A DNA stretch of 64,000 bases from an uncultured Sulfitobacter sp. GTDB taxonomy: Bacteria > Pseudomonadota > Alphaproteobacteria > Rhodobacterales > Rhodobacteraceae. The stretch lies in contig NZ_CANMQD010000002.1 of the NCBI RefSeq assembly GCF_947499945.1, forward strand, positions 372,001 through 436,000, in the 5' to 3' direction. The translations under genes and the position numbers were made by a program. A model generated the notes under the pieces. That model was not told where the DNA came from. It worked only from the letters and a program-made list of their open reading frames with translations, and searched no databases. Positions 1-64,000 of the stretch are shown here, one piece after another; position 1 is the stretch's first letter; each line of letters opens with the position of its first letter.

Positions 1-1
1 G

Positions 2-967
2 CAAGTATGGGTCGATTTTTACCAATCGGGCCTCTTGGTTAATGATTTGGCTCCAGTGGGGATTGCTGAATTCACACAGAAAATGGCAACAACTTTAAGA
101 GAGGGGCGCAGTGATCAGAGAATTGTTCATACGCGCCAAGGGTGTAGCTTTGATCTGAGCATATTCCCCCTTGGCACGCGTTATTATGCGGCGATCTGGG
201 TTGATGTCAGTGTTCTTCATCAACAACAAAAGCAACTAGCCGATCAGCGGAGTGAGCTGGTTCGAAAAAACCAGCAGCTGTTGGCATTTTCGGCCATGGC
301 AGCACATGATCTTAAGGCCCCACTTGCGCAGCAAAAAATGCTCTTCGAATTTATCATTGAGGACTTGCTTGAAGCGCAAATGCCGCTGCCATTGGACGCA
401 CAACATAACTTTGACACGTTATGCGATTTGTCTGGGCGGATGAGTTTGCTGGTTTCTGACTTGTTGGATTATGCCAAGGCCGACTCTGACCAAGCGCCCT
501 CACGTTGTTTTGTACCGAACGAGCGGCTTGAGGATATCGTCAAGATGGCTGCACCGCGGGAGGCGATGCGTATTGTGATTACTCCAGACATGCCCGCAGT
601 AAAGGTAGAGCCGACCTGCTTTGATATGGTGATGCGCAACTTGATTACGAATGCGGCCAAGCATCACGATAAGCGTAAAGGTACAATTACCATTCGCGGA
701 TATATCAATCAGGGCCAAGTGGTGATTGATGTTGAAGATGACGGACCGGGCATCAGCCCTGCGGATCAGGAACGTGTGTTTGAACCTTTTTCGAGGCTGA
801 CCCAGACAGAAGGGACAGGTCTCGGTCTTGCGTTTGTTCAGAGGACGGTTGCGGCATGGGGAGGCGAAATCACGTTGCGGTCAGCACCCGTGCGCGGCTG
901 CATCTTTAGCATCACTTTGCCACCTGATACAGTGGAGGCTGCCGTGGTTCTACCATCAGTAGCATAG
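2..967 (+). CDS. Sensor histidine kinase, 5'-truncated by window edge
   Basis: C-terminal part of a two-component sensor kinase. The frame stays open to the first base, so the true start lies outside; a TTG at 35 is only the first possible start codon. Numbered from that TTG, residues 1-60 look like the end of a PAS-type sensing domain, then a short coiled linker, a HisKA domain with phospho-acceptor H91 in AAHDLKAPL, and an HATPase domain with N-box (RNLITNAAKHHD, about 201), G1 DDGPGI (235-240) and G2 GTGLGL (260-265). All catalytic boxes are intact, so autophosphorylation is expected. No membrane segment is visible in the part present. No response regulator follows, so its partner is unknown. 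Confidence 0.85.
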   Translation, partial: QVWVDFYQSGLLVNDLAPVGIAEFTQKMATTLREGRSDQRIVHTRQGCSFDLSIFPLGTRYYAAIWVDVSVLHQQQKQLADQRSELVRKNQQLLAFSAMAAHDLKAPLAQQKMLFEFIIEDLLEAQMPLPLDAQHNFDTLCDLSGRMSLLVSDLLDYAKADSDQAPSRCFVPNERLEDIVKMAAPREAMRIVITPDMPAVKVEPTCFDMVMRNLITNAAKHHDKRKGTITIRGYINQGQVVIDVEDDGPGISPADQERVFEPFSRLTQTEGTGLGLAFVQRTVAAWGGEITLRSAPVRGCIFSITLPPDTVEAAVVLPSVA

Positions 968-1064
968 GGACAATCGCGGCTGGCCTATTTTTGGACTTGA
1001 TCAGATCAGCAACACAGCTTGCAAATTGTTAGGAATGCCGCCACCCAACAGGCTAGCAGTGCCA

Positions 1065-2231
1065 TTATTCAAAAAGCACTTTTAACAAATTTGATACTTC
1101 GGTTCGTTTCTCAAGGTGGGCGACCCATTCAGCGGGAATACCTTGTGCCCCACCGCAGCCGTAAATTGCACCCATAACCGCACCGACCAGAATGGCCCGT
1201 CCACAGGTATCACCGCCAGCATAAATGTTGCGGCGGATTGCATCGCTGAATGATGGGGCTGTCGCGATGTTATGGGCGGCGGATGGCACGCCAAAGGGTA
1301 AGTCACAGGCCATACCAAATTGCTGTGTTACGTTCTCACAGCTTTCATCTCTCATGGCGATTGCTTTATCCAGCAGGGTCACAGCCTCCCCTTGCGCGAT
1401 GGAGCGCGCGGCGCGAACCGCGTCGGCACTGGTGCCGTATGTAAGTGCGCCCCTTATCATATGAGCCGATATTAAGCCGTAGTGCGCAGCAGTCGGGTGA
1501 TCGTTTGTAGTCTTCACCGCTGATGCGACGATCCCGTCAAAGGCCGCGTTTTGATTTCGGGATACGAGAAGCGCGACAAGTGGAGGTAACTTTGCAATTG
1601 CTGGAAGCTGCAAGTCATGTGCCCCAGTCGGAAGAGGAACCTTTTTGAGTTTGTCCAACAGCAGCATCGCATAGGTCACTATTGCGTCGTCGTCATAAGT
1701 GGCGCGGATTTGCTCCTCAAACTCTTGATTCAAAGCAGTCCCTGAATGTCTCATCAAGAGAGGGAGAGCTTTTCCCAAAACGCTTTTTCCGATGCGTGCT
1801 GGCGCGTCAGAAGGATCCGTCTCTATGCATGCCATGGCCGCGTCTTCGAAATGGCGCATATTGTCCAAAGTCGCTCGCGTCGCATGATCAATATACCCAA
1901 CGTAGCCGCCTCCATAGCCGAAATGCGCCTGAAACGCATCGGCAAACGCAGCTTCTTCAAAGTGCCCGCCGGATGCAGCGAGGGTCCGCAACATTACAAC
2001 TGCCTGCTCGCCGTATTGCGACTGTGCACCAGCGGTGCGATTGGGATGGGCGAAAAAGCCCATCACTCCTTCATAGTTTTTTGGATCAGGTGCAGAAAAT
2101 TCAGGCACATCAGGCGCAATCTTTCGAATATGGGATTGATCATAAATCCAATGAAGCCCCATCGCGGCCGCATCTGCGACCAAGGCACCAAGGATCATAT
2201 TTTTGCATCTGTTCTGAATAGCTTCTGCCAT
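1065..2231 (-). CDS. ADP-ribosylglycohydrolase family protein, J1-crystallin/SelJ-like
   Basis: A 388-residue member of the ADP-ribosylglycohydrolase (DraG) fold. The N-terminal GALVADAAAMGLHWIYD block, the central GYGGGYVGYIDHATRATL block and the C-terminal GGDTCGRAILVGAVMGAIYG block are typical of the J1-crystallin/SelJ-like branch. Classical DraG enzymes carry GDTD in the last block, where both aspartates help bind magnesium; here it is GDTC, so ADP-ribosyl hydrolysis cannot be assumed. The start at 2231 is chosen over an ATG seven codons upstream because GGGGAGAAGG precedes it. The gene is monocistronic and convergent with the kinase. Its substrate is unknown. Confidence 0.85.
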   Translation of the reverse strand: MAEAIQNRCKNMILGALVADAAAMGLHWIYDQSHIRKIAPDVPEFSAPDPKNYEGVMGFFAHPNRTAGAQSQYGEQAVVMLRTLAASGGHFEEAAFADAFQAHFGYGGGYVGYIDHATRATLDNMRHFEDAAMACIETDPSDAPARIGKSVLGKALPLLMRHSGTALNQEFEEQIRATYDDDAIVTYAMLLLDKLKKVPLPTGAHDLQLPAIAKLPPLVALLVSRNQNAAFDGIVASAVKTTNDHPTAAHYGLISAHMIRGALTYGTSADAVRAARSIAQGEAVTLLDKAIAMRDESCENVTQQFGMACDLPFGVPSAAHNIATAPSFSDAIRRNIYAGGDTCGRAILVGAVMGAIYGCGGAQGIPAEWVAHLEKRTEVSNLLKVLFE

Positions 2232-2573
2232 CGCCTTCTCCCCGCGTTGCATTTGTTTCTGCTTAGGACAGTCCAGCTGCCTTGGGAAGGCGACGTCAGC
2301 TGTCTAACTCACTTGCGAATTCCATAATTGGATGGCGGCTGAATCGTTGCGCGCAAGCTGCGATAGAGAAACAATCCAGTACCGATCTCACCTACATGCC
2401 GCAGTTGTCAAAAATTGTGCGTTTTTCATGAATGGGCAAAAAAAATCGATACTCGTATAACTGATTGCTTCTTATGCCGAATGCAGCATGAGTGGGAAGT
2501 TTTGATCAAATTCTACTACATTTGTGAAACCGGCTGATGTGGATGAGATGCGGTCCAAGGAAATTCTGAAGAT
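2232..2573. other. Intergenic region between divergent genes (342 bp)
   Basis: Divergent gap between the ADP-ribosylglycohydrolase gene and the broken RTX gene. It is AT-richer than its neighbours and must hold promoters for both directions. I see no convincing small gene, repeat or terminator. A TGA at 2544 closes the RTX reading frame upstream of the GTG at 2574. Confidence 0.4.
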
Positions 2574-3803
2574 GTGCCCATGATTGATACGCCTCAGATA
2601 GGTGGCGCTTTCACGCCTAGTGTGACAGCGCGCTTTGACAGCTTTGGGTATGGAAACGGGCAGACCGTTTTCGATAGCGGCGACGCCACAGGGGCCGATA
2701 ATATTTTCTTGAGCCGATCCGGCACGGGTGGCACGATGGAATTTGTTGTCTATGTGGACGGGGTGCGCCATGCTGTTGTAGCGGACAGCGTGATCGTAGT
2801 GGGCGAGACAGCCACGTGGTCTGTAGCGGTGGATCCCGACAGTCTCATGTCACTTGAGAAAAATGGAGCAGGTGTCGCGTAGGGTCAGGGTGATGTACAC
2901 GCAGATGTGCCGCGCCCTTTTACGGTGCTGGGTGAATTCAATATCGATGCATATGCAACACTCATGGGTGACGTCAGCGCGGTGGTCTTTGAAGGGCAGG
3001 ATATGCTGTCTTCCGGCTCAGTCAGTGGGACAGACGATGCCGACGTTCTGACGGGTGGCGTTGGGGCCGATACGTTCCTTGCTTTGGGTGCTGTCAATTC
3101 CGTGAATGGCGGGTCAGGCGATGACTCTCTCGTAGGTGGAGATGGGAACAATACACTGCGTGGTGGTCACGGCGACGACACGCTGATTGCCGGCATCGGA
3201 ACCGATACGATTTACGGGGACGATGGGAACGACATTCTGGTGGACAGTCAGGCCAATGATGAGATCCACGGCGGTGCTGGAAATGATCTGGCATTTATCG
3301 GCGTCTATGAGGACTCTGACAGCATCTATATGGACGAAGGTATTGACTTCATCGACGGGCAGAGTGCGGGGTCTGCTTTCCATGCCGAGGGCGGTGATGG
3401 AAACAATTTGATCAATGCCAGCAACGGAAATGATACGATTCATGGTAATGAGGGAAATGACGGACTGAGTAGTGGTGCAGGTTACGACACCCTTGATGGC
3501 GGGGCTGGAACCGACACGCTTACCGGTGGCACAGGTGATGAAGTTTTCGCAATCCACGCGGTCGAAGGGTCTGTGACAGTTCAGGGCTTTGGCGTGGATG
3601 ATGCTGCCGACAGGATTGACGTGAGCGGCCTCGGCGATGTTTTCGAAACACCAGAAGAGTTGATGGTCGCCTTGTCCTGTACTGACCGCCAGACAAACCT
3701 GAGCTTTGATGTTGATGGCTGTACGTCGTTGCTCACAATCATGAGCGAAAACGAGTTGGATGAGGACGACTTCTTCTTTTATAAATTGCTGAGAGCCAAA
3801 TGA
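2574..3803 (+). pseudogene. LamG/concanavalin-like plus RTX-repeat protein, interrupted by in-frame TAG
   Basis: Two adjacent ORFs (2574-2882 and 2907-3803) lie in the same frame and are separated only by a TAG at 2880-2882. Reading through it joins ...KNGAGVA to GQGDVHADVPRPFTVLGE..., which restores the usual C-terminal part of a LamG-type domain. Residues about 1-145 form this lectin-like beta-sandwich (GETATWSVAVD is characteristic), followed by about 10 glycine/aspartate-rich RTX nonapeptides (GGxGxDxLx) that bind calcium in proteins exported by type I secretion. The start is uncertain: a GTG at 2574 is used, and the upstream frame is closed at 2544. The C-terminal residues resemble an RTX tail. 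It is either a decayed gene, a sequencing error or a readthrough case. Confidence 0.7.
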
Positions 3804-3840
3804 AAAGCGGCACGCACTCCGGTGGAGTGCGTGCCGCTTT
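3804..3840 (+). terminator. Rho-independent type terminator, probably bidirectional
   Basis: Perfect 17-bp inverted repeat (AAAGCGGCACGCACTCC and its complement) with a GGT loop, beginning directly after the stop codon of the RTX gene. The arms end in TTT, and the reverse strand reads into CTTTT, so it can serve both this gene and the convergent TRAP-1 operon. Confidence 0.85.
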
Positions 3841-3865
3841 CGTTATGCCGCGTGTAAAGGCGCTC

Positions 3866-5533
3866 TTAATACCATGGGATCAGGAACAGTGTGATTGCGG
3901 GGAAGGCCACCAGCAGCACAACGCGAAACAAATCAGACGCAACAAAGAATAGCACCGCCTTATAGGTCTCGATGATGGGCGTAGAGCGGTCCATCGCGTT
4001 GATGATAAATAGGTTCATGCCAACAGGCGGCGTAATCAGACCGACCTCAACCACGATCAGCACAAGGATGCCGAACCAGATCGCTGTCTGTTCGATGTTA
4101 ATGCGGTTGAGCGCACTCTCGTTCGCGCCGCGGATGTTCAACTCGCGCAGCAACTCGCGGCTAAGCTCTCCGCCGCTTGCCACCACATCGCGTGCTTGTT
4201 GTACCATTTCAGGCGTTGTCTCGTTCACGATGGCAATGATCTGGTTTTGACTGAGCGATAGCGTTGCGGCATCGGCTACAGAGCCTAGCCCGAGTAGGGC
4301 AGCCTGTGCATTGCTCTTGTCCAGCAATCTGTCGAATTTTGCTTCAGTTAGGTTCGGGATGCCTCCACCTAGCAATCCGTCCCAAACGGTCATACCCTCT
4401 TGGATCGCGGTATCCAGTTTGGCAGCGTGAAGATCCATCATCAAGACAAAGCCAAAGTCGAGTTCAAGCATGATTGGCCAGAAGATCGGGATGGTCAGTA
4501 GGATCATCGAAAGGCTGTCCATCACACAGCCGAGCAGCAAATAGAGCACGAGGATAAAGATCAGCACCATCCACGGGCTGACGCCTTGCTCCACGACCCA
4601 CGCGGCAATCTCTTGGGGTACTTGAGTGAGGGCGAGGAAGCCATTATAAAAGGCAGCGCCCAGTACGATGAAAAAGATCATCGCAGTGGACCGGGCAGTG
4701 ACGTAGAAGCTTTCAGCCAGCGACGAGCGGCTCAGTCCTCCTGCAAACCATGCGATCACCCCTGTGCCAAGTGCGCCAACCGCAGCGCCTTCGGTTGGGG
4801 TGAACCACCCCAGATAGATGCCGCCGACGACAGTACCAAAGACAAGCAGCACTGGCCAAACATCAACCAGGGCCATGAAGCGCTCCATATAGGGCATGCG
4901 CTCGCGGGTGCCCGCGCTGTTGGGGTAGAGGCGCACATACAGGGAGATCACAAGGACATAGCCAAGAGCGGCAATGATGCCCGGAATAAAGGCTGCAAGG
5001 AACATCTTGGCGATATTCTGTTCAGTCAGGATCGCGTAGATCACCAGAACCACAGAGGGTGGGATCAGGATGCCAAGCGTGCCGCCAGCGGCCAGTGTTG
5101 CAGAAGAGAAGCCACCAGAATATCCGTAACGCTTGAGTTCGGGCAGGGCCACGCGGCTCATGGTGGCAGCAGTCGCGAGGGAAGACCCGCAGATTGCCCC
5201 AAAGCCAGCGCAAGCGCCAATAGCAGCCATTGCCACGCCGCCTTTGCGGTGACCCAAGAAACTCTCTGCTGCTTTGAACAGCGCCTGACTCATCCCTCCC
5301 AAAGTTGCGAAATGACCCATCAATAGAAACATCGGGATGATCGACAGCGAGTAGCTGGAAAAAGTTGTGTATGTCTCGGATTTGAGCCGGGCGACGGCGA
5401 TAAAAGCATCACCGTTGACAAACACAAGCCCGCCAAAACCTACGGTGAACATCGCCAGACCAATGGGGACGCGCAGGAAGATCAGCCCGAGAAGGACAGG
5501 AAACGACAGGGCGCCAATCGCTACATCACTCAA
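3866..5533 (-). CDS. dctM: TRAP transporter large permease DctM (TRAP-1), with internal insertion
   Basis: Membrane permease of a tripartite ATP-independent periplasmic transporter, which uses the sodium gradient to import organic acids delivered by the DctP receptor. The start is a TTG at 5533 that overlaps the dctQ stop (TTGA); the open frame upstream of it has no homology. That gives 555 residues, well above the usual 425-440. Typical DctM blocks are present: GSSLATAATMSRVALPEL (about 116-133), LGILIPPS, GWFTPTEGAA and VVEVGLITPPVGMN. The extra length is one block of about 120 mostly hydrophilic residues (about 362-482) between a transmembrane helix near ILLTIPIFWPIM and the conserved IWFGILVLIVVE. 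The remaining helices match the family. Confidence 0.93.
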   Translation of the reverse strand: MSDVAIGALSFPVLLGLIFLRVPIGLAMFTVGFGGLVFVNGDAFIAVARLKSETYTTFSSYSLSIIPMFLLMGHFATLGGMSQALFKAAESFLGHRKGGVAMAAIGACAGFGAICGSSLATAATMSRVALPELKRYGYSGGFSSATLAAGGTLGILIPPSVVLVIYAILTEQNIAKMFLAAFIPGIIAALGYVLVISLYVRLYPNSAGTRERMPYMERFMALVDVWPVLLVFGTVVGGIYLGWFTPTEGAAVGALGTGVIAWFAGGLSRSSLAESFYVTARSTAMIFFIVLGAAFYNGFLALTQVPQEIAAWVVEQGVSPWMVLIFILVLYLLLGCVMDSLSMILLTIPIFWPIMLELDFGFVLMMDLHAAKLDTAIQEGMTVWDGLLGGGIPNLTEAKFDRLLDKSNAQAALLGLGSVADAATLSLSQNQIIAIVNETTPEMVQQARDVVASGGELSRELLRELNIRGANESALNRINIEQTAIWFGILVLIVVEVGLITPPVGMNLFIINAMDRSTPIIETYKAVLFFVASDLFRVVLLVAFPAITLFLIPWY

Positions 5534-6114
5534 TGGTCTGCTCCGTCCATAGTCGGCAGATAGTTCTGCCCCGTTGCTGCCGATGCGATACGCAAGACGG
5601 CGATGTAAACGCTCACAAATGCGCTGGTGACTGCACCAAACATGCACAGCGCATAGCCCCACCAGACGGGAAATTCGAGTAGCAGCGAGGTCTGGCCCGA
5701 GTTCAGCTTGCTCAGCAGGCCAGCATAGAGTTGCACTGCGATCAGGACGAGGACAGTGGCAAACAGCACGTCGATCAGCATTTGTAAAATGCGGTCCGCA
5801 CGCGGTGAAAGTTTGGATGTAAAAATATCGACAGAGGCATGGCCACCCGTGATTTGGCACCAAGGCAGAAACGCAAAGATGGAAAAAGCCACGCCCGCCT
5901 CGATCAATTCGAAATCGCCATTGATCGGACCGATGCCCGCGTCAATCAACCATCGCGCAAGATCAGGCATGAGGGAGACAACTGCGTCGGCGTGCAGCAC
6001 ACCATTCAGGCTGCGCCCGACAATGGAAATACAGGTCAAGACGATCAGCGCAGTGAGCATGACGCCACCAAGATAAGCCATCGCACGCGACAATCTATAT
6101 ATGAAAGAGTACAT
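5530..6114 (-). CDS. dctQ: TRAP transporter small permease DctQ (TRAP-1)
   Basis: A 194-residue inner-membrane protein with four predicted hydrophobic segments, the standard DctQ topology. The family's central GHASVDIF sequence (after PWCQIT) is present. It pairs with DctM to form the membrane part of TRAP-1. Its stop codon overlaps the start of dctM, indicating translational coupling. An 85-bp gap with a GC-rich hairpin separates it from dctP upstream. It is slightly longer than usual because of a loop near residues 45-65. Confidence 0.9.
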   Translation of the reverse strand: MYSFIYRLSRAMAYLGGVMLTALIVLTCISIVGRSLNGVLHADAVVSLMPDLARWLIDAGIGPINGDFELIEAGVAFSIFAFLPWCQITGGHASVDIFTSKLSPRADRILQMLIDVLFATVLVLIAVQLYAGLLSKLNSGQTSLLLEFPVWWGYALCMFGAVTSAFVSVYIAVLRIASAATGQNYLPTMDGADH

Positions 6115-6149
6115 TCTGGCCCCACAAGTCGTATGGCAAATTATGCCTA

Positions 6150-6172
6150 GGCCGCCCCAATCCAGGGCGGCC
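6150..6172 (-). terminator. Intercistronic hairpin between dctP and dctQ (TRAP-1)
   Basis: Perfect 8-bp GC-only stem GGCCGCCC/GGGCGGCC with a 7-nt loop, located just after dctP and before dctQ on the minus strand. There is no long U-tract, so a partial terminator or RNA-stabilising hairpin that keeps receptor mRNA in excess over permease mRNA is more likely than full termination. Confidence 0.55.
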
Positions 6173-6199
6173 AGCCGTTTTATAGCTTGTCTATTGCGA

Positions 6200-7243
6200 T
6201 CAGAATTTTGACATAATGCCTTTGCATTCGCCTGACATCAGCGCCCGCGCCTCATCGATGATGGCTTGGCCATCACGGCCTTTGCTGTCCATATCAGCGA
6301 TCCAGTCTGCATAGATCGGCTCGATGACGGGCAGCCAGTCGGAGGCAGCAGTTGCTGCATCCACAGTGACAATGTTGTTTCCCATCTCAACTGCAATAAC
6401 CCGTGCAGGACCATCAGCATCAGCTTGAGTGCCGCCGGCAAAAACCGAGAAGTCCAAACCGGAGTTCGCGTCCATCACGGCCTTAAGATCGTCTGGCAGA
6501 TTATTGTACGAGTTGTTGTTCATCGCCAGAACAAATCCGAGGGTGTAAAGGCCAGGGCCTTCAAATTCGGTGTGGTTCTCAACCAACTCGGGCACTTTGA
6601 GCGCTGGTGTCACTTCCCATGGGATCGTGGTGCCGTCGATCACGCCTTTGGACAAGCCTTCGGCGATGGCAGGAACGGGCATGCCCACGGGAGTCGCACC
6701 CGTCCGCTCAAGCAGTTGGTTCACAAGGCGCGAGCCACCGCGAATTTTCATGCCTTCAAGGTCGGATGGAACTTCGACGGGATCAGACGTATGGAACATG
6801 CCGGGGCCGTGGACCCATGTCCCAAGGATATGCACATCCTTGAAATCTTCGCGCATATTTTTGTCGTACATCTTCCAATAGGCGCAGGAGGCGGCGCGCG
6901 CATCCTCGACCATAAAGGGCAGCTCGAACACTTCGGTTTCGGGGAAGCGGCCAGGTGTATAGCCTACAACGGTCCAGACGATATCTGCCACGCCATCAAC
7001 TGCTTGGTCGAGCAGCTCTGGTGGAGTACCGCCAAGTGCCATTGAGTTGAACATCTCAATCTTGATCCGCCCATCAGATTCCGTCGCAATGCGGTCTGCC
7101 CAAACAGAAAGAACTTGCTTGGGTACGTTGGCCTGCGCTGGTAGGAACTGATGCATGTTCAGCGTCACTTCTTGCGCCAGTGCTCCAGAAGCGGCAAAAG
7201 CCAATGCAGTCGCGCCCAAAAGCGTTGATTTCAGTTTATTCAT
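6200..7243 (-). CDS. dctP: TRAP transporter substrate-binding protein DctP (TRAP-1)
   Basis: Periplasmic receptor of TRAP-1, 347 residues. The start at 7243 gives a clear signal peptide (LLGATALAFAASGALA, cleavage before QEVTL) and is preceded by GGGAGAGA; a start five codons earlier would run through that ribosome site. The mature protein has the DctP fold, including GLKIRGG-like (EGMKIRGGSRLV) and the conserved substrate arginine region, followed by VDGTTIPWEV. The ligand cannot be read from sequence. First gene of a dctP-dctQ-dctM operon; the long upstream gap presumably holds its promoter. Confidence 0.92.
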   Translation of the reverse strand: MNKLKSTLLGATALAFAASGALAQEVTLNMHQFLPAQANVPKQVLSVWADRIATESDGRIKIEMFNSMALGGTPPELLDQAVDGVADIVWTVVGYTPGRFPETEVFELPFMVEDARAASCAYWKMYDKNMREDFKDVHILGTWVHGPGMFHTSDPVEVPSDLEGMKIRGGSRLVNQLLERTGATPVGMPVPAIAEGLSKGVIDGTTIPWEVTPALKVPELVENHTEFEGPGLYTLGFVLAMNNNSYNNLPDDLKAVMDANSGLDFSVFAGGTQADADGPARVIAVEMGNNIVTVDAATAASDWLPVIEPIYADWIADMDSKGRDGQAIIDEARALMSGECKGIMSKF

Positions 7244-7707
7244 AGTTCTCTCTCCCATTATCTTTCAGAGTTACACACCAAAGGCGGCTCTCTGCAAAGG
7301 GTCTTTGTGTAGCGGTTTTAAAACACGGCATTCCCGACCCTAATAGTTATGTGCCATACCTAAATACATTTGTCGCCTTGAATTATCACCTGCCAATTGT
7401 GAAGTTTGCAGTGATTTTTTGGAAAGTGGTCGTTTCCCCCTCGAAAATGCAGACAGGAATGCGAGGGGTAGGCAGCCCCGGCCGACCCAATCAGGGAACC
7501 TGTCCAGCCACAGGTTTCACATAGTTTTCGCATTTTCAGTGACCTCCAAACACCTTCATCGCCGGAATACTCGTTTATCATCTCTTCGTATTGCTGGCTC
7601 TGGGCTGAATTTTTTCTTCTTATGCTGACTGCACATGTACAGTCTATGGAAACTGTTGCACGGGTATTGCAGTATGATGAGAAGAGAATCCCCATGGAAA
7701 ATTTGAC
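7244..7707. other. Intergenic region between divergent operons (464 bp)
   Basis: Divergent gap between TRAP-1 and the protease-RimK-AstE operon. It is AT-richer than the flanking genes. Open frames on both strands (for example a 172-residue one on the minus strand from 7878) show no recognisable protein features and cross into the protease gene. Promoters for both operons must lie here; I could not assign boxes with confidence. Confidence 0.4.
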
Positions 7708-8184
7708 ATGACTCACGGCGCAACGGACCAGTCTCAGCCATTGATGATCATTGGCTGGCATGAATGTATCAGCCTGCCTGATCTTGGCCTCACCGATTTT
7801 GCCGTAAAGGTCGATACGGGTGCAAAAACCACTGCACTTCATGCTGTAGACATAGAGACCTATTATCAAAATGATCAAAAATGGGTGCGATTCCTCAGCC
7901 CTGATATCAAGGGGGAGCCGTCGCGTGTTCTGACGTTTCCGGTCTTCACCAAGCGCGCCATCACCAACACCAGTGGTATGCCAGAGACGCGTATCGTCAT
8001 CCGCACACCAATGATCCTTGCGGGTCGCAAGTGGAAAATCGACATCTCCCTGACGGACCGTGGCTCCATGCGGTTCCCCTTAATTCTCGGGCGGCGCGCA
8101 CTGCGTCATCACAATATCGCCGTTCATCCGGGCAAATCATACCTTGTCAGCACAAAGCCGGCATTTGAAGGAAACACACCATGA
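7708..8184 (+). CDS. Putative ATP-dependent zinc protease / retropepsin-like protease (RimB-type, PF05618)
   Basis: A 158-residue cytoplasmic protein of the family annotated as 'ATP-dependent zinc protease', more recently viewed as retropepsin-like. The signature [12 protein letters not shown] (D36-T37-G38-A39) supplies the DTGA active-site motif, and the C-terminal [25 protein letters not shown] is strongly conserved in the family. Members are often encoded beside rimK and are proposed to cleave or trim glutamate tails added by RimK. Here the stop overlaps the rimK start (ATGA), so the two are translationally coupled. The start is an ATG at 7708 with a weak GGAAAA site upstream. Confidence 0.85.
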
Positions 8185-9086
8185 AGATCGCAATGCTTGC
8201 CCGAAATGCAAACCTTTATACCCACCAGCGCCTCAAGGAAGCGGCGGAGACGCGCGGGCACACGCTCGATATCATCAACACGCTGCGCTGCTATATGAAC
8301 ATCGTGTCACAGAACCCTGAAATCTACTACAATGGCGAAAAGCTGGAAGGCTATGACGCAGTCATCCCACGCATCGGTGCCTCGATCACATTTTACGGCA
8401 TGGCCGTGCTGCGCCAGTTCGAGATGCAGGGCGTCTATCCACTTAACGAGAGTGTGGGCATTGGTCGCTCGCGCGACAAGCTGCGCTCAATGCAGCTGCT
8501 GGCACGTGACGGCATCGGCCTACCTACGACAACCTTTGCGCATGACCCCAAACAGACCGAAGAAGTGCTGGATCTCGCAGGCGGTGCCCCTGTTGTGATC
8601 AAGCTGTTGGAGGGCACCCAAGGTATAGGTGTGGTTCTGGCCGATACCAAACGCTCGGCCAAATCTGTGGTTGAAGCGTTTCGCGGCGCAGGTGTGAACA
8701 TTCTAGTGCAGGAGTTCATCAAGGAGGCAGGCGGCACAGACATCCGTGCCATTGTGATCGGGGGCAAAGTTGTCGCCGCGATGAAGCGTACAGGGGCGGC
8801 AGGGGACTTCCGCTCAAACCTGCACCGTGGCGGTACGGCAGAGGTTATAAAACTGACTGCAAAGGAGCGTACAACTGCGATTAAATCTGCCAAGGCGATG
8901 GGCCTTAACGTGTGTGGTGTTGATATGCTGCGCGCAGACCGTGGCCCAGTGGTGATGGAAGTAAACTCCTCCCCCGGTCTGGAAGGGGTCGAGAAGGCAA
9001 CAGGCCTCGATATCGCGGGCATGATGATCGAGCATATCGAGAAGCACGCCAAGCCCAACGCCACAAAGACCAAGGGAAAAGGATGA
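8181..9086 (+). CDS. rimK: RimK family alpha-L-glutamate ligase (ATP-grasp)
   Basis: A 301-residue ATP-grasp enzyme matching RimK, which ligates glutamate residues onto the C-terminus of ribosomal protein S6 in Escherichia coli. The N-terminal pre-ATP-grasp domain contains [12 protein letters not shown], the central domain has [16 protein letters not shown] and the nucleotide/metal-binding part GADIRA-like ([12 protein letters not shown]) and [13 protein letters not shown] near the C-terminus (the Mg-binding E and N). Length matches E. coli RimK (300). It is sandwiched, with ATGA overlaps on both sides, between a protease and a deacylase. The protein target is not known here; S6 or another peptide is possible. 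Confidence 0.9.
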
Positions 9087-10126
9087 GCAAGCGCGCCAGT
9101 TTCGAGCTGGCGGGAGTGTCGGTGGCTCCGGGCAGCCGCGAGACCATCAACATTCCCGTCAGTACTCTGTCGGATCACACCCCCGTCACTCTGTCTGCGC
9201 ATGTGGTACATGGAAAGCAGGACGGTCCGACAATATTTGTAAGTGCGGGCATCCACGGCGATGAGGTCATCGGGGTCGAAATTGTGCGCCGCCTGCTGCG
9301 CACCAAAAACCTCAAGTCGCTATGCGGAACGCTCATTGTGGTTCCGATTGTGAACACCTTCGGCTTTCTTAATCATTCTCGCTACCTGCCTGATCGCCGT
9401 GACCTTAACCGCTGCTTTCCTGGCTCTGCCCATGGCTCGCTTGGCTCGCGGCTGGCGTATATCTTCATGACCGAGATTGTGGCCCGTTGCTCGCTCGGGA
9501 TTGATTTACATTCGGCCGCGATCAACCGCACGAACCTGCCGCAGGTGCGTGTCTCTGCCAATAATCGCGAGACGCTGCGCCTTGCCCATATCTTTGGCGC
9601 GCCTGTGATCCTGACCAGTGCCCTGCGCGATGGCAGTTTGCGTCAAGAGGCCAAGAGAGTTGGTGTTGATGTAGTCCTCTATGAGGCGGGGGAGGGCATG
9701 CGTTTTGACGAGATGTATGTGCGTGCCGGCGTCGCGGGCATTCTGCGCATCCTCAAGGATAAGGGGTTGTTGCCCCGTGCAGGCATTGCGGCACCCAAAG
9801 CAAAATCCATTGTTTGTTCGGACAGTCATTGGCTGCGTGCACCAGCGGGTGGTTTGTTGCGGATGTTCAAGGCGGAAGGCGATCTGGTTGAGGAAGGCGA
9901 TATCATCGCAGCCATCTCTGATCCATTCGGCCAAAGCGAGATCGAAGTTGCCGCTAAATATGGCGGGATCATCGTCGGGCGGGCTGTCATGCCGATTGTA
10001 CATGAAGGTGACGCGCTCTTTCATGTCGCGGCAGTCAAATCAGCGGATGTTGCTGAAGCGGCTGTAGATGACCTTGCCACCCAACTTGAGGAAGCGCCGT
10101 TGTTCGACGAAGACGAAATTATCTAG
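9083..10126 (+). CDS. Succinylglutamate desuccinylase/aspartoacylase (AstE-AspA) family protein
   Basis: A 347-residue zinc-dependent carboxypeptidase-like deacylase (M14 family fold). Zinc-site motifs are visible: GIHGDE (H and E ligands, about residues 55-60) and GIDLHSA (second H), with RDLNRCFPG between them. The C-terminal 90 residues form a beta-sandwich/biotinyl-like extension ([20 protein letters not shown], then [23 protein letters not shown]) found in the larger members of the family. It is the last gene of the coupled trio. The family removes acyl or amino-acyl groups from amino acids; whether it acts on RimK products is inference from the operon. Confidence 0.87.
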
Positions 10127-10133
10127 CGTATGA

Positions 10134-10164
10134 TCACCGACACCACGTAGCGCGGTGTCGGTGA
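10134..10164 (+). terminator. Inverted repeat between convergent operons
   Basis: Perfect 11-bp inverted repeat TCACCGACACC/GGTGTCGGTGA with a 9-nt loop in the 48-bp gap between the AstE-like gene and the convergent dctM of TRAP-2. No U-tract follows on either strand, so it may act as a shared weak terminator or mRNA 3' end structure. Confidence 0.6.
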
Positions 10165-10174
10165 CGCTTGGTCG

Positions 10175-11485
10175 CTATCTTCCGACCATAGCGGGCAGGA
10201 ATAGCACAATATCCGGCATGGCGATCAGCGCCGCGACGATGAAGAGGTCGATGATAACAAACCAGAACACGCCTCTGAATACTGTCGAGAGAGATGCGAT
10301 GTTACCGACCACTCCTTTGATGACAAACACGTTCATCCCCATGGGAGGCGTGATCATTCCGATCTCGAGCAGCTTGACCAGAACCACACCGAACCACAGC
10401 AGGCTATAGCCTGTCTCGTCCACAATCGGCAGGACAATGGGCAAGGTGAGCAGCATGGCGCCAACAGGCTCCAACATCATGCCGAGTACGAGATAAACGC
10501 AGACAATTCCGATCATAACCATTAGTGGCGAGACGCCAAACCCGAGGATCGTATCCGAGAGCGCATCGCCTATCCCCGACAGCGCCAGAAAGCGGGTGAG
10601 CAAGCTCGCACCGACAGCGATGATCAGAAGAGCCGCTGTTGTGGTCAGCGTCTCGGTAATTGCCATGCGCAGAGCTTTGAACGTGAGCGTGCGGTTCATA
10701 AATGCCACCAGCGTAGACAGCATTGCGCCAATGGCACCTGCTTCCGTCGGGGTGAATACGCCGCTGAATAGTCCCGTGAACACGCCAACGACGATCAATA
10801 GAACAGGCCATGTCTGGCCCAGCGCCTTGATCTTTTCGGCGCGGGTTGCGCTAATTTTCACAGGTGGTGCGAGGTTGGGGTTCAGTTTTACCCGCACGAT
10901 GATGAGGGCGATGTATGCAAAGAGGGTAATCAAACCCACCACCAGACCGCCCAAGAACAACGAACTCACCGACTGGCGCGAGATGATGCCATAGAGGATC
11001 ATCAGGATCGACGGGGGGATCAAGGCACCGATAGTACCCGCCGCAGCCACGGTACCTGTGGCCAGTTCTGCACTATAGCGGTGGCGCATCATTTCCGGTA
11101 CCGCAATTTTGCCCATTGCAGCAGAGCATGCCACCGACGACCCTGTCACCGCCGCAAAGCCCGCACACCCAAATACGGATGCGATCGCCAGACCGCCGGG
11201 CAAGTTTGATAGCCAGATTTGCGCAGCGTTGAATAAGCCTTGGGTCAGCCGCGTGTGGTAGCAAATGAACCCCATGAATAGGAATGCAGGGATTGAGCTG
11301 AGCACCCAAGAATTTGCAAAGCTGTAGGGCACAATGCCGAGGCTGCCCCATGCGATGTTCCAGTTGAACATTGACCATAGTCCACCGAAGGACACTGCAA
11401 TAAGTGAGATTCCGATGGGAATGCGCATCAAGATCATCACCAGCAGGACGGCAATAAAGATACCTGCAATCTGGAGTTCGGTCAT
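10175..11485 (-). CDS. dctM: TRAP transporter large permease DctM (TRAP-2)
   Basis: Membrane permease of a second TRAP system, 436 residues, the normal family length with about 12 hydrophobic segments. Conserved blocks include GSSVACSAAMGKIAVPEM, IGALIPPSILMILYG, GVFTPTEAGAIGAM, LGMMLEPVGAMLLTLPI and IGMITPPMGMNVFV. It lacks the 120-residue block that enlarges the TRAP-1 permease, which makes the two useful to compare. The ATG overlaps the dctQ stop by 4 bp. Substrate unknown, probably an organic acid anion. Confidence 0.94.
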   Translation of the reverse strand: MTELQIAGIFIAVLLVMILMRIPIGISLIAVSFGGLWSMFNWNIAWGSLGIVPYSFANSWVLSSIPAFLFMGFICYHTRLTQGLFNAAQIWLSNLPGGLAIASVFGCAGFAAVTGSSVACSAAMGKIAVPEMMRHRYSAELATGTVAAAGTIGALIPPSILMILYGIISRQSVSSLFLGGLVVGLITLFAYIALIIVRVKLNPNLAPPVKISATRAEKIKALGQTWPVLLIVVGVFTGLFSGVFTPTEAGAIGAMLSTLVAFMNRTLTFKALRMAITETLTTTAALLIIAVGASLLTRFLALSGIGDALSDTILGFGVSPLMVMIGIVCVYLVLGMMLEPVGAMLLTLPIVLPIVDETGYSLLWFGVVLVKLLEIGMITPPMGMNVFVIKGVVGNIASLSTVFRGVFWFVIIDLFIVAALIAMPDIVLFLPAMVGR

Positions 11486-12030
11486 TTTGTGTCTCCATCG
11501 GACAGGTAAGGATCTTCGATCCGCAGCGCATCAAGGCCGTGAGGCCGCCCAGTCATATGGCAGACGAATTTCCAGCCCGCGACAATCGACATGAGGCCAA
11601 AACCGATGGGCAGAGGCAGATATGTGGGCCATGTAATAACCTTACCGCCCGCCTCGATCGAGAAGGCACCACCCATGTATTTCGCAATCGCTTCGTCCCC
11701 TGTGCGAATGGCAACTGTTGCCGTCACAATGCACGTGAGCAGGAGCGCCAGTCCAGCGAGGAAGCTTTGAACCTTTGTCGGGAACTTCTCTACCAACAAT
11801 TCGACGGCGATGTGGCTGTCCCTCTGCTCAACCGCGGCAAGCGGGAGAAAGGCGATGCCGACCATGTAGAAGGCCGAAACATAAAGAATTGTGGAATTGA
11901 GCGGCGTCTCGAAGACGAAACGCATAACCACGTCGATGGTGACATGGGCGACCAGCATGAGCACCATAATGCCTGCAATCGTCGCGGTGCCCGAGATCAG
12001 CCATGAGATTGCGGATGCAATGGTTTTCAT
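11482..12030 (-). CDS. dctQ: TRAP transporter small permease DctQ (TRAP-2)
   Basis: A 182-residue inner-membrane protein with four hydrophobic helices and the family's RDSHIAVELLVEKFP loop after the second helix (equivalent to G/xHxxV/IDxL). It forms the membrane complex with the following dctM, which it overlaps by four bases. The gap to the upstream dctP contains a hairpin. The C-terminal tail LRIEDPYLSDGDTK is hydrophilic and cytoplasmic. Confidence 0.9.
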   Translation of the reverse strand: MKTIASAISWLISGTATIAGIMVLMLVAHVTIDVVMRFVFETPLNSTILYVSAFYMVGIAFLPLAAVEQRDSHIAVELLVEKFPTKVQSFLAGLALLLTCIVTATVAIRTGDEAIAKYMGGAFSIEAGGKVITWPTYLPLPIGFGLMSIVAGWKFVCHMTGRPHGLDALRIEDPYLSDGDTK

Positions 12031-12065
12031 GGATCTATCCGTTGTATGTGAGGGATATGAAAGTG

Positions 12066-12093
12066 GGGCGCAGCAGCAATGCGCCGCGCCCCG
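12066..12093 (-). terminator. Intercistronic hairpin between dctP and dctQ (TRAP-2)
   Basis: Seven-bp stem GGGGCGC/GCGCCCC with a 14-nt loop, placed 20 bp after the dctP stop and before dctQ. No U-tract. It occupies the same operon position as the hairpin in TRAP-1 and probably limits readthrough or protects the receptor mRNA. Confidence 0.5.
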
Positions 12094-12113
12094 AGTATCA
12101 AGTGATGCTTGGT

Positions 12114-13265
12114 TTATTTGGCGTAAGTGGCCGGATCAACCTTCGAGATCACTTCGTTCCAGAACAGCTGCTGCAATGCGTCGCTGCTGTCGATATCGAC
12201 AACAAGGCCGTTCCACTTTGCCAAGAGCGGGCCAAAGTCAGCTGCGATCTCGTTTGACCGCTCAACGCCGTAGGTGTCTTTGAACAGGGCCGATACTGTC
12301 TCCAGATCGGAACGGGCAAAGTCTTTCACCGCTGCCTGCAATTCTGCATCTGCTGTATGAATGTTGATGCCCTTGCCGCGTGCATGCTCGATTGCGGCGC
12401 TATCATCAGTGTAGAAGTTCCATGTGACGTCCGCGGTCATATGGCTACCTCCCCAAAGCAGTGCTTCGCGGCCTGCGTCATCCATTGCCTTCCAACGGTC
12501 TGCATTGATGTTGGCAGAGGACACACCGGCGAACGCACCACCCGGCACGGCAAGCGTGATATCGGTGACAACTTCATGCAGGTTATAGTTCGTCAACTCA
12601 GGCGCAGAAAGCATGGCGCAATCGATGATACCTTGATCTAGCGCCTCATAGGCCTCGGACACAGGAAGGCGTACACCTTGGGCACCAAAGGCTTCAGCGA
12701 AGCGCACAAAACCGGCACCACCTGCACGAAGGCGGAGGCCTTTGAGGTCAGCAATGCTTGTGACTTTTACGTCCTTACACAGCAGGTTGTAGAGGGGTGT
12801 TACACCGCCACCGGTATAGACCTGATTTTGCGCGACGTTCTCTGCCATACACTCGGGGCATTTGTTTAAGGAGTACTCCAGCATTGCACCCGCGAAGGCC
12901 AGAGGCTCTTTGCCTGTGGGCTCTTCCACCAGATTGATGAGCAGGTTCATCTCGTGCAGGAACAGGTTTGTCGAATATTCAGCGGGATAATAGGGCGGCA
13001 GCACAAATCCTACATCGGCTAGGCCGTCACGCACACCGGGTGATGTCTCTGGCAGGCTGAGCAGGGACATGGCAAAGCCTGTCACGTCCACTTCGCCCTT
13101 CGACCGTTCGGATACGGCAGCTGCATAATCATCAACTGCTTTGCCGATCGCGGACGTATTCGGGTAGCCGTATGCGAAATTGAGACGCTCTTTGGCGGCG
13201 GCTTGTCCCGCTAGGGTTGCCGCGACAAGCGTGGCGGCAATTGCTACTGTGTTCTTGTAAGTCAT
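12114..13265 (-). CDS. dctP: TRAP transporter substrate-binding protein DctP (TRAP-2)
   Basis: Periplasmic receptor of TRAP-2, 383 residues from the ATG at 13265. That start is preceded by GGGAGGA and gives a typical signal peptide (TVAIAATLVAATLAGQAAA). The open frame upstream, 60 more codons, has no signal-like or family-like sequence. The mature part shows the DctP pattern (DLKGLRLRAGGAGFVRFAEAFGA, then ALDQGIIDCAMLSAPEL). A CxxC pair (NKCPEC) near residue 125 is not universal in the family. Distantly similar to C4-dicarboxylate-type receptors; the ligand is unknown. It is transcribed away from the TetR gene at 13601, which could regulate it. Confidence 0.9.
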   Translation of the reverse strand: MTYKNTVAIAATLVAATLAGQAAAKERLNFAYGYPNTSAIGKAVDDYAAAVSERSKGEVDVTGFAMSLLSLPETSPGVRDGLADVGFVLPPYYPAEYSTNLFLHEMNLLINLVEEPTGKEPLAFAGAMLEYSLNKCPECMAENVAQNQVYTGGGVTPLYNLLCKDVKVTSIADLKGLRLRAGGAGFVRFAEAFGAQGVRLPVSEAYEALDQGIIDCAMLSAPELTNYNLHEVVTDITLAVPGGAFAGVSSANINADRWKAMDDAGREALLWGGSHMTADVTWNFYTDDSAAIEHARGKGINIHTADAELQAAVKDFARSDLETVSALFKDTYGVERSNEIAADFGPLLAKWNGLVVDIDSSDALQQLFWNEVISKVDPATYAK

Positions 13266-13600
13266 TTGTGTCCTCCCAAACATATGAATTGACCCAGAAA
13301 CGCGGCGTTTACACATCGGGGCCGTTGACTGTCTTTCCACCTCTCTCGTCCGCGAAGTGACGAAATGACTGTTGACCATTGGTGTTTTGGCGGCGCAACA
13401 TTCTCGGTAGTATGCTAATGTCAGTCTTGTACAGTGAGGTGTCAATAGTGATCATGCGTTCCGTCGTGCGAATGGCTTAAATTGAGAGTTTTGCGCGTGA
13501 CCTATGATAAGGTAGGGAATAGAACACCTGTGCCGCCTTGCCAGCGGACAGACGGAAAAAGGACCCCTTTAAAAATGGGAAGGGCAAGAAATAGGTTGAG
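13266..13600. other. Intergenic regulatory region between TRAP-2 and TetR (335 bp)
   Basis: Divergent gap between dctP of TRAP-2 and the TetR gene. It is AT-rich in the middle (about 13390-13510) and has no convincing ORF; the small minus-strand frames here overlap the TetR gene and look like shadows. Because TetR proteins commonly bind next to their own genes, operators for both directions are expected here, but no clean palindrome was found. Confidence 0.4.
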
Positions 13601-14236
13601 ATGATGCACGCGCAAGCCGATAAAAAGCCCGATGAAAAATTGGACAGTCGACAGCAGATCATTGAGGCTGCCGCGCAATGTTTTATGCTCAAAGGGCTTG
13701 AAAAGGCGACAATTGACGACATTGCTGATGTGCTGGGCTCGACCAAAGGGCGGGTTTATCATCACTTCCGCTCCAAGAATGCGATCTATTTTGCGGTGCA
13801 CCGACAGGCGATGCAATTTTGCTTTGATGCCGTCGGTCCGGTGCTGGAGCTGTCGATCCCGTATAGCGAAAAGCTCGAAGCGATGGCTGTGGCCCATGCC
13901 CGTGTTATGATGGACACGTTGCCGTATCAGCGCAGCATCCGTCTGGGCGTTGAGATTTATCTGCGCGGGTCCACAACAGAAGCAGAGCGTGCCGTTCTGA
14001 CCGAACTGATAAACCAGCGCAACGATTATGAGGAACTATACCGCGATGTTTTGAATGCTGGTGTCGCTGAGGGCAGCCTCTGTGTGCCCAGTGTCAAGAT
14101 CGCAGGGCGCGTGATGATGGGTGCGCTCAACGGCTTGGTTGACTGGTACCGTGTGCGCCCCGAGCAAAGCGATGCAGACCGCGATCTGATTGCAACTGAC
14201 CTCGCACGCACGATTGTCGGCGGGATGACAGCCTAA
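13601..14236 (+). CDS. TetR/AcrR family transcriptional regulator
   Basis: A 211-residue one-component repressor. Residues about 17-65 form the TetR helix-turn-helix (RQQIIEAAAQCFMLKGLEKATIDDIADVLGSTKGRVYHHFRSK), the rest is the all-helical ligand-binding and dimerisation domain. Its stop codon overlaps the stop of the convergent acyl-CoA ligase gene by 4 bp, and it is divergent from TRAP-2, so both are candidate targets. TetR regulators next to acyl-CoA ligases often respond to acyl-CoA or aromatic acids; that is inference here. A second ATG follows at codon 2. Confidence 0.88.
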   Translation: MMHAQADKKPDEKLDSRQQIIEAAAQCFMLKGLEKATIDDIADVLGSTKGRVYHHFRSKNAIYFAVHRQAMQFCFDAVGPVLELSIPYSEKLEAMAVAHARVMMDTLPYQRSIRLGVEIYLRGSTTEAERAVLTELINQRNDYEELYRDVLNAGVAEGSLCVPSVKIAGRVMMGALNGLVDWYRVRPEQSDADRDLIATDLARTIVGGMTA

Positions 14237-15834
14237 TCTTTTGTCAAAGCGCGTAGAGTTGCCTTGACGATTTTGCCGTTGGCGTTGCGCGGCAGCGGGT
14301 CGGAAATCAGCGTCACAAAATCTGGTATCTTGTAATCCGCCATGCGGGCGCGAACGAATGCTTTGACCGCGTCCTCGTTAATTGTGGCATCGGCGGTCTG
14401 CACAAACACATGCAACTTTTCGCCCAGCACGGGATCAGGCCGTCCGATGGCAGCGCATTCGATCACGCTGGGATGCGCGGTCAGGGTATTCTCGATCTCG
14501 GCAGAATAGATGTTGTAGCCGCCGCGAATGATCATGTCCTTGCGTCGGTCATGCAGGCGCACAAAACCCTCTGCATCGCGTGAACCAACGTCTCCACTTT
14601 TCCAATAGCCGCCCTGAAACTCGGCCTTGGTCTTTTCGGGATTGTTCCAATAGCCCGGCACCACCATCGGCCCCTTGATCCACAATTCGCCATGCGCCCC
14701 TGTCTCTACGTCATGGCCCGTCTCGTCAACGATGCGGATTTCGCCGCACGGAACTGCTACCCCGATACTGTCCGAGCGTGTCGTGCCGAAGCCGAGCGGC
14801 ATGATCGTCGCGGGAGATGTCAACTCGGTCGCGCCATATGCGTTAACCAACAAGAGGTCAGGTAGTTTTTCAGACAACTCTTGAATGGTGGACTGTGCCA
14901 TTGGCGCACCGCCATAGCCGCCGATGCGCCAATGCGACAGATCATAATCCTCAATCCGACAGCGCAACAGAAACAGGTTATACATCGCAGGCACCATGAG
15001 CGTTTGGGTGACTTTCTCATCCGCCGCTAGCGCCAAAAACGCCTCTGCCTGAAAGTTTCGCATGATTACGCTGCATCCTGCTGTGCGCAGCATGGTGAAC
15101 AGCGTGGCGACCAAACCCGTCACATGGGAGGCCGGCACCGAGAGCAAGGACCGCTCGCCCGCGCCCAGTTCCATACACAATTCAAAATGCATGGCGGAAT
15201 GAATGATATTGAGGTGCGTGAGCATTGCGCCCTTCGGCTGCCCCGTAGTGCCGGAAGTATAGAGGATGACGGCAGTGTCCTCTTCGGTGACGGGTGGTCG
15301 ATCAGGGGAAGTGCCATGAGCCAGAAGGCTGTCATAGGAGGTTGATCCCTCAACGGCTTCACCCAAACAGATGCGATGTCGAAGTTCGGGCAGATCGATA
15401 GCAGCGGGGAGCTTTGCGGCCAAATCAGCGTCATGCACCAGAACCAAAGCGCCACAGCTGCGTAAGATATGGACCAGCTCGGGCGTTTGCTCGCGGACAT
15501 TGATCGGCACGGCAATTGCCCCGATCCGTAAACTTGCCAACAACACGACCAGAAATTCCGCGCTGTTGCCCAATAGAAGAGCAACCCGGCTTTGTGCAGC
15601 AACGCCAATGGCTTGTAGGCCTGCGGCGACCGTATCGACCTGCGCATCGAGCGCGCCGTAAGTCAGCCGAACGTCCTCACAGATCATGGCTTCACCGTCG
15701 GGATTACGCGCGACAGACTGCGCGAACATCGCGTCCAGTGTATCTGGCCGGTCTGAAAAACAGTTGATGTCGCGGCTCCCGAAATGCGTCTCACGCGTGA
15801 TCAGCTCGGTAATCTTGGCAGGCCATAGATGCAT
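14233..15834 (-). CDS. Class I adenylate-forming acyl-CoA ligase (fatty or aromatic acid)
   Basis: A 533-residue ANL-superfamily enzyme that activates a carboxylate with ATP and transfers it to CoA. Motifs: ATP-binding loop YTSGTTGQPKG, adenine-binding YGATELTSP, the KSGDVG hinge region, the RKDMIIRGGYNIYSAEIE linker and the catalytic C-terminal lysine in PRNANGKIVK. The start at 15834 has GGAAAG upstream; an ATG 43 codons earlier would add a proline-rich segment with no homology. The substrate is not readable from the sequence. Position beside a TetR gene and a TRAP uptake system suggests import followed by CoA activation of an organic acid. Confidence 0.9.
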   Translation of the reverse strand: MHLWPAKITELITRETHFGSRDINCFSDRPDTLDAMFAQSVARNPDGEAMICEDVRLTYGALDAQVDTVAAGLQAIGVAAQSRVALLLGNSAEFLVVLLASLRIGAIAVPINVREQTPELVHILRSCGALVLVHDADLAAKLPAAIDLPELRHRICLGEAVEGSTSYDSLLAHGTSPDRPPVTEEDTAVILYTSGTTGQPKGAMLTHLNIIHSAMHFELCMELGAGERSLLSVPASHVTGLVATLFTMLRTAGCSVIMRNFQAEAFLALAADEKVTQTLMVPAMYNLFLLRCRIEDYDLSHWRIGGYGGAPMAQSTIQELSEKLPDLLLVNAYGATELTSPATIMPLGFGTTRSDSIGVAVPCGEIRIVDETGHDVETGAHGELWIKGPMVVPGYWNNPEKTKAEFQGGYWKSGDVGSRDAEGFVRLHDRRKDMIIRGGYNIYSAEIENTLTAHPSVIECAAIGRPDPVLGEKLHVFVQTADATINEDAVKAFVRARMADYKIPDFVTLISDPLPRNANGKIVKATLRALTKD

Positions 15835-16277
15835 CTGCGTTTCTTTCCAGTAGGCATTCCCCGCTGCGTCGCACGAAACCGTGGGAAACTTGGCCGGAGA
15901 AGCCGAGGGTGTTTCAGGTTCGGGAGGTACACTAGGCGCCAAAACCACGGATTGTAAACGCATTGTTCAGGTGCGACGCAAGACGCTTAGAAAAGAAGCT
16001 CCGCCACATTGTTCGGGGCTGCGCGCTAAAGTTAAGCGAAGGAGAGCTTTGTTATCCCTATGGATACAATTGTGACCAAATTGCGCGATTGTAACGCAAA
16101 AAAAGCCATAGTTGCCTCAGTTTACCTACCCTTGCGTGCATTAAGAGGCTGCGAAGTTGTTGCTCTGTCTAATTTAAATCAATTTGTAGCCCCAGTAGGC
16201 CCTCAATGCCCTGACATATTCCAATCTTGAACGCGCCGCTTTGTCCGACGTGGCGCTTAAGAATTGGAATACCCGTA
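15835..16277. other. Intergenic region upstream of the large RTX gene (443 bp)
   Basis: Divergent gap between the acyl-CoA ligase and the RTX-Hint gene. The first 130 bp could encode an N-terminal extension of the ligase. The rest (about 15970-16230) is AT-richer and likely carries the RTX gene promoter. I see no additional gene or terminator. Confidence 0.4.
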
Positions 16278-19200
16278 ATGCCTATCGCAACAGAATTAGC
16301 CATCAACACAACTGCTGACGCGACCACGCTCGCCCAGACCATTTTTGGCAACGGGGTGACGATCGGCACGGCAACACTCACAGGTGCGGCAGGTGCATCT
16401 GGCACCTACTCAGGCGCAGACGCAACGCTGGGCACGATCGCGCCGGGTGATGCAGGCATTATTCTGTCAACGGGCCAAGCGGCTGATTTCACCAATAGCA
16501 GCGGCACGACAGATACAAACACCTCTGAGAGCGGTGCGAGTACAAACAACAATCAACTTGGCGATACACAACTTGACGCTGTGACAGGTCAATCGACACA
16601 AGATGCCGTCATCCTCGAAGCGACGTTCACGCCCACGGGCGATTACATCACCATGTTATTCACCTTCTCATCCGAGGAGTACCTCGAATACGTTAACGGC
16701 GGTGTGAATGACGCATTTGGCGTATGGGTGAATACGGTCTATGTGCCGTTCAATCCCGTACCCGGTGGCGTTGTCTCGATTGATACAGTCAACAGCACTG
16801 TCGCTTCCAACCTATATATCGACAACCCGACTGCGAGCGACACGTACAACACTGAAATGGATGGGACCACACAGGTTCTTTCCATCAATGCGCCCGTAAA
16901 TTCAGGTGCGTTGAATACGATCCGCATCGCATTGGCCGATGGTGGGGACGGTGTCTATGACACGAATGTTCTCATTGCTGCCAATAGTGTCCAGACCATC
17001 GCCGTGGCCTTTGATGACGAAATCACAGTTGAGGCCAACACCGCGACAACTGTCGATGTCCTGGATAACGACATTGACACAACAGGCAACGGCCTGACCA
17101 TCACTGAGATTAACGGCGTGCCCGTTATTGTAGGCCAGACAGTGACTCTCCCGACAGGCGAGCAAGTTACGTTGAATGCCGACAATACCATCACAATCCT
17201 GTCTGATAACGATCTGGGAAGTGAGCCGTTCACCTATACTGTTGTGGATAGCGCGGGAAACACCGATGTCGGCTTTGTTACCGTAACGACAGAGGCGGAT
17301 GTTCCGCTGAACTACATTGTCGAAGGCACTTCGGGCAATGACACGATCAATGCGGGCTACACGCTTGATCCCCAAGGGGACATGATCGATGCAGGCGATG
17401 CGCTCGACGGGTCCAATGACGATTCAATCGAGGCAGGTGCCGGCAATGATATCATCGACGCTGGTGCAGGTGCCGACACGATTGTTGCCGGAACCGGCAA
17501 TGACGAAGTGTTTGCTGGCGCAGGCAATGACAGCGTTATTGCAGGAGAAGGAAATGATACCGTCTTTGGTCAGGGCGGCAACGACACGATACTGGGCGGT
17601 GCAGGCGCCGATGCGCTTGATGGTGATGATGGTGATGACAGCATTGATGGCGGCACTGGCGACGATACGCTGATTGGTGACCTTGGCAACGACACGCTTT
17701 TGGGTGGGGCTGGCAACGACGAGATCTATGGCTCAACGGGCAGTAACTTTATCGACGGTGGCAGCAACAACGACCTCATCTTCGGTGGAAACCAGGCTGA
17801 CACGATCTTTGGCGGCAGCGAGACGGATACCATCGCGGGCGGTGGCGGCAACGATATCATTGATGGCGGAACCGAGGCGGATCAGATCAACGGTGATGAT
17901 GGCAATGATACGCTACTGGGCGGCACGGGTGATGACACAATCTCGGGTGGTCAGAACGATGACAGCATCGACGGAGGGGATGGCGCCGACAGTGTCAGTG
18001 GCGATGATGGCAATGATACCGTCAGCGGCGGCGCGGGCAACGACAGCGTGTTCGGCGGTGCTGGTGATGATAGCCTCAGCGGTGGCACGGGCGACGACAG
18101 CGTGGAGGCGTGGATTGGCAACGACACCCTCGATGGCGGAGAGGGAAATGACTACCTCGACGGCTCCGATGGCAACGACTCCCTCTTGGGGGGCGACGGC
18201 CATGACACTTTGCTCGGTGGTAACAATGGTGGCGAAGATACCCTTATCGGCGGTGCAGGCGATGACAGCCTGAGTGCCGGTGACGGGGACGATACACTGA
18301 ATGGTGGTACCGGCGATGACACGTTGTTGGGTGCGTCTGGTGACGACGTTAACATTCTCGAAAACGGCTTTGGCAATGACATCATTGCTGGCGGAGAGAC
18401 GGGCGAGACAAAAGGTGACGCGCTCGACCTTAGTGCTGTAACGGACGATCTGACTGTCGATCTGACGGCTTTGAATCCTGAGGCTGGTACAGTCTCGGAC
18501 GGAACGGACACGGCCACGTTTACCGAGATCGAGAACATCGTGCTGGGTGCTGGCACCGATACGCTGATCCTCGGCGACGGCTCTGGCGCTGACAGTATTG
18601 AAGGTTTTGCGCCGCCGACTGTGGATGGTGCAGGTAACTGGACAGGTGTTGACCAGCTTGATGTGACAGGCATGTCTGATGCCAACGGCGCGCTTGTGAA
18701 CACAAATGACATTACCGTCTCCGATACCAATGGCGATGGTACAGGCGACGCGATCCTCATCTTCCCTGGCAACGAGAGCCTGACTCTGATCGGCGTACCA
18801 GCCGCGATCTTCAACGATCCCGAAGCACTCGAAGCGATTGGCATCCCAATGCCAAACTACATCGTCGAAGGCACGGGGGGTAACGATAACATCGACGCGA
18901 GCTACACCGGTGATCCCGAAGGCGACATGGTCGATACCAATGATAACGCCACAGGCACCAATGCCGACAGTATCGAGGCAGGTAACGGGAACGATACCGT
19001 CACAGCGGGTGCGGGCGATGACACTGTTATGGGTGGCACGGGCGATGACCTTATCAGCGGCGACGCGGGCAATGATCTGCTTGATGGCGAGATTGGCGAT
19101 GATACGATTGCGGGAGGCACCGGTGCGGACACGATTGATGGCGCAGAGGGCGACGATGTCATCGTGCTTGAGGACGGCTTTGGCAATGACAGCATTGATG

Positions 19201-21245
19201 GCGGCCAAACCACCGAGGCCACAGGTGACACTCTTGATCTGAGCGCGACTACCACTGGTGTCACGGTCAATTTGACCGACGCTGATCCCGAAGACGGCAC
19301 AGTGAGCGATGGCACGGATACAGCCACCTTCATTGATATCGAAAACATCATTCTTGGCGGTGGACGTGATACAGTTGTGCTGGCGGATGGCAGCGGCGCG
19401 GATACAATTCAGGCCTTTGATCTGACCGACAGCGGCGATGGCACCACAAACGATCAGCTCGATGTGTCCGGCCTGACCAGTGATGGCGGTACCACGCCGG
19501 TCAACACCAACGACGTTGTTGTCAGCGACACAAATGGCGACGGCACAGGTGACGCAATCCTGACTTTCACGGGCGGCGAAAGCATCACGCTGGTCGGTGT
19601 TCTCTCAAGCGAGGTCGATAGTGTAGCTGGACTGGTCTCAATTGGCATTCCAATTGGCCCAAATTACATCGTTGAAGGCACTTCGGGCGATGACCTGATC
19701 AACGCAGGCTACACAGACGATCCCGAAGGGGACATGATTGACGCAGGCGACGCGCTCGACGGCTCGGATGACGATAGTGTCGAAGCGGGAGCGGGCAATG
19801 ACACCATTTCCAGCGGTTCTGGTGATGACACGGTCATGGGCGGGGACGGAAACGACTATATCACCGCAGGTTCGGGCAATGACGTGGTCTTTGGCGAAGC
19901 TGGCAATGATGTCATTTTCGGCTTTGGCGGTGATGACACCTTGTTGGGCGGTGATGGGGCCGATGTCATCAACGGGATGGCGGGTGCGGACCTCATTGAT
20001 GGCGGTGCAGACAACGATACCTTCCGTATTGAAGACGCATTCGGGGCCGACACGATTATCGGCGGCGAAACGACCACGACAGGCACCGATTTTGACACGC
20101 TCGCCGTGAACACTGCCGCGATCGTTGATCCTATCACCGTTGTCTATTCCGGTAACGAGGCTGGAACGTTCAGCGACGGGACAGACACACTCGGATTCTC
20201 CGAAATTGAACGGATCACGCTCTCTGACGGCGCAGATACAGTTGACGGTTCTGCCACCACATCGGGCATCAACATCGCTACCCGAGACGGCAACGACAGT
20301 GTCATCGGCGGCACTGGCGCAGATACAGTGGAGGGCGGTCAAGGTGCCGATACCATTACCGGTGGTTTGGGCGCTGACGATATTGACGGCGGCACTGGTG
20401 ATGATGTTCTGCAAGCGGCCCAAGGCGACACCCTTGAGGGCGGAGACGGGGACGACCTGTTCACCCTCTTTGATCTGGGCGAGGCGGGAAGCGACGCAAT
20501 CTTTATAAACGGCGGCGAAGGCGCCGAGATAAACGGCGACACGCTCGACCTGAACGGAATCGCAGACCGTACAACGATTAACATCACAAATCCCATTGAT
20601 GTGGGCGGCGGCATTTCGGGTACGGTTCAGCTGCTCGACGGTACAGTTGTTAACTTCAACAACATTGAAAACATCATCTGCTTTGTCCCAGGGACGCTGG
20701 TTGCCACACATTCGGGCCTACGCAAGATTGAGGATCTCAAGGTTGGCGATCCTGTCATTACTCAGGACAACGGCCTGCAAAAGATTGGTTGGATCGGCAA
20801 AACAACTGTTTGTGGCGACGACAAGTTCGCCCCAGTAAACTTTGCGAAGTCTGTTTTCCCCGGTGCATTGGATGACCTCACAGTCTCGCCACAACACCGG
20901 ATGCTGATCAAGGGGTACCGCGCGGAACTTTTGTTCGGGCAATCCGAAGTTCTGGTACCCGCCTTGCATCTGATCGACGGTAAGGACGTGGTGCGTAAAC
21001 CCCAAGAGAGCGTCACTTACATCCATATCATGTTTGAACAGCACGAGATCATATTCGCCAACGGCATCCCCGCAGAAAGCTTCCATCCCGCCGCATTTGG
21101 CGTCGACAGGCTGGCCGATGATGCACGCAGTGAACTGTTTGAGCTGTTTCCCGAACTGCGCAGTGATCTGAGCATTTATGGCCCCACAGCGCGAATGGCA
21201 TTGAAAGCAAAAGAGGCAAAAGTCCTGTCAGAGTTTAGCCTCTGA
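16278..21245 (+). CDS. Giant RTX protein with choice-of-anchor L domain and C-terminal Hint domain
   Basis: A 1655-residue, highly acidic secreted protein. Residues about 10-250 match the 'choice-of-anchor L' beta domain (FSSEEYLEYV, NDAFGVWVN). Residues about 255-345 are an Ig/cadherin-like domain (VEANTATTVDVLDNDID). Three modules then begin with NYIVEGT at residues 345, 860 and 1129; each opens with a near-identical block and holds many GGxGxDxLx calcium-binding RTX repeats. The first two end in a shared VSDGTDTATF...IENI/ VSDTNGDGTGDAIL segment. From C1468 (CFVPGTLVATHSG) to about 1640 lies a Hint_2 domain, the intein/hedgehog self-cleaving fold frequent in Rhodobacteraceae RTX proteins. 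Export by type I secretion is expected, but no ABC/HlyD secretion genes lie nearby. The ATG at 16278 is preferred to a TTG 17 codons upstream. Confidence 0.92.
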   Translation: MPIATELAINTTADATTLAQTIFGNGVTIGTATLTGAAGASGTYSGADATLGTIAPGDAGIILSTGQAADFTNSSGTTDTNTSESGASTNNNQLGDTQLDAVTGQSTQDAVILEATFTPTGDYITMLFTFSSEEYLEYVNGGVNDAFGVWVNTVYVPFNPVPGGVVSIDTVNSTVASNLYIDNPTASDTYNTEMDGTTQVLSINAPVNSGALNTIRIALADGGDGVYDTNVLIAANSVQTIAVAFDDEITVEANTATTVDVLDNDIDTTGNGLTITEINGVPVIVGQTVTLPTGEQVTLNADNTITILSDNDLGSEPFTYTVVDSAGNTDVGFVTVTTEADVPLNYIVEGTSGNDTINAGYTLDPQGDMIDAGDALDGSNDDSIEAGAGNDIIDAGAGADTIVAGTGNDEVFAGAGNDSVIAGEGNDTVFGQGGNDTILGGAGADALDGDDGDDSIDGGTGDDTLIGDLGNDTLLGGAGNDEIYGSTGSNFIDGGSNNDLIFGGNQADTIFGGSETDTIAGGGGNDIIDGGTEADQINGDDGNDTLLGGTGDDTISGGQNDDSIDGGDGADSVSGDDGNDTVSGGAGNDSVFGGAGDDSLSGGTGDDSVEAWIGNDTLDGGEGNDYLDGSDGNDSLLGGDGHDTLLGGNNGGEDTLIGGAGDDSLSAGDGDDTLNGGTGDDTLLGASGDDVNILENGFGNDIIAGGETGETKGDALDLSAVTDDLTVDLTALNPEAGTVSDGTDTATFTEIENIVLGAGTDTLILGDGSGADSIEGFAPPTVDGAGNWTGVDQLDVTGMSDANGALVNTNDITVSDTNGDGTGDAILIFPGNESLTLIGVPAAIFNDPEALEAIGIPMPNYIVEGTGGNDNIDASYTGDPEGDMVDTNDNATGTNADSIEAGNGNDTVTAGAGDDTVMGGTGDDLISGDAGNDLLDGEIGDDTIAGGTGADTIDGAEGDDVIVLEDGFGNDSIDGGQTTEATGDTLDLSATTTGVTVNLTDADPEDGTVSDGTDTATFIDIENIILGGGRDTVVLADGSGADTIQAFDLTDSGDGTTNDQLDVSGLTSDGGTTPVNTNDVVVSDTNGDGTGDAILTFTGGESITLVGVLSSEVDSVAGLVSIGIPIGPNYIVEGTSGDDLINAGYTDDPEGDMIDAGDALDGSDDDSVEAGAGNDTISSGSGDDTVMGGDGNDYITAGSGNDVVFGEAGNDVIFGFGGDDTLLGGDGADVINGMAGADLIDGGADNDTFRIEDAFGADTIIGGETTTTGTDFDTLAVNTAAIVDPITVVYSGNEAGTFSDGTDTLGFSEIERITLSDGADTVDGSATTSGINIATRDGNDSVIGGTGADTVEGGQGADTITGGLGADDIDGGTGDDVLQAAQGDTLEGGDGDDLFTLFDLGEAGSDAIFINGGEGAEINGDTLDLNGIADRTTINITNPIDVGGGISGTVQLLDGTVVNFNNIENIICFVPGTLVATHSGLRKIEDLKVGDPVITQDNGLQKIGWIGKTTVCGDDKFAPVNFAKSVFPGALDDLTVSPQHRMLIKGYRAELLFGQSEVLVPALHLIDGKDVVRKPQESVTYIHIMFEQHEIIFANGIPAESFHPAAFGVDRLADDARSELFELFPELRSDLSIYGPTARMALKAKEAKVLSEFSL

Positions 21246-21358
21246 AAGTAATGATAGCTGCAACTGACGGATCTCAATTCGGATGAATATACGCTAGCGT
21301 CTTGCCAAGTGCTTGTAGGCTTGCCAATCTGAAGGGCACACCTTGTGAGGAAGTTGCC

Positions 21359-22813
21359 ATGTCATTGCGCCCGTTGGATATTGATCCAAGCCATTGTTTG
21401 ATTGCAGGCAAATGGGTTCCGTCCGCCAGTGGTCAAAAACTTCCGTTGGTCAACCCGTCTGATGGGACTGTGCTGTGCGAAATTGCACGGGGCAACGCCG
21501 AGGATATCGACAGGGCCGTGCAAGCGGCACGCACAGCGTTTGACGGGCCTTGGGGCCGCAGTACCGCCGTTGAGCGGGGGCGCATTTTGCAAAAAATCGG
21601 TGTGCTGGTGCTGGAGAATATTGACGCGCTGGCGGAGTTAGAGGCACTTGATGTTGGCAAACCTCTGACCCAAGCGCGCGCCGATGTCGTAGCCCTTGCG
21701 CGGTATATGGAGTTCTACGCAGGGGCAGTGGACAAACTGCATGGCCAGACGATCCCCTATCTCGACGGCTACACGGTTTACACCCTGCGCGAACCGCATG
21801 GGGTGACAGCGCATATCGTGCCGTGGAATTACCCTATGCAGATCATTGGTCGCTCGGTTGGTGCGGCATTGGCTACGGGCAACGCCGCGGTCTTAAAACC
21901 TGCCGAGGAGGCCTGCCTGACAGCGCTGGCCTTTGGCGAATTGGCGCGACGTGCGGGGCTGCCCGATGGTGCGCTCAATGTCGTGTCAGGTTTGGGAGCT
22001 GAGGCGGGGGCCGCGCTCACTTCTCACGCAGGCGTTAATCATATCTCCTTCACTGGATCGGTTGGGACAGGCCGGTTGATCCAGCAATCCGCAGCCCGGC
22101 ATTTGGTGCCTGTTACTTTGGAACTGGGGGGCAAGTCTCCGCAACTGGTTTTTAACGACGCGAATATTGACGCTGCTTTGCCGTTTCTGGTGAACGCGGG
22201 TATTCAGAACGCGGGCCAGACCTGTTCTGCCTCGTCGCGTATTCTGGTGCAACGGGGTGTCTATGACGAGGTTGTGACAAAAATGGCAGAACGCTATGTC
22301 GCCCTGCGTGCAGGGCCTTCGATGGCTGATCTGGCCGTTGGACCCTTGGTCTCTATGCGTCAAAAGGAAATCGTCGACGGGTTTCTGGCCAAAGGCACTG
22401 ACCTACACATGGTCGCCCAAGGAACAGTTATCACCGATGCCCCAAAAGGCGGCGCCTATGTCGCCCCCACATTGTTCGAGGGTGTGTCACCTGATCATAT
22501 CTTGGCCCAAGACGAGATCTTCGGCCCTGTTCAGGTTATCATTCCGTTTGAGGATGAGGCCGAGGCGCTGGCGATTGCTAATGGCACGGCCTACGGGCTT
22601 GTGGCGTCTGTCTGGTCGCGGGACGGAGCGCGGCAGATGCGGTTGGCAAAAGCGCTGCGCTCTGGGCAGGTTTTCTTAAACAATTACGGCGCGGGGGGCG
22701 GGGTAGAGTTACCCTTTGGCGGTTCAGGCCTGTCGGGTCATGGCCGCGAGAAGGGGTTTGAGGCACTATATGGTTTCACATCGCTGAAAACAGTGGCGGC
22801 ATTTCATGGGTAG
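21359..22813 (+). CDS. NAD(P)-dependent aldehyde dehydrogenase
   Basis: A 484-residue cytosolic dehydrogenase oxidising an aldehyde to the acid. The general base E255 lies in LELGGKSPQ and the nucleophile C289 in GQTCSASSR. The cofactor-binding PWNYPMQI and FTGSVGTGR motifs and the C-terminal LPFGGSGLSGHGREKG are all present. The ATG at 21359 follows a GAGGAAG site; a start 19 codons upstream lacks one. It forms an operon with the SDR gene 35 bp downstream, an arrangement suggesting successive oxidation of an alcohol or a hydroxy compound. Betaine-aldehyde and gamma-aminobutyraldehyde dehydrogenases are close relatives. Confidence 0.92.
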   Translation: MSLRPLDIDPSHCLIAGKWVPSASGQKLPLVNPSDGTVLCEIARGNAEDIDRAVQAARTAFDGPWGRSTAVERGRILQKIGVLVLENIDALAELEALDVGKPLTQARADVVALARYMEFYAGAVDKLHGQTIPYLDGYTVYTLREPHGVTAHIVPWNYPMQIIGRSVGAALATGNAAVLKPAEEACLTALAFGELARRAGLPDGALNVVSGLGAEAGAALTSHAGVNHISFTGSVGTGRLIQQSAARHLVPVTLELGGKSPQLVFNDANIDAALPFLVNAGIQNAGQTCSASSRILVQRGVYDEVVTKMAERYVALRAGPSMADLAVGPLVSMRQKEIVDGFLAKGTDLHMVAQGTVITDAPKGGAYVAPTLFEGVSPDHILAQDEIFGPVQVIIPFEDEAEALAIANGTAYGLVASVWSRDGARQMRLAKALRSGQVFLNNYGAGGGVELPFGGSGLSGHGREKGFEALYGFTSLKTVAAFHG

Positions 22814-22848
22814 TGACAGAAATTGAAACAAACTTGGGAGGGTTTGAG

Positions 22849-23595
22849 ATGCGTTTGCAGGGAAAAACGGCGATTGTAACGGGCGGTGCCTCCGGCTTTG
22901 GCGCGGGGATAGTGCGGAAGTTTGTGTCCGAAGGCGCACAGGTCATGATTGCGGACCTGAATACAGCGATGGCGGAGGAGCTGCGTCAGGAGATGGGCGC
23001 CCATGCGATTGTCGCGACTGTTGATGTGTCGGATGGTGCCAGTGTTGCGGCCATGACGGCGCAGGCATGCGACGCTTGGGGTCATATCGACATTTTGGTA
23101 AATAATGCAGGCATCACGCATCTGCCCGCGCCAATGGAGACGATCAGCGACGATGAATTCGACCGCGTTTTTGCGGTGAATTGCAAATCTGTTTACCTCA
23201 CAGCACGCAACATCGTCCCCCTGATGAAGGCACGCCGCGCGGGCAACATCCTGAACATTGCCTCCACGGCAGGTGTGTCGCCGCGCCCCAATCTCAATTG
23301 GTACAATGCCACCAAGGGTTGGATGAATAACGCGACCAAGGGGATGGCGGTGGAGCTTGCGCCTTCGGGTGTGCGAGTGAACGCGCTGAACCCTGTCGCA
23401 GGCGAGACGCCGCTTTTGGCGTCTTTCATGGGAGAGGATACGCCGGAAATGCGTGCCAAGTTCCTCTCGACAATTCCCTTGGGGCGCTTTTCCACACCCG
23501 AGGATATGGGCAATGCGGCCTGCTATCTATGCTCGGATGAGGCGTCTATGATAACGGGCGTCTGCATGGAAGTAGACGGCGGACGCTGTATCTGA
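22849..23595 (+). CDS. SDR family oxidoreductase (3-oxoacyl-ACP reductase/glucose dehydrogenase type)
   Basis: A 248-residue classical short-chain dehydrogenase with Rossmann fold. The cofactor loop TGGASGFGAG is near the start, NNAG follows strand 4, and the catalytic triad contains S in IASTA and Y152-x3-K156 (WYNATKG). D in the acidic strand-2 position (IADLN) favours NAD(H). The start at 22849 has GGGAGGG six bases upstream; the in-frame GTG at 22813 touches the aldehyde dehydrogenase stop. Cotranscribed with the aldehyde dehydrogenase. The substrate is unknown. Confidence 0.9.
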   Translation: MRLQGKTAIVTGGASGFGAGIVRKFVSEGAQVMIADLNTAMAEELRQEMGAHAIVATVDVSDGASVAAMTAQACDAWGHIDILVNNAGITHLPAPMETISDDEFDRVFAVNCKSVYLTARNIVPLMKARRAGNILNIASTAGVSPRPNLNWYNATKGWMNNATKGMAVELAPSGVRVNALNPVAGETPLLASFMGEDTPEMRAKFLSTIPLGRFSTPEDMGNAACYLCSDEASMITGVCMEVDGGRCI

Positions 23596-23757
23596 TCAAA
23601 AACCTCAAGAAATTTCATGTCGCGTCTTGGTATCGGTTCGCACCTTTCCTATTTAGCGCCTAGAGTACAAAACAACTATCGTTCATGATTCCATATCGGG
23701 GCGAAACGACAAGCCGCAGAGGCAAAGATCTCTTGGCCCCAACAGTATGGAGCGCAC

Positions 23758-26625
23758 GTGTCCCTTCTTTTGATTGTTGCTTTGCCGTTTTTGGGTGCGT
23801 TGCTGCCCGGTTTGATGAACCAAGCGGGGCGTGCCGCCTGTGCGGGGGTGACATTTACGATAACTCTGGCCGCCTTTGTCGGATTGATGACCAACCTGCC
23901 TGCGGTGATGGCAGGCGATGTGGTGATGTTCCGCGCAGAGTGGATCCCCTCGCTGGGGCTGAACTTTACTCTGATGCTGGACGCGTTGGGATTTTTCTTT
24001 GCCACGCTGATCCTTGGTATCGGCTTGCTGATCATCACCTATGCGCGGTTCTACCTCGCGCGTGAGGATAACATGGGTGAGTTTTTCACCTATCTGCTGC
24101 TGTTCCAAGGGGCGATGGTTGGCATCGTTTTGTCGGATAACATCCTGCTTTTGCTTGTTTTCTGGGAGCTGACCTCGCTCTCGTCATTCTTGCTTATCGG
24201 CTATTGGAAGCATCTGCCCGAAGGCCGCCAAGGTGCGCGTATGGCGTTGACTGTTACAGGTATGGGCGGCCTTGCCCTAATCGGTGGTATGATGATCCTC
24301 GGCCAGATCGCAGGCAGCTATGATCTGAGCGTGATCCTCCAGAACCGTGAGTTGATTCAAGAGAGCAGTCTCTATCTTCCCGCGCTTATCCTCATCCTTA
24401 TTGGATGTTTTACCAAATCCGCGCAGTTCCCGTTCCACTTTTGGCTGCCCCACGCGATGGCCGCACCTACACCTGTGTCTGCGTATTTGCACTCCGCCAC
24501 GATGGTAAAGGCGGGTATTTTCCTGATGGCGCGCATGTGGCCCGTTCTGTCCGGCACGCCAGAATGGTTCTGGCTGGTCACCTCTGCTGGGCTGATTACC
24601 ATGGTGCTTGGCGCTGTGATCGCGTTGTTCAAGCATGACTTGAAAGCGCTCTTGGCCTTCTCCACAGTCTCGCATCTTGGCCTTATTACCATGCTGCTTG
24701 GCACCGGTACGGCATTTGGCGCAATGGCGGCGGTGTTTCACATCCTGAACCACGCGACCTTTAAGGCCGCGTTGTTTATGTCGGCGGGCATTATTGATCA
24801 CGAGACGCATACCCGCGACATTCGTCGTCTTGGCGGGTTGCGGCACCTCATGCCGATCACCTTCGTAATTGCCACCCTTGCGGCCCTGTCGATGGCGGGT
24901 ATTCCGCTGCTCAACGGTTTCTTGTCCAAAGAGATGATGCTCGAGGAGGCCTATCACACGGTCCTTGGCGGTAATCACTGGATCGTCCCGACGCTGGCAG
25001 TTGTGGGGTCGCTCTTCTCCGCAGCTTATTGCTTCCGCCTCATTGGTCACACCTTCCTTGGCCCTAAGCGGGACGATTACCCCGCCACACCACATGATCC
25101 GCCAAGCGGTCTGTGGTTGCCGCCTGCGCTTTTGGTGTTTCTGGTTGTAGTCATCGGTGTCGCGCCGTTTCTGGCGGAGCCTGCGGTCAAAGGGATTACC
25201 TCTGCCGTTCTTGGTGGGGTTGTCGAAGTGCCAAAGGCGTACTTCAAAATCTGGCACGGTCTGGTGCCTGCGCTTTACATGTCCATCGCGGCGGTTATGG
25301 GTGGTTTGATCGTTCTGGCGCTGTTCAACCCGCTTCTCAAGCTGTGGGATGCGGCCCCGCGCCCTGAGGCTAAAACGATCTTTGAGGCCTTGGTCGAAGG
25401 CATCGTGCGATTGGCAAAGGCGCTGACACTGCCGCTGCATAACGGGGCATTTACACGCTATGGCGCGGTGATGGCAGTGACTGTGGTTGTTGCGGGATAC
25501 TACGCATGGCGCACGGGTACTGTCGGTGCCGCGACACGCGAAGTCCAGCCTGTGGGCGCGATAGAAGTTGCAGGCTGGCTGATGCTCGTGGCAGCGGTCT
25601 TGGGCATGATGTTCCAGCACCGCAACCGTCTTTTGTCGCTGGTGCTGATTGGCATTGTGGGCCTCATGGTCTCGGTCGGTTTTGTGTTCTTCTCTGCGCC
25701 CGATCTGGCGATGACCCAGATCACGGTGGAGGTTGTGACCACGATCCTTTTGCTGCTCGCGCTTAACTTCCTACCAAATGAAACACCGATTGAAAGTTCG
25801 GTCATGCGCCGCTTCCGTGACGTGAGCGTTGCAGTTGCAGGTGGTTCGGCTGCCATGGCGCTCAGCTATCACTATCTGCTCCGCGACGCTGTTACTTCGC
25901 CAATTTCTGAATTTCATCTCGCCAACAGCTATAAGGGCGGCGGCGGTACCAATGTGGTGAACGTGATCCTCGTGGATTTCCGTGGCTTCGATACCTTCGG
26001 CGAGATTATCGTGTTGGGCATCGCAGCGGTGCTGATCTATGCGCTGACGGAGACGCTCTTGGGCGGTCCTGTGCGTGCGCGTCTGCTCAACCGTAGACCG
26101 GACAAACCGCTGGCGGGTGACATGCACCCCATGATGATGGTGGTGATGACCCGCGTACTGATGCCCGTTGTGATGATGGTAGGTTTCTATATCTTCCTGC
26201 GCGGCCACAACGAGCCGGGTGGCGGATTCATTTCCGGCCTTATCGTCTCTATTGGTTTAGTCATGCAATATATGGCCAGCGGCTACAGTTGGGCCAGTCA
26301 GCGCCAGCGCTATCCGCACCATGGTGTGATCGGGGCAGGGGTATTGATCGCGGGCCTGACGGGTATCGGATCATGGTTTGTGGGCAAGCCGTTCCTGACC
26401 TCCGACTTCACCTATGTTCGCATCCCGCCGTTTGAGAAGTTCGAGCTGGCGACTGCCGCGCTCTTTGACCTCGGCGTATTCCTCGCGGTTGTGGGGGCAG
26501 TTATGCTCTCGCTTGACGGCTTCTCGCGCCTCGCACGCCGCGCCCATGTAAAGGACAGTGACTACGCCATGGATATCAACCCTGCGCGATCAGAGAACGA
26601 AGCGCTAAAAGGGGGAGGAGCATAA
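23758..26625 (+). CDS. mrpA: Na+/H+ antiporter subunit A fused to subunit B (MrpAB)
   Basis: A 955-residue polytopic membrane protein, the largest subunit of the seven-part Mrp antiporter. Residues 1-about 500 form the NuoL/ND5-like proton channel domain (LFQGAMVGIVLSDN, HSATMVKAGIFL, HILNHATFKAALF). The C-terminal 250 residues contain MrpA-specific helices and then a full MrpB-like domain (TRVLMPVVMMVGFYIFLRGHNEPGGGFISGL), so A and B are one polypeptide, the group 2 arrangement also called PhaAB in rhizobia. The start is GTG at 23758. The complex exports Na+ and possibly K+ against protons and supports pH and salt tolerance. mrpC starts two bases after its stop. Confidence 0.95.
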   Translation: MSLLLIVALPFLGALLPGLMNQAGRAACAGVTFTITLAAFVGLMTNLPAVMAGDVVMFRAEWIPSLGLNFTLMLDALGFFFATLILGIGLLIITYARFYLAREDNMGEFFTYLLLFQGAMVGIVLSDNILLLLVFWELTSLSSFLLIGYWKHLPEGRQGARMALTVTGMGGLALIGGMMILGQIAGSYDLSVILQNRELIQESSLYLPALILILIGCFTKSAQFPFHFWLPHAMAAPTPVSAYLHSATMVKAGIFLMARMWPVLSGTPEWFWLVTSAGLITMVLGAVIALFKHDLKALLAFSTVSHLGLITMLLGTGTAFGAMAAVFHILNHATFKAALFMSAGIIDHETHTRDIRRLGGLRHLMPITFVIATLAALSMAGIPLLNGFLSKEMMLEEAYHTVLGGNHWIVPTLAVVGSLFSAAYCFRLIGHTFLGPKRDDYPATPHDPPSGLWLPPALLVFLVVVIGVAPFLAEPAVKGITSAVLGGVVEVPKAYFKIWHGLVPALYMSIAAVMGGLIVLALFNPLLKLWDAAPRPEAKTIFEALVEGIVRLAKALTLPLHNGAFTRYGAVMAVTVVVAGYYAWRTGTVGAATREVQPVGAIEVAGWLMLVAAVLGMMFQHRNRLLSLVLIGIVGLMVSVGFVFFSAPDLAMTQITVEVVTTILLLLALNFLPNETPIESSVMRRFRDVSVAVAGGSAAMALSYHYLLRDAVTSPISEFHLANSYKGGGGTNVVNVILVDFRGFDTFGEIIVLGIAAVLIYALTETLLGGPVRARLLNRRPDKPLAGDMHPMMMVVMTRVLMPVVMMVGFYIFLRGHNEPGGGFISGLIVSIGLVMQYMASGYSWASQRQRYPHHGVIGAGVLIAGLTGIGSWFVGKPFLTSDFTYVRIPPFEKFELATAALFDLGVFLAVVGAVMLSLDGFSRLARRAHVKDSDYAMDINPARSENEALKGGGA

Positions 26626-26626
26626 C

Positions 26627-26968
26627 ATGGAATTTCTTGTAGCTTCTGCGATTGGTGTGCTGACAGCGGGTGGCCTTTACATGGTTATGCGCTTGCGGAC
26701 CTTTCCTGTGATCCTCGGCGTGTCACTGCTCACTTATGCTGTGAACGTGTTTCTGTTCGCCTCTGGCCGTCTGACAACGGGTGCGCCACCGATCCTGTCG
26801 GATGCGGCTGTTTATACTGATCCGCTGCCGCAGGCCTTGGTGCTGACGGCGATTGTGATTTCCTTTGGTATGACGGCTGTTGTGGTAATGATTGCACTGG
26901 GCGCATACCTCGGCACTGACGATGATCATATTGATGATGCAGATGGCCGTGGGGAGGACGCAACATGA
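26627..26968 (+). CDS. mrpC: Na+/H+ antiporter subunit C (MrpC)
   Basis: A 113-residue NuoK-like membrane protein with three helices, matching MrpC in length. LRTFPVILGVSLLTYAVNVFLFA and DPLPQALVLTAIVISFGMTAVV are the conserved MrpC/NuoK blocks (the second containing the DPLPQALVLTAIVI signature). A GGGGGAGGAG ribosome site overlaps the end of mrpA. Its stop overlaps the mrpD start (ATGA). The charged C-terminal tail is cytoplasmic. Confidence 0.95.
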   Translation: MEFLVASAIGVLTAGGLYMVMRLRTFPVILGVSLLTYAVNVFLFASGRLTTGAPPILSDAAVYTDPLPQALVLTAIVISFGMTAVVVMIALGAYLGTDDDHIDDADGRGEDAT

Positions 26969-28533
26969 CCCATTGGCTGATTATGCCGGTTGTACTGCCG
27001 GCGATCCTCGCACCGTTTATTATTCTCGCTGCGCGCTATCACATGGGCATCCAACGGGTTTTTTCGGTTGGTGGTGTTCTGTCGATGATTGCCATCGCAC
27101 TTGGCCTCGCGCTTGAGACCTCTGACGGCACAGTGATGCTCTACCAGCTTGGTGATTGGGCAGCTCCTTTCGGCATTGTGCTGGTCGGGGACCGGCTGAG
27201 CACGATGATGGTGCTGCTTATGGCAGTGCTCGCGCTCTTTGTGCTGCTTTATGCAATCGGCTCCAGATGGGACGAGCGGGGGCGGCACTTCCACGTTTTG
27301 TTCCAGTTCCAGCTTATGGGCATCGCAGGTGCCTTCCTGACAGGTGACCTCTTCAACCTCTTTGTCTTCTTCGAGGTGCTGTTGATTGCCTCTTACGGCT
27401 TGATGATCCACTCGGGCGGCAATGCACGCCTGCGCGCAGGCGTTCAATACGTGCTGTTCAACCTGCTCGGCTCGACCCTGTTTCTTTTTGCGCTGGGCGC
27501 GATCTATGCCGAGACGGGGACGCTCAACATGGCGGATCTGTCCCAGCGGGTGCAGCTCATCAGTGCGGATGCGACGGTGGGCATACGTGTGGCTGCGGTC
27601 CTGCTGATCCTTGTGTTTGCGATCAAGGCTGCGGTGGTTCCGTTGCACTTCTGGCTCCCCAGCTCCTATGCCGAGGCACCGCCCCCCGTTGCGGCCCTCT
27701 TCGCGATCATGACCAAAGTGGGTGCTTATGCGATCATCCGCGTTTACACGATGATCTTCCCTGTCGATCTTGACGTGACCTCCGGCTTGCACGGTACATG
27801 GCTTCTGCCTGTGGCGTTGCTCTCGCTTGCTGTAGGTGCTGTGGGTGTACTGGCCGCCAAAAAGCTCGACCGTTTGGTCGCCTTCGCGGTGATCAGCTCG
27901 ATGGGTATGGTGATGGTAGCGATTGCGCTCTTCACCCAAGAAAGCATCGCGTCAGCGCTTTACTACATGGTGCATTCCACGCTGGCGGCGGGGGCCTTGT
28001 TCCTCATCGTTGATCTGGTTCGCCAAAGCCGTGGGCATCTTGAGTTCCGCACAGACGCTCCTGTGGCGGGTGCTGCTCTGATTTCAGGGCTGTTTATGGT
28101 TGCTGCTATTGCCATGACGGGCCTGCCGCCTTTGTCCGGCTTTGTAGGTAAGCTGATGGTGCTGAATGCGGCCTTTGACAACGGACCTGCGGTATGGGTC
28201 TGGTCGGTCGTCCTTGTTTCCAGCCTCATCAGCATCGTTGGTTTCGCCCGTGCGGGATCGGTGCTGTTCTGGAAGGCGCAATCGGATGGTGCACCTGTCG
28301 CGGATGCGGGGCGCGCGGCACCTTCGGCCCTGTCGTTTGTGGCGGTGGGCGGATTGCTGGCGTTGCTGATGGCGCATACGGTATTTGCTGGGCAGATGTA
28401 CAAATACACTGGCGCAACAGCGGCGCAGTTGTTCCAACCTGATACCTACATCGACACAGTGCTTGGCACGCCGGGTAAGTTGAGCGGTGCGAAGACCGAT
28501 GAAAAGGTCGAGACAAAAGAGGGGGATTCCTGA
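26965..28533 (+). CDS. mrpD: Na+/H+ antiporter subunit D (MrpD)
   Basis: A 522-residue NuoN/NuoM-like proton-translocating subunit with about 14 helices. Conserved lysine-containing blocks include VFAIKAAVVPLHFWLPSSYAEAP and TKVGAYAIIRVYT, and PPLSGFVGKLMVL is typical of MrpD. It acts together with MrpA in coupled ion exchange. Start overlaps mrpC by four bases; mrpE begins just after its stop. The C-terminal tail is longer and charged. Confidence 0.95.
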   Translation: MTHWLIMPVVLPAILAPFIILAARYHMGIQRVFSVGGVLSMIAIALGLALETSDGTVMLYQLGDWAAPFGIVLVGDRLSTMMVLLMAVLALFVLLYAIGSRWDERGRHFHVLFQFQLMGIAGAFLTGDLFNLFVFFEVLLIASYGLMIHSGGNARLRAGVQYVLFNLLGSTLFLFALGAIYAETGTLNMADLSQRVQLISADATVGIRVAAVLLILVFAIKAAVVPLHFWLPSSYAEAPPPVAALFAIMTKVGAYAIIRVYTMIFPVDLDVTSGLHGTWLLPVALLSLAVGAVGVLAAKKLDRLVAFAVISSMGMVMVAIALFTQESIASALYYMVHSTLAAGALFLIVDLVRQSRGHLEFRTDAPVAGAALISGLFMVAAIAMTGLPPLSGFVGKLMVLNAAFDNGPAVWVWSVVLVSSLISIVGFARAGSVLFWKAQSDGAPVADAGRAAPSALSFVAVGGLLALLMAHTVFAGQMYKYTGATAAQLFQPDTYIDTVLGTPGKLSGAKTDEKVETKEGDS

Positions 28534-28534
28534 G

Positions 28535-29035
28535 ATGGCACGTTTGTTCCACTGGCTCTTTCCCCATCCGCTCCTCACGATCCTGCTCACGATTGTCTGG
28601 ACGATTTTGCAGAATGGAATTTCGGCCGGGATGCTTGTGTTCGGCCTGATCCTCGGCACAATCATTCCGCGCCTCACAGCGGCCTTCTGGCCCGAACGCC
28701 CCGGTGGGTTTCGTGTGGGGAAAATGATTTCTTATACACTGTTGGTCATGTGGGACATTCTGGTGGCCAACATCCAAGTGGCATGGATTGTTCTGACCGT
28801 GTCCAACGCCAAGCTGAAGCCCGCGTGGATTACTGTCCCGCTTGATCTGCGCAAGCCTGAGGCGATCACCCTGCTGGCGGGTACCATCACGCTGACCCCC
28901 GGTACGGTGTCGGCAGATGTCTCCGAAAGTGGTTATTACCTGCTGGTCCATGTATTGCACACCGATGATCCTGCGGCTGAAGTGGATGCGATCAAAAACC
29001 GTTATGAGGCACGCCTGAAGGAGATTTTCGTATGA
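28535..29035 (+). CDS. mrpE: Na+/H+ antiporter subunit E (MrpE)
   Basis: A 166-residue protein with an N-terminal hydrophobic region and a soluble C-terminal domain. Typical MrpE sequences are TPGTVSADV and LLVHVLHTDD. The ATG at 28535, one base after the mrpD stop, is preceded by GAGGGGGA; the longer frame starting inside mrpD is not credible. Its stop overlaps the mrpF start. The protein is needed for stable assembly of the complex in characterised systems. Confidence 0.94.
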   Translation: MARLFHWLFPHPLLTILLTIVWTILQNGISAGMLVFGLILGTIIPRLTAAFWPERPGGFRVGKMISYTLLVMWDILVANIQVAWIVLTVSNAKLKPAWITVPLDLRKPEAITLLAGTITLTPGTVSADVSESGYYLLVHVLHTDDPAAEVDAIKNRYEARLKEIFV

Positions 29036-29319
29036 CTCTCGCTACCGAGATGATGGATTATGCGCTGATCCTCGCATTTGTTATTGTTGGATTGTGCCAG
29101 CTGATGGCCATGATCCGTGTTGTGATCGGGCCTGATACGGGCGACCGAATTCTGGCGCTGGATACGATGGTGGTGAACGCGATCGGTCTGATCGTCCTGA
29201 TGGGACTGTCTCAAGGGACGCGCATTTATTTCGAAGTGTCGCTGATCATTGCGATGCTCGGCTTTGTCTCGACCGTAGCCTATGCGCGGTTTGTCTTGCG
29301 GGGAGATATCATCGAATGA
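29032..29319 (+). CDS. mrpF: Na+/H+ antiporter subunit F (MrpF)
   Basis: A 95-residue membrane protein with three helices, normal for MrpF. The conserved GPDTGDRILALDTMVVN segment between helix 1 and helix 2 is present, and FVSTVAYARFVLRGDIIE closes the protein. It overlaps mrpE and mrpG by four bases (ATGA) on each side. Confidence 0.95.
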   Translation: MTLATEMMDYALILAFVIVGLCQLMAMIRVVIGPDTGDRILALDTMVVNAIGLIVLMGLSQGTRIYFEVSLIIAMLGFVSTVAYARFVLRGDIIE

Positions 29320-29711
29320 CTTATGAAATTATTGCCATTTACGCGGTTATATTCTGCCTTGTTGTGGGGTCGATTTTTACGCTGGTGGGCGCAATCGGAT
29401 TGCTCAAGTTCAACGACAGCATGACGCGTCTGCATGCGCCAACTAAAGTGGGGACCGTTGGCGTGGGGGCGCTGCTTTTGGCCTCCGTCATCTACAACGG
29501 TGTGTTTAACGAGGGGGCCATTCAGGAGTTGCTGATCATGGGGTTCCTCTTTGTCACAGCACCGATTTCGGCCAACTTCATCGCCAAAGTGAACATGCAC
29601 CGCCGTGCTTGTGATGCACCACCTGAATTGCCCGAGGGTGAGCAGTGGGCCACATTTGATGTGCCCGCCACCGATGCGGACATATCTGATCCGGTGATCG
29701 AGAAAGCCTAA
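29316..29711 (+). CDS. mrpG: Na+/H+ antiporter subunit G (MrpG)
   Basis: A 131-residue membrane protein with three helices and a charged C-terminal tail. GSIFTLVGAIGLLKFND and MTRLHAPTKVGTVGVG are the family hallmark blocks. Last gene of the mrp operon. Its stop overlaps that of the convergent LysR gene by four bases; no stem-loop terminator lies between, so antisense overlap of the transcripts is likely. Confidence 0.95.
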   Translation: MTYEIIAIYAVIFCLVVGSIFTLVGAIGLLKFNDSMTRLHAPTKVGTVGVGALLLASVIYNGVFNEGAIQELLIMGFLFVTAPISANFIAKVNMHRRACDAPPELPEGEQWATFDVPATDADISDPVIEKA

Positions 29712-30589
29712 AGCGCCGCGAAACAGTCCGCGAGATGGTCAAAGCACAGACGTACCCGCGGGCTCATCCGCAACTCTTTATGCGCGGTGAGCCAGACAGG
29801 GATCGTTCCGATATCCATCTCAGGGTTGATTTCGACAATTTCCTCATGCATTTCTGCCATGCCGCGCTGGCCAAAACCGATGCCGAACCCCGCCTGTATC
29901 ATGCGCCAGCACACCACCTGATCATCTGAGCGGAAGGCGAAAAAACTGCGGTCGACCTCCATCCCGACCTGACGCATGCCGTCGATGATGAGTGTGCTGC
30001 GATCATAGCCGATCATTGTATGCTGCGCCAAGTCTTGCGGAGTTTGGGGTGTGCCGCGCCGCTCCAGATAGCTGCGGGATGCGAATATTCCGATGGGTAA
30101 ATCCGCCACCTTTTTCGCAATCAGGTCATTCTGTGTCGGACGGTACATGCGCACCGCCAGATCGGCCTCGCGGCGCAGCAAATTTTCGCTTTGGTCTGTT
30201 GCAACCACCTCAAGGTCGAGGGCGGGATGGGCGATGTGCAGACTGCTCAGCATTGGCGGCAAAAGATAGGTCGCGGCAATCTGGCTGGCGGTGATGCGCA
30301 CCGTTCCGCTGATCTCTTGGGCCTGCGCTCCTTTAAAGGAAAGTTGCGCCGCGGCCTGCGCCATCGCATCAGCATGTGCCTGCACGGCCGCGCCTTCTGA
30401 CGTGAGTGTAAGACCTGCCGACGTACGGAAAAACAGCCGTGTCCCCAGCAGATCCTCCAACTGGTTCAAGTGGCGGCTGAGCGTGGGTTGGCTGGTACCC
30501 GTCTTTCCTGCCGCAGAGGAGAGAGATCCCGCTTCACTCATCGCGGCAAAGGATTGCAGAAGATGCCAAGGGATATCAGGGGTATTCAT
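29708..30589 (-). CDS. LysR family transcriptional regulator
   Basis: A 293-residue LysR-type regulator. Residues about 5-65 form the winged helix-turn-helix (FAAMSEAGSLSSAAGKTGTSQPTLSRHLNQLEDLLGTRLFFRTSAGLTLT), followed by a linker helix and a periplasmic-binding-like effector domain. The ATG at 30589 replaces a TTG ten codons upstream. It is divergent from the epimerase gene at 30683, the usual arrangement for a LysR target, and the gap contains an inverted TATGGATA/TATCCATA pair. The inducer is unknown. Confidence 0.9.
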   Translation of the reverse strand: MNTPDIPWHLLQSFAAMSEAGSLSSAAGKTGTSQPTLSRHLNQLEDLLGTRLFFRTSAGLTLTSEGAAVQAHADAMAQAAAQLSFKGAQAQEISGTVRITASQIAATYLLPPMLSSLHIAHPALDLEVVATDQSENLLRREADLAVRMYRPTQNDLIAKKVADLPIGIFASRSYLERRGTPQTPQDLAQHTMIGYDRSTLIIDGMRQVGMEVDRSFFAFRSDDQVVCWRMIQAGFGIGFGQRGMAEMHEEIVEINPEMDIGTIPVWLTAHKELRMSPRVRLCFDHLADCFAAL

Positions 30590-30682
30590 ATATGGATATC
30601 GCAATTCCAATTTTGACAATTATCTATCCATATTCTGATTGCTAGAGTTCAAGTGTCAATAGAAATGAACACGGAGATTATC

Positions 30683-31651
30683 ATGACACAAACAGTTCTC
30701 ATCCTCGGTGCAAAGGGTCGATTTGGCCGCGCTGCAACCCAGGCTTTCGCAAATGCAGGCTGGAACGTCCGCGCTTTGAGCCGTGCAGGCGATGGTGCGC
30801 CGCTTGCTGGCGTTTCTCATGTTGCCTGTGACGTGATGAAACGCGATGCCTTGGTCGCGGCGGCGCGGGGCGTGGATGTGATCGTGCACGCAGTCCATCC
30901 CGCCTATCAGCATTGGACCAAACAGATGCCAATCCATACGCGTAATGTTATCGCGGCAGGCCGCGCCAGCGGGGCCACGGTCATGGTGGTAGGCAATGTG
31001 TACCCCTTTGGCGAAAACGCGCCTGAATTACTGAGTGAGAGTGGGACCTTTGCCCCCACGACCCGCAAAGGTGCCTTGCGTGTCACGATGGAGCAGGCCT
31101 TTGCCGATGCTGCAGAGCAGGGGTTGCGCAGTGTCGTCCTGCGCGGTGGCGATTTCATCGAGAAGACCAAGACGGGCAACTGGTTCGAAACCTATATCAC
31201 TAATAAGGTGGGCAAAGGTATTTTCACTTATCCTGGTCGCATGGATGCGGTGCATGCTTGGGCCTATCTGCCTGACATGGCGCGGGCGATGGTAGGTCTT
31301 GCTGAGAAACGGGGCGCACTCCCGCCTTTCGCAAGCTTTGGCTTTGAAGGGTATAGCCTGACGGGAGCAGAGCTTAAGGCCGTAGTCGAGCGGCAGGTCG
31401 GTCAATCGCTCAAAACTGCATCTTTCCCTTGGTCTTTGATGCGTATCATTGGCCTCTTCAGTCCGCTGATACGCGAAGTGAACGAGATGCGGTATCTGTG
31501 GGACACACCCCACCGCGTTGATGGAAGCGCTTTGGCGGCAGCTTTGCCTGATTTCACGCCGACACCATTAAGTACTGCAATAGCAGAAGTGTTGGGAACA
31601 GCGCCCGAGACGCTTGTTGATCAGGCGGCATCCGCCATGCGATCTGCTTGA
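30683..31651 (+). CDS. NAD(P)-dependent epimerase/dehydratase-like protein (extended SDR)
   Basis: A 322-residue Rossmann-fold protein with the N-terminal dinucleotide loop ILGAKGRFGRA, matching an atypical or extended SDR. The central part (VGNVYPFGENAPELLSESG) resembles sugar epimerase-like proteins, but the usual YxxxK pair is not obvious, so catalytic function is uncertain. The start at 30683 has GGAG eight bases upstream. Divergent from the LysR gene that probably controls it. The stop overlaps the leader of the alcohol dehydrogenase gene, so readthrough into it is possible. Confidence 0.82.
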   Translation: MTQTVLILGAKGRFGRAATQAFANAGWNVRALSRAGDGAPLAGVSHVACDVMKRDALVAAARGVDVIVHAVHPAYQHWTKQMPIHTRNVIAAGRASGATVMVVGNVYPFGENAPELLSESGTFAPTTRKGALRVTMEQAFADAAEQGLRSVVLRGGDFIEKTKTGNWFETYITNKVGKGIFTYPGRMDAVHAWAYLPDMARAMVGLAEKRGALPPFASFGFEGYSLTGAELKAVVERQVGQSLKTASFPWSLMRIIGLFSPLIREVNEMRYLWDTPHRVDGSALAAALPDFTPTPLSTAIAEVLGTAPETLVDQAASAMRSA

Positions 31652-31704
31652 CAAAACCGCCGTCCTTGGGTCCTTCTGGGCCAAATATTTTCAGGAGAGC
31701 CACC

Positions 31705-32820
31705 ATGATGAGAACCCGCGCCGCCGTTGCTGTTGAAGCAGGAAAACCGTTGGAGATCATGGAGGTCAATCTGGAAGGACCCAAGCGCGGTGAAGTGCTG
31801 GTCGAGATCAAGGCCACAGGCCTGTGTCATACAGATGAATTCACCCGCTCAGGTGATGATCCCGAAGGCATCTTTCCCGCTATCCTTGGTCATGAGGGTG
31901 CGGGAATTGTGCTGGAAGTGGGCGAGGGTGTCACCACGCTGGAAGTCGGGGACCACGTGATCCCGCTCTATACCCCTGAATGCCGTGAATGCGAGTACTG
32001 CCTGAGCGGCAAAACCAATCTGTGCCAGAAAATTCGTATCACCCAAGGACGCGGCCAACTGCCCGATGGCACCACACGCTTCTCCATGCTGGATGGTACG
32101 CCGATCCATCATTACATGGGCTGCTCCACCTTTGCGAACCATACTGTCGTGCCCGAGATTGCGCTGGCCAAGGTCCGCAAAGACGCACCCTTTGACAAGA
32201 TTTGCTACATCGGTTGCGGTGTGACGACAGGGATTGGTGCGGTCATCAACACAGCTAAAGTTGAGATCGGCGCGCGCTGTATTGTGTTTGGTCTGGGCGG
32301 TATCGGCCTCAACGTGATTCAAGGGCTGCGCATGGCAGGGGCGGACCAGATTGTTGGTGTGGACCTCAACGACGACAAGCAAGAGGTCGGCACCTATTTT
32401 GGGATGACTGACTTCGTAAATCCTTCAAAGGTCGAGGGCGATCTTGTCGCCCATCTGGTCGAACTGACCAAAGGTGGCGCGGATTACACATTCGACGCCA
32501 CAGGCAACACCCAAGTCATGCGCACCGCCCTTGAGGCCGCGCATAAAGGCTGGGGTGAGAGCATTATCATCGGCGTAGCCCCAGCAGGTGCCGAGATTTC
32601 CACCCGTCCTTTCCAACTGGTTACCGGCCGCGTTTGGCGCGGGACAGCTTTTGGTGGGGCCAAAGGTCGTACCGATGTTCCAAAAATCGTAGACTGGTAC
32701 ATGAACGGCAAGATCGAGATCGACCCGATGATCACGCATAAGCTCACCCTCGACCAAATCAACGAAGGATTTGAACTGATGCACCAAGGCAAATCCATTC
32801 GCGCCGTCGTCGAATTCTAG
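31705..32820 (+). CDS. frmA: S-(hydroxymethyl)glutathione dehydrogenase / class III alcohol dehydrogenase
   Basis: A 371-residue zinc alcohol dehydrogenase. It oxidises the glutathione-formaldehyde adduct to S-formylglutathione, the main route of formaldehyde detoxification; it can also reduce S-nitrosoglutathione. Catalytic zinc ligands are C41 (GLCHTDEF), the GHEGAG histidine and a later cysteine (YIGCGVTTG). The structural zinc is held by the ECRECEYCLSGKTNLC cysteines. The NAD loop is FGLGGIGLNV. Start at 31705 follows CAGGAGAG. No S-formylglutathione hydrolase gene is next to it, which is unusual for dedicated formaldehyde operons. Confidence 0.93.
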   Translation: MMRTRAAVAVEAGKPLEIMEVNLEGPKRGEVLVEIKATGLCHTDEFTRSGDDPEGIFPAILGHEGAGIVLEVGEGVTTLEVGDHVIPLYTPECRECEYCLSGKTNLCQKIRITQGRGQLPDGTTRFSMLDGTPIHHYMGCSTFANHTVVPEIALAKVRKDAPFDKICYIGCGVTTGIGAVINTAKVEIGARCIVFGLGGIGLNVIQGLRMAGADQIVGVDLNDDKQEVGTYFGMTDFVNPSKVEGDLVAHLVELTKGGADYTFDATGNTQVMRTALEAAHKGWGESIIIGVAPAGAEISTRPFQLVTGRVWRGTAFGGAKGRTDVPKIVDWYMNGKIEIDPMITHKLTLDQINEGFELMHQGKSIRAVVEF

Positions 32821-32821
32821 G

Positions 32822-33985
32822 ATGACCCCGACCGTCCGGCACGTCTCCACCGGACTTGTGGTGGCGATTGTCGGATTCTTTGGTACTTTCCCGATTGTGG
32901 TGCAGGGGCTTTCTGCCGTCGGCGCGAGCCCCGCCCAGGCGTCGGCAGGGCTTATGGCTTCTGCCATGGCGATGGGTATCGCCGCCATCGTCCTGAGCCT
33001 CTATTTTCGCATGCCCGTTAGCATCGCGTGGTCGACACCGGGTGCTGCGTTGCTGGCAGTGAGTGTGGCACCGCAGGGCGGTTTTCCTGTGGCCGTTGGC
33101 GCGTTCATTGTCGCAGGTCTGCTCACGCTGGCGGCAGGTCTTGTCCGCCCCTTGGGGCATGCTGCGGCTGCAATTCCCGCAAATCTGGCCCAGGCGATGC
33201 TGGCCGGGGTGCTCTTCCCCATTTGTCTAGTGCCTTTCCAAGCTTTGCCGCAACTGCCATTTTTTGTGGGACCAATCATCGGGGCGTGGATTGCGGGGGC
33301 GCTGGTACACCGCCTTGCTGCGGTGCCAGTGGCGCTTGTGATGACGGGTGTGATGACTTTTGCGATGGGCGATACCGCCGCACTTCGCGGCATGTCATTT
33401 GTGACATTGCCCGAATGGACCAACCCTTCGTTTACGCTCACCGCTGCGATCAGTATCGGGCTGCCCTTGTTTGTCGTGACGATGGCCACCCAGAACGTTC
33501 CGGGCGTGGCGATCCTGCGCAGCTATGGCTTTACCCCGCCGCCATCTGCCCTGCTCTCGTCCGTGGGGGCAGGCAGCATCCTTGCGGCCCCTTTTGGTGT
33601 TTTCTCGATCTGTGTGGCGGCTATTACATCGGCGATGTGCGCAAATTCGGACAGTGATCCCGACCCCGCAGAGCGCTATAAATCCGCCGTCATGGCAGGC
33701 GTGTTCTATTGTCTGTTCGGCATGTGCGCAGGATTGCTGACTGCCTTTGCTGCCGCTGTTCCGGACCTTGTCTTTTCCACGCTTGCCGGTCTTGCGGTAT
33801 TAAATGTCATGGCGGGGGCATTGCGGGCCGCATTGGCAGAAGATCATGGGCGCGAGGCGGCGATATTAACCATCGCAGTCACGGCATCAGGCATGAGTGT
33901 TGCTGGCATCGGTGCTGCGGTGTGGGGGCTTTTGGCGGGCCTTTGCTTTTATGGACTTCTGACGTTGCGCAAGCGGCTGAGTTGA
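32822..33985 (+). CDS. benE: BenE family benzoate/proton symporter-like transporter
   Basis: A 387-residue inner-membrane protein with about 12 helices, the BenE (benzoate:H+ symporter) family. Family-like segments are SIAWSTPGAALLA near the N-terminus, TMATQNVPGVAILRSYGF in the middle and ITSAMCANSDSDPDPAERYKSAVMAGVFY. It starts one base after the frmA stop, so the two genes are probably cotranscribed. No benzoate dioxygenase genes occur in this window, so the true substrate may differ from benzoate. Confidence 0.85.
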   Translation: MTPTVRHVSTGLVVAIVGFFGTFPIVVQGLSAVGASPAQASAGLMASAMAMGIAAIVLSLYFRMPVSIAWSTPGAALLAVSVAPQGGFPVAVGAFIVAGLLTLAAGLVRPLGHAAAAIPANLAQAMLAGVLFPICLVPFQALPQLPFFVGPIIGAWIAGALVHRLAAVPVALVMTGVMTFAMGDTAALRGMSFVTLPEWTNPSFTLTAAISIGLPLFVVTMATQNVPGVAILRSYGFTPPPSALLSSVGAGSILAAPFGVFSICVAAITSAMCANSDSDPDPAERYKSAVMAGVFYCLFGMCAGLLTAFAAAVPDLVFSTLAGLAVLNVMAGALRAALAEDHGREAAILTIAVTASGMSVAGIGAAVWGLLAGLCFYGLLTLRKRLS

Positions 33986-34064
33986 CCCTTGACCGCATGT
34001 TGACACGCCGCGCCTCGCGCGTATCTGTCATGCAAGCCTTTTCAATCAAGTCGGAGCTATCCTA

Positions 34065-34841
34065 ATGTCGAAAACTGCCCTTATCACTGGCGCATCCTCT
34101 GGTATCGGGGCCGAATTTGCCCGCTATCATGCGCAGAAAGGCGGCGATGTCGTTTTGACGGCCCGTTCGGAGGATAAGCTTAAAAAACTCGCTGCCGAGA
34201 TCGAGGCAGAGCATAAAGTAAAAGCGCATGTCATTGTTGCTGATCTTGGAACTGCCAAGGGGCCATCCGAGCTTGTTCGCCAAGTGACCGAAGCGGGTAT
34301 CCAGATTGATATCCTGATCAATAACGCAGGATTTGGCGGGCAGGGGCGTCATATTGATCGTAATATCGACGACGAGTTGGAGATGATTGATCTAAACGTC
34401 AAAGCGCTGGTCGCGTTAAGCCATCACTTCGGGCGCGAGATGTCCAAACGTGCGCAAGGCCGCATCCTCAATGTAGGTTCCAGTGCCGGCTTTATGCCTG
34501 GCCCGCTTCAAGCAGTGTATTTCGCAACCAAAGCTTTTGTAAAAAGCTTTTCTGAAGCGTTGGATCATGAGCTGCGGCCCCAAGGGGTGACAGTCACCCT
34601 TCTGGCACCCGGTTATGTCAAAACCGCCTTTGCCGACCGCGCCGATTTGCACGGAACAAAGCTGACAGCAGGTGGCGGTAAAACGCCCAGATCGGTGGCA
34701 AAATATGGATACGATGCTATGTCTCGTGGTGAACTGGTCGCAATCAACGAAAAGCAGTTGGACTTCATGGTCAACTGGATCATTCCGTTATTGCCGCGCC
34801 GTGCTGTGCTCAAAATGATTGAGCGGATGCAATCCAAATAA
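34065..34841 (+). CDS. SDR family oxidoreductase (DltE-like)
   Basis: A 258-residue short-chain dehydrogenase. TGASSGIGAEFAR is the cofactor loop, NNAGFGGQG follows strand 4, S in VGSSAGF and Y-x3-K (YFATKAF) form the active site. R at the end of strand 2 (TARSEDKL) favours NADP(H). The C-terminal segment (WIIPLLPRRAVLKMIERMQSK) is typical of the subfamily often annotated as DltE or YqjQ. It follows BenE by 79 bp and precedes the molybdenum hydroxylase genes by 24 bp; a shared transcript with iorA is possible. Confidence 0.88.
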   Translation: MSKTALITGASSGIGAEFARYHAQKGGDVVLTARSEDKLKKLAAEIEAEHKVKAHVIVADLGTAKGPSELVRQVTEAGIQIDILINNAGFGGQGRHIDRNIDDELEMIDLNVKALVALSHHFGREMSKRAQGRILNVGSSAGFMPGPLQAVYFATKAFVKSFSEALDHELRPQGVTVTLLAPGYVKTAFADRADLHGTKLTAGGGKTPRSVAKYGYDAMSRGELVAINEKQLDFMVNWIIPLLPRRAVLKMIERMQSK

Positions 34842-34865
34842 TCGACCCACCAAGAGGCAGATACG

Positions 34866-35324
34866 ATGAAACTGAACGTGAACGGAAAATCCCATGAAGT
34901 TGATGTCGAGGATGACATGCCTCTGCTGTGGGTGCTGCGGGACGAACTGGGCATTACAGATGTAAAATACGGCTGTGGCATTGCGCAATGTGGCGCTTGT
35001 ACCGTTCATGTGGACGGTGTTGCCGTGCGCTCCTGCCAGTTGGCGGCAGGGGATGTAGACGGGAATGTCACCACAATTGAGGGTCTCGGTTCTCCCAGTG
35101 CGTTGCACGCTGTTCAAGAGGCATGGATCGAGCATCAGGTCGCACAATGCGGCTATTGCCAGTCGGGGCAGATCATGCAGGCGGCCAGTTTTCTCGATTT
35201 GAATGGTGAGCCAAATGACGAACAAATTGATCAAGCGATGAGCGGTAATTTGTGTCGCTGCGGAACCTATCCGCGCATTCGTGCTGCGATCAAAACCGCC
35301 GCAACCAAGCTGCAAGGAGCCTGA
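34866..35324 (+). CDS. iorA: Isoquinoline 1-oxidoreductase-type small subunit, 2Fe-2S protein
   Basis: A 152-residue electron-transfer subunit of the xanthine oxidase family. The N-terminal plant-ferredoxin domain contains CGIAQCGAC (first 2Fe-2S cluster) and the C-terminal helical domain has [10 protein letters not shown] and [11 protein letters not shown] (second cluster), all eight cysteines present. AAGGAG precedes the large-subunit start within its last codons. It passes electrons from the molybdenum cofactor of the partner encoded directly downstream. Confidence 0.93.
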
Positions 35325-35325
35325 T

Positions 35326-37566
35326 ATGGGTCGTCTGAAAACAATCGCGCGGCGTTCGTTTCTTGTCGGTTCTGCGGCCATCTTGGGCGGCGTGGCATTC
35401 GGCACCTATCTGGTAAAACGGGACCCAGACAACCCGCTTATCGCCAGTGCGCGTGCGGGCGATGCGGTGTTTAATCCTTGGGTCAAGATCAACGCCGAAG
35501 GTATCACACTGGTCACACCGCATACAGATCTCGGTCAGGGTGCCGCCTCCATGCAAGCGATGCTGATCGCCGAGGAACTGGATGTGGAGCTAAACCAAAT
35601 TTCCACAACGCCGGGCGTGCCTGCGGGTGCTTACTACAACACAGCGCTAGCGGCTGAGGCAGTGCCGTTCCGCTCTAACGACGACAGCTTTGCCGCAGAG
35701 GCGATGCGCAGCACCATGGGTGCTGTCATGAAGGTGTTAGGCGCGCAGGTGACAGGTGGTTCAACCTCGGTGCCTGACAGTTTTGACAAATTGCGCATGG
35801 CAGGGGCCGTAGCGCGTGAGACGTTGAAAGCGGCAGCTGCTGCCGAGACGGGCATTGAGGCAGCGTTGCTCAAGACCGAAGCGGGGGCAGTTGTCCTGCC
35901 CGATGGCGTGCGCATCGCCTATACCGACCTCGCTGACCGCGCGGCTGAATTGGAGCCTGTTACCGATGTCACTCTGCGTGATCCGTCCCAGTGGCGTTTG
36001 ATCGGTAAGCAGGTCGAGCGGTTGGATGTGGTGGCTAAATCTACAGGCACGCAGACCTATGGTATCGATCTTAAACTTGACGGTATGGTGCATGCCTCGG
36101 TGCGGATGAACCCACGGAAAGGGGCAGCACTCCAAGGCTTTGACGCGACAGCGGCACAGGGAATGCGCGGTGTTTCGCAAATCGTCGGTCTGCCTTACGG
36201 TGTAGCGGTGATTGCAGACAACACTTGGCGTGCCTTCCGCGCACTGGAAGAGATTGAATATGACTGGGCACGGGCCCCGTACCCCGCCGAGCAGGAGACC
36301 CATTGGGCCGAAGTTGCCGCTTCATTCACACCAGAGCGTCTGGACAAAGAGTGGCGCCATGACGGTGATGTGGATGCCGCGCTTGAGGGTGCTGAGGTTA
36401 TTGAGGCCGAATACCGTGCGCCCTATGTGGCGCACCAACCGCTTGAGCCGCTCAATGCCATGGCATTGGTCACCGCAGATCGTGTGGACATCTGGGTTGC
36501 CCACCAAATTCCCGGCTTTGTAGAGCAGCGTGTTGCGAAGCGGTTGGGCATGGAGACGGAGCAGGTCTTTTTGCACAACCAATACGCCGGTGGCAGCTTT
36601 GGTCACCGTCTTGAGTTCGACAATGTCGATGTTGTGGTGGATGTGGCGCGTGAAGTGATGGGCACACCTGTCAAACTTACGTTCAGCCGTGAGGAAGATT
36701 TTGCGCAAGACTATAACCGCCAGATTGGTATGGGACGCGGCCGTGGTGCGCATGCAGATGGCAAGGTGACGGTGCTTGATCTCGACATTGCCACAGTTTC
36801 TTCCTCGCGCTCCCAATCGGGTCGCCTTGGTGCGCCTGTTCCCGGACCAGATACGCAAATCGCTGCGGGGGCGTGGAACATGCGCTACGCTGTGCCAGAT
36901 CTTCGTGTGCGTGCCTACGCTGTGCCAGAGCTTGCGCCGACATCGTCATGGCGCTCGGTCGGGGCCTCTACAGCTGGTTTTTTCGCAGAGAGTTTTCTGG
37001 ATGAGTTGATCCATGCCGCAGGGGCCGATCCGATGGAGGAGCGCTTGCGTCTGACCAATGACCCCGATGCCCGCGCTGTTTTGGAAGCTGTGGCCGAGAT
37101 GTCCAACTGGGGCAGCCCGCTTGGACCCCGTCAAGGGCGCGGTGTGGCGCTGGTGACGTCCTTTGGGGTGCCCACAGCGGAAGTGGTGCAAGTAACTGAT
37201 ACAGATGACGGGATCAAGATTGACCATGTGTGGGTTGCTGCCGAAGTGGGGCGGGTTGTTGACCCTGTTACCTTCGAGAATGTAGTCGCGGGGGGTGTGA
37301 TCTGGGGTCTGGGCCATGCTATGAACTCCGAGATTACCTATTCTGATGGCCGTGCAGAGCAGGATAACTATCACTTCGCCGAAGGCATGCGGATGCACCA
37401 ATGTCCGATCATTGAAGTGCGCGGGCTTGAGAACAATCCCGCAATTCGCGGTGTGGGTGAGCCTCCTGTGCCACCTGCGGCACCCGCTTTGGCCAATGCG
37501 ATCTTTGCTGCAACGGGCAAACGCCTGCGCGAAATGCCATTCTTTCACACGGTGGATTTCGTATGA
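35326..37566 (+). CDS. iorB: Isoquinoline 1-oxidoreductase-type large subunit, molybdopterin-binding
   Basis: A 746-residue catalytic subunit of a molybdenum hydroxylase. The N-terminus carries a Tat signal (ARRSFLVGSAAILGG), so the enzyme is exported folded with its cofactors, and the small subunit presumably travels with it. Cofactor-binding blocks include GGSFGHRLEFDN and the region RSVGASTAGFFAESFLDEL; the C-terminal GVGEPPVPPAAPAL contains the catalytic glutamate. Relatives oxidise N-heterocycles or aldehydes; this substrate is unknown. The start at 35326 is just after the iorA stop. The last codons overlap the cytochrome gene. Confidence 0.93.
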   Translation: MGRLKTIARRSFLVGSAAILGGVAFGTYLVKRDPDNPLIASARAGDAVFNPWVKINAEGITLVTPHTDLGQGAASMQAMLIAEELDVELNQISTTPGVPAGAYYNTALAAEAVPFRSNDDSFAAEAMRSTMGAVMKVLGAQVTGGSTSVPDSFDKLRMAGAVARETLKAAAAAETGIEAALLKTEAGAVVLPDGVRIAYTDLADRAAELEPVTDVTLRDPSQWRLIGKQVERLDVVAKSTGTQTYGIDLKLDGMVHASVRMNPRKGAALQGFDATAAQGMRGVSQIVGLPYGVAVIADNTWRAFRALEEIEYDWARAPYPAEQETHWAEVAASFTPERLDKEWRHDGDVDAALEGAEVIEAEYRAPYVAHQPLEPLNAMALVTADRVDIWVAHQIPGFVEQRVAKRLGMETEQVFLHNQYAGGSFGHRLEFDNVDVVVDVAREVMGTPVKLTFSREEDFAQDYNRQIGMGRGRGAHADGKVTVLDLDIATVSSSRSQSGRLGAPVPGPDTQIAAGAWNMRYAVPDLRVRAYAVPELAPTSSWRSVGASTAGFFAESFLDELIHAAGADPMEERLRLTNDPDARAVLEAVAEMSNWGSPLGPRQGRGVALVTSFGVPTAEVVQVTDTDDGIKIDHVWVAAEVGRVVDPVTFENVVAGGVIWGLGHAMNSEITYSDGRAEQDNYHFAEGMRMHQCPIIEVRGLENNPAIRGVGEPPVPPAAPALANAIFAATGKRLREMPFFHTVDFV

Positions 37567-38123
37567 GGCGTCTGGCACTCGCCCTCACATTGATCTTGCC
37601 AGCAGGCGTACAGGCGCAGGATGCGGGGTCGTCAGCTTGGGACCGGATCTATGCCGTGGCATCCCATCCGCGCTGCACAAATTGTCACGTCGGAGAGAGC
37701 GGGCGGCCTGCGTGGGATGACCTTGGCTATGCCAAGGACAGTGTGCACGGAATGAACATTGTTGCAGGCGAAAGCAGAATTGGGGCAGAAAGTATTCCGT
37801 GCCGCGTCTGTCACATCAGTGCCGAAGGCGCGAATAATGTGCCGCATGCCGCACCGCAAATTGACGAGGCGTGGCGTTTGCCGCCTGTTGAATTAGCGTG
37901 GCGTGGAAAGTCTAGTGTCGAGGTATGTCAGCAGTTGCGCCATCCTGAAGCGAATGATGGCTTCGACATGGCTGAACTGGCTGAGCACGTGCGCACGAGT
38001 GCTTTTGTTAACTACGGCTTCAAACCCGGTGCAGGGCGCAACGCCGCACCTGGAACCACCGAAGAGTTGGCGGAGGACCTGGAAATTTGGGCGGCGGCAG
38101 GTACACCTTGCGTAGGTGACTAG
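37563..38123 (+). CDS. Diheme c-type cytochrome, periplasmic electron acceptor
   Basis: A 186-residue protein with signal peptide (LALALTLILPAGVQA) and two heme-binding CxxCH motifs, CTNCH (about residues 39-43) and CRVCH (about 80-84). The start overlaps the iorB stop by four bases (ATGA), so it is coupled to the molybdenum hydroxylase. The obvious role is to accept electrons from the Tat-exported IorAB complex in the periplasm and pass them to the respiratory chain. A C-terminal cysteine pair member (TPCVG) is also present. Function is inferred from motifs and coupling. Confidence 0.85.
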   Translation: MRRLALALTLILPAGVQAQDAGSSAWDRIYAVASHPRCTNCHVGESGRPAWDDLGYAKDSVHGMNIVAGESRIGAESIPCRVCHISAEGANNVPHAAPQIDEAWRLPPVELAWRGKSSVEVCQQLRHPEANDGFDMAELAEHVRTSAFVNYGFKPGAGRNAAPGTTEELAEDLEIWAAAGTPCVGD

Positions 38124-38676
38124 AACTCTGGTTGAGGTCCTCTACTTTTGGGTTCTTTTCCTATTCCTTTGGGATTTAGATCTGTAGGGCTTCATCTGGA
38201 GCTATTTCCAAAAATTTGTTCCTGATAGGCCGACAGCCAGTTTTACGCCTGTGCTTTATTTTTGTCTGTGCTCCGGCGACCAATTTTAGGGTTGCGCTAT
38301 TGTCACAAACCTTTGGCATAAGAAAGACGCCCTGAAAGTTCTGATATTTGTGCTAATGGCCGCCCAGTTCTACGGCTGGCACCCCCGCTCAATCCGCAAT
38401 TAAATCTGCAGTAAACAGTATGCAAACATTTCGATCACATCTTTTGTGTTTTCGGGGCCTGTGATCGTAAGGCTTCACGATGTGATTTTCCGAGCTTTAC
38501 CGTCTGGGCAGCGTGTGGCTACTGATCGGTGGGCTTATGGGCGGCACTTCACTGTTGTTGCCCAGAGCCCAATATGGCTTGGGACGTTTCCAACTTTTCT
38601 GGGCACGCCACTCCGTGCCGATATTATGGCGCGATTGTTCTTGACCCATGGCCTGCTTACGGCTCACCTCTGGAAT
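38124..38676. other. Intergenic region between cytochrome and PLP-lyase genes (553 bp)
   Basis: No credible gene, tRNA or repeat was found. An open frame from 38446 reads into the downstream PLP-lyase gene, but its 77 extra residues look unlike the family and no good ribosome site precedes them. The first half (38130-38420) is AT-rich and probably holds the promoter of the lyase-M24-racemase operon. Confidence 0.4.
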
Positions 38677-39714
38677 ATGGATATTTTGCATATTACCCGC
38701 CCCGCGCCGCTTTCCGGTCTTGATGACATCCCGCTACCGTCCCGTGATGCGCCGCGGGCGCAGGCATTGGTTGCGCGTTGCCCTGTGGCGAAGGTGACGC
38801 CACTGGAGGCGTCAGTTGCCATTGCCACACAAGCAGGCGTGCAGGACGTCTGGATCAAGGATGAGCGTGGGCGCATGGGGCTGGGCAGTTTCAAAGCGCT
38901 GGGCGCGGCTTATGTCATCGCCTGTGATGCGCAGGATATTGACGTGAGCGGACGCACCTACGTCACCGCGAGCGCGGGCAATCACGGTATGTCTGTCGCA
39001 GCGGGGGCAAAGGCGTTTGGCGCGGCGTCAGTTGTCTATATCGCGCAGACAGTGCCCCAGAGTTTCGCGTCACGGCTGGAAGAGCAGGGCGCACAGGTCG
39101 TCCGCGAGGGCGAGACCTATGAGGACAGTCTGAAAGCGGCGGAAAAGGCCGCTGATGACAATGGCTGGGACCTGCTGTCGGATGGGTCATGGCATGGCTA
39201 TACAGAGCGCCCTTACCGTTTGATGGAAGGCTATACTGTACTTATGGCAGAGGCGATTGAGCAACTGCCCGAGATGCCCACGCATATTTTCCTACAAGCA
39301 GGCGTTGGTGGACTTGCCTGTGCTTGTGCTGCGTTGGCGCGGCAGACATGGAGTGACACGCCCCGCATCATTGTGGTTGAACCGCATGCTGCTGCCGCGC
39401 TGCATGGGTCTATCGCGGCAGGCAAAGCGGTTGAGAGCAGCGGCCCCGTTTCAGACATGGGACGGCTTGATTGCAAGATGCCCTCGCTCATTGCGCTGAA
39501 AGGGTTGGCACAGGACGCAGATGATTTCGCGCTGATCACGGAGGCGGAAGGCCAAGCAGGGGCAGGGCTTGCAATGGTTGCGGGCTTTGGCTCGTCCCCG
39601 TCGGGCGCTGCGGGTATTGCGGCGCTGATTGCGTTGGATGATGCGCAACGCGATGACCTCGGGATCACGGCACAATCACGGATTTTCTGCGTGCTCAGCG
39701 AAGGCCCCGCCTGA
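38677..39714 (+). CDS. PLP-dependent lyase, diaminopropionate ammonia-lyase/threonine dehydratase-like (EutB-type)
   Basis: A fold-type II PLP enzyme of about 345 residues. The PLP lysine lies in GSFKALGAAY, the phosphate-binding loop of the cofactor is AGVGGLACAC, and SAGNHGMSV is the conserved cofactor/substrate loop. DGSWHGYTERPYRLMEGYTVL resembles YgeX-type diaminopropionate ammonia-lyases rather than threonine synthase. The start is uncertain: 38677 is used, and ATGs at 38626 and 38446 are in frame. Its stop overlaps the M24 peptidase start. Because of its neighbours it can also be compared with EutB of ectoine utilisation; the substrate is not determined by the sequence. Confidence 0.8.
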   Translation: MDILHITRPAPLSGLDDIPLPSRDAPRAQALVARCPVAKVTPLEASVAIATQAGVQDVWIKDERGRMGLGSFKALGAAYVIACDAQDIDVSGRTYVTASAGNHGMSVAAGAKAFGAASVVYIAQTVPQSFASRLEEQGAQVVREGETYEDSLKAAEKAADDNGWDLLSDGSWHGYTERPYRLMEGYTVLMAEAIEQLPEMPTHIFLQAGVGGLACACAALARQTWSDTPRIIVVEPHAAAALHGSIAAGKAVESSGPVSDMGRLDCKMPSLIALKGLAQDADDFALITEAEGQAGAGLAMVAGFGSSPSGAAGIAALIALDDAQRDDLGITAQSRIFCVLSEGPA

Positions 39715-40850
39715 TGCAGCGCGGCTTTGCGCAAGCGGAGTTTGAAAACCGCACCCGCCGTGCCCAAAAGATGATGGAGACGGCAGGCCTTGATGCGCTT
39801 TTGCTCACCACTGAGGCCGATGTGCGCTATTTCACAGGATACCTCACGCGGTTCTGGGAAAGTCCGTCGCGCCCTTGGTTTTTGGTGGTCCCGAATGAGG
39901 GCAAACCGATTGCGGTGATCCCGTCCATTGGCGCGGCGCTGATGGGGCAAACGTGGATTGATGATATTCGGACATGGCGTGCACCCGATCTGGCTGATGA
40001 CGGCGTAAGCCTGCTCACAGATACATTGAACGCTTTTGCAAATATCGGGACGCCGATGGGATATGAGAGCCATCTGCGTATGCCGCTGGCTGATTGGGCC
40101 CGGGTGCAGGCGGGACTGCGGCCTTCTGTGAGCGATGATGCGGGGATCGTGGCGCGGCTTCGGTCTGTCAAATCCGACATAGAGATTGCCAAGATTGAAC
40201 ACGCTTGCACCATTGCGGGCCGTGCCTTTGCCCGCGTGCCAGAGATTGCCGCAAAGGGTGTCCCCCTGTCGCGTGTGTTTCGTAATTTTCAGCGCTTGTG
40301 TCTGGAGGAGGGGGCGGATTGGGTTCCCTACCTTGCGGGTGGCGCTGCACAAGGCGGGTATGGCGATGTAATCTCACCAGCCAGTGATGCGGCTCTTGCG
40401 CAAGGTGATGTGCTGATGCTCGATACCGGTCTCGTTTGGGACGGATATTTTTGCGACTTTGATCGCAATTTCAGTCTGGGCGCGCCGACACCGCAAACTG
40501 AAGCAGCCTATGCGCGTCTGATTGATGCCGTTGACGCCGCAGCGGATATCGCACGGGTCGGCACCACCGCCGCACAGCTTTTTCACGCGATGGACAGTAT
40601 TGTGACAGGGGGCGCAGGCGGTTCTGAGGCGGGGCGGCTGGGGCATGGTTTGGGGATGCAATTAACAGAGGGCCTTTCGCTGGTTCCTGACGATCAGACG
40701 GTGTTGGAGGAAGGGATGGTGATCACGCTTGAGCCCGGGATTTCCGTTGAGGGCGGCAAAATCTTGGTCCATGAGGAGGACATCGTGATCACGGGCGGTG
40801 CGCCGCGCTTTTTATCGCCGCGTGCGGGGCGCGAGATGGTGCAGGTGTGA
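39714..40850 (+). CDS. M24 family metallopeptidase / Xaa-Pro dipeptidase-like hydrolase (EutD/DoeA-type candidate)
   Basis: A 378-residue pita-bread-fold hydrolase. All five metal ligands are visible: D in DTGLVWDGY, D in FCDFDRN, H in GRLGHGLG, E in TLEPGIS and E in VHEEDIV. The N-terminal creatinase-like domain is present (LLTTEADVRYFTGY). Members include Xaa-Pro peptidases and ectoine hydrolase; neighbours point to the latter group but do not prove it. It starts in the stop of the PLP-lyase gene and its own stop overlaps the start of the racemase-like gene. Confidence 0.87.
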   Translation: MQRGFAQAEFENRTRRAQKMMETAGLDALLLTTEADVRYFTGYLTRFWESPSRPWFLVVPNEGKPIAVIPSIGAALMGQTWIDDIRTWRAPDLADDGVSLLTDTLNAFANIGTPMGYESHLRMPLADWARVQAGLRPSVSDDAGIVARLRSVKSDIEIAKIEHACTIAGRAFARVPEIAAKGVPLSRVFRNFQRLCLEEGADWVPYLAGGAAQGGYGDVISPASDAALAQGDVLMLDTGLVWDGYFCDFDRNFSLGAPTPQTEAAYARLIDAVDAAADIARVGTTAAQLFHAMDSIVTGGAGGSEAGRLGHGLGMQLTEGLSLVPDDQTVLEEGMVITLEPGISVEGGKILVHEEDIVITGGAPRFLSPRAGREMVQV

Positions 40851-41584
40851 CCGACTATGGCTACTCCCGTATTGCGGACGGATCTGCGCCGTTGGGCATG
40901 ATTGTTTTACAAACTGATGAGACGATTGAGGGCGATCTGCGCCGCATGTTTCCCATCGAGCAGCCCATTTACGTCAGCCGTGTGCCAAGTGCTCCCGAAG
41001 TCACGCCAGAGAAATTACGCGCTATGTCTTCTCATCTAACAGATGCAGCGCGGCTTTTGCCAAATGCTTTGCGCTATGCTGCAATCGGATATGGCTGCAC
41101 TTCGGCCTCTGCGCAGATCGGGTCCATACAGGTGGCCAAGTTGATTGGTGAGGGTGCGCAGACCGGACATGTCACCGACCCGCTCAGCGCTTTGATTGCA
41201 GCATGCCGCGCCATGGATGTTACGCAGCTTGCGTTTTTATCACCCTACACGGCCGATGTGTCTGACCGCTTGCGCGACGCATTGGATAAGGCAGGCATCG
41301 CCACACCTGTTTTCGGTAGCTTCAACGAGGCCAATGAAGCGAGTGTTGTGCGCATCGCACCGCACTCCATTGTCGAGGCAGCGTATGATCTTGTGGCTCG
41401 GGGTGGGACACAAGCGGTGTTTTTATCCTGTACCAATCTGAGGACATTGGATGTGATTGACCAAATCGAGGCGCGGACAGGGTTGCCATGTCTGTCGAGC
41501 AATCAGGTCTTGGGGTGGCAGATGGGCAGACAAGCCAACGTGAAAACATGGCTTCCCGGAGTATTGGGGCGCAACGTGCTTTGA
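40847..41584 (+). CDS. Asp/Glu racemase-superfamily protein, maleate isomerase/arylmalonate decarboxylase-like (EutA-type)
   Basis: A 245-residue protein of the aspartate/glutamate racemase fold. The two catalytic cysteines are visible in GYGCTSAS and LSCTNLRT, as in maleate cis-trans isomerase and EutA. It overlaps the M24 gene by four bases (GTGA), making a tightly coupled three-gene unit with it and the PLP lyase. The corresponding EutC (cyclodeaminase) and EutE (deacylase) genes are absent. The start is GTG at 40847. The substrate is unknown. Confidence 0.83.
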   Translation: MTDYGYSRIADGSAPLGMIVLQTDETIEGDLRRMFPIEQPIYVSRVPSAPEVTPEKLRAMSSHLTDAARLLPNALRYAAIGYGCTSASAQIGSIQVAKLIGEGAQTGHVTDPLSALIAACRAMDVTQLAFLSPYTADVSDRLRDALDKAGIATPVFGSFNEANEASVVRIAPHSIVEAAYDLVARGGTQAVFLSCTNLRTLDVIDQIEARTGLPCLSSNQVLGWQMGRQANVKTWLPGVLGRNVL

Positions 41585-41633
41585 AGATGCGTATTTTTGA
41601 CGGGTGCAGGTGAGAAATCCACCGCAGACCATC

Positions 41634-41662
41634 TTGACGCTCTGGCATTGATGACATACCCA
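41634..41662 (+). promoter_or_regulatory. Candidate promoter for tRNA-Gly
   Basis: A TTGACG box at 41634-41639 is followed after 17 bp by TACCCA (41657-41662), 10 bp before the tRNA. The -35 box is good, the -10 box is weak. Supported by position only. Confidence 0.35.
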
Positions 41663-41672
41663 ATGCAGGTGC

Positions 41673-41747
41673 GCGGGCGTTGTGTAATGGTTAAGACCTC
41701 AGTTTTCCAAACTGAAGATGAGGGTTCGATTCCCTCCGCCCGCTCCA
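41673..41747 (+). tRNA. tRNA-Gly (anticodon TCC)
   Basis: A 75-nt tRNA with encoded CCA end. The acceptor stem GCGGGCG pairs with CGCCCGC, discriminator T precedes CCA. The anticodon arm is TCAGT-TTTCCAA-ACTGA, giving anticodon TCC, which reads GGA/GGG glycine codons. The T arm contains GGTTCGATTCC. The D arm (GTAATGGTTAAGAC) is also normal. No integrase or direct repeat of its 3' end lies nearby. Confidence 0.95.
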
Positions 41748-41845
41748 CTCTTTCTTACAGCAATTGCAGCATGCGACAGCGCAACGCTTGACCCCGCATG
41801 ATCCGCACGCCACTAAGCGCTGCACGATTTTATAAAGGACAGCGC

Positions 41846-43648
41846 ATGGCGGATACTCCGACGCCCCCCCCCTCGGCTACAGAAGAGCGCGCGCGCTCGC
41901 GCAAGATTGGTGCATTGGGTGCTTTGCTCCCCTTCCTGCGGCCTTACCGCTTGCTCATGGCCGGGGCTCTGACGGCGCTGGTGGCGACGGCGATGATCTC
42001 GCTGGCTTTGCCTTTGGCGGTGCGCCGCGTTGTGGATACGTTCAACGTGGGCGAGGAGGCGCTGCTGGATCAGTATTTCATTGCTGCCCTCGCGATTGCG
42101 GGCCTGCTCGCCGTGGGGTCTGCGCTGCGCTATGCGCTTGTGACGCGGCTGGGGGAGCGTGTGGTTGCCGACATTCGCAAGGCGACATTTGACCGCGTGA
42201 TTTCCATGAGCCCAGTTTTTTATGAGCGGATTATGACGGGCGAAGTCCTCAGCCGCATTACCACTGACACTACGCTGATCCTCAGCGTTATCGGTTCGTC
42301 GATCTCCATCGCGCTGCGCAACTTCCTGACGTTTGTGGGCGGGTTAATCCTGATGCTGCTTACCTCGGCCAAACTGGCGGGGTTAGTGCTGCTGATTGTG
42401 CCTGCTGTTGTGCTGCCCATCCTTTTCCTTGGCCGCCGTTTGCGTGTGCTAAGCCGTGAGAACCAAGACTGGATCGCGGCCTCCTCCGGCAATGCCTCCG
42501 AAAGTTTGACTGCCGTACAAACGGTTCAGGCATTCACCCATGAGACGGCAAGCCGTGCACAGTTCGCCGACATGACAGAGCACTCGTTCGAGGCTGCGCG
42601 GCGCCGTATCCGAACCCGAGCTTACCTTACTACCATTGTGATTTTCCTTGTTTTTTCTGGCGTCGTTGGCGTGCTTTGGATTGGTGCGCGTGATGTGCGC
42701 AATGAAGTGATGACTGTTGGGGCGCTGATCCAGTTCCTGATTTATGCGGTAATGGTCGCGGGTGCTGTTGCTGCCCTGTCAGAGATTTGGTCCGAGTTGC
42801 AACGCGCGGCAGGAGCAACCGAGCGTTTGGTTGATTTGCTAGAAACCCAAGACCCCGTGAACGATCCTGCCGCAGCAAAGATTTTGGCAGAGCCGGTGCA
42901 AGGTCATATCCGGTTTGAAGATGTGAATTTCCGCTATCCCTCAAGGCCAGAAACTGCCGCCCTTGATGGGATCACGCTGGAGATCAAGCCGGGCGAGACT
43001 GTTGCATTTGTTGGACCATCGGGTGCCGGTAAAACAACCATCATCCAGATGATTTTGCGGTTCTATGATCCGCAATCTGGGCGCATCACATTTGATGGCG
43101 TTGATCTGCGCGACCTCAAGCGGGACGCGTTTCGCCGCCAGATCGCATTGGTGCCCCAAGACCCTGTGATCTTTGCCGCCTCCGCACGCGAGAACATCCG
43201 ATTTGGTCGCCCGGAAGCGACAGACGCCGAGATCGAGAGTGCCGCGCGTGCCGCCGCCGCTGATGAATTCATCGCCAAGCTGCCCGAAGGCTATGACAGC
43301 TACCTCGGTGAGCGTGGGGTGATGCTGTCTGGCGGCCAAAAACAACGCATCGCCATTGCGCGTGCCATTTTGCGCGCGGCTCCTGTGCTGCTGCTGGATG
43401 AGGCGACCAGCGCATTGGACGCCGAGAGTGAGCGGGCCGTGCAAGCGGCAGTGGAAGAGTTGAGCGCGGGGCGTACAACCCTGATCGTGGCACACCGTTT
43501 GGCGACTGTGAAAAAGGCGGACCGCATTGTTGTGCTTGAGGCAGGGCAGATTGTGGACACGGGCACCCATGATGATCTGGTGGCTAAAGGGGGGCTTTAT
43601 GCCCGTTTGGCACGACTTCAATTCACGGACGGAATTGCGGCAGAGTAA
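41846..43648 (+). CDS. ABC transporter, fused membrane and ATPase domains (MsbA/lipid-exporter type)
   Basis: A 600-residue ABC half-transporter. Residues about 1-330 hold six transmembrane helices of the ABC exporter (ABC_membrane) domain, the rest an ATPase with Walker A (GPSGAGKTT), Q-loop, signature LSGGQKQR and Walker B (VLLLDEATSALD), and the D-loop/H-loop (VAHRLATV). The start at 41846 has AAAGGA upstream; the long frame starting at 41798 gives a different N-terminus. It works as a homodimer. The cargo is not visible, and MsbA, lipid-exporter and multidrug functions are all possible. Confidence 0.92.
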   Translation: MADTPTPPPSATEERARSRKIGALGALLPFLRPYRLLMAGALTALVATAMISLALPLAVRRVVDTFNVGEEALLDQYFIAALAIAGLLAVGSALRYALVTRLGERVVADIRKATFDRVISMSPVFYERIMTGEVLSRITTDTTLILSVIGSSISIALRNFLTFVGGLILMLLTSAKLAGLVLLIVPAVVLPILFLGRRLRVLSRENQDWIAASSGNASESLTAVQTVQAFTHETASRAQFADMTEHSFEAARRRIRTRAYLTTIVIFLVFSGVVGVLWIGARDVRNEVMTVGALIQFLIYAVMVAGAVAALSEIWSELQRAAGATERLVDLLETQDPVNDPAAAKILAEPVQGHIRFEDVNFRYPSRPETAALDGITLEIKPGETVAFVGPSGAGKTTIIQMILRFYDPQSGRITFDGVDLRDLKRDAFRRQIALVPQDPVIFAASARENIRFGRPEATDAEIESAARAAAADEFIAKLPEGYDSYLGERGVMLSGGQKQRIAIARAILRAAPVLLLDEATSALDAESERAVQAAVEELSAGRTTLIVAHRLATVKKADRIVVLEAGQIVDTGTHDDLVAKGGLYARLARLQFTDGIAAE

Positions 43649-43720
43649 TTCCCCCTTGCGCTTATGTGCCGCAGGGTGAAACACTCTGGGCACAAATCAA
43701 TCCATTCAGGGAGTATTCAA

Positions 43721-44152
43721 ATGGGTCTGTGGAGTTTCGTTAAAGGTGCTGGCAAAAAAGTTTTTGGTGGTGATGATGCCGCCGAAGTGTCCGGCGCGGC
43801 GTTGCAAGATGAATTGAAAGAGCTTGGCCTTGATGCCGAAGGTCTGGACATTAAAGTAGACGGCGACAAAGTGACTGTGACAGGCAAAGCTGCCTCACAG
43901 GAAATGCGCGAGAAGGTCATTCTGGCCGTGGGCAACGTCGAAGGCGTAGCTGCTGTCGAGGACGATGTGACAGGTGGCGAGGGCGAGCCTACGTTCCACA
44001 CGGTCGAGAAGGGTGACACCCTTTGGGCAATCTCGGAAAAGACCCTCGGCAATGGCGCACATTACGAGAAAATCTTTGAAGCAAACAAGCCGATGCTGAC
44101 CCATCCTGACAAAATCTATCCCGGTCAGGTGCTGCGCATTCCAGCGGCCTAA
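43721..44152 (+). CDS. kbp: Kbp-like BON-LysM protein (YgaU family)
   Basis: A 143-residue soluble protein, the same architecture as the Escherichia coli potassium-binding protein Kbp/YgaU: start MGLWSFVKGAGKKVFG, a BON domain (about 25-90) and a C-terminal LysM (about 94-141, HTVEKGDTLWAISEKTLG). The start at 43721 is preceded by AGGGAG. Kbp binds K+ and is thought to sense cytoplasmic potassium; no signal peptide is present here either. A terminator hairpin follows. Confidence 0.9.
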   Translation: MGLWSFVKGAGKKVFGGDDAAEVSGAALQDELKELGLDAEGLDIKVDGDKVTVTGKAASQEMREKVILAVGNVEGVAAVEDDVTGGEGEPTFHTVEKGDTLWAISEKTLGNGAHYEKIFEANKPMLTHPDKIYPGQVLRIPAA

Positions 44153-44159
44153 GAATACT

Positions 44160-44189
44160 GCTGTACCCCGCGCTTTATCGGGGTACAGC
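44160..44189 (+). terminator. Terminator after kbp-like gene
   Basis: Perfect 10-bp stem GCTGTACCCC/GGGGTACAGC with a 10-nt loop, seven bases after the stop codon. CCTT follows rather than a long U-tract. Confidence 0.65.
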
Positions 44190-44366
44190 CCTTCCGCATG
44201 GCGCGGACCATCCCCATATCTCCTTCACATGACTGACGTATGGGCAAGCAGCATCATAACGCTGCGTCCCGTGCCATGCTTTGCTTGAAATTTGGCGGCG
44301 GGCAGGTCATCGTCATGTGACAAATTACGCATGTCACAAAAGTGGCAGCACAGGGGAGGAAAACAC

Positions 44367-46244
44367 ATGGGATATTCTGGGATACCGGACCGCGACATTA
44401 TCGAGGCAGAGAGCGCGTGGGAAGACCGCGATCTGCACAAAACGCTGTATGGCATGCTTGCCAGCACCACTTCGAAATTTCCAAATCATAATGCCATAAG
44501 CTATCAGCTTCTTTCGGGTCCAAAAGATTTTGCCGAGACGCTGACATGGCAGACACTGCACGATAAATCCGTGCAGGCCGCAAACCTGTTTCGCAGTCTC
44601 GGGATCGGTCCAAAAGATGTTGTAGCCTATGTGCTTCCCAACACCAACGAGACGGCGATAACTCTGCTGGGCGGTGCAATCGCAGGTATCGTAAACCCTA
44701 TTAACCCGCTGCTCGACGCTGAGCAGATAGGCGCAATCCTGCGGGAAACGAACGCTTCCGTAGTTGTGACCCTTCGTCCGTTCCCAAAGACAGATGTAGC
44801 AGATAAAACAGCCGAAGCAGTTGCTCTCGCGCCGAATGTCAAAACCGTGCTCGAAGTTGACCTGCACCGGTACCTCACAGGTCTGAAAAAGATCATCGTG
44901 CCGTTGATCCGCCCCAAGCGGACTGTGCAGAACCAAGCGAAATACATGAACCTCAACGAGGAGATGGCGAAGCAGCCAAAAACCTTGCAGTTTGAGGATC
45001 CGCAAGAGGACCGTGTGGCCTGTTACTTCCACACGGGCGGTACAACGGGCATGCCTAAAGTGGCGCAGCACAAATATTCCGGCATTATCTACAACGGATG
45101 GACGGGTGCGCGTCTGCTTTATACAGAGAACGACGTGGCGATGTGTCCGCTGCCCTTCTTCCATGTGATGGGTGTGCATGCGGTGTTTATGGGCTGCGTG
45201 CATTCAGGTGCCCACATCATCCTACCTACCCCACAAGGGTATCGTGGCGAGGGTGTGTTTGATAATTTCTGGAAACTCTGCGAGCGCTGGAAAGTCACTT
45301 TCATCATCACTGTGCCGACTGCGATCTCGGCCAAGATGCAGCGACCGATTGATGCGGACCTGTCTACGGTTAAGACTGCTTTTTCCGGTTCTGCCCCGTT
45401 GCCGATGGAGTTGTTCAAGCGGTTCGAGAAGGCGACAGGTATCACCATTGTCGAAGGATACGGCCTGACCGAAGCCACCGTGCTTGTCTCGGGCAACCCC
45501 ACGGATGGCGTGCGGAAAGTTGGCTCCATCGGGGTCGAATTTCCTTATTCCAAGGTGCGGATAATCAAAGGGACGCCAGATGGCCCGATTGATGCCGAGG
45601 TCGATGAAATCGGCGAGATTTGCGTCTCCAATCCCGGCGTTTTCCCAGGCAATACCTATACCGAAGCGGATAAAAACATTGATCTCTACTATGATGAAAA
45701 GTTTTTGCGCACGGGTGATCTGGGGCGCAAGGATGAGGATGGATATATCTGGATCACTGGCCGCGCCAAGGACCTGATCATTCGAGGCGGTCACAATATT
45801 GACCCTGCCGATATCGAAGAAGCGCTTTTGGGACATGAAGCCGTGGCCTTTGCAGGTGCTATCGGTCAGCCCGATGCCCATGCCGGCGAAGTGCCTTGCG
45901 CTTTTGTTGAGTTGGTCGGTGGCGCGAGTGTCACTCCCGAAGAGCTGTTGGAATTCGCCAACAGCCGTGTGCATGAGCGTGCGGCCCAGCCCAAGAACAT
46001 AACCATAATGGATGAGTTGCCCAAAACCGCTGTTGGCAAAATCTTCAAGCCTGATTTGCGGCGCATGGCGATTACACGGGTCTTTAACGGTGCTTTGGAA
46101 AAGGCAGGCGTCGCCGCACGGGTTGATCATGTGATGGACGATAAAAAGCGCGGTCTTGTTGCTGTCATGGCGATGAATGGCGCGGATGCTGACTCTGTGA
46201 ACGAAGTGTTGGGCAGCTTTGTCACCCAGTGGGATGCCGCTTGA
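44367..46244 (+). CDS. Acyl-CoA synthetase (AMP-forming)
   Basis: A 625-residue ANL-family ligase. Motifs: HTGGTTGMPK (ATP loop), YGLTEATV, RTGDLGRKDE, GRAKDLIIRGGHNID and the catalytic lysine PKTAVGKIFK. It has about 90 more residues than the 533-residue ligase at 14233-15834, mostly in a region around 165-215. GGGGAGGA stands upstream of the chosen start. Its last bases overlap the hydrolase gene, so acyl activation and ester hydrolysis are probably coexpressed. The substrate may be a medium- or long-chain or cyclic acid. Confidence 0.9.
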   Translation: MGYSGIPDRDIIEAESAWEDRDLHKTLYGMLASTTSKFPNHNAISYQLLSGPKDFAETLTWQTLHDKSVQAANLFRSLGIGPKDVVAYVLPNTNETAITLLGGAIAGIVNPINPLLDAEQIGAILRETNASVVVTLRPFPKTDVADKTAEAVALAPNVKTVLEVDLHRYLTGLKKIIVPLIRPKRTVQNQAKYMNLNEEMAKQPKTLQFEDPQEDRVACYFHTGGTTGMPKVAQHKYSGIIYNGWTGARLLYTENDVAMCPLPFFHVMGVHAVFMGCVHSGAHIILPTPQGYRGEGVFDNFWKLCERWKVTFIITVPTAISAKMQRPIDADLSTVKTAFSGSAPLPMELFKRFEKATGITIVEGYGLTEATVLVSGNPTDGVRKVGSIGVEFPYSKVRIIKGTPDGPIDAEVDEIGEICVSNPGVFPGNTYTEADKNIDLYYDEKFLRTGDLGRKDEDGYIWITGRAKDLIIRGGHNIDPADIEEALLGHEAVAFAGAIGQPDAHAGEVPCAFVELVGGASVTPEELLEFANSRVHERAAQPKNITIMDELPKTAVGKIFKPDLRRMAITRVFNGALEKAGVAARVDHVMDDKKRGLVAVMAMNGADADSVNEVLGSFVTQWDAA

Positions 46245-47167
46245 GCAATCAACCTGACTATGGCCTGCTCCTCGACGCTGAGGTGCAGGCCTATATCGCA
46301 AAAGGGGCGGAGTTTTATCCGCCGAATGCCGTTGATCTGACCGTAGCAGAGCAACGCGAAGTCTATGACAATATGTGCGCTGCATTCCACGGAGGCCGCC
46401 CGGAGGGTGTGAAGACATGGGATGAGCCGCACGGTGACGTAGCCTGTCGCCGGTATGAGGCGGGGCCTGCTGAGGTTACGCTCATCTATTACCATGGGGG
46501 CGGTTTTGTCGTCGGTGGGTTGCACAGCCACGATGATGTCTGTGCCGAGTTGTGCGCACGGGCAGGGGTGCGTGTCATATCCGTGGACTACGGCCTTGCG
46601 CCTGAAACCGTATTTCCCGGTTGCTACAATGATGCCGCGGCTGCTTTCGAGGGGATTGAGGCTGCTTTTGGCGGGACGATCCTGATGGCGGGAGACAGCG
46701 CGGGCGGCAACCTTGCTGCAGCGGTTACCCATCATGCCCGTGACCGCATTGCAGGGCAAATCTTGATCTATCCAGGCTTGGGTGGGGATCCGACAAAAGG
46801 CAGCTATGTCGCGCATGCAAATGCACCAGAATTGACGACCCGCGACATGCTATTCTATCAAACCATTCGCACAGGTGGAGCTAAATCACCTGTGGGGGAT
46901 GCGCGTTATGCGCCGCTCCATGATGACGATTTTAGAGGTCTGCCAAACACGGTGATTGTAACGGCGCAATGCGATCCGCTGTCCAGTGACGGCGAAAGCT
47001 ACCGCAATGCCGTCTCCGCAGCAGGGGGGAAGGCCGTGTGGTTCAACGAAGCGGGGCTTGTGCATGGCTGCTTGCGCGCGCGCAATATGTCCACGCGGGG
47101 GGCTGCGTTTTTTAAACGTGTCTCTGATGCGGTCGCCGCGCTGGCAAAAGGTCAGTGGCCCTACTGA
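46229..47167 (+). CDS. Alpha/beta hydrolase, hormone-sensitive-lipase-type esterase
   Basis: A 312-residue alpha/beta hydrolase. HGGGF (oxyanion hole), GDSAGGN (nucleophile serine), D in CDPLSSDGE and H in GLVHGCL form the catalytic machinery of HSL-family carboxylesterases. It starts 16 bases before the acyl-CoA synthetase stop; a TTG at 46241 (TTGA overlap) is an equally plausible start. It ends directly against the convergent phosphodiesterase-like gene. It could cleave the ester of a compound activated by the upstream ligase. Confidence 0.9.
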   Translation: MGCRLSNQPDYGLLLDAEVQAYIAKGAEFYPPNAVDLTVAEQREVYDNMCAAFHGGRPEGVKTWDEPHGDVACRRYEAGPAEVTLIYYHGGGFVVGGLHSHDDVCAELCARAGVRVISVDYGLAPETVFPGCYNDAAAAFEGIEAAFGGTILMAGDSAGGNLAAAVTHHARDRIAGQILIYPGLGGDPTKGSYVAHANAPELTTRDMLFYQTIRTGGAKSPVGDARYAPLHDDDFRGLPNTVIVTAQCDPLSSDGESYRNAVSAAGGKAVWFNEAGLVHGCLRARNMSTRGAAFFKRVSDAVAALAKGQWPY

Positions 47168-48004
47168 CTAGCGCAAGAAGCTTGATGCTTTCATGGTGCC
47201 CGGCACAGGTGCACCCAGACGGGTCAGGATCGTCGGCGCAAGTTGTAGCTGGTCGATCACGACATCGGCCTCAGGCCCCTCTGCATCGCCAAAATAGTAA
47301 AGCGCGGCTTCTTGCTGGAGCGGATCGCGCCCGCCGTGGTGGCCACGTGCGTCTTGACCGTGATCCGCAGTTACAATGACCTCATAACCTGCGGCACGCC
47401 ACTTGGGGATGAATGGCCCCAACATCTCGTCCATGACGTGACAGGCGTGATCCATTTCCTGACAGTCATGGAAAAAACGGTGGCCCATGCTGTCGAGAGT
47501 GCAGGTGTGCAGCATCCCGTAATCAAGCCCAAATCGCAGGCACAGATTGGTGAGTGTGGCAAAGAGATCCACATCCGAGGGAGTCATCTGGTTCACAAGG
47601 CCGTAGCCCGTCATTGTGTGAAAACGGCCGTGGTTGATGCTGGTGCTTTCTGGCTCGTCATATTCGATATCGCGAACGTAGTCAAAAGGATGGCGGTTAA
47701 AGAACTCCGACCAGAAGCTGTGGGCGACGGCACCCGTGACACCACCGGCAGCGCGGGTTTGGGAAAAGACATCAGGCTGGCTCAGCCGGAAGACATTGCC
47801 GTTGCCGGTGCAGCCATGCTGGGCAGGAGCAACGCCTGTGTGGATGGAGGCATAGCAGGAGGCGGAGGTGGAGGGTAGGACCGAGCGTATTTTCCACACC
47901 CGCGCATCGCCACTGTCGACCCACCCTTCAAGATTTCCGAAAAGGCGCCGCCAGTTACGGTAGGGGACACCGTCGAGGATGATCAGAAGAAGTTTGTTTT
48001 TCAT
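47168..48004 (-). CDS. Alkaline phosphatase superfamily / phosphodiesterase-like protein
   Basis: A 278-residue metal-dependent phosphatase-fold protein from the ATG at 48004. The start region LLIILDGVPY resembles phosphodiesterase/nucleotide pyrophosphatase members; the metal-site aspartate and histidines appear as D in ILDGVP, D in MLHTCTLDSMGHRF, and DHGQDARGHHG near the C-terminus. The catalytic threonine/serine region (SVLPSTSASCYASIHTGVAP) follows. Without a signal peptide it is probably cytosolic. The substrate is unknown. Start chosen over a frame 19 codons longer that lacks homology. Confidence 0.85.
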   Translation of the reverse strand: MKNKLLLIILDGVPYRNWRRLFGNLEGWVDSGDARVWKIRSVLPSTSASCYASIHTGVAPAQHGCTGNGNVFRLSQPDVFSQTRAAGGVTGAVAHSFWSEFFNRHPFDYVRDIEYDEPESTSINHGRFHTMTGYGLVNQMTPSDVDLFATLTNLCLRFGLDYGMLHTCTLDSMGHRFFHDCQEMDHACHVMDEMLGPFIPKWRAAGYEVIVTADHGQDARGHHGGRDPLQQEAALYYFGDAEGPEADVVIDQLQLAPTILTRLGAPVPGTMKASSFLR

Positions 48005-48302
48005 AGTGCGCCTGCCGTTGCATTTGGACCTGATTGAAGCGCAACGGGTGCGTATGCGCAACAGGGGAACGTGTGATTTGTGATTTTGCGTTCCGAAGAG
48101 CGTTAACGCCTTGTGGGGCAGGGTTTTTAGGGGGGCGTTATGCGTACATCACCTGTACAGCATCCGTACACACCCCTGTGCACTGTTTGGGAGTACTAGC
48201 AGAGGTTAACAGGGCGTGCCTTGCGTGAGATTTGGGCGGTAATCTGATTAGTTGGGCGGGTCAGAGCACGGTGCAAAAACTGTCGTCGCAAAGGTCCGCT
48301 TT

Positions 48303-48346
48303 GCGGGACAAAGCCGACCTTGCCTGCCGCTCAGCCAATGGCCGCT
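48303..48346. repeat. Degenerate intergenic repeat, copy 1
   Basis: Shares GCGGGACAAAG, then a CTTGCCTGCCGC and GCCAATGGCCGCT pattern with copies at 52043, 52167 and 54030. It is diverged, noncoding and outside any gene. Confidence 0.5.
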
Positions 48347-48576
48347 CTTATAGACAGTTGATGCAACCAGATGCAGGAAATAGACTTTCGCCGCGAGTGC
48401 AAGTGTTGACTTAATAGTATCAGGAAGCAGAGATTCGGAACGACGTGGTACTTTCAGCCGTAGCGAATGGTGGTAATGCCGAAATTAAATCAAATTCATC
48501 AAACTTGCGATCTTCTCAAAGAACCGATGGAAGCCACTGATGTTCCCAGTTTCTGCCGACTTTCAGAGACCATTGA

Positions 48577-48607
48577 GGGTGCCCGATATTCTGAGCACCC
48601 TTTTTAA
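48577..48607 (+). terminator. Plus-strand terminator without an assigned gene
   Basis: Stem GGGTGC/GCACCC with a 12-nt loop followed by TTTTT (48601-48605). The U-tract side is on the plus strand, so it would end a rightward transcript, although the nearest genes are both on the minus strand. It may end a small RNA or the remains of a lost gene. Confidence 0.6.
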
Positions 48608-48608
48608 T

Positions 48609-50279
48609 CTAATTTTTAGCTACTTCTTCAATCGGCTCGTCGACAGTCGCTTGTGTTGTAGCGGGCACATCCAGAATGCCATTGGCGACACCGGCCACAC
48701 CGTTTTCAAGGCTGATGCCCAACTCCTTGCCAAGAGCTTGCATTGCGGGCATCTGCAGCGCCATCCCAAGCACCGAATCCAGCGCTTGATTGACCGGAGT
48801 GCCACCTCCGCCAGCAGCACCGTCACCGCCCATGCCACGACCCATGCCAGTCACCTGGTGGATCTTGATTGAGTCGATTTTTTCAGCGGGTTTAACCATC
48901 TCGGAAATGATCGCAGGCATCGCCTCCAAGCCAGCCAACCGAACCTTCATTGCAATGATCTCGGCACTCAGCTCATTCTCCGAGTTTGCAATCGCGGTCT
49001 GGCCTTCCGCTGTCGCAAGCATGTCTGCCTTCTTGGCTTTAGCGCGCACAATCATAGCGTCTGCATCAGCTTGGGCTTCTTCAAGTTTGGCTGCTGCGCG
49101 GTCGCTTGCGGCGTCCTTTTCAGCTGCGGCGGCAAGACGGATCCCGGTGGCTTGACGTTCAGCCTCCTTTTCAGCCTCAATCAGGGAAATCTGCTTGTGA
49201 CGCTCGGCTTCTGCTACTGCGCGGGCTGTTTCAATCGCCTCGGAAGCCTTTTTTGCTTCGGCGCGGGCATTGTCTGCTGAGGCACGGGCTTGGCTTTCTT
49301 CCTCAGACTTTTTGGCAACGATAATCTGGCGTTCCTGATCTGCAACCTCAAGCTCGCGCTCTTTTGCAATCTCGGCTTCACGAATCGTGCGCTCACGCTC
49401 AATCTCCGAGGCCCGCACAGCACGCTCCCGTTCAATGCGGGCCTGATCCTTTGCTTGATCAGAGGCCTCTTGATTGCGGGCGATTTCGGCTTCTTGACGC
49501 GCCTGTAATGTTTGAATTTCCTGAATTTGCATAATTGACGCTTCCTTCTGTTCGCGGTCAATTTGGTACTTCAGCTTTTCCGCCTGCATCTCGGAGCGGG
49601 CAACAGACACGTCTGCCTCGGCGGTGATCTCTGCGCGTTCTTTGCGGGATGTCGCGATAACAGACGCCAGTTTTTGCATGCCGACCGCGTTAAAGGCATT
49701 ATTTTCATCCAGCTGTTCAAATGGCGTTTGATCTAGTGCGGTCAATGACACGGCTTCCAATTCCAAACCGTTCTTTAACAGGTCCTCGGAAATCGCATTC
49801 TGAACTTCCTGAACAAAGCTTGCGCGGTTCTCATGCAGCTCGTCCATCGTCATCTGGGCAGCAACAGCACGCAGGCCGTCAATAAGTTTACCTTCAATCA
49901 TTTCGCGCAACTGATCTACATGGAATGTCCGGTCACCCAGCGTTTGTGCCGCACGCGAAATGCCATCGTCAGTCGCGTTTACCGAAACATAGAATTCAAC
50001 GCCAACATCTACACGCATGCGGTCCTTGGTGATCAGGGACTGTTCGTTCACGCGCGCCACTTCAAGGCGCAGTGTTCTCATGTTAACTTTGGAAATCTCA
50101 TGCAAGAAGGGCACGACGATTGTGCCACCGTCCATGATGACCTTTTTGCCGCCTGATCCGGTTTTGACCAAGCTGGTTTCACGGGTTGCGCGTTTGTAGA
50201 GGCGGGCCATGATCAGGCCAATGAAGACCAGTAGGCCGATAATAATACCGGCAATTGTAAGAATGTTAGCAAGCTCCAT
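48609..50279 (-). CDS. yqiK: Flotillin family protein (YqiK-like)
   Basis: A 556-residue membrane-associated scaffold. A single N-terminal transmembrane helix (ILTIAGIIIGLLVFIGLIM) is followed by the SPFH/PHB domain (about 60-230; SLITKDRMRVDVGVEFYVSV) and a long coiled-coil rich in A, E, K and R. C-terminal residues contain a Gly-rich stretch (GMGRGMGGDGAAGGGG). It matches bacterial YqiK flotillins, which organise membrane domains. GGAG precedes the chosen start. It follows the YqiJ-like gene by 52 bp in the same orientation, the typical yqiJ-yqiK pair. Confidence 0.92.
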   Translation of the reverse strand: MELANILTIAGIIIGLLVFIGLIMARLYKRATRETSLVKTGSGGKKVIMDGGTIVVPFLHEISKVNMRTLRLEVARVNEQSLITKDRMRVDVGVEFYVSVNATDDGISRAAQTLGDRTFHVDQLREMIEGKLIDGLRAVAAQMTMDELHENRASFVQEVQNAISEDLLKNGLELEAVSLTALDQTPFEQLDENNAFNAVGMQKLASVIATSRKERAEITAEADVSVARSEMQAEKLKYQIDREQKEASIMQIQEIQTLQARQEAEIARNQEASDQAKDQARIERERAVRASEIERERTIREAEIAKERELEVADQERQIIVAKKSEEESQARASADNARAEAKKASEAIETARAVAEAERHKQISLIEAEKEAERQATGIRLAAAAEKDAASDRAAAKLEEAQADADAMIVRAKAKKADMLATAEGQTAIANSENELSAEIIAMKVRLAGLEAMPAIISEMVKPAEKIDSIKIHQVTGMGRGMGGDGAAGGGGTPVNQALDSVLGMALQMPAMQALGKELGISLENGVAGVANGILDVPATTQATVDEPIEEVAKN

Positions 50280-50330
50280 AGTGTACTCCATTAAGTCGTT
50301 TAAAATGTAAATCTGAGTGAAGTGTGTGGC

Positions 50331-51002
50331 TTAGATGACAAAGAACTTATCGCCGCGTTTACGGATTAAAGTAACATCATCGCCTTGGCTAAATATCCCG
50401 TCATCATCCAAGGGCTCGACCCGCAAATAGTGCATATTCCCATGCCGATCCTTGATCTTAGCTTCTGCTGGATTGCCCCGAGTAGCCGTGCCTTGGGTAA
50501 TGGTGCCGTGATGTCCCCCCAAGAACCGCGTGCGCATGGCGCTGGTTTCCGTTTTTGGCATAATCAACGCAACCCAATTGGCAATGATCCGCGTGATGCC
50601 AAGGGCAGGCGCAATCGCTATTATAACGGCCAGAATTGTAAAAAGGGGCACACCGAGTATGGACAGTGCGACGGACTGGATTATGAGGCCAAACAGACCA
50701 AACATCGTCAGAAACGAGACAAGCCAGATCAAAAATGGTACGTCGCGCGCGCCGATCCAAGTCAGAAAATCAGAGGGCGCGGGGCCAATCTCCCCAATGA
50801 GATCAGCATCTAGCCCTTCAACATCAATATCTGCCGATAGATCAAAATCTGCATCGACATCAATATCGGGAGCCTCTCCACCAAGGCCAAGAACGGTTGC
50901 CCCAAAAATAAGACTAATAATTTCAATGACAAACAAGCCAGCAGTGACAGCAAGTGCGATCGCAAATGGTAAGGCGTTTGGCGCCAAGAATATTTCGAAC
51001 AT
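50331..51002 (-). CDS. yqiJ: YqiJ-like membrane protein with OB-fold C-terminus (DUF1449)
   Basis: A 223-residue protein with two to four hydrophobic segments (FAIALAVTAGLFVIEIISLIF; FLIWLVSFLTMFGLFGLII; ILAVIIAIAPALG) and a soluble C-terminal domain with the OB-like pattern GHHGTITQGTA. This is the usual partner of YqiK flotillins. Start at 51002 is preceded by AAGGAGA. A highly acidic loop (DIDVDADFDLSADIDVEGLD) separates helices. It is divergent from the mobile mystery protein A gene. Probably acts together with the downstream flotillin in membrane organisation. Confidence 0.85.
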   Translation of the reverse strand: MFEIFLAPNALPFAIALAVTAGLFVIEIISLIFGATVLGLGGEAPDIDVDADFDLSADIDVEGLDADLIGEIGPAPSDFLTWIGARDVPFLIWLVSFLTMFGLFGLIIQSVALSILGVPLFTILAVIIAIAPALGITRIIANWVALIMPKTETSAMRTRFLGGHHGTITQGTATRGNPAEAKIKDRHGNMHYLRVEPLDDDGIFSQGDDVTLIRKRGDKFFVI

Positions 51003-51091
51003 TTGATCTCCTTCTGGACACACTTAACACAAATAAGAGATAATGTTAGGTATATATATGCAAATCATAAAATAAGTGCATAATAAATTAG

Positions 51092-51106
51092 TAATTATCA
51101 TAATTA
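51092..51106. promoter_or_regulatory. Perfect 15-bp palindromic operator candidate
   Basis: TAATTAT-C-ATAATTA, a perfect 7-bp inverted repeat with a one-base spacer, located 52 bp upstream of the mobile mystery protein A start in an AT-rich divergent region. It is a plausible autoregulatory site for that HTH protein, and could also affect yqiJ. Confidence 0.5.
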
Positions 51107-51157
51107 GCAGCTACATGTACTTCCGACGTCGTCAAAAAGATGACCAAAAGGATCTGA

Positions 51158-51610
51158 ATGCCAGATTTCATACAACGCAGGCGACTGGCTCGATTGCTCG
51201 ACCGCACTGCGGAGCAGTTTACCGATAGATCGATTCCTGAAAAGGGTTGGATTTCGACGATGCGTCTTGCGTTGGGTATGTCAGCAGAACAGGTCGCCTT
51301 GCGCAAAGGTGTCAGCCGTAATGCGGTGTATCAAGCAGAACGCAGCGAGAAAGAAGGATCTGTTTCCCTCAAGCAAATGGAAAACCTTGCGGCTGCGATG
51401 AATGGAACATTTGTCTATGCCATCGTTCCGAATGCGCCGATCGAGCAGCTGAAATATCAACAAGCGATCCGAAAGGCACGTGCAATGGCGTCTCAAGTCT
51501 CAGACTTCGCTCACTGGTCAAAGGATGAGCAACAAGATTGGATCGATGACGCCGCAGCTCAACAGCTTCATGATATGCCCGCCGATTTTTGGGAGGAGGT
51601 CGTGGTCTAA
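51158..51610 (+). CDS. Mobile mystery protein A (HTH regulator), orphan
   Basis: A 150-residue DNA-binding protein matching the mobile mystery protein A family (TIGR02612) by its overall pattern: N-terminal RRRLARLLDRTAEQF, PEKGWISTMRLALGMSAEQVALRKGVSRNAVYQAERSE as the helix-turn-helix, LKQMENLAAAMNGTFVYAIVPNAPIEQL, and a C-terminal DMPADFWEE. Family members normally lie directly upstream of mobile mystery protein B, a Fic-domain protein, as a mobile pair. No Fic gene follows here: the next 666 bp are noncoding. The start is ATG at 51158, preceded by AAAGGA. It may now act only as a regulator or be a remnant. Confidence 0.82.
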   Translation: MPDFIQRRRLARLLDRTAEQFTDRSIPEKGWISTMRLALGMSAEQVALRKGVSRNAVYQAERSEKEGSVSLKQMENLAAAMNGTFVYAIVPNAPIEQLKYQQAIRKARAMASQVSDFAHWSKDEQQDWIDDAAAQQLHDMPADFWEEVVV

Positions 51611-52042
51611 ACTGTACATAGCTTCAAATCAGAGTAGGCAAACATCTCTGGAGTTACTTTCAAAATAACTTCGTTCGCAGAGCAATCAACGGCGTTGCTA
51701 AATTGCTGCACACCTTTGCAAACGTCCGCTTCGGGGAAGCTGCACCGTAGCGCTGAGCACTACAACGAATGGCAGCTATGGGCCGGAATTTCGGAGCAAT
51801 TTTGCCAGCTCCCCGAAAACGGACATTCCTGCACTCCGCAGCATCGGTCACAATGGGCTCGAAAGAGACCTTTGCTGCGCTCTGCGCCAATATCTGCTTC
51901 GAGCTATGATAGAGGTCCCTGTCCCCCGCAACTCACGGCCCATTACTTCCGTTCACGGCCACCTCAAGATGCTGCGGTGCGGCCCGTCATTGCGGACTTT
52001 CGTCGCAACCGCGAAATTGAGTAATGTCTGAATTCACGCTAT

Positions 52043-52086
52043 GCGGGACAAAGTGACCCTTGCCGCATCCGTCGCCAACGACCGCA
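52043..52086. repeat. Degenerate intergenic repeat, copy 2
   Basis: GCGGGACAAAGTGACCCTTGC followed by a GTCGCCAACGACCGC pattern, clearly related to copy 1 (48303) and copy 4 (54030). Confidence 0.5.
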
Positions 52087-52166
52087 TTTTCAAATGCTGA
52101 CTGGTGACAAAATGCAGCAACGGCGGAAACCGGACCTCCGCTGCAGATTGCATAGAGGTCTGCTAA

Positions 52167-52209
52167 GCGGACAAAGTGAGCTTTCGCTGCGGTTACGCCA
52201 ATGGCTGCT
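52167..52209. repeat. Degenerate intergenic repeat, copy 3
   Basis: GCGGACAAAGTGAGCTTTCG then CTGCGGTTACGCCAATGGCTGCT. The second half matches the 51860 copy (TTTGCTGCGC...GCCAATATCTGCT) and copy 1 (GCCAATGGCCGCT). Confidence 0.5.
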
Positions 52210-52276
52210 GTTGGAATGTCGTGCGGAATTTGACTGGCGGCAAGCGGCCGCAATTGTCTTGGTCAGGCCGAAGTAA

Positions 52277-53200
52277 TTACTCAGTTTCCGGGGCGGAGGT
52301 TGCGGTCTGGCGTTGACGATCTCCCCCGATACTCAACTCTCCCAGAAACAAATGGATCAAGCCATGTCTCGGTGCGTTTTCCGGCCATTCGGCAAAAACG
52401 TCGATTTCACCCAAAGTCCAATCAGGCAACACAAAACTGACACGGCCATCTGCTACATCCGTTTCGGCCAGAAATACTGGAACTACCGCAAGCCCAGTCC
52501 CTTGACGCGCCAGCCGGTAAAGCGCCTGCGCGTCGTTTGCTGAAATACATGCTTCGGGCCTGACTTTGACCAGTGCGCAACCAGCTTTCCGGAATGTAAG
52601 CGAGTCGTGTTTTGCCGTAGAAAGCGCAAGCCAATCCCAATCGCGGATCTGATTTGGATCACTTGGAGTCTCGCGAGTGGAAAGGTAATCGGCAGATGCT
52701 ACAAGCTTGCGACCGACCTTAAAGAGCAATGTGCTGTTTGGTGATTTCTTAACACCAGGACCCATACGAATTCCGATGTCGAATCCACCTTCAATCAGCG
52801 CTCGACGGGAGTCTGAGAAATTCAATGTCAGGCGAATACGCGGATACGTTTTCGAGAATTTCGCAATCGTATCCGTGAGAGGCGATTGGGATAGAACGGA
52901 AGGAAGCGTAATACGCAACTCACCACTCGGATCACGGGCCGAGACTGAAAGTGTCGCGAGCTCTCCTTCAACAGCCTCTAGCATTTTGCGCGACGCCATA
53001 AGCAACCGCTCGCCCTCATGGGTCAGGGCCAGTTTTCTTGTCGAGCGATACATCAACGCGACGCCAAGATGTTCTTCAAGCTGAGAAATGTGATGGCTGA
53101 CCACGGAAGGCGACAGCCGTAACTCGCGCGCTGCGCCGCGAAAAGAGCCATGGTCAATCGTTTTGACAAAAATGGCCATCTGGCGGAGGCGGTCTATCAT
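52277..53200 (-). CDS. LysR family transcriptional regulator
   Basis: A 307-residue LysR-type regulator. The HTH (HGSFRGAARELRLSPSVVSHHISQLEEHLGVALMYRSTRKLALTHEG) occupies residues about 15-62 and the remainder is the effector domain (ending with VFAEWPENAPRHGLIHLFL). It is divergent from the small secreted SnoaL-like protein, its likely target, with a 129-bp regulatory gap. The C-terminus differs from that of the other LysR in the window, so they are not recent duplicates. The inducer is unknown. Confidence 0.9.
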   Translation of the reverse strand: MIDRLRQMAIFVKTIDHGSFRGAARELRLSPSVVSHHISQLEEHLGVALMYRSTRKLALTHEGERLLMASRKMLEAVEGELATLSVSARDPSGELRITLPSVLSQSPLTDTIAKFSKTYPRIRLTLNFSDSRRALIEGGFDIGIRMGPGVKKSPNSTLLFKVGRKLVASADYLSTRETPSDPNQIRDWDWLALSTAKHDSLTFRKAGCALVKVRPEACISANDAQALYRLARQGTGLAVVPVFLAETDVADGRVSFVLPDWTLGEIDVFAEWPENAPRHGLIHLFLGELSIGGDRQRQTATSAPETE

Positions 53201-53277
53201 TAGTCAAAAAATCCGAACAATTAGATTTATATATCCTATCTTATGTATCAAATGCGACTTGTCCATAGTTCCTGTAT

Positions 53278-53304
53278 GACACCTGCAGAACATCTGCGGG
53301 TGTC
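53278..53304 (+). promoter_or_regulatory. 5' UTR hairpin upstream of SnoaL-like gene
   Basis: An 11-bp stem (GACACCTGCAG with CTGCGGGTGTC, one U-G pair) and a 5-nt loop lies 25 bp upstream of the start codon, followed by TCTTTG. It could be a weak attenuator or an RNA-stabilising leader, or part of a regulator site. Its function is inferred only. Confidence 0.4.
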
Positions 53305-53329
53305 TCTTTGAAAAACAGGAGACTCTAGT

Positions 53330-53809
53330 ATGAACAAGACGAGAAATATTCTCTCAGCTGCTTCTATCGCCCTTACCACGATTGCGACTGGTGCATGGGC
53401 TGATGACACCGCAACCGTTACGACATTTTATGATTTGCTTAGCGATCCAGCGTCTGAATCAGAGACCGCCGCCTTTCAGGCCGCAATCGCGGAAAATTGG
53501 GAAAGCGTCGGTGGTTATTCTGGCAACGACAAGAACGCCGAAGCTTTTCTCGGACAGGTGGGTGGGTTTGCGCAACTTATTCCTGATCTCAATTGGGACG
53601 TTCAAGCCATGCATCAAGACGGCAATTTCGTAACAGTGCGCAGCCGCGCAACTGGCACCCCCGTTGGTCCACTCTTCGGCGTTGACGGCGAAGGACGTAG
53701 CTTTGACATTATGACAATCGACATCCACGAAATCGAGGATGGTAAGATCGTCCGGACGTACCACATCGAAGATTGGGCAGGTGCTTTGCGTCAGCTTTCT
53801 GGTCAGTAG
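53330..53809 (+). CDS. Secreted SnoaL-like/nuclear transport factor 2-fold protein
   Basis: A 159-residue protein with a signal peptide (AASIALTTIATGAWA, cleavage before DDTATV) and a single SnoaL/ester-cyclase-like alpha-beta barrel (LIPDLNWDVQAMHQDGNFVTVRSRATGTPVGPLFG; IDIHEIEDGKIVRTYHIEDW). The conserved W/H pair in HIEDWAGALRQL is typical. AGGAGA precedes the start codon. It is divergent from a LysR gene that probably controls it. SnoaL-like proteins bind or convert small molecules; no substrate can be assigned. Confidence 0.83.
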   Translation: MNKTRNILSAASIALTTIATGAWADDTATVTTFYDLLSDPASESETAAFQAAIAENWESVGGYSGNDKNAEAFLGQVGGFAQLIPDLNWDVQAMHQDGNFVTVRSRATGTPVGPLFGVDGEGRSFDIMTIDIHEIEDGKIVRTYHIEDWAGALRQLSGQ

Positions 53810-53821
53810 TCTAAAATTGGG

Positions 53822-53849
53822 GTGAGGTGGTCGACCCAGACCGCCTCAC
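53822..53849 (+). terminator. Terminator after SnoaL-like gene
   Basis: An 11-bp stem GTGAGGTGGTC/GACCGCCTCAC (one U-G pair) with a 6-nt loop, 12 bp after the stop codon, followed by TTCCC. The U-tract is short. Confidence 0.6.
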
Positions 53850-53960
53850 TTCCCAAACATCAATCTGACGAATAGAGTTGCCACTCATGCATTCCGCTAC
53901 ATCCATTAGAATGGACGCAAAGCCGCCGTCCGCGCAAAACGCAGCATCCGTCATTTTGGG

Positions 53961-54063
53961 CTCAAACCAGACTTTAGCTGCGGTTGCGAACGATATTTAG
54001 TGCGGGTGTTACATGCCGATAGCCGCTTCGCGGGACAAAACTGCCATTCGCTCCGGTAGTGGC
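53961..54063. repeat. Degenerate intergenic repeats, copies 4 and 5
   Basis: Two blocks in the gap before the methyltransferase gene: 53961-53996 (CTCAAACCAGACTTTAGCTGC...GATAT), which aligns to 51860, and 54030-54063 (GCGGGACAAAACTGCCATTCGC), which aligns to copies 1 and 2. They do not lie in any gene. Confidence 0.45.
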
Positions 54064-54086
54064 AAGGTCCGCTTTCGGCAACCCTG

Positions 54087-54659
54087 CTAAAGGTAACGCC
54101 TCACTTTACCTTTGTAGGTCCTATAATCCGCCCCATAGACGTCTTCCAGCCAAGGTTCTTCAGCAAATGGCGCGGCCGCGAGAACGATGACGCCGAACGT
54201 GGCGACGCATGCCGCCCATCCTGACGCAGACAGTACGGCCCAGCCGATAAGGATGACCATGTCAGCAACGTATTGTGGGTTGCGAGAGTAGCGATAGAGG
54301 CCATCAGTCTTTAACTCGGCGACTTCGCCACTGGTCGCACCTAGGCCGATTTTTCTGACACCCATCCAGACAACTACATTCCCTGTGATCATTAAGCCAA
54401 GACCAATGGTCCACCGGGCCGGTGCTGGCCAGTCGAAACTGTTCCAGTCAGCGATGCCCAGCACGAAGGTCGCGATAAATATCGAGATCGTGGCAAGCCA
54501 GACTCGAAGCTTGATGCCGGTTGTGGCCTCCTTTGGGGGCCAGATACGACGCTCTGGGAATGCGATTGACCACCCGAAGGCCACAAGAAGGTAGCACTCG
54601 GCAATCCCACCGATGAAAATTGCGAAGACTTCGATATTGTTAAGCATGATCGTGTCCAT
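54087..54659 (-). CDS. Isoprenylcysteine methyltransferase-like membrane protein 1 (ICMT/PEMT family)
   Basis: A 190-residue membrane protein with five hydrophobic segments and the ICMT-type C-terminal signature (RNPQYVADMVILIGW, then AEEPWLEDVYGADYRTYKGKVRRYL). The RNPxY-EE-Y-Y pattern forms the SAM-binding pocket of the ICMT/PEMT family. Its start (54659, or 54647) lies inside the last codons of the CDF gene, so it is translationally coupled to it. It belongs to the MerR-controlled operon. The methyl acceptor is unknown; no prenylated protein is expected in bacteria. Confidence 0.82.
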   Translation of the reverse strand: MDTIMLNNIEVFAIFIGGIAECYLLVAFGWSIAFPERRIWPPKEATTGIKLRVWLATISIFIATFVLGIADWNSFDWPAPARWTIGLGLMITGNVVVWMGVRKIGLGATSGEVAELKTDGLYRYSRNPQYVADMVILIGWAVLSASGWAACVATFGVIVLAAAPFAEEPWLEDVYGADYRTYKGKVRRYL

Positions 54660-55320
54660 GGTTGTTTAGCGCCCCAGTATCTTCGCCTGAACGGAATTCC
54701 TGCCAAGCTTGAACCAGAATAAGCTCGGCCGATCTCAGAAACAGACCTGCCATAATGATCGCCACGATGAGATCAGGCCACGCCGAAGCCGTCAGAAAGA
54801 CTGCAAAGCTTGCAATCATGACCGCGACATTGCCAATGGCGTCATTGCGCGAACACAACCAGACAGAGCGGACGTTTGCATCACCGTCCTTGTAGCGCAT
54901 CAAAAGCAAGACACTTGCCAAGTTGGCAGCAAGCGCCAGCAACCCGATCAAGCCCATAATCTGCGCGGTAGGAACGCCCAGAATGAATATCTGGTAAACC
55001 GTCGAGCCAAAGACCCAAAGGCCCATGAACAACAGGCTAAGCCCTTTGATGAGCGCAGCGGTTGAACGTACCTTAAGGCTCATCCCGATGACTGCGAGGC
55101 TGACGCCGTAGGTTAATGCATCCCCCAGAAAGTCGAGAGCATCTGCTTGAAGTGCCTGTGATCCAGCAAGTTTGCCCGCCGAAATTTCAATGAAAAATAT
55201 GGCAGCGTTTATGAAGATAACGATCCAAAGAACCCGCTTGTAGGCGGGATCGACACCATCAAATTTTGGATTACCGGAGCATCCGCACAAGACTTCGGTT
55301 TCGTTGATTGTCTCAGTCAT
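54640..55320 (-). CDS. Cation diffusion facilitator family transporter (short form)
   Basis: A 226-residue metal/proton antiporter with six hydrophobic helices. The TM2 site is ADALDFLGDA (D-x3-D) and TM5 is CSRNDAIGN (D-x3-N), close to but not the usual H/D-x3-D in each. The cytoplasmic C-terminal metal-binding domain of classical CDFs is missing; the protein ends soon after TM6 with a short His-rich tail (NHGHDHA). The N-terminus has a CGCSG motif. Start at 55320 is inside the upstream methyltransferase gene. Probably exports Zn, Cd, Co or another divalent metal under MerR control. Confidence 0.87.
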   Translation of the reverse strand: MTETINETEVLCGCSGNPKFDGVDPAYKRVLWIVIFINAAIFFIEISAGKLAGSQALQADALDFLGDALTYGVSLAVIGMSLKVRSTAALIKGLSLLFMGLWVFGSTVYQIFILGVPTAQIMGLIGLLALAANLASVLLLMRYKDGDANVRSVWLCSRNDAIGNVAVMIASFAVFLTASAWPDLIVAIIMAGLFLRSAELILVQAWQEFRSGEDTGALNNHGHDHA

Positions 55321-55786
55321 TTGATGATTCCAGTTTTGTGCGAATGAAAAGCCAGCGCGGGATACGCGCGGCATAATCTTGATAAGGTTTGCCGAATAAT
55401 TGGATCAGGACCCGTTCTTCGCCCCTGATTTGAAATCGATCAATCATCAGAAAGAACGCGATTACAGCCAAGACTGCGCTGAGAGCCCCGAGCCATAGGA
55501 CAAAAGCGATCAAGAGGATCAGCATTCCCACGTACATCGGGTTGCGCGTTATGCTGTAGATGCCGCTGGTTACGAGCGTGGTCGCCGCCTCTGGTGACTG
55601 CGGATTCACTGTCGTTTTGTGACGCGCGAAGCTCACGACGGCGGGCAGCAGAAACGCGACTCCAGCGATTGCTTCAAACGCAATTAGCCATACAGGTGCA
55701 TGGAACGCCGCTAGTGGTGCGAAAGCAGCAAGCAAGCTTGCCATCACCATGCAAAATGCCAGTTGCGCGAGTGGGGGTATGTTCAT
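55313..55786 (-). CDS. Isoprenylcysteine methyltransferase-like membrane protein 2
   Basis: A 157-residue integral membrane protein with four helices. The C-terminal signature ITRNPMYVGMLILLIAF ... RGEERVLIQLFGKPYQDYAARIPRWL matches the ICMT/PEMT family (R-N-P-M-Y, E-E, F-G, Y-x2-Y). It is the first gene downstream of the MerR-type promoter at 55816-55846 and overlaps the CDF start by 8 bp, so it is made together with the metal transporter. Methyl acceptor unknown. Similar but not identical to the three other family members in the cluster. Confidence 0.85.
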   Translation of the reverse strand: MNIPPLAQLAFCMVMASLLAAFAPLAAFHAPVWLIAFEAIAGVAFLLPAVVSFARHKTTVNPQSPEAATTLVTSGIYSITRNPMYVGMLILLIAFVLWLGALSAVLAVIAFFLMIDRFQIRGEERVLIQLFGKPYQDYAARIPRWLFIRTKLESSND

Positions 55787-55815
55787 GAAGACGCTTCCAT
55801 ATTCGAGTCTTCACA

Positions 55816-55846
55816 ACTATAATTCCTCTAGCTACTAGAGCTTCAA
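55816..55846 (-). promoter_or_regulatory. MerR-type promoter and operator
   Basis: On the minus strand, -35 TTGAAG (55841-55846) and -10 TATAGT (55816-55821) are separated by 19 bp, the long spacer typical of promoters activated by MerR-family proteins. Centred between them is a perfect dyad CTCTAG-TAG-CTAGAG (55826-55840). It drives the ICMT2-CDF-ICMT1 operon and lies 12 bp upstream of the divergent merR start. Confidence 0.8.
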
Positions 55847-55858
55847 GAGGAAAATTCG

Positions 55859-56269
55859 ATGTTTTCAATCGGCCAGCTTTCCAAGCGCACGGGCGTCAAA
55901 ATACCGACCATTCGTTACTATGAACAAATGGGTTTGATCGATGAACCTGGGCGTTCAGAAGGCAATCAACGCAGATACACCAAAGATGGCCTAAGCCGCT
56001 TGTCCTTTATCCGTCACTCTCGTGATCTGGGATTTACGATAGAAGACATTAGGGGGCTTCTGGACCTTAGCCAGCATCCAGAAGAACCATGCAATGATGC
56101 GCACAGCATTGCCGCCCAACACCTTCGAGAGGTTCAGAGCAAAATTACAAAGTTGCGACGATTAGAGCGTGAGTTGAAACGCATCACAAAGTGTGATGCT
56201 GGCAATATGGCTACCTGCGCGGTCATAGAAACGCTTGCTGATCACGGCCTCTGCGAAACGGAACACTGA
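55859..56269 (+). CDS. MerR family heavy-metal-responsive regulator (CadR/PbrR/ZntR-like)
   Basis: A 136-residue MerR-type regulator. The winged HTH (IGQLSKRTGVKIPTIRYYEQMGLIDEP...NQRRYTKDGL) lies in residues 1-70, then a long dimerisation helix. Cysteines C78, C112 and C120 (in PCND, KCDAG and ATCAV) match the metal-binding cysteine triad of CadR/PbrR-like members (roughly 78/112/120). Another cysteine and histidine sit in the C-terminal tail LCETEH. It is divergent from the metal transporter operon, whose promoter it should bind, activate and distort. The exact metal cannot be deduced. Confidence 0.9.
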   Translation: MFSIGQLSKRTGVKIPTIRYYEQMGLIDEPGRSEGNQRRYTKDGLSRLSFIRHSRDLGFTIEDIRGLLDLSQHPEEPCNDAHSIAAQHLREVQSKITKLRRLERELKRITKCDAGNMATCAVIETLADHGLCETEH

Positions 56270-56322
56270 ACCTCGTGCCTCTATAGGAACAGGCTGGAAG
56301 ATAATGCACGAGCAGCACTCAT

Positions 56323-56925
56323 CTAAGCACTGGTGCGTCGCGTCGTAATTTTCCGTTTTAACCGCAAAACTTGCAGCACAATCAATGGCGCAGACACGAT
56401 CATCGGTTCCCAAGGATCCTCCCAGTTGTTCAAGCTCAGGGCATGCAGCAACCCAAGAACGGCAGCAGCGTAAGCCCATCGTTGTAGCTTTTTCCATTGA
56501 CGCCCTAGCTTTCGGACTGCGACATCACTTGATGTGAACGCCAGCGGAACCATGATCAGCAGCGAAATCCAACCTGTCCAAATCTCCAGTATTGGCAGTT
56601 GCGAAACGACCTTCGAGAGCGATCCCGCATCCAGCAGGTAAAACAAGGTATGAAGCAGCGCGTAGCCAAAACTTGCGATGCCCTGATAGCGCCGATTGCG
56701 CAACAGCCAGACAGTAAAAACGCCCCGTGGCCAGACATAGCGCAAGGGTGTCGCCGTCAGTGCAAGGATAAACAGAATGGCCGATAAAGCACCGGTTGGA
56801 TTCAACACATCATCTGCGATGATCGCGCCCTGCTGGGTGAAGGTGACACCCCACGATATGGCCGGAAGGGCGAGGCAAAGCCAGACAATAGGAGTGGTTC
56901 GTGATGTGCGCGGTTTCACAGCCAA
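56323..56925 (-). CDS. MsrQ-like ferric reductase transmembrane protein
   Basis: A 200-residue membrane protein with six hydrophobic helices of the ferric-reductase-like (FRD) domain. RRYQGIASFGYALLHTLFYLL and the LGLLHALSLNN segments carry histidines suitable for heme b, and SDVAVRKLGRQWKKLQRWAYAAA is closely like MsrQ, the heme membrane partner of the periplasmic MsrP methionine sulfoxide reductase. No msrP gene occurs in this window. Its start overlaps the end of the ICMT3 gene by 10 bp, so it is coupled to that gene. An MsrQ-type electron supply role is only inferred. Confidence 0.82.
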   Translation of the reverse strand: MAVKPRTSRTTPIVWLCLALPAISWGVTFTQQGAIIADDVLNPTGALSAILFILALTATPLRYVWPRGVFTVWLLRNRRYQGIASFGYALLHTLFYLLDAGSLSKVVSQLPILEIWTGWISLLIMVPLAFTSSDVAVRKLGRQWKKLQRWAYAAAVLGLLHALSLNNWEDPWEPMIVSAPLIVLQVLRLKRKITTRRTSA

Positions 56926-57359
56926 CGACGCACACGGGAGCGGTATGTTTCATACTCTGCACCGAAGGTTTCTTGCATAACTGCCTCTTCGAACCGCACA
57001 TACCAGCGGTCCAAAGTCACACAAAAGAATGCGGCTACAAGAAGCGGCGACGTCGACCCGAGCGCTATAGCAAACCCAACTGAACAAAGCGCAAAGCCAA
57101 GATACATGGGGTTCCTACTCAATGCGAACAGCCCCGTAGTCACAAGTTTTTCTGGCGCATCGAATGTCTTAATGTTGGTGCCGACCTGTTTGAACAGCCG
57201 CGCCCCCTTGGCCGCAATCAAAATGCCTATCGCCGCCGCAAACCCGCCAATCCATCGCACGGGCTGGGGGATTATGTCACCGACAGGCCAAGCATAGGCT
57301 GCGACAATCATGACGACCAAGGTCAGGAGAAGCAGAAGCGGCGGTAATACACGTTGCAT
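56916..57359 (-). CDS. Isoprenylcysteine methyltransferase-like membrane protein 3
   Basis: A 147-residue membrane protein with four helices. LSRNPMYLGFALCSVGFAIALG and FEEAVMQETFGAEYETYRSRVRRWL give the full ICMT/PEMT signature. It overlaps the MsrQ-like gene by ten bases, so the two are made together, unusual company for this family. Located 36 bp downstream of the fourth family member on the same strand. Methyl acceptor unknown. Confidence 0.84.
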   Translation of the reverse strand: MQRVLPPLLLLLTLVVMIVAAYAWPVGDIIPQPVRWIGGFAAAIGILIAAKGARLFKQVGTNIKTFDAPEKLVTTGLFALSRNPMYLGFALCSVGFAIALGSTSPLLVAAFFCVTLDRWYVRFEEAVMQETFGAEYETYRSRVRRWL

Positions 57360-57395
57360 TTGTTAGATCTTTCTTTGAGCTGTTTTGAGGCATTA

Positions 57396-58520
57396 TTAAA
57401 AGATCGGAACCTGACGACCGTTGTAGAATGCATCTTGTGGCGGCTCGTGCCTGTTCGTGATTTGCTGCGTTGAAAGGTCGATATGCACCTCTTCCAGCGG
57501 TGATTTGTTGACGGCCTCTCGAAGGATATTTGCTCCATCGTGGCCCGCGCCAAATTCAGCCTGAGTGAGGATAACTTTCCACTGAGTGGGGTCAGCATTG
57601 CGGGGAACGGAATGCCCGAAAGCCTCCCCAGCTGGCAGATGCATCGGTATCTCTGAAACGTACATCTCGGTTGGAAGCACATACGCCAACACCTGCCCAT
57701 GTGCGTCAGCCGCAGAAATCGTTTCCTGAACATCAACATCTGCCAAGACAATCTGGGCGACAGATGCAAGGTCAGCATCATCAATATGCGCCACAGACAG
57801 AAAGACGCCCGCGTCGGTGTCCACTGTATAAAGCGATCCTATGGCAGCAGAGCGCAGGCCGAATGCACCCGCCGTCACCAGTGCGACCGTCATCACAAAA
57901 CCAGCAAGGAGACCGAAGGTACTCATGGGCCCAGTGCCTGTGCGTTGGGATATGCGCGGCAAGAACATACCTGTCGTTTCCATATAGTCAGCATAGTCGG
58001 GAAATGACCGCAAACACTGTCGTTCCTCGCTGCGCGCAAGCAGCACATAGGCAAGGATCACACATGAGGTAGAGAACAACACAAGAAATCTAGGCCACAC
58101 CAACAGCATGCCCAAACTGGCGATGATTAACGCTAAATACTGCGGGTGGCGGATGTATCGGTAAACGCCCTCCTTCACCGCCCCACTTTTCGTGAGTTTG
58201 GCGCGGTAGACCTGAAAGACGCCTGCAACAAACGCAATAAGGCCACCGAATAGCAGGGCGAGGCCAAACAATTCGACATAGTTGAGCACCGCAGATCGGG
58301 TGTCTTCCACAAGGTGGGGAAGAATGAACCACAACGTCCAATCTGCAATTGGAAGCGCCTGAAGCCAGTCCATGCCTGGTCCGTAGACCGAATAAAAATA
58401 CGCCGCAAAAGGGCTGGCCATGTAAAAGAATTCAAACGCGATCAGGGCGTAGAATGCCGAGGCCGTCCAAAACAATCGCTTACTGCCTTTGGTGTCTTGC
58501 TCTGTCCCGTTGGTTGTCAT
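57396..58520 (-). CDS. Isoprenylcysteine methyltransferase-like protein 4 with C-terminal extracytoplasmic domain
   Basis: A 374-residue protein, about twice the length of the other family members. The first about 200 residues are an ICMT-like membrane domain with YRYIRHPQYLALIIASLG and RSEERQCLRSFPDYADYM. A further hydrophobic helix (LLAGFVMTVALVTAGAFGLRS) then leads to a C-terminal soluble domain of about 150 residues with no family I recognise, rich in aspartate and histidine near the middle. Start at 58520 is preceded by AGGGAG. It is the first gene of its transcription unit, divergent from a TetR gene. Confidence 0.75.
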   Translation of the reverse strand: MTTNGTEQDTKGSKRLFWTASAFYALIAFEFFYMASPFAAYFYSVYGPGMDWLQALPIADWTLWFILPHLVEDTRSAVLNYVELFGLALLFGGLIAFVAGVFQVYRAKLTKSGAVKEGVYRYIRHPQYLALIIASLGMLLVWPRFLVLFSTSCVILAYVLLARSEERQCLRSFPDYADYMETTGMFLPRISQRTGTGPMSTFGLLAGFVMTVALVTAGAFGLRSAAIGSLYTVDTDAGVFLSVAHIDDADLASVAQIVLADVDVQETISAADAHGQVLAYVLPTEMYVSEIPMHLPAGEAFGHSVPRNADPTQWKVILTQAEFGAGHDGANILREAVNKSPLEEVHIDLSTQQITNRHEPPQDAFYNGRQVPIF

Positions 58521-58748
58521 CTGGTTTCTCCCTGAAATGGTGCTGTTGAGTATCAAAATACGAGTTCAGGGCATCCAAAAGCTACTCGCCTTTGGTTAGT
58601 TGGGCGATCAGTTAGAAAGTGCTATGATTCAGTTGGTTACGATGAATGACGCAGGCCTCTCATAGTGATTGCTCACGTTTATGTTGTTTTCCATCGACGC
58701 CTGCCGCAGTTTGTTAGACAACAAACACGAATGATTGCTCACCTTAAA

Positions 58749-59357
58749 ATGCCCGAAAATATCAAAAAACTCACGCCGAGACGTCGACCAAAACAAGGGC
58801 GAAGCCGTGACACGGTTGAAGCCATTCTGACCGCGTCTCAGCAGATTTTGTTGCGGAATGGCCTTAAGGGGTTCAACACCAATGTTGTCGCTAAGCGTGC
58901 GGGTGTCTCGGTCGGTTCACTCTACCAGTTCTTTCCGGGCAAAGAGGCGATCCTTGCTGCCTTAGTGCGTGATATGCGCCGCGACATGCTTACGGATTTG
59001 ATTGCAGCACAGCAGGCATCAAATGCGGGTGTTCTTGCTGACGTCATCGGTGCAATGATCGACGCAAGCCTGAAGCACCACCTGCGCGCACCAGAATTAA
59101 CTGATATTCTGGAGCAAGCAGAAGCGCAGTTGCCGATGGACGCAGAAACCCAAGCGCTTAAATCCAACATGTTTCAGCTCGTTTTAGGGGTGCTTCAGCG
59201 CCACGCAATTGAGAATCCGCAGACCGTTGCGCAAGATGTTATCGCCATGTGTCATGGCATGGTCGATTCTGCGATTTCGGCAGGCGAGCGAGACTTTGAT
59301 GCAATTTCAAAACGACTTAGGCGGGCAACGATCAGCTACATAGCAGCGACATACTAG
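58749..59357 (+). CDS. TetR/AcrR family transcriptional regulator
   Basis: A TetR-type repressor of 202 residues from the ATG at 58749 (an ATG at 58731 and a longer frame from 58665 are also in frame). The HTH domain begins near RRPKQGRSRDTVEAILTASQQIL and continues to VSVGSLYQFFPGKEAI. It is divergent from the ICMT4-ICMT3-MsrQ-like transcription unit and is its likely controller, complementing the MerR protein that controls the other half of the cluster. Effector unknown. Confidence 0.85.
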   Translation: MPENIKKLTPRRRPKQGRSRDTVEAILTASQQILLRNGLKGFNTNVVAKRAGVSVGSLYQFFPGKEAILAALVRDMRRDMLTDLIAAQQASNAGVLADVIGAMIDASLKHHLRAPELTDILEQAEAQLPMDAETQALKSNMFQLVLGVLQRHAIENPQTVAQDVIAMCHGMVDSAISAGERDFDAISKRLRRATISYIAATY

Positions 59358-59465
59358 AAAGCGGACCTACATGACTTTGTGATATGCTGCGCGAATACAT
59401 ACCTCTTGTGCGTTCGCTCACCTATCCTCTTGCACGCGGCGGGACACCCGCGTAGCGATGCCTCC

Positions 59466-60278
59466 ATGAAAATACTCTTTCTTGGTGATGTGATGGGCCG
59501 CGCCGGGCGCCGCGCCATTACCGAAAATCTGGCCCGCTTGCGGACTGAATGGAAACTCGATTTCATCGTTGTGAACGGTGAGAACGCGACCTCTGGGATG
59601 GGCCTGTCTGGCAGCCATGCCAAGGATCTGCTGGAGGCGGGGGCGGATTGTCTGACGCTGGGGGACCACGCCTTTGATCAAAAGGACATGCTGGCCTTTA
59701 TCGAGCAGGAGCCGCGCATTATCCGCCCGCTAAATTTCTCCAAAAATGCACCGGGCAAGGGCGCGCGCCTGTTCAAGACGCGCACGGGCAAGCAGGTTCT
59801 GGTGACCCAAGCGCTTGGGCAGGTGTTTATGAAACGCCCCTACGACGATCCGTTCTCGGCGTTGGATACGGTGCTCAAGACGCATCCGCTGGGCGGTTTG
59901 GCCAATGCGATCATTGTGGATATCCACTGTGAGGCGACGTCCGAAAAGATGGCGACGGGGCATTGGTGTGACGGGCGCGCGTCATTGGTCGTCGGCACCC
60001 ATACCCATGTGCCAACCTCCGATGCGATGATTTTGAAGGGTGGCACTGCCTACCTGTCTGATGCTGGTATGTGCGGCGACTATAATTCCGTGATCGGGAT
60101 GGAAAAGACTGAGCCGCTGCGCCGTTTCATCACTGGCATGCCCAAAGAGCGGTTTTCCCCGGCCAATGGCGAGGCGACCCTTTCTGGTGTTTATGTCGAG
60201 ACGGATGACAAGACGGGCAAGGCCACGCGGATCGTGCCAGTGCGCCAAGGCGGACAGTTGCAACAGAGCGCCCCTTGA
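59466..60278 (+). CDS. ymdB: YmdB-type metallophosphoesterase (TIGR00282 family)
   Basis: A 270-residue calcineurin-like phosphodiesterase. Metal-site motifs GDVMGRAGR, VVNGENAT, GDHAFD and VGTHTHVPT are all present and in the family order. Bacillus YmdB hydrolyses 2',3'-cyclic nucleotides and affects cell fate and biofilm. Start at 59466 sits after GCCTCC; the longest frame begins 29 codons earlier without homology. Its stop overlaps the following transporter gene (TTGA). Confidence 0.92.
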   Translation: MKILFLGDVMGRAGRRAITENLARLRTEWKLDFIVVNGENATSGMGLSGSHAKDLLEAGADCLTLGDHAFDQKDMLAFIEQEPRIIRPLNFSKNAPGKGARLFKTRTGKQVLVTQALGQVFMKRPYDDPFSALDTVLKTHPLGGLANAIIVDIHCEATSEKMATGHWCDGRASLVVGTHTHVPTSDAMILKGGTAYLSDAGMCGDYNSVIGMEKTEPLRRFITGMPKERFSPANGEATLSGVYVETDDKTGKATRIVPVRQGGQLQQSAP

Positions 60279-61213
60279 GCCAAAGCACGTTTTATCGCCG
60301 CGAACTCCTTTTGTTCAGCGGCTTTCTCGTGCTGATGGGCGCAGGCTGGGGGGCGACACAGCCCCTGACCAAAATTGCTGTCAGCACGGGATATGGCCCC
60401 TTCGGGCTGCTTGTTTGGCAGCAGGTGCTGGGTGCTGTATTGATGGGCGCTGTTTGCGCCATCCGCCGCACAGGTCTGCCCTGTCATGCGGCTGCTTTGC
60501 GGGCTTATCTGGTCATTGCGCTCATCGGGGCAGTCTTGCCTAATTCGCTGAGCTATCAGGCGGCTGTGCATCTGCCCGCGGGCATCATGTCGCTTTTGCT
60601 GAGTATCATTCCCATGTTTGCCTTTTGCATCGCGCTGCTTTTGGGAACAGACAGCTTCGCATGGCGGCGCCTTGGGGGGCTGTGCTTTGGTCTGATTGGC
60701 GTACTGATCATTATCGTTCCTTCTGTTGATCTGGGCGAAGCGGTGCCTGTTGGATGGGCAGCGATCTATCTGGTAGTTGCAATGTTTTATGCGTTTGAGG
60801 GCAATTACGTGGCGCGTTGGGGTGTGGCTGGGCTCGATCCTTTCCAGCTGATGCTCGGGGCATCGCTGGTAGGGTTGGTCACCGTAGCACCCTTAATGCT
60901 GGCCACAGGGCAGACGGTTGTACCGCAATGGCCATTGCCGACGGCGCAGGCGGCTCTTGTGGCGGCATCGGTTGTGCATGTGCTGGTCTACGCAAGCTAT
61001 GTCTGGCTTGTTGGTCGGGCAGGGGCGGTGTTTGCAGTACAAGTTAGCTATATGGTGACAGGCTTTGGCCTGTTCTGGGCGTGGCTGGTGCTGGGAGAAG
61101 CATTCTCGAATGTGATCTGGCTGGCACTGGCAATGATGTTTGCAGGTATGTACCTGGTACAACCGCGTCCCAAAGCACTGCTTGATACAGGCCTGCCAAT
61201 CGGCGACAAGTAA
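60275..61213 (+). CDS. EamA/DMT family transporter
   Basis: A 312-residue membrane protein with ten hydrophobic helices in two EamA repeats, the drug/metabolite transporter superfamily. The start is TTG at 60275, overlapping the YmdB stop. IPMFAFCIALLLGTD and LVLGEAFSNVIWLALAMMFAGMYLVQPRP are typical repeat ends. Substrate unknown; many exporters of amino acids or metabolites share this fold. Confidence 0.88.
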   Translation: MSQSTFYRRELLLFSGFLVLMGAGWGATQPLTKIAVSTGYGPFGLLVWQQVLGAVLMGAVCAIRRTGLPCHAAALRAYLVIALIGAVLPNSLSYQAAVHLPAGIMSLLLSIIPMFAFCIALLLGTDSFAWRRLGGLCFGLIGVLIIIVPSVDLGEAVPVGWAAIYLVVAMFYAFEGNYVARWGVAGLDPFQLMLGASLVGLVTVAPLMLATGQTVVPQWPLPTAQAALVAASVVHVLVYASYVWLVGRAGAVFAVQVSYMVTGFGLFWAWLVLGEAFSNVIWLALAMMFAGMYLVQPRPKALLDTGLPIGDK

Positions 61214-61234
61214 GACTTCAATAAGGGCGATCCC

Positions 61235-63007
61235 ATGTATCTCTTTGAACTCTCACAATTCTCACAGGCTGTTATGTCCCTCACGGTTGTGGGGGTCATG
61301 TTTATCCTGTTCTTGCGCGAATCTCTGCCCACAGAGGTGGTTGCGATTGGGGGGGCTGCTGCTCTGCTGGCATTAGGGCTGTTGCCCTATGACGATGCGC
61401 AGATGGTGTTGTCAAATTCGGCACCGTGGACGATTGCTGCAATGTTTATCGTAATGGGGGCGCTGGTACGCACAGGTGCGCTTGAGGTGCTGACCCGCAT
61501 GGCAGAGCGTTATGCTCGCACCAACCCCAAACTAGCCGTAATCGGAGTAATTCTGTCGGTTATGGGGGCTTCTGCGATTATGAACAACACGCCAGTAGTT
61601 GTTGTGATGATCCCTGTGGTGGTGCAGTTGAGCAAAACACTTGGCACAAAGGCGTCCAAGTTGTTGATTCCTCTCAGCTATGCGGCAATCATGGGCGGAT
61701 CTCTTACCCTGATCGGGACTTCGACCAACCTGTTGGTGGACGGTGTGGCGCGTGCGCAAGGGATGGAGCCGTTTGGTATTTTCGAAATCCTGCCCGTGGG
61801 TTTGGTGGTCTGTACTTGGGGGCTCATCTATATGGCGACCATCGGAAAGCGGCTGCTGCCGGAGCGCGATAGCATGGCGGGTATGCTAGGCGACCGCTCA
61901 AAAATGAAGTTCTTTTCCGAGGCTGTGATCCCCACCGACAGCAACTTGATCGGGCGCGAAGTGTTGGACGTAAAGCTGTTCAAGCGTGAAGGCGTACGCC
62001 TGATCGACGTGGTGCGCGGGGATGCGTCCCTGCGGCGCAATCTCAAGGATGTTATTCTGCAAACGGGTGACCGCGTCGTGTTGCGCACGCAGATGGCAGA
62101 GTTATTGAGCCTGCAAGCTACGCCTGAGTTAAAACGCGTTGACCAAGTTTCGGCAGTAGAGACCACAACCGTCGAAGTTCTCATTACACCGGGCTGTAAG
62201 ATGATTGGCCGCTCGCTTGGCGCTTTACGCTTGCGCCGCCGCTACGGTGTTTACCCGCTAGCTGTGCACCGCCGGAACCAGAATATCGGGCGACAGCTGG
62301 ACGATCTGGTGGTGCGGGTTGGGGATACGCTGCTGCTTGAAGGGAACGCGGAAGATATCCACCGCCTGTCGGTGGATATGGATATGGTGGATGTCAGCAC
62401 CCCGTCCGAGCGCGCCTACCGTCGTGGTCATGCGCCCATTGCCATTGGTGCGCTGGCCGCGATTGTTGTCCTCGCAGCCTTTAACGTGGCGCCCATTCTG
62501 ATGCTGGCTGTTATTGCCGTGGCTGTGGTGTTGGTGTCAGGCTGCATCGATGCGGATGAAGCGTTTTCCTTCATTGACGGGCGCTTGCTTGCGCTGATTT
62601 TCTCCATGCTCTGCGTGGGGGCAGCGCTCCAGCATACAGGGGCCGTGCAGATGATTGTCGATGCGGTCTCGCCGTTTTTGGGGACCATGTCCCCTGCGAT
62701 TGTGATCTTTTGTGTCTTCCTGATGACCACCATCTTTACCGAGATTGTCTCGAATAATGCTGTGGCAGTGATTATGACGCCAATTGCTATTTCATTGGCG
62801 GATGCACTTGGCATGGATGCTCGTGCGCTTGTCGTAGCCGTGATGATTGCGGCGTCTTGTGCATTTGCGACGCCCATCGGGTATCAGACCAACACCTTGG
62901 TTTACGGGCCAGGGGGGTATAAGTTCACTGACTTCATGCGTGTTGGAATTCCGCTGAATCTGTCGATGTCTGTAATAGCGAGTGCCGTGATACCGATCTT
63001 CTTTTAA
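61235..63007 (+). CDS. SLC13-family permease with two TrkA-C (RCK-C) domains
   Basis: A 590-residue inner-membrane permease. N- and C-terminal membrane halves (ArsB/NhaD/SLC13-like; the first contains MNNTPVVVVMIPVV, the second EIVSNNAVAVIMTPIA and TPIGYQTNTLVYGPGGY) flank a cytoplasmic region with two TrkA-C modules (about residues 215-385; IGREVLDVKLFKREGVRLI and IGRSLGALRLRRRYGVYPLAV). Such proteins import anions such as dicarboxylate or sulfate. AAGGGCG precedes the ATG. Convergent with a second SLC13 permease. Confidence 0.9.
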   Translation: MYLFELSQFSQAVMSLTVVGVMFILFLRESLPTEVVAIGGAAALLALGLLPYDDAQMVLSNSAPWTIAAMFIVMGALVRTGALEVLTRMAERYARTNPKLAVIGVILSVMGASAIMNNTPVVVVMIPVVVQLSKTLGTKASKLLIPLSYAAIMGGSLTLIGTSTNLLVDGVARAQGMEPFGIFEILPVGLVVCTWGLIYMATIGKRLLPERDSMAGMLGDRSKMKFFSEAVIPTDSNLIGREVLDVKLFKREGVRLIDVVRGDASLRRNLKDVILQTGDRVVLRTQMAELLSLQATPELKRVDQVSAVETTTVEVLITPGCKMIGRSLGALRLRRRYGVYPLAVHRRNQNIGRQLDDLVVRVGDTLLLEGNAEDIHRLSVDMDMVDVSTPSERAYRRGHAPIAIGALAAIVVLAAFNVAPILMLAVIAVAVVLVSGCIDADEAFSFIDGRLLALIFSMLCVGAALQHTGAVQMIVDAVSPFLGTMSPAIVIFCVFLMTTIFTEIVSNNAVAVIMTPIAISLADALGMDARALVVAVMIAASCAFATPIGYQTNTLVYGPGGYKFTDFMRVGIPLNLSMSVIASAVIPIFF

Positions 63008-63013
63008 GGTTTG

Positions 63014-63091
63014 AGGACTGCGCTGGTCGCGCTGCCTCATGACCTTTGCAGGTTTATGGCAAACTGAATGCAGGGTCGACTGCGCAGTCCT
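63014..63091. terminator. Long inverted repeat between convergent SLC13 genes
   Basis: Perfect 10-bp arms AGGACTGCGC (63014-63023) and GCGCAGTCCT (63082-63091) enclose 58 bp; the right arm overlaps the stop of the minus-strand gene. It may form a 3' structure for both transcripts. The long loop makes a classical terminator doubtful. Confidence 0.35.
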
Positions 63092-64000
63092 AGAGCGGCC
63101 AGAACACAAGGATGGCGGGAATGGAAACGGCCACAATAATGATCTCAAGTGGTAGTCCGATGCGCCAGTAGTCGCCAAAGCCGTAGCCGCCGGGACCGAG
63201 GATCAGCGTGTTGTTCTTGTGCCCGATAGGGGTCAGGAAGGCCGAGGAGGCGGCGATGGCTACGGCCATGAGGAACGGGTCGGGGTTCACTTCGAGCGTC
63301 TGAGCCATCTGGATGCCGACAGGAGCAGCTACGATCGTCGTAGCGGTGTTGTTGAGCACATCCGACAGGGTCATGGTGACAACCATCAGGACAGTGAGCA
63401 CGGCCCAAGCAGGCATGCCTTCAGTGAGGTTCACGAGCGAGCCTGCGATAAGTTCGGTCCCGCCCGATTTTTGTAAGGCAGCACCAAGTGGAATCATAGA
63501 ACCGAGCAAGACAACCACGGGCCACTCGATATGGGTATAAAGTTCCGACAGCGGCACAATTTTCACAAGCACATAGGCGACAACAACGATGCCTAAAGCG
63601 ATGGGCAGATAGATCAGCCCAAGCGAGGCCGCGACGACAGCACCCGCGAAAAGACCGATGGCGAGCCACACTTTGCTGTTTTCCGTAACCGCAAGGCCGC
63701 GGTTAGCGAGAGGCAAGACGCCCAGCCATTGAACAACATCATCGCCAGTATCGCGCGGGACGAGCAATAGCAGGATGTCCCCTATCTCGAGTTCGGTTTT
63801 ACGCAGCTGTGCAGTAATCTTTTGACCACGCCGTGAAATGCCAAGCAGGACAGTGCGCTGGCGCCATGCAAGGCCAACAGATTGGGCAGTGCGACCTGCA
63901 AGGCGGCATTCGGCGGTCACAACAACCTCTATGATCTCAACGCCCTCGCCATCTGCATGCAGGCGTTCGGCGCGTTCGGCCTCGGCCACTGCGAGGTCAA
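63090..64000 (-). CDS. SLC13-family permease, C-terminal part, cut by window edge
   Basis: Open to the window end, so its start lies beyond 64000; a GTG at 63989 is only an internal option. The part present has a TrkA-C module (about residues 10-85; LAGRTAQSVGLAWRQRTVLLGISRRG) and then C-terminal membrane helices with TLSDVLNNTATTIVAAPVG and LTPIGHKNNTLILGPGGYGFGDY, the second half of an SLC13-type permease. Convergent with the complete permease at 61235-63007, with which it shares architecture but modest similarity. Substrate unknown. Confidence 0.87.
   Translation of the reverse strand, partial: DLAVAEAERAERLHADGEGVEIIEVVVTAECRLAGRTAQSVGLAWRQRTVLLGISRRGQKITAQLRKTELEIGDILLLLVPRDTGDDVVQWLGVLPLANRGLAVTENSKVWLAIGLFAGAVVAASLGLIYLPIALGIVVVAYVLVKIVPLSELYTHIEWPVVVLLGSMIPLGAALQKSGGTELIAGSLVNLTEGMPAWAVLTVLMVVTMTLSDVLNNTATTIVAAPVGIQMAQTLEVNPDPFLMAVAIAASSAFLTPIGHKNNTLILGPGGYGFGDYWRIGLPLEIIIVAVSIPAILVFWPL

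Follow-up and report, generated by a model that had tools for sequence, protein, structure and literature searches.

The analysed window, a stretch of 64,000 nucleotides from an uncultured Sulfitobacter sp., contains two neighbouring predicted operons which have different regulators and together encode four ICMT-type membrane proteins. Unit 1, controlled by a MerR-family protein, is arranged as ICMT_A-CDF-ICMT_B, and unit 2, with a TetR-family regulator, as ICMT_D-ICMT_C-MsrQ-like. We consider it fairly probable that these side-by-side operons represent a cassette for a thiophilic metal and a separate TetR-controlled module that would serve the membrane under the same stress. Both units were probably acquired.

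Table 1. Features of the two operons and their regulators (window coordinates)
Feature	Position	Strand	Description
ICMT_B	54087..54659	-	PEMT/ICMT-like membrane methyltransferase (predicted), 190 aa; PF04191 57.1 bits; last gene of unit 1
Short CDF-type cation transporter (predicted)	54640..55320	-	226 aa; PF01545 56.3 bits (cut-off 26.6)
ICMT_A	55313..55786	-	PEMT/ICMT-like membrane methyltransferase (predicted), 157 aa; PF04191 44.8 bits; first gene of unit 1
MerR-type promoter (predicted)	55816..55846	-	TTGAAG-19 bp-TATAGT upstream of ICMT_A; dyad CTCTAGTAGCTAGAG between -35 and -10
MerR-family regulator, CadR/PbrR/MerR-like	55859..56269	+	divergent to unit 1; Pfam MerR; Cys78-Cys112-Cys120
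MsrQ-like ferric-reductase-type membrane protein (MsrQ2)	56323..56925	-	PF01794 (Ferric_reduct) 41.2 bits; last gene of unit 2
ICMT_C	56916..57359	-	PEMT/ICMT-like membrane methyltransferase (predicted), 147 aa; PF04191 53.8 bits
ICMT_D	57396..58520	-	374-aa ICMT-fold protein (predicted); conserved C-terminal domain ~residues 245-372; first gene of unit 2
TetR-family regulator	58665..59357	+	PF00440, PF17918; divergent to unit 2

Census and relatedness of the ICMT-type proteins

The Pfam profile PF04191 (PEMT) exceeded its curated cut-off in four minus-strand proteins, ICMT_A to ICMT_D (the last in the open reading frame 57396-58556), and all four carry the RNPxY/RHPxY and EE signature. When they were aligned with two proteins from the additional unit 1 copy that contig C7 of the source genome carries, R126, P128, Y130, E167 and E168 were invariant across the six sequences. 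A preliminary description had placed four such proteins within 4.5 kb, two of them around a CDF gene with MerR and two with an MsrQ-like and a TetR gene; the genes lie at or near the positions given there, and the Pfam profiles bear out this content. Its remark that four in one locus is unusual agrees with a census of 120 family genomes. The source genome holds the maximum of 7 PEMT matches (four in the window, two in the C7 copy and one other), the other 119 genomes hold 0 to 4 each (none in 14, three in 6, four in 2), and further PEMT pairs within 5 kb were not found among the matches listed.

The same description had treated the four proteins as related members of one set or as a single regulated unit, which was not confirmed: they belong to diverged lineages and to two operons with different regulators. 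ICMT_A, ICMT_C and ICMT_D are only 27-30% identical to ICMT_B. On a tree with converging long branches and with unsure positions for two ungrouped rows, ICMT_A, ICMT_B and ICMT_D each form one clade (100/99, 91/93 and 98/88), and we therefore rejected the idea that the four proteins arose by local gene duplication. ICMT_C shows two changes on the best tree, where it adjoins ICMT_A, and one change in 5% of the bootstrap trees, so a single origin may apply to it as well.

Unit 1 and its MerR-type promoter

The start of the CDF gene was corrected from that of the longest open reading frame to 55320, which matches its relatives; the ICMT_B gene overlaps its end. The transporter has an N-terminal CGC motif and no Pfam match to the ZT_dimer domain, which is present in the full-length CDF of locus L068. 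In an alignment of 15 CDF proteins it shows D-x3-D and C-x3-D, in contrast to full-length CDFs with H-x3-D twice. We take these residues to be the transport site; C-x3-D is kept in all of the 11 close short CDFs. No solved structure matching the transporter by sequence was found.

Cys78, Cys112 and Cys120 of the MerR protein, presumably the metal-ligand positions of CadR/MerR, are aligned in 14 of 14 regulators and also with CadR chains, and CadR structures were its best structure matches. The protein stayed below every equivalog cut-off (CadR-PbrR 111.7 of 151.45 bits, MerR 110.7 of 150.85 bits), and the models thus do not name its metal. Metalloregulators of the CadR/PbrR/MerR type use promoters with a 19- to 20-bp spacer and a central dyad, and lie divergent to their target operon. 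Such a promoter sequence is found upstream of ICMT_A, where the MerR box is the single match in the window compared with a mean of 0.00 over 100 shuffles. The strict layout recurs in 11 of 26 loci tested, including the C7 copy, G730 and the Chromatiales contig L079, and is absent from the Sulfitobacter plasmid copy (L073). The metal handled by unit 1 is probably thiophilic, as far as the sequence indicates; 12 matches to mercuric reductase were obtained in the source genome, none above the MerA cut-off.

Unit 1 is a mobile cassette. Besides the copy on contig C7, one lies on a conjugative Sulfitobacter plasmid (L073) and another in G730, and ICMT_A is present in the cassette copies L001, L073 and L206. 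Matches to ICMT_B occur in 88 plasmid records, Roseobacteraceae plasmids included, and CDF genes accompany ICMT_B in all five annotated plasmid regions examined, the ICMT_A plasmid not counted. Of 20 close family CDF loci, 8 have an ICMT_B relative downstream of the CDF gene, an order also seen on Roseobacteraceae plasmids. In the DNA scan of the genus, four candidates were scored per genome.

We propose that the CadR/MerR-like regulator would bind a soft metal via its cysteine triad and remodel the promoter with the 19-bp spacer. This switch would lead to expression of ICMT_A, the short CDF pump with its Cys site and ICMT_B. The pump would then export the metal, while ICMT_A and ICMT_B would transfer methyl groups from SAM to an accessory nucleophile of the inner membrane and in this way lower metal damage. 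The acceptor would most likely be a thiol or metal-thiolate or an anionic lipid group.

A rather unlikely alternative is that the ICMTs of unit 1 act on the envelope, where methylation of an anionic lipid or phosphate group would leave less metal on the membrane; this reading overlaps the favoured one and would fix its acceptor. It draws on the genes for an L,D-transpeptidase, DsbB and a thioredoxin-domain protein that adjoin the plasmid cassettes L214 and L218, and on the 43.6 bits that ICMT_A reached with the model of LmtA, the lipid A 1-phosphate methyltransferase of Leptospira. However, this score is far under the cut-off of 325, and the isoprenylcysteine O-methyltransferase model scored slightly higher (48.9 of 160 bits). 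None of the four ICMTs was above any cut-off of the NCBIfam functional models; the best scores, all from ICMT_A, were these two and 25.6 of 270 bits for MddA.

Unit 2 and its adjacency to metal cassettes

The start of ICMT_D was corrected to near 58520, which gives the length of 374 aa also seen in its relatives. No Pfam family matches its conserved C-terminal part, for which the fold of copper amine oxidase N domains is a candidate, and Foldseek with a model of ICMT_D returned no match at E <= 0.001. A scoring of 8000 candidates placed 477 proteins in the family at E <= 1e-10, and its loci occur in records named after many phyla; in a class scan with the ICMT_D alignment 2 of 385 genomes matched, the source genome and G527. 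No description of this family was met in the literature searched, in searches aimed at other subjects. ICMT_C adjoins ICMT_D in five loci (L074, L075, L079, L087 and L125), and the MsrQ2 gene overlaps the end of ICMT_C. MsrQ2 resembles MsrQ, the haem subunit of MsrPQ, in its Ferric_reduct domain. A true msrPQ system was rejected: the MsrQ equivalog model gave 63.6 of 130 bits, and no MsrP was found among ten profiled neighbours. One His of canonical MsrQ reads Gln in MsrQ2. On contig C1 a canonical MsrQ is preceded by an ORF that we take to be MsrP-like. Near 59.36 kb lies a breakpoint, which a rearrangement could explain in place of an insertion.

The arrangement TetR/ICMT_D/ICMT_C recurs in two gammaproteobacterial contigs, L074 and L079, whose TetR proteins, likewise divergent to ICMT_D, are 50% and 45.5% identical to that of the window, respectively. 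The Chromatiales contig L079 carries MerR-CDF, TetR-ICMT_D-ICMT_C and MerA, and in G237 CDF-ICMT_B lies beside ICMT_C and a tail piece of ICMT_D, a partial joint occurrence. The ICMT_C proteins of G237 and L079 form a group with that of the window (98/90). Further contigs, of 4,693, 5,458, 350,547 and 384,263 bases, appear to be shared by relatives of ICMT_A, ICMT_D and the MsrQ-like protein, judged from equal contig size rather than from sequence; the comparison covered 23 of the 120 rows listed for ICMT_D, 36 of 120 for MsrQ2 (the source genome's own row among them) and 30 of 120 for ICMT_A.

These joint occurrences, and the grouping of the ICMT_C proteins, would fit one functional system, in which all four ICMTs act in steps on a common substrate, a metal, metalloid or metal-thiolate, to methylate it, the CDF exports it and the MsrQ-like protein gives electrons. 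We regard this as improbable. The regulators differ and the four ICMTs are deeply diverged; unit 1 stands without unit 2 on the examined stretches of C7, the Sulfitobacter plasmid and G730, and L074 has TetR/ICMT_D/ICMT_C with no match to MerR, CDF or MerA on its 7.3 kb. The set of MerR, CDF and MerA is missing from 79 of 80 ICMT_D loci, an absence that applies to the available sequence, as several of these loci are short or run into the end of a contig. Conserved clustering, which had been named in advance as support for a unit, was thus seen in part, and a single metal-linked system is only partly supported, because joint occurrence extends beyond the window and yet nearly all ICMT_D loci are without the set and unit 1 was found alone three times. 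A shared regulator has no support at the sequence level: with up to 3 mismatches allowed, the window has its sole MerR box at unit 1 and none at unit 2, and no common dyad as a shared operator between TetR and ICMT_D was found in the window, L074, L079 and L083.

It is possible, though less likely than not, that the units are plain neighbours, unrelated operons on one acquired stretch, unit 2 having no metal role and serving, for example, lipid or quinone methylation together with a short-chain dehydrogenase. Such a gene lies directly upstream of ICMT_D in L086, L089, L093, L094 and L136, and an ORF that we take to be SDR-like accompanies TetR and MsrQ2 in G047 and G080. The TetR control of unit 2 and the wide occurrence of ICMT_D without metal genes also agree with this reading. 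Against it stands that unit 2 lies beside metal cassettes repeatedly, both in genomes of the Roseobacteraceae type and in the Chromatiales contig. Under the favoured explanation of a metal cassette next to a separate module, unit 2, with its two ICMTs and the putative haem protein, would be controlled by TetR, would probably help to repair the membrane or to detoxify under the same stress, and would have come to adjoin metal cassettes more than once.

Comparison with known systems and significance

The czc and ncc clusters combine RND efflux with two-component control. RND pumps have about 1000 aa; no RND pump gene was found near the locus, and no ORF of more than 590 aa is present between 50 and 64 kb. 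CzcN and NccN of Cupriavidus metallidurans are ICMT-like proteins in these efflux clusters, as far as the available text of the sources shows (PMC7563307, PMC3056050), and share with the window the presence of an ICMT-type membrane protein in a heavy-metal cluster. In contrast to them the window has MerR control, a short CDF, two ICMT genes and no RND pump. CzcN was compared via published descriptions only, since none of the three pMOL30 stretches examined contains a gene annotated as czcN or ICMT. The clusters of merR, copA, cupredoxin and ICMT genes in Alteromonas and others, many on genomic islands according to the accessible part of the paper (PMC8478169), are likewise mobile and MerR-linked with an ICMT gene; they encode a P-type ATPase and a cupredoxin, whereas unit 1 encodes a CDF and two ICMTs. 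Related gene content is found in plasmid operons of Roseobacteraceae/Paracoccaceae with the order HTH regulator, short cation transporter, transglutaminase, CDF and ICMT_B (L214, L216; rearranged in L218). They also have an ICMT_B relative beside CDF genes and an HTH regulator, but a transglutaminase and a full-length CDF replace ICMT_A and the lone short CDF. Also among the closest known systems are Ma-ICMT (4A2N) and eukaryotic ICMT. An ICMT gene beside a metal pump is therefore of an already known kind, and two ICMTs around one short CDF are a variant of it. An ICMT-like protein lowered under UVB has been described, with no metal link in the text available (PMC6308992), and among the titles seen none joined ICMT and mercury methylation. 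Another study reportedly dealt with a cadmium-resistant Pseudomonas that produces methanethiol (PMC7912247).

We consider it very improbable that the locus is a composite system for a thiophilic metal in which the ICMTs methylate a metal(loid) or metal-thiolate in the membrane without cobalamin, the Cys-site CDF exports it and the MsrQ-like protein gives electrons. In that case ICMT_D, which carries an additional conserved domain, would found a new class of membrane enzymes that methylate metals or metal-thiolates. Several bacteria have ICMT-like genes, czcN for example, in their metal-resistance clusters; the available parts of these sources do not name a substrate. Unit 1 offers a compact way to ask what ICMT-like enzymes do in metal resistance: because this small mobile cassette has its own promoter, occurs naturally in a second copy and has relatives on plasmids, their role can be tested directly by gene removal.

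Gene content and rarity of the locus

Gene calls and profile searches in the window resolved the region into two units, and each of them has a separate regulator gene that points away from it. All four ICMT-like proteins passed the PEMT cut-off, which bears out the preliminary description of four such genes at one locus; none of the four reached the cut-off of an NCBIfam functional model. The best NCBIfam scores were all obtained with ICMT_A (isoprenylcysteine methyltransferase 48.9 of 160 bits, LmtA 43.6 of 325, MddA 25.6 of 270).

Coordinates and sizes of the genes of units 1 and 2
Feature	Position	Strand	Description
MerR	55859-56269	+	Unit 1 regulator, divergent from ICMT_A-CDF-ICMT_B
ICMT_A, CDF, ICMT_B		-	Unit 1; 157, 226 and 190 aa; reading frames overlap
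ICMT_D	57396-58520	-	Unit 2; 374 aa; residues 245-372 are a conserved C-terminal domain
ICMT_C, MsrQ-like (MsrQ2)		-	Unit 2; 147 and 200 aa; overlapping
TetR	58665-59357	+	Unit 2 regulator, divergent from ICMT_D
Second unit 1 copy	L001 (contig C7:36000-50000), 5823-8005		Same genome (G000)

This genome has seven PEMT matches (four in the window, two in the further unit 1 copy carried by contig C7, one elsewhere). Of the 120 family genomes scanned, 106 have a match, and apart from this genome none has more than four. No second PEMT pair less than 5 kb apart was found among the matches listed for these genomes. The seventh gene (L002, 5115-5678) lies in a different context, flanked by genes which we take to encode a chalcone-synthase-like protein and a large membrane transporter.

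Unit 1 and its copies

The intergenic region of unit 1 contains TTGAAG and TATAGT separated by 19 bp, with the perfect dyad CTCTAG-TAG-CTAGAG. MerR-type promoters show such a 19 bp spacer and dyad. Among 26 loci tested, this strict layout was present in 11 (the window, the C7 copy, genome G730, the Chromatiales contig L079 and, from the family scan, seven of the 20 loci with a close CDF) and absent from the Sulfitobacter plasmid locus L073 and from genome G726. The looser dyad CTCTAGTNRCTAGAG occurred in 22 of 182 loci, including two pieces of the window itself, and every one carries MerR and CDF. Three MerR cysteines were aligned in all 14 regulators compared, and CadR is the closest solved structure to the unit 1 MerR. 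The unit 1 CDF gave no ZT_dimer match, and in the alignment C-x3-D stands at the position of H-x3-D in full-length CDFs. All 11 close short CDFs aligned share C-x3-D and an N-terminal CGC or GCC; a more distant short CDF from a Phaeobacter plasmid does not share them.

Complete unit 1 was also found on C7 (proteins 73-90% identical to those of the window), on a Sulfitobacter mediterraneus conjugative plasmid and in G730. C7, a contig of 107 kb, is probably a plasmid because it carries ORFs which we take to be ParB-like and single-strand binding protein-like. Within flanks of 1.5 kb, some ending at contig ends, those 20 close loci had MerR in 16 cases, an ICMT_B relative after CDF in eight, a transglutaminase gene before CDF in seven and ICMT_A in none; nine more distant loci from the family scan had MerR once and no ICMT. 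Of 29 loci of the class scan, 25 had MerR and one had ICMT_A, while ICMT_B was absent from all. The transglutaminase-like gene precedes CDF in the Roseobacteraceae-type metal operons L035, L037, L039, L040, L042, L045 and L049. ICMT_B matched 88 plasmid records (E <= 1e-5), most of all from Pseudosulfitobacter (27) and Phaeobacter (15), and also from Enterococcus (6) and haloarchaea. In all five annotated regions that were read in addition to L073 (Phaeobacter, Sagittula, Thioclava, Paracoccus, Jannaschia) it lies with an HTH regulator and with CDF genes, joined in three (L214, L216, L218) by transglutaminase, DsbB, a thioredoxin-domain protein and SCO. We classify unit 1 as a mobile cassette of the metal type.

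Association of the two units

From the gene at 59466, presumably YmdB-like, onwards, synteny with the three relatives read is largely kept, with one gene missing in L209. The genes preceding the homologue of this gene there, which we take to be 5-formyltetrahydrofolate cyclo-ligase-like and, in L208 and L209, MgtE-like, have no match in the window. This pattern places a synteny breakpoint near 59.36 kb (window about 59360), with genes conserved in the genus to its right and both units on the acquired or rearranged side.

The four ICMT genes had been proposed to form one metal-linked system, and the co-occurrence search upheld this only in part. The units occur together in L079, which contains MerR, a short CDF whose promoter layout matches that of the window, another ICMT, TetR/ICMT_D/ICMT_C and MerA over its cut-off, besides two presumably TRAP-like transporter genes, one DsbB-like and one thioredoxin-like gene. 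They occur together in part in genome G237, where MerR, transglutaminase, a full-length CDF and ICMT_B are followed by ICMT_C and a tail piece of ICMT_D. In L068 (6130-10166) this piece lies beside tniQ, tniB and a transposase gene, and unit 2 was therefore probably cut here by a transposon module, presumably Tn5053-like. The ICMT_C proteins of the window, G237 and L079 form one group in the tree (98/90). Relatives of ICMT_D and ICMT_A lie on equal-size contigs of 350,547, 4,693 and 384,263 bases, those of ICMT_A and MsrQ2 on contigs of 350,547, 4,693 and 5,458 bases, and those of ICMT_D and MsrQ2 have five contig sizes in common; coincidences by chance in jittered lists averaged 0.06 to 0.11 and reached at most 3.

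In contrast, C7, L073 and G730 have unit 1 without unit 2 as far as they were read, and the set of MerR, CDF and MerA is missing at 79 of 80 ICMT_D loci; L115, L145 and L146 gave single weaker metal-type matches. The gammaproteobacterial contig L074 has TetR/ICMT_D/ICMT_C, and MerR, CDF and MerA were not found on its 7.3 kb. A DNA scan of 62 genomes of the genus, with four candidates scored per genome, matched unit 2 in no genome but the one that holds the window; for complete unit 1, G730 was the sole addition to this genome, with shorter matches within unit 1 in G726, G733, G734, G743, G754, G772, G774, G782 and G784.

Proposed function and relation to published clusters

For unit 1 the regulator, the promoter sequence and the gene order were observed directly; metal binding, promoter switching, export and methylation are predictions. 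In the most likely mechanism, a soft metal would bind MerR and switch on the promoter, CDF would export the metal, and ICMT_A and ICMT_B would methylate an accessory membrane nucleophile. Candidate acceptors are a thiol, a metal-thiolate and a lipid, among which the evidence does not choose. Unit 2 would respond via TetR to a different signal and may counter an effect of that stress.

According to published reports, CzcN is a membrane-bound ICMT and a homolog of NccN (PMC7563307), a homolog of czcN with the annotation S-isoprenylcysteine methyltransferase is located between cusF and copF in Pseudomonas putida, with a role in czc regulation ascribed to czcN (PMC3056050), and genomic islands carry merR-copA clusters with cupredoxin and ICMT (PMC8478169). 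A double-ICMT CDF cassette was not described in the portions of the literature searched, including a search combining isoprenylcysteine, cation diffusion facilitator and MerR. ICMT genes in metal clusters are already in print, and the window locus is a variant.

The C-terminal domain of ICMT_D has no Pfam match and shows a weak structural likeness to copper amine oxidase N-terminal domains. In L086, L089, L093, L094 and L136, from Balneolaceae-type genomes (presumably the family of Fodinibius), a short-chain dehydrogenase gene lies directly upstream of ICMT_D, and a relative of a Crp-like regulator is nearby in all of these loci except L089. Taken together, the four-ICMT locus is real and partly explained, and the most interesting part of the finding is ICMT_D, a widespread relative.
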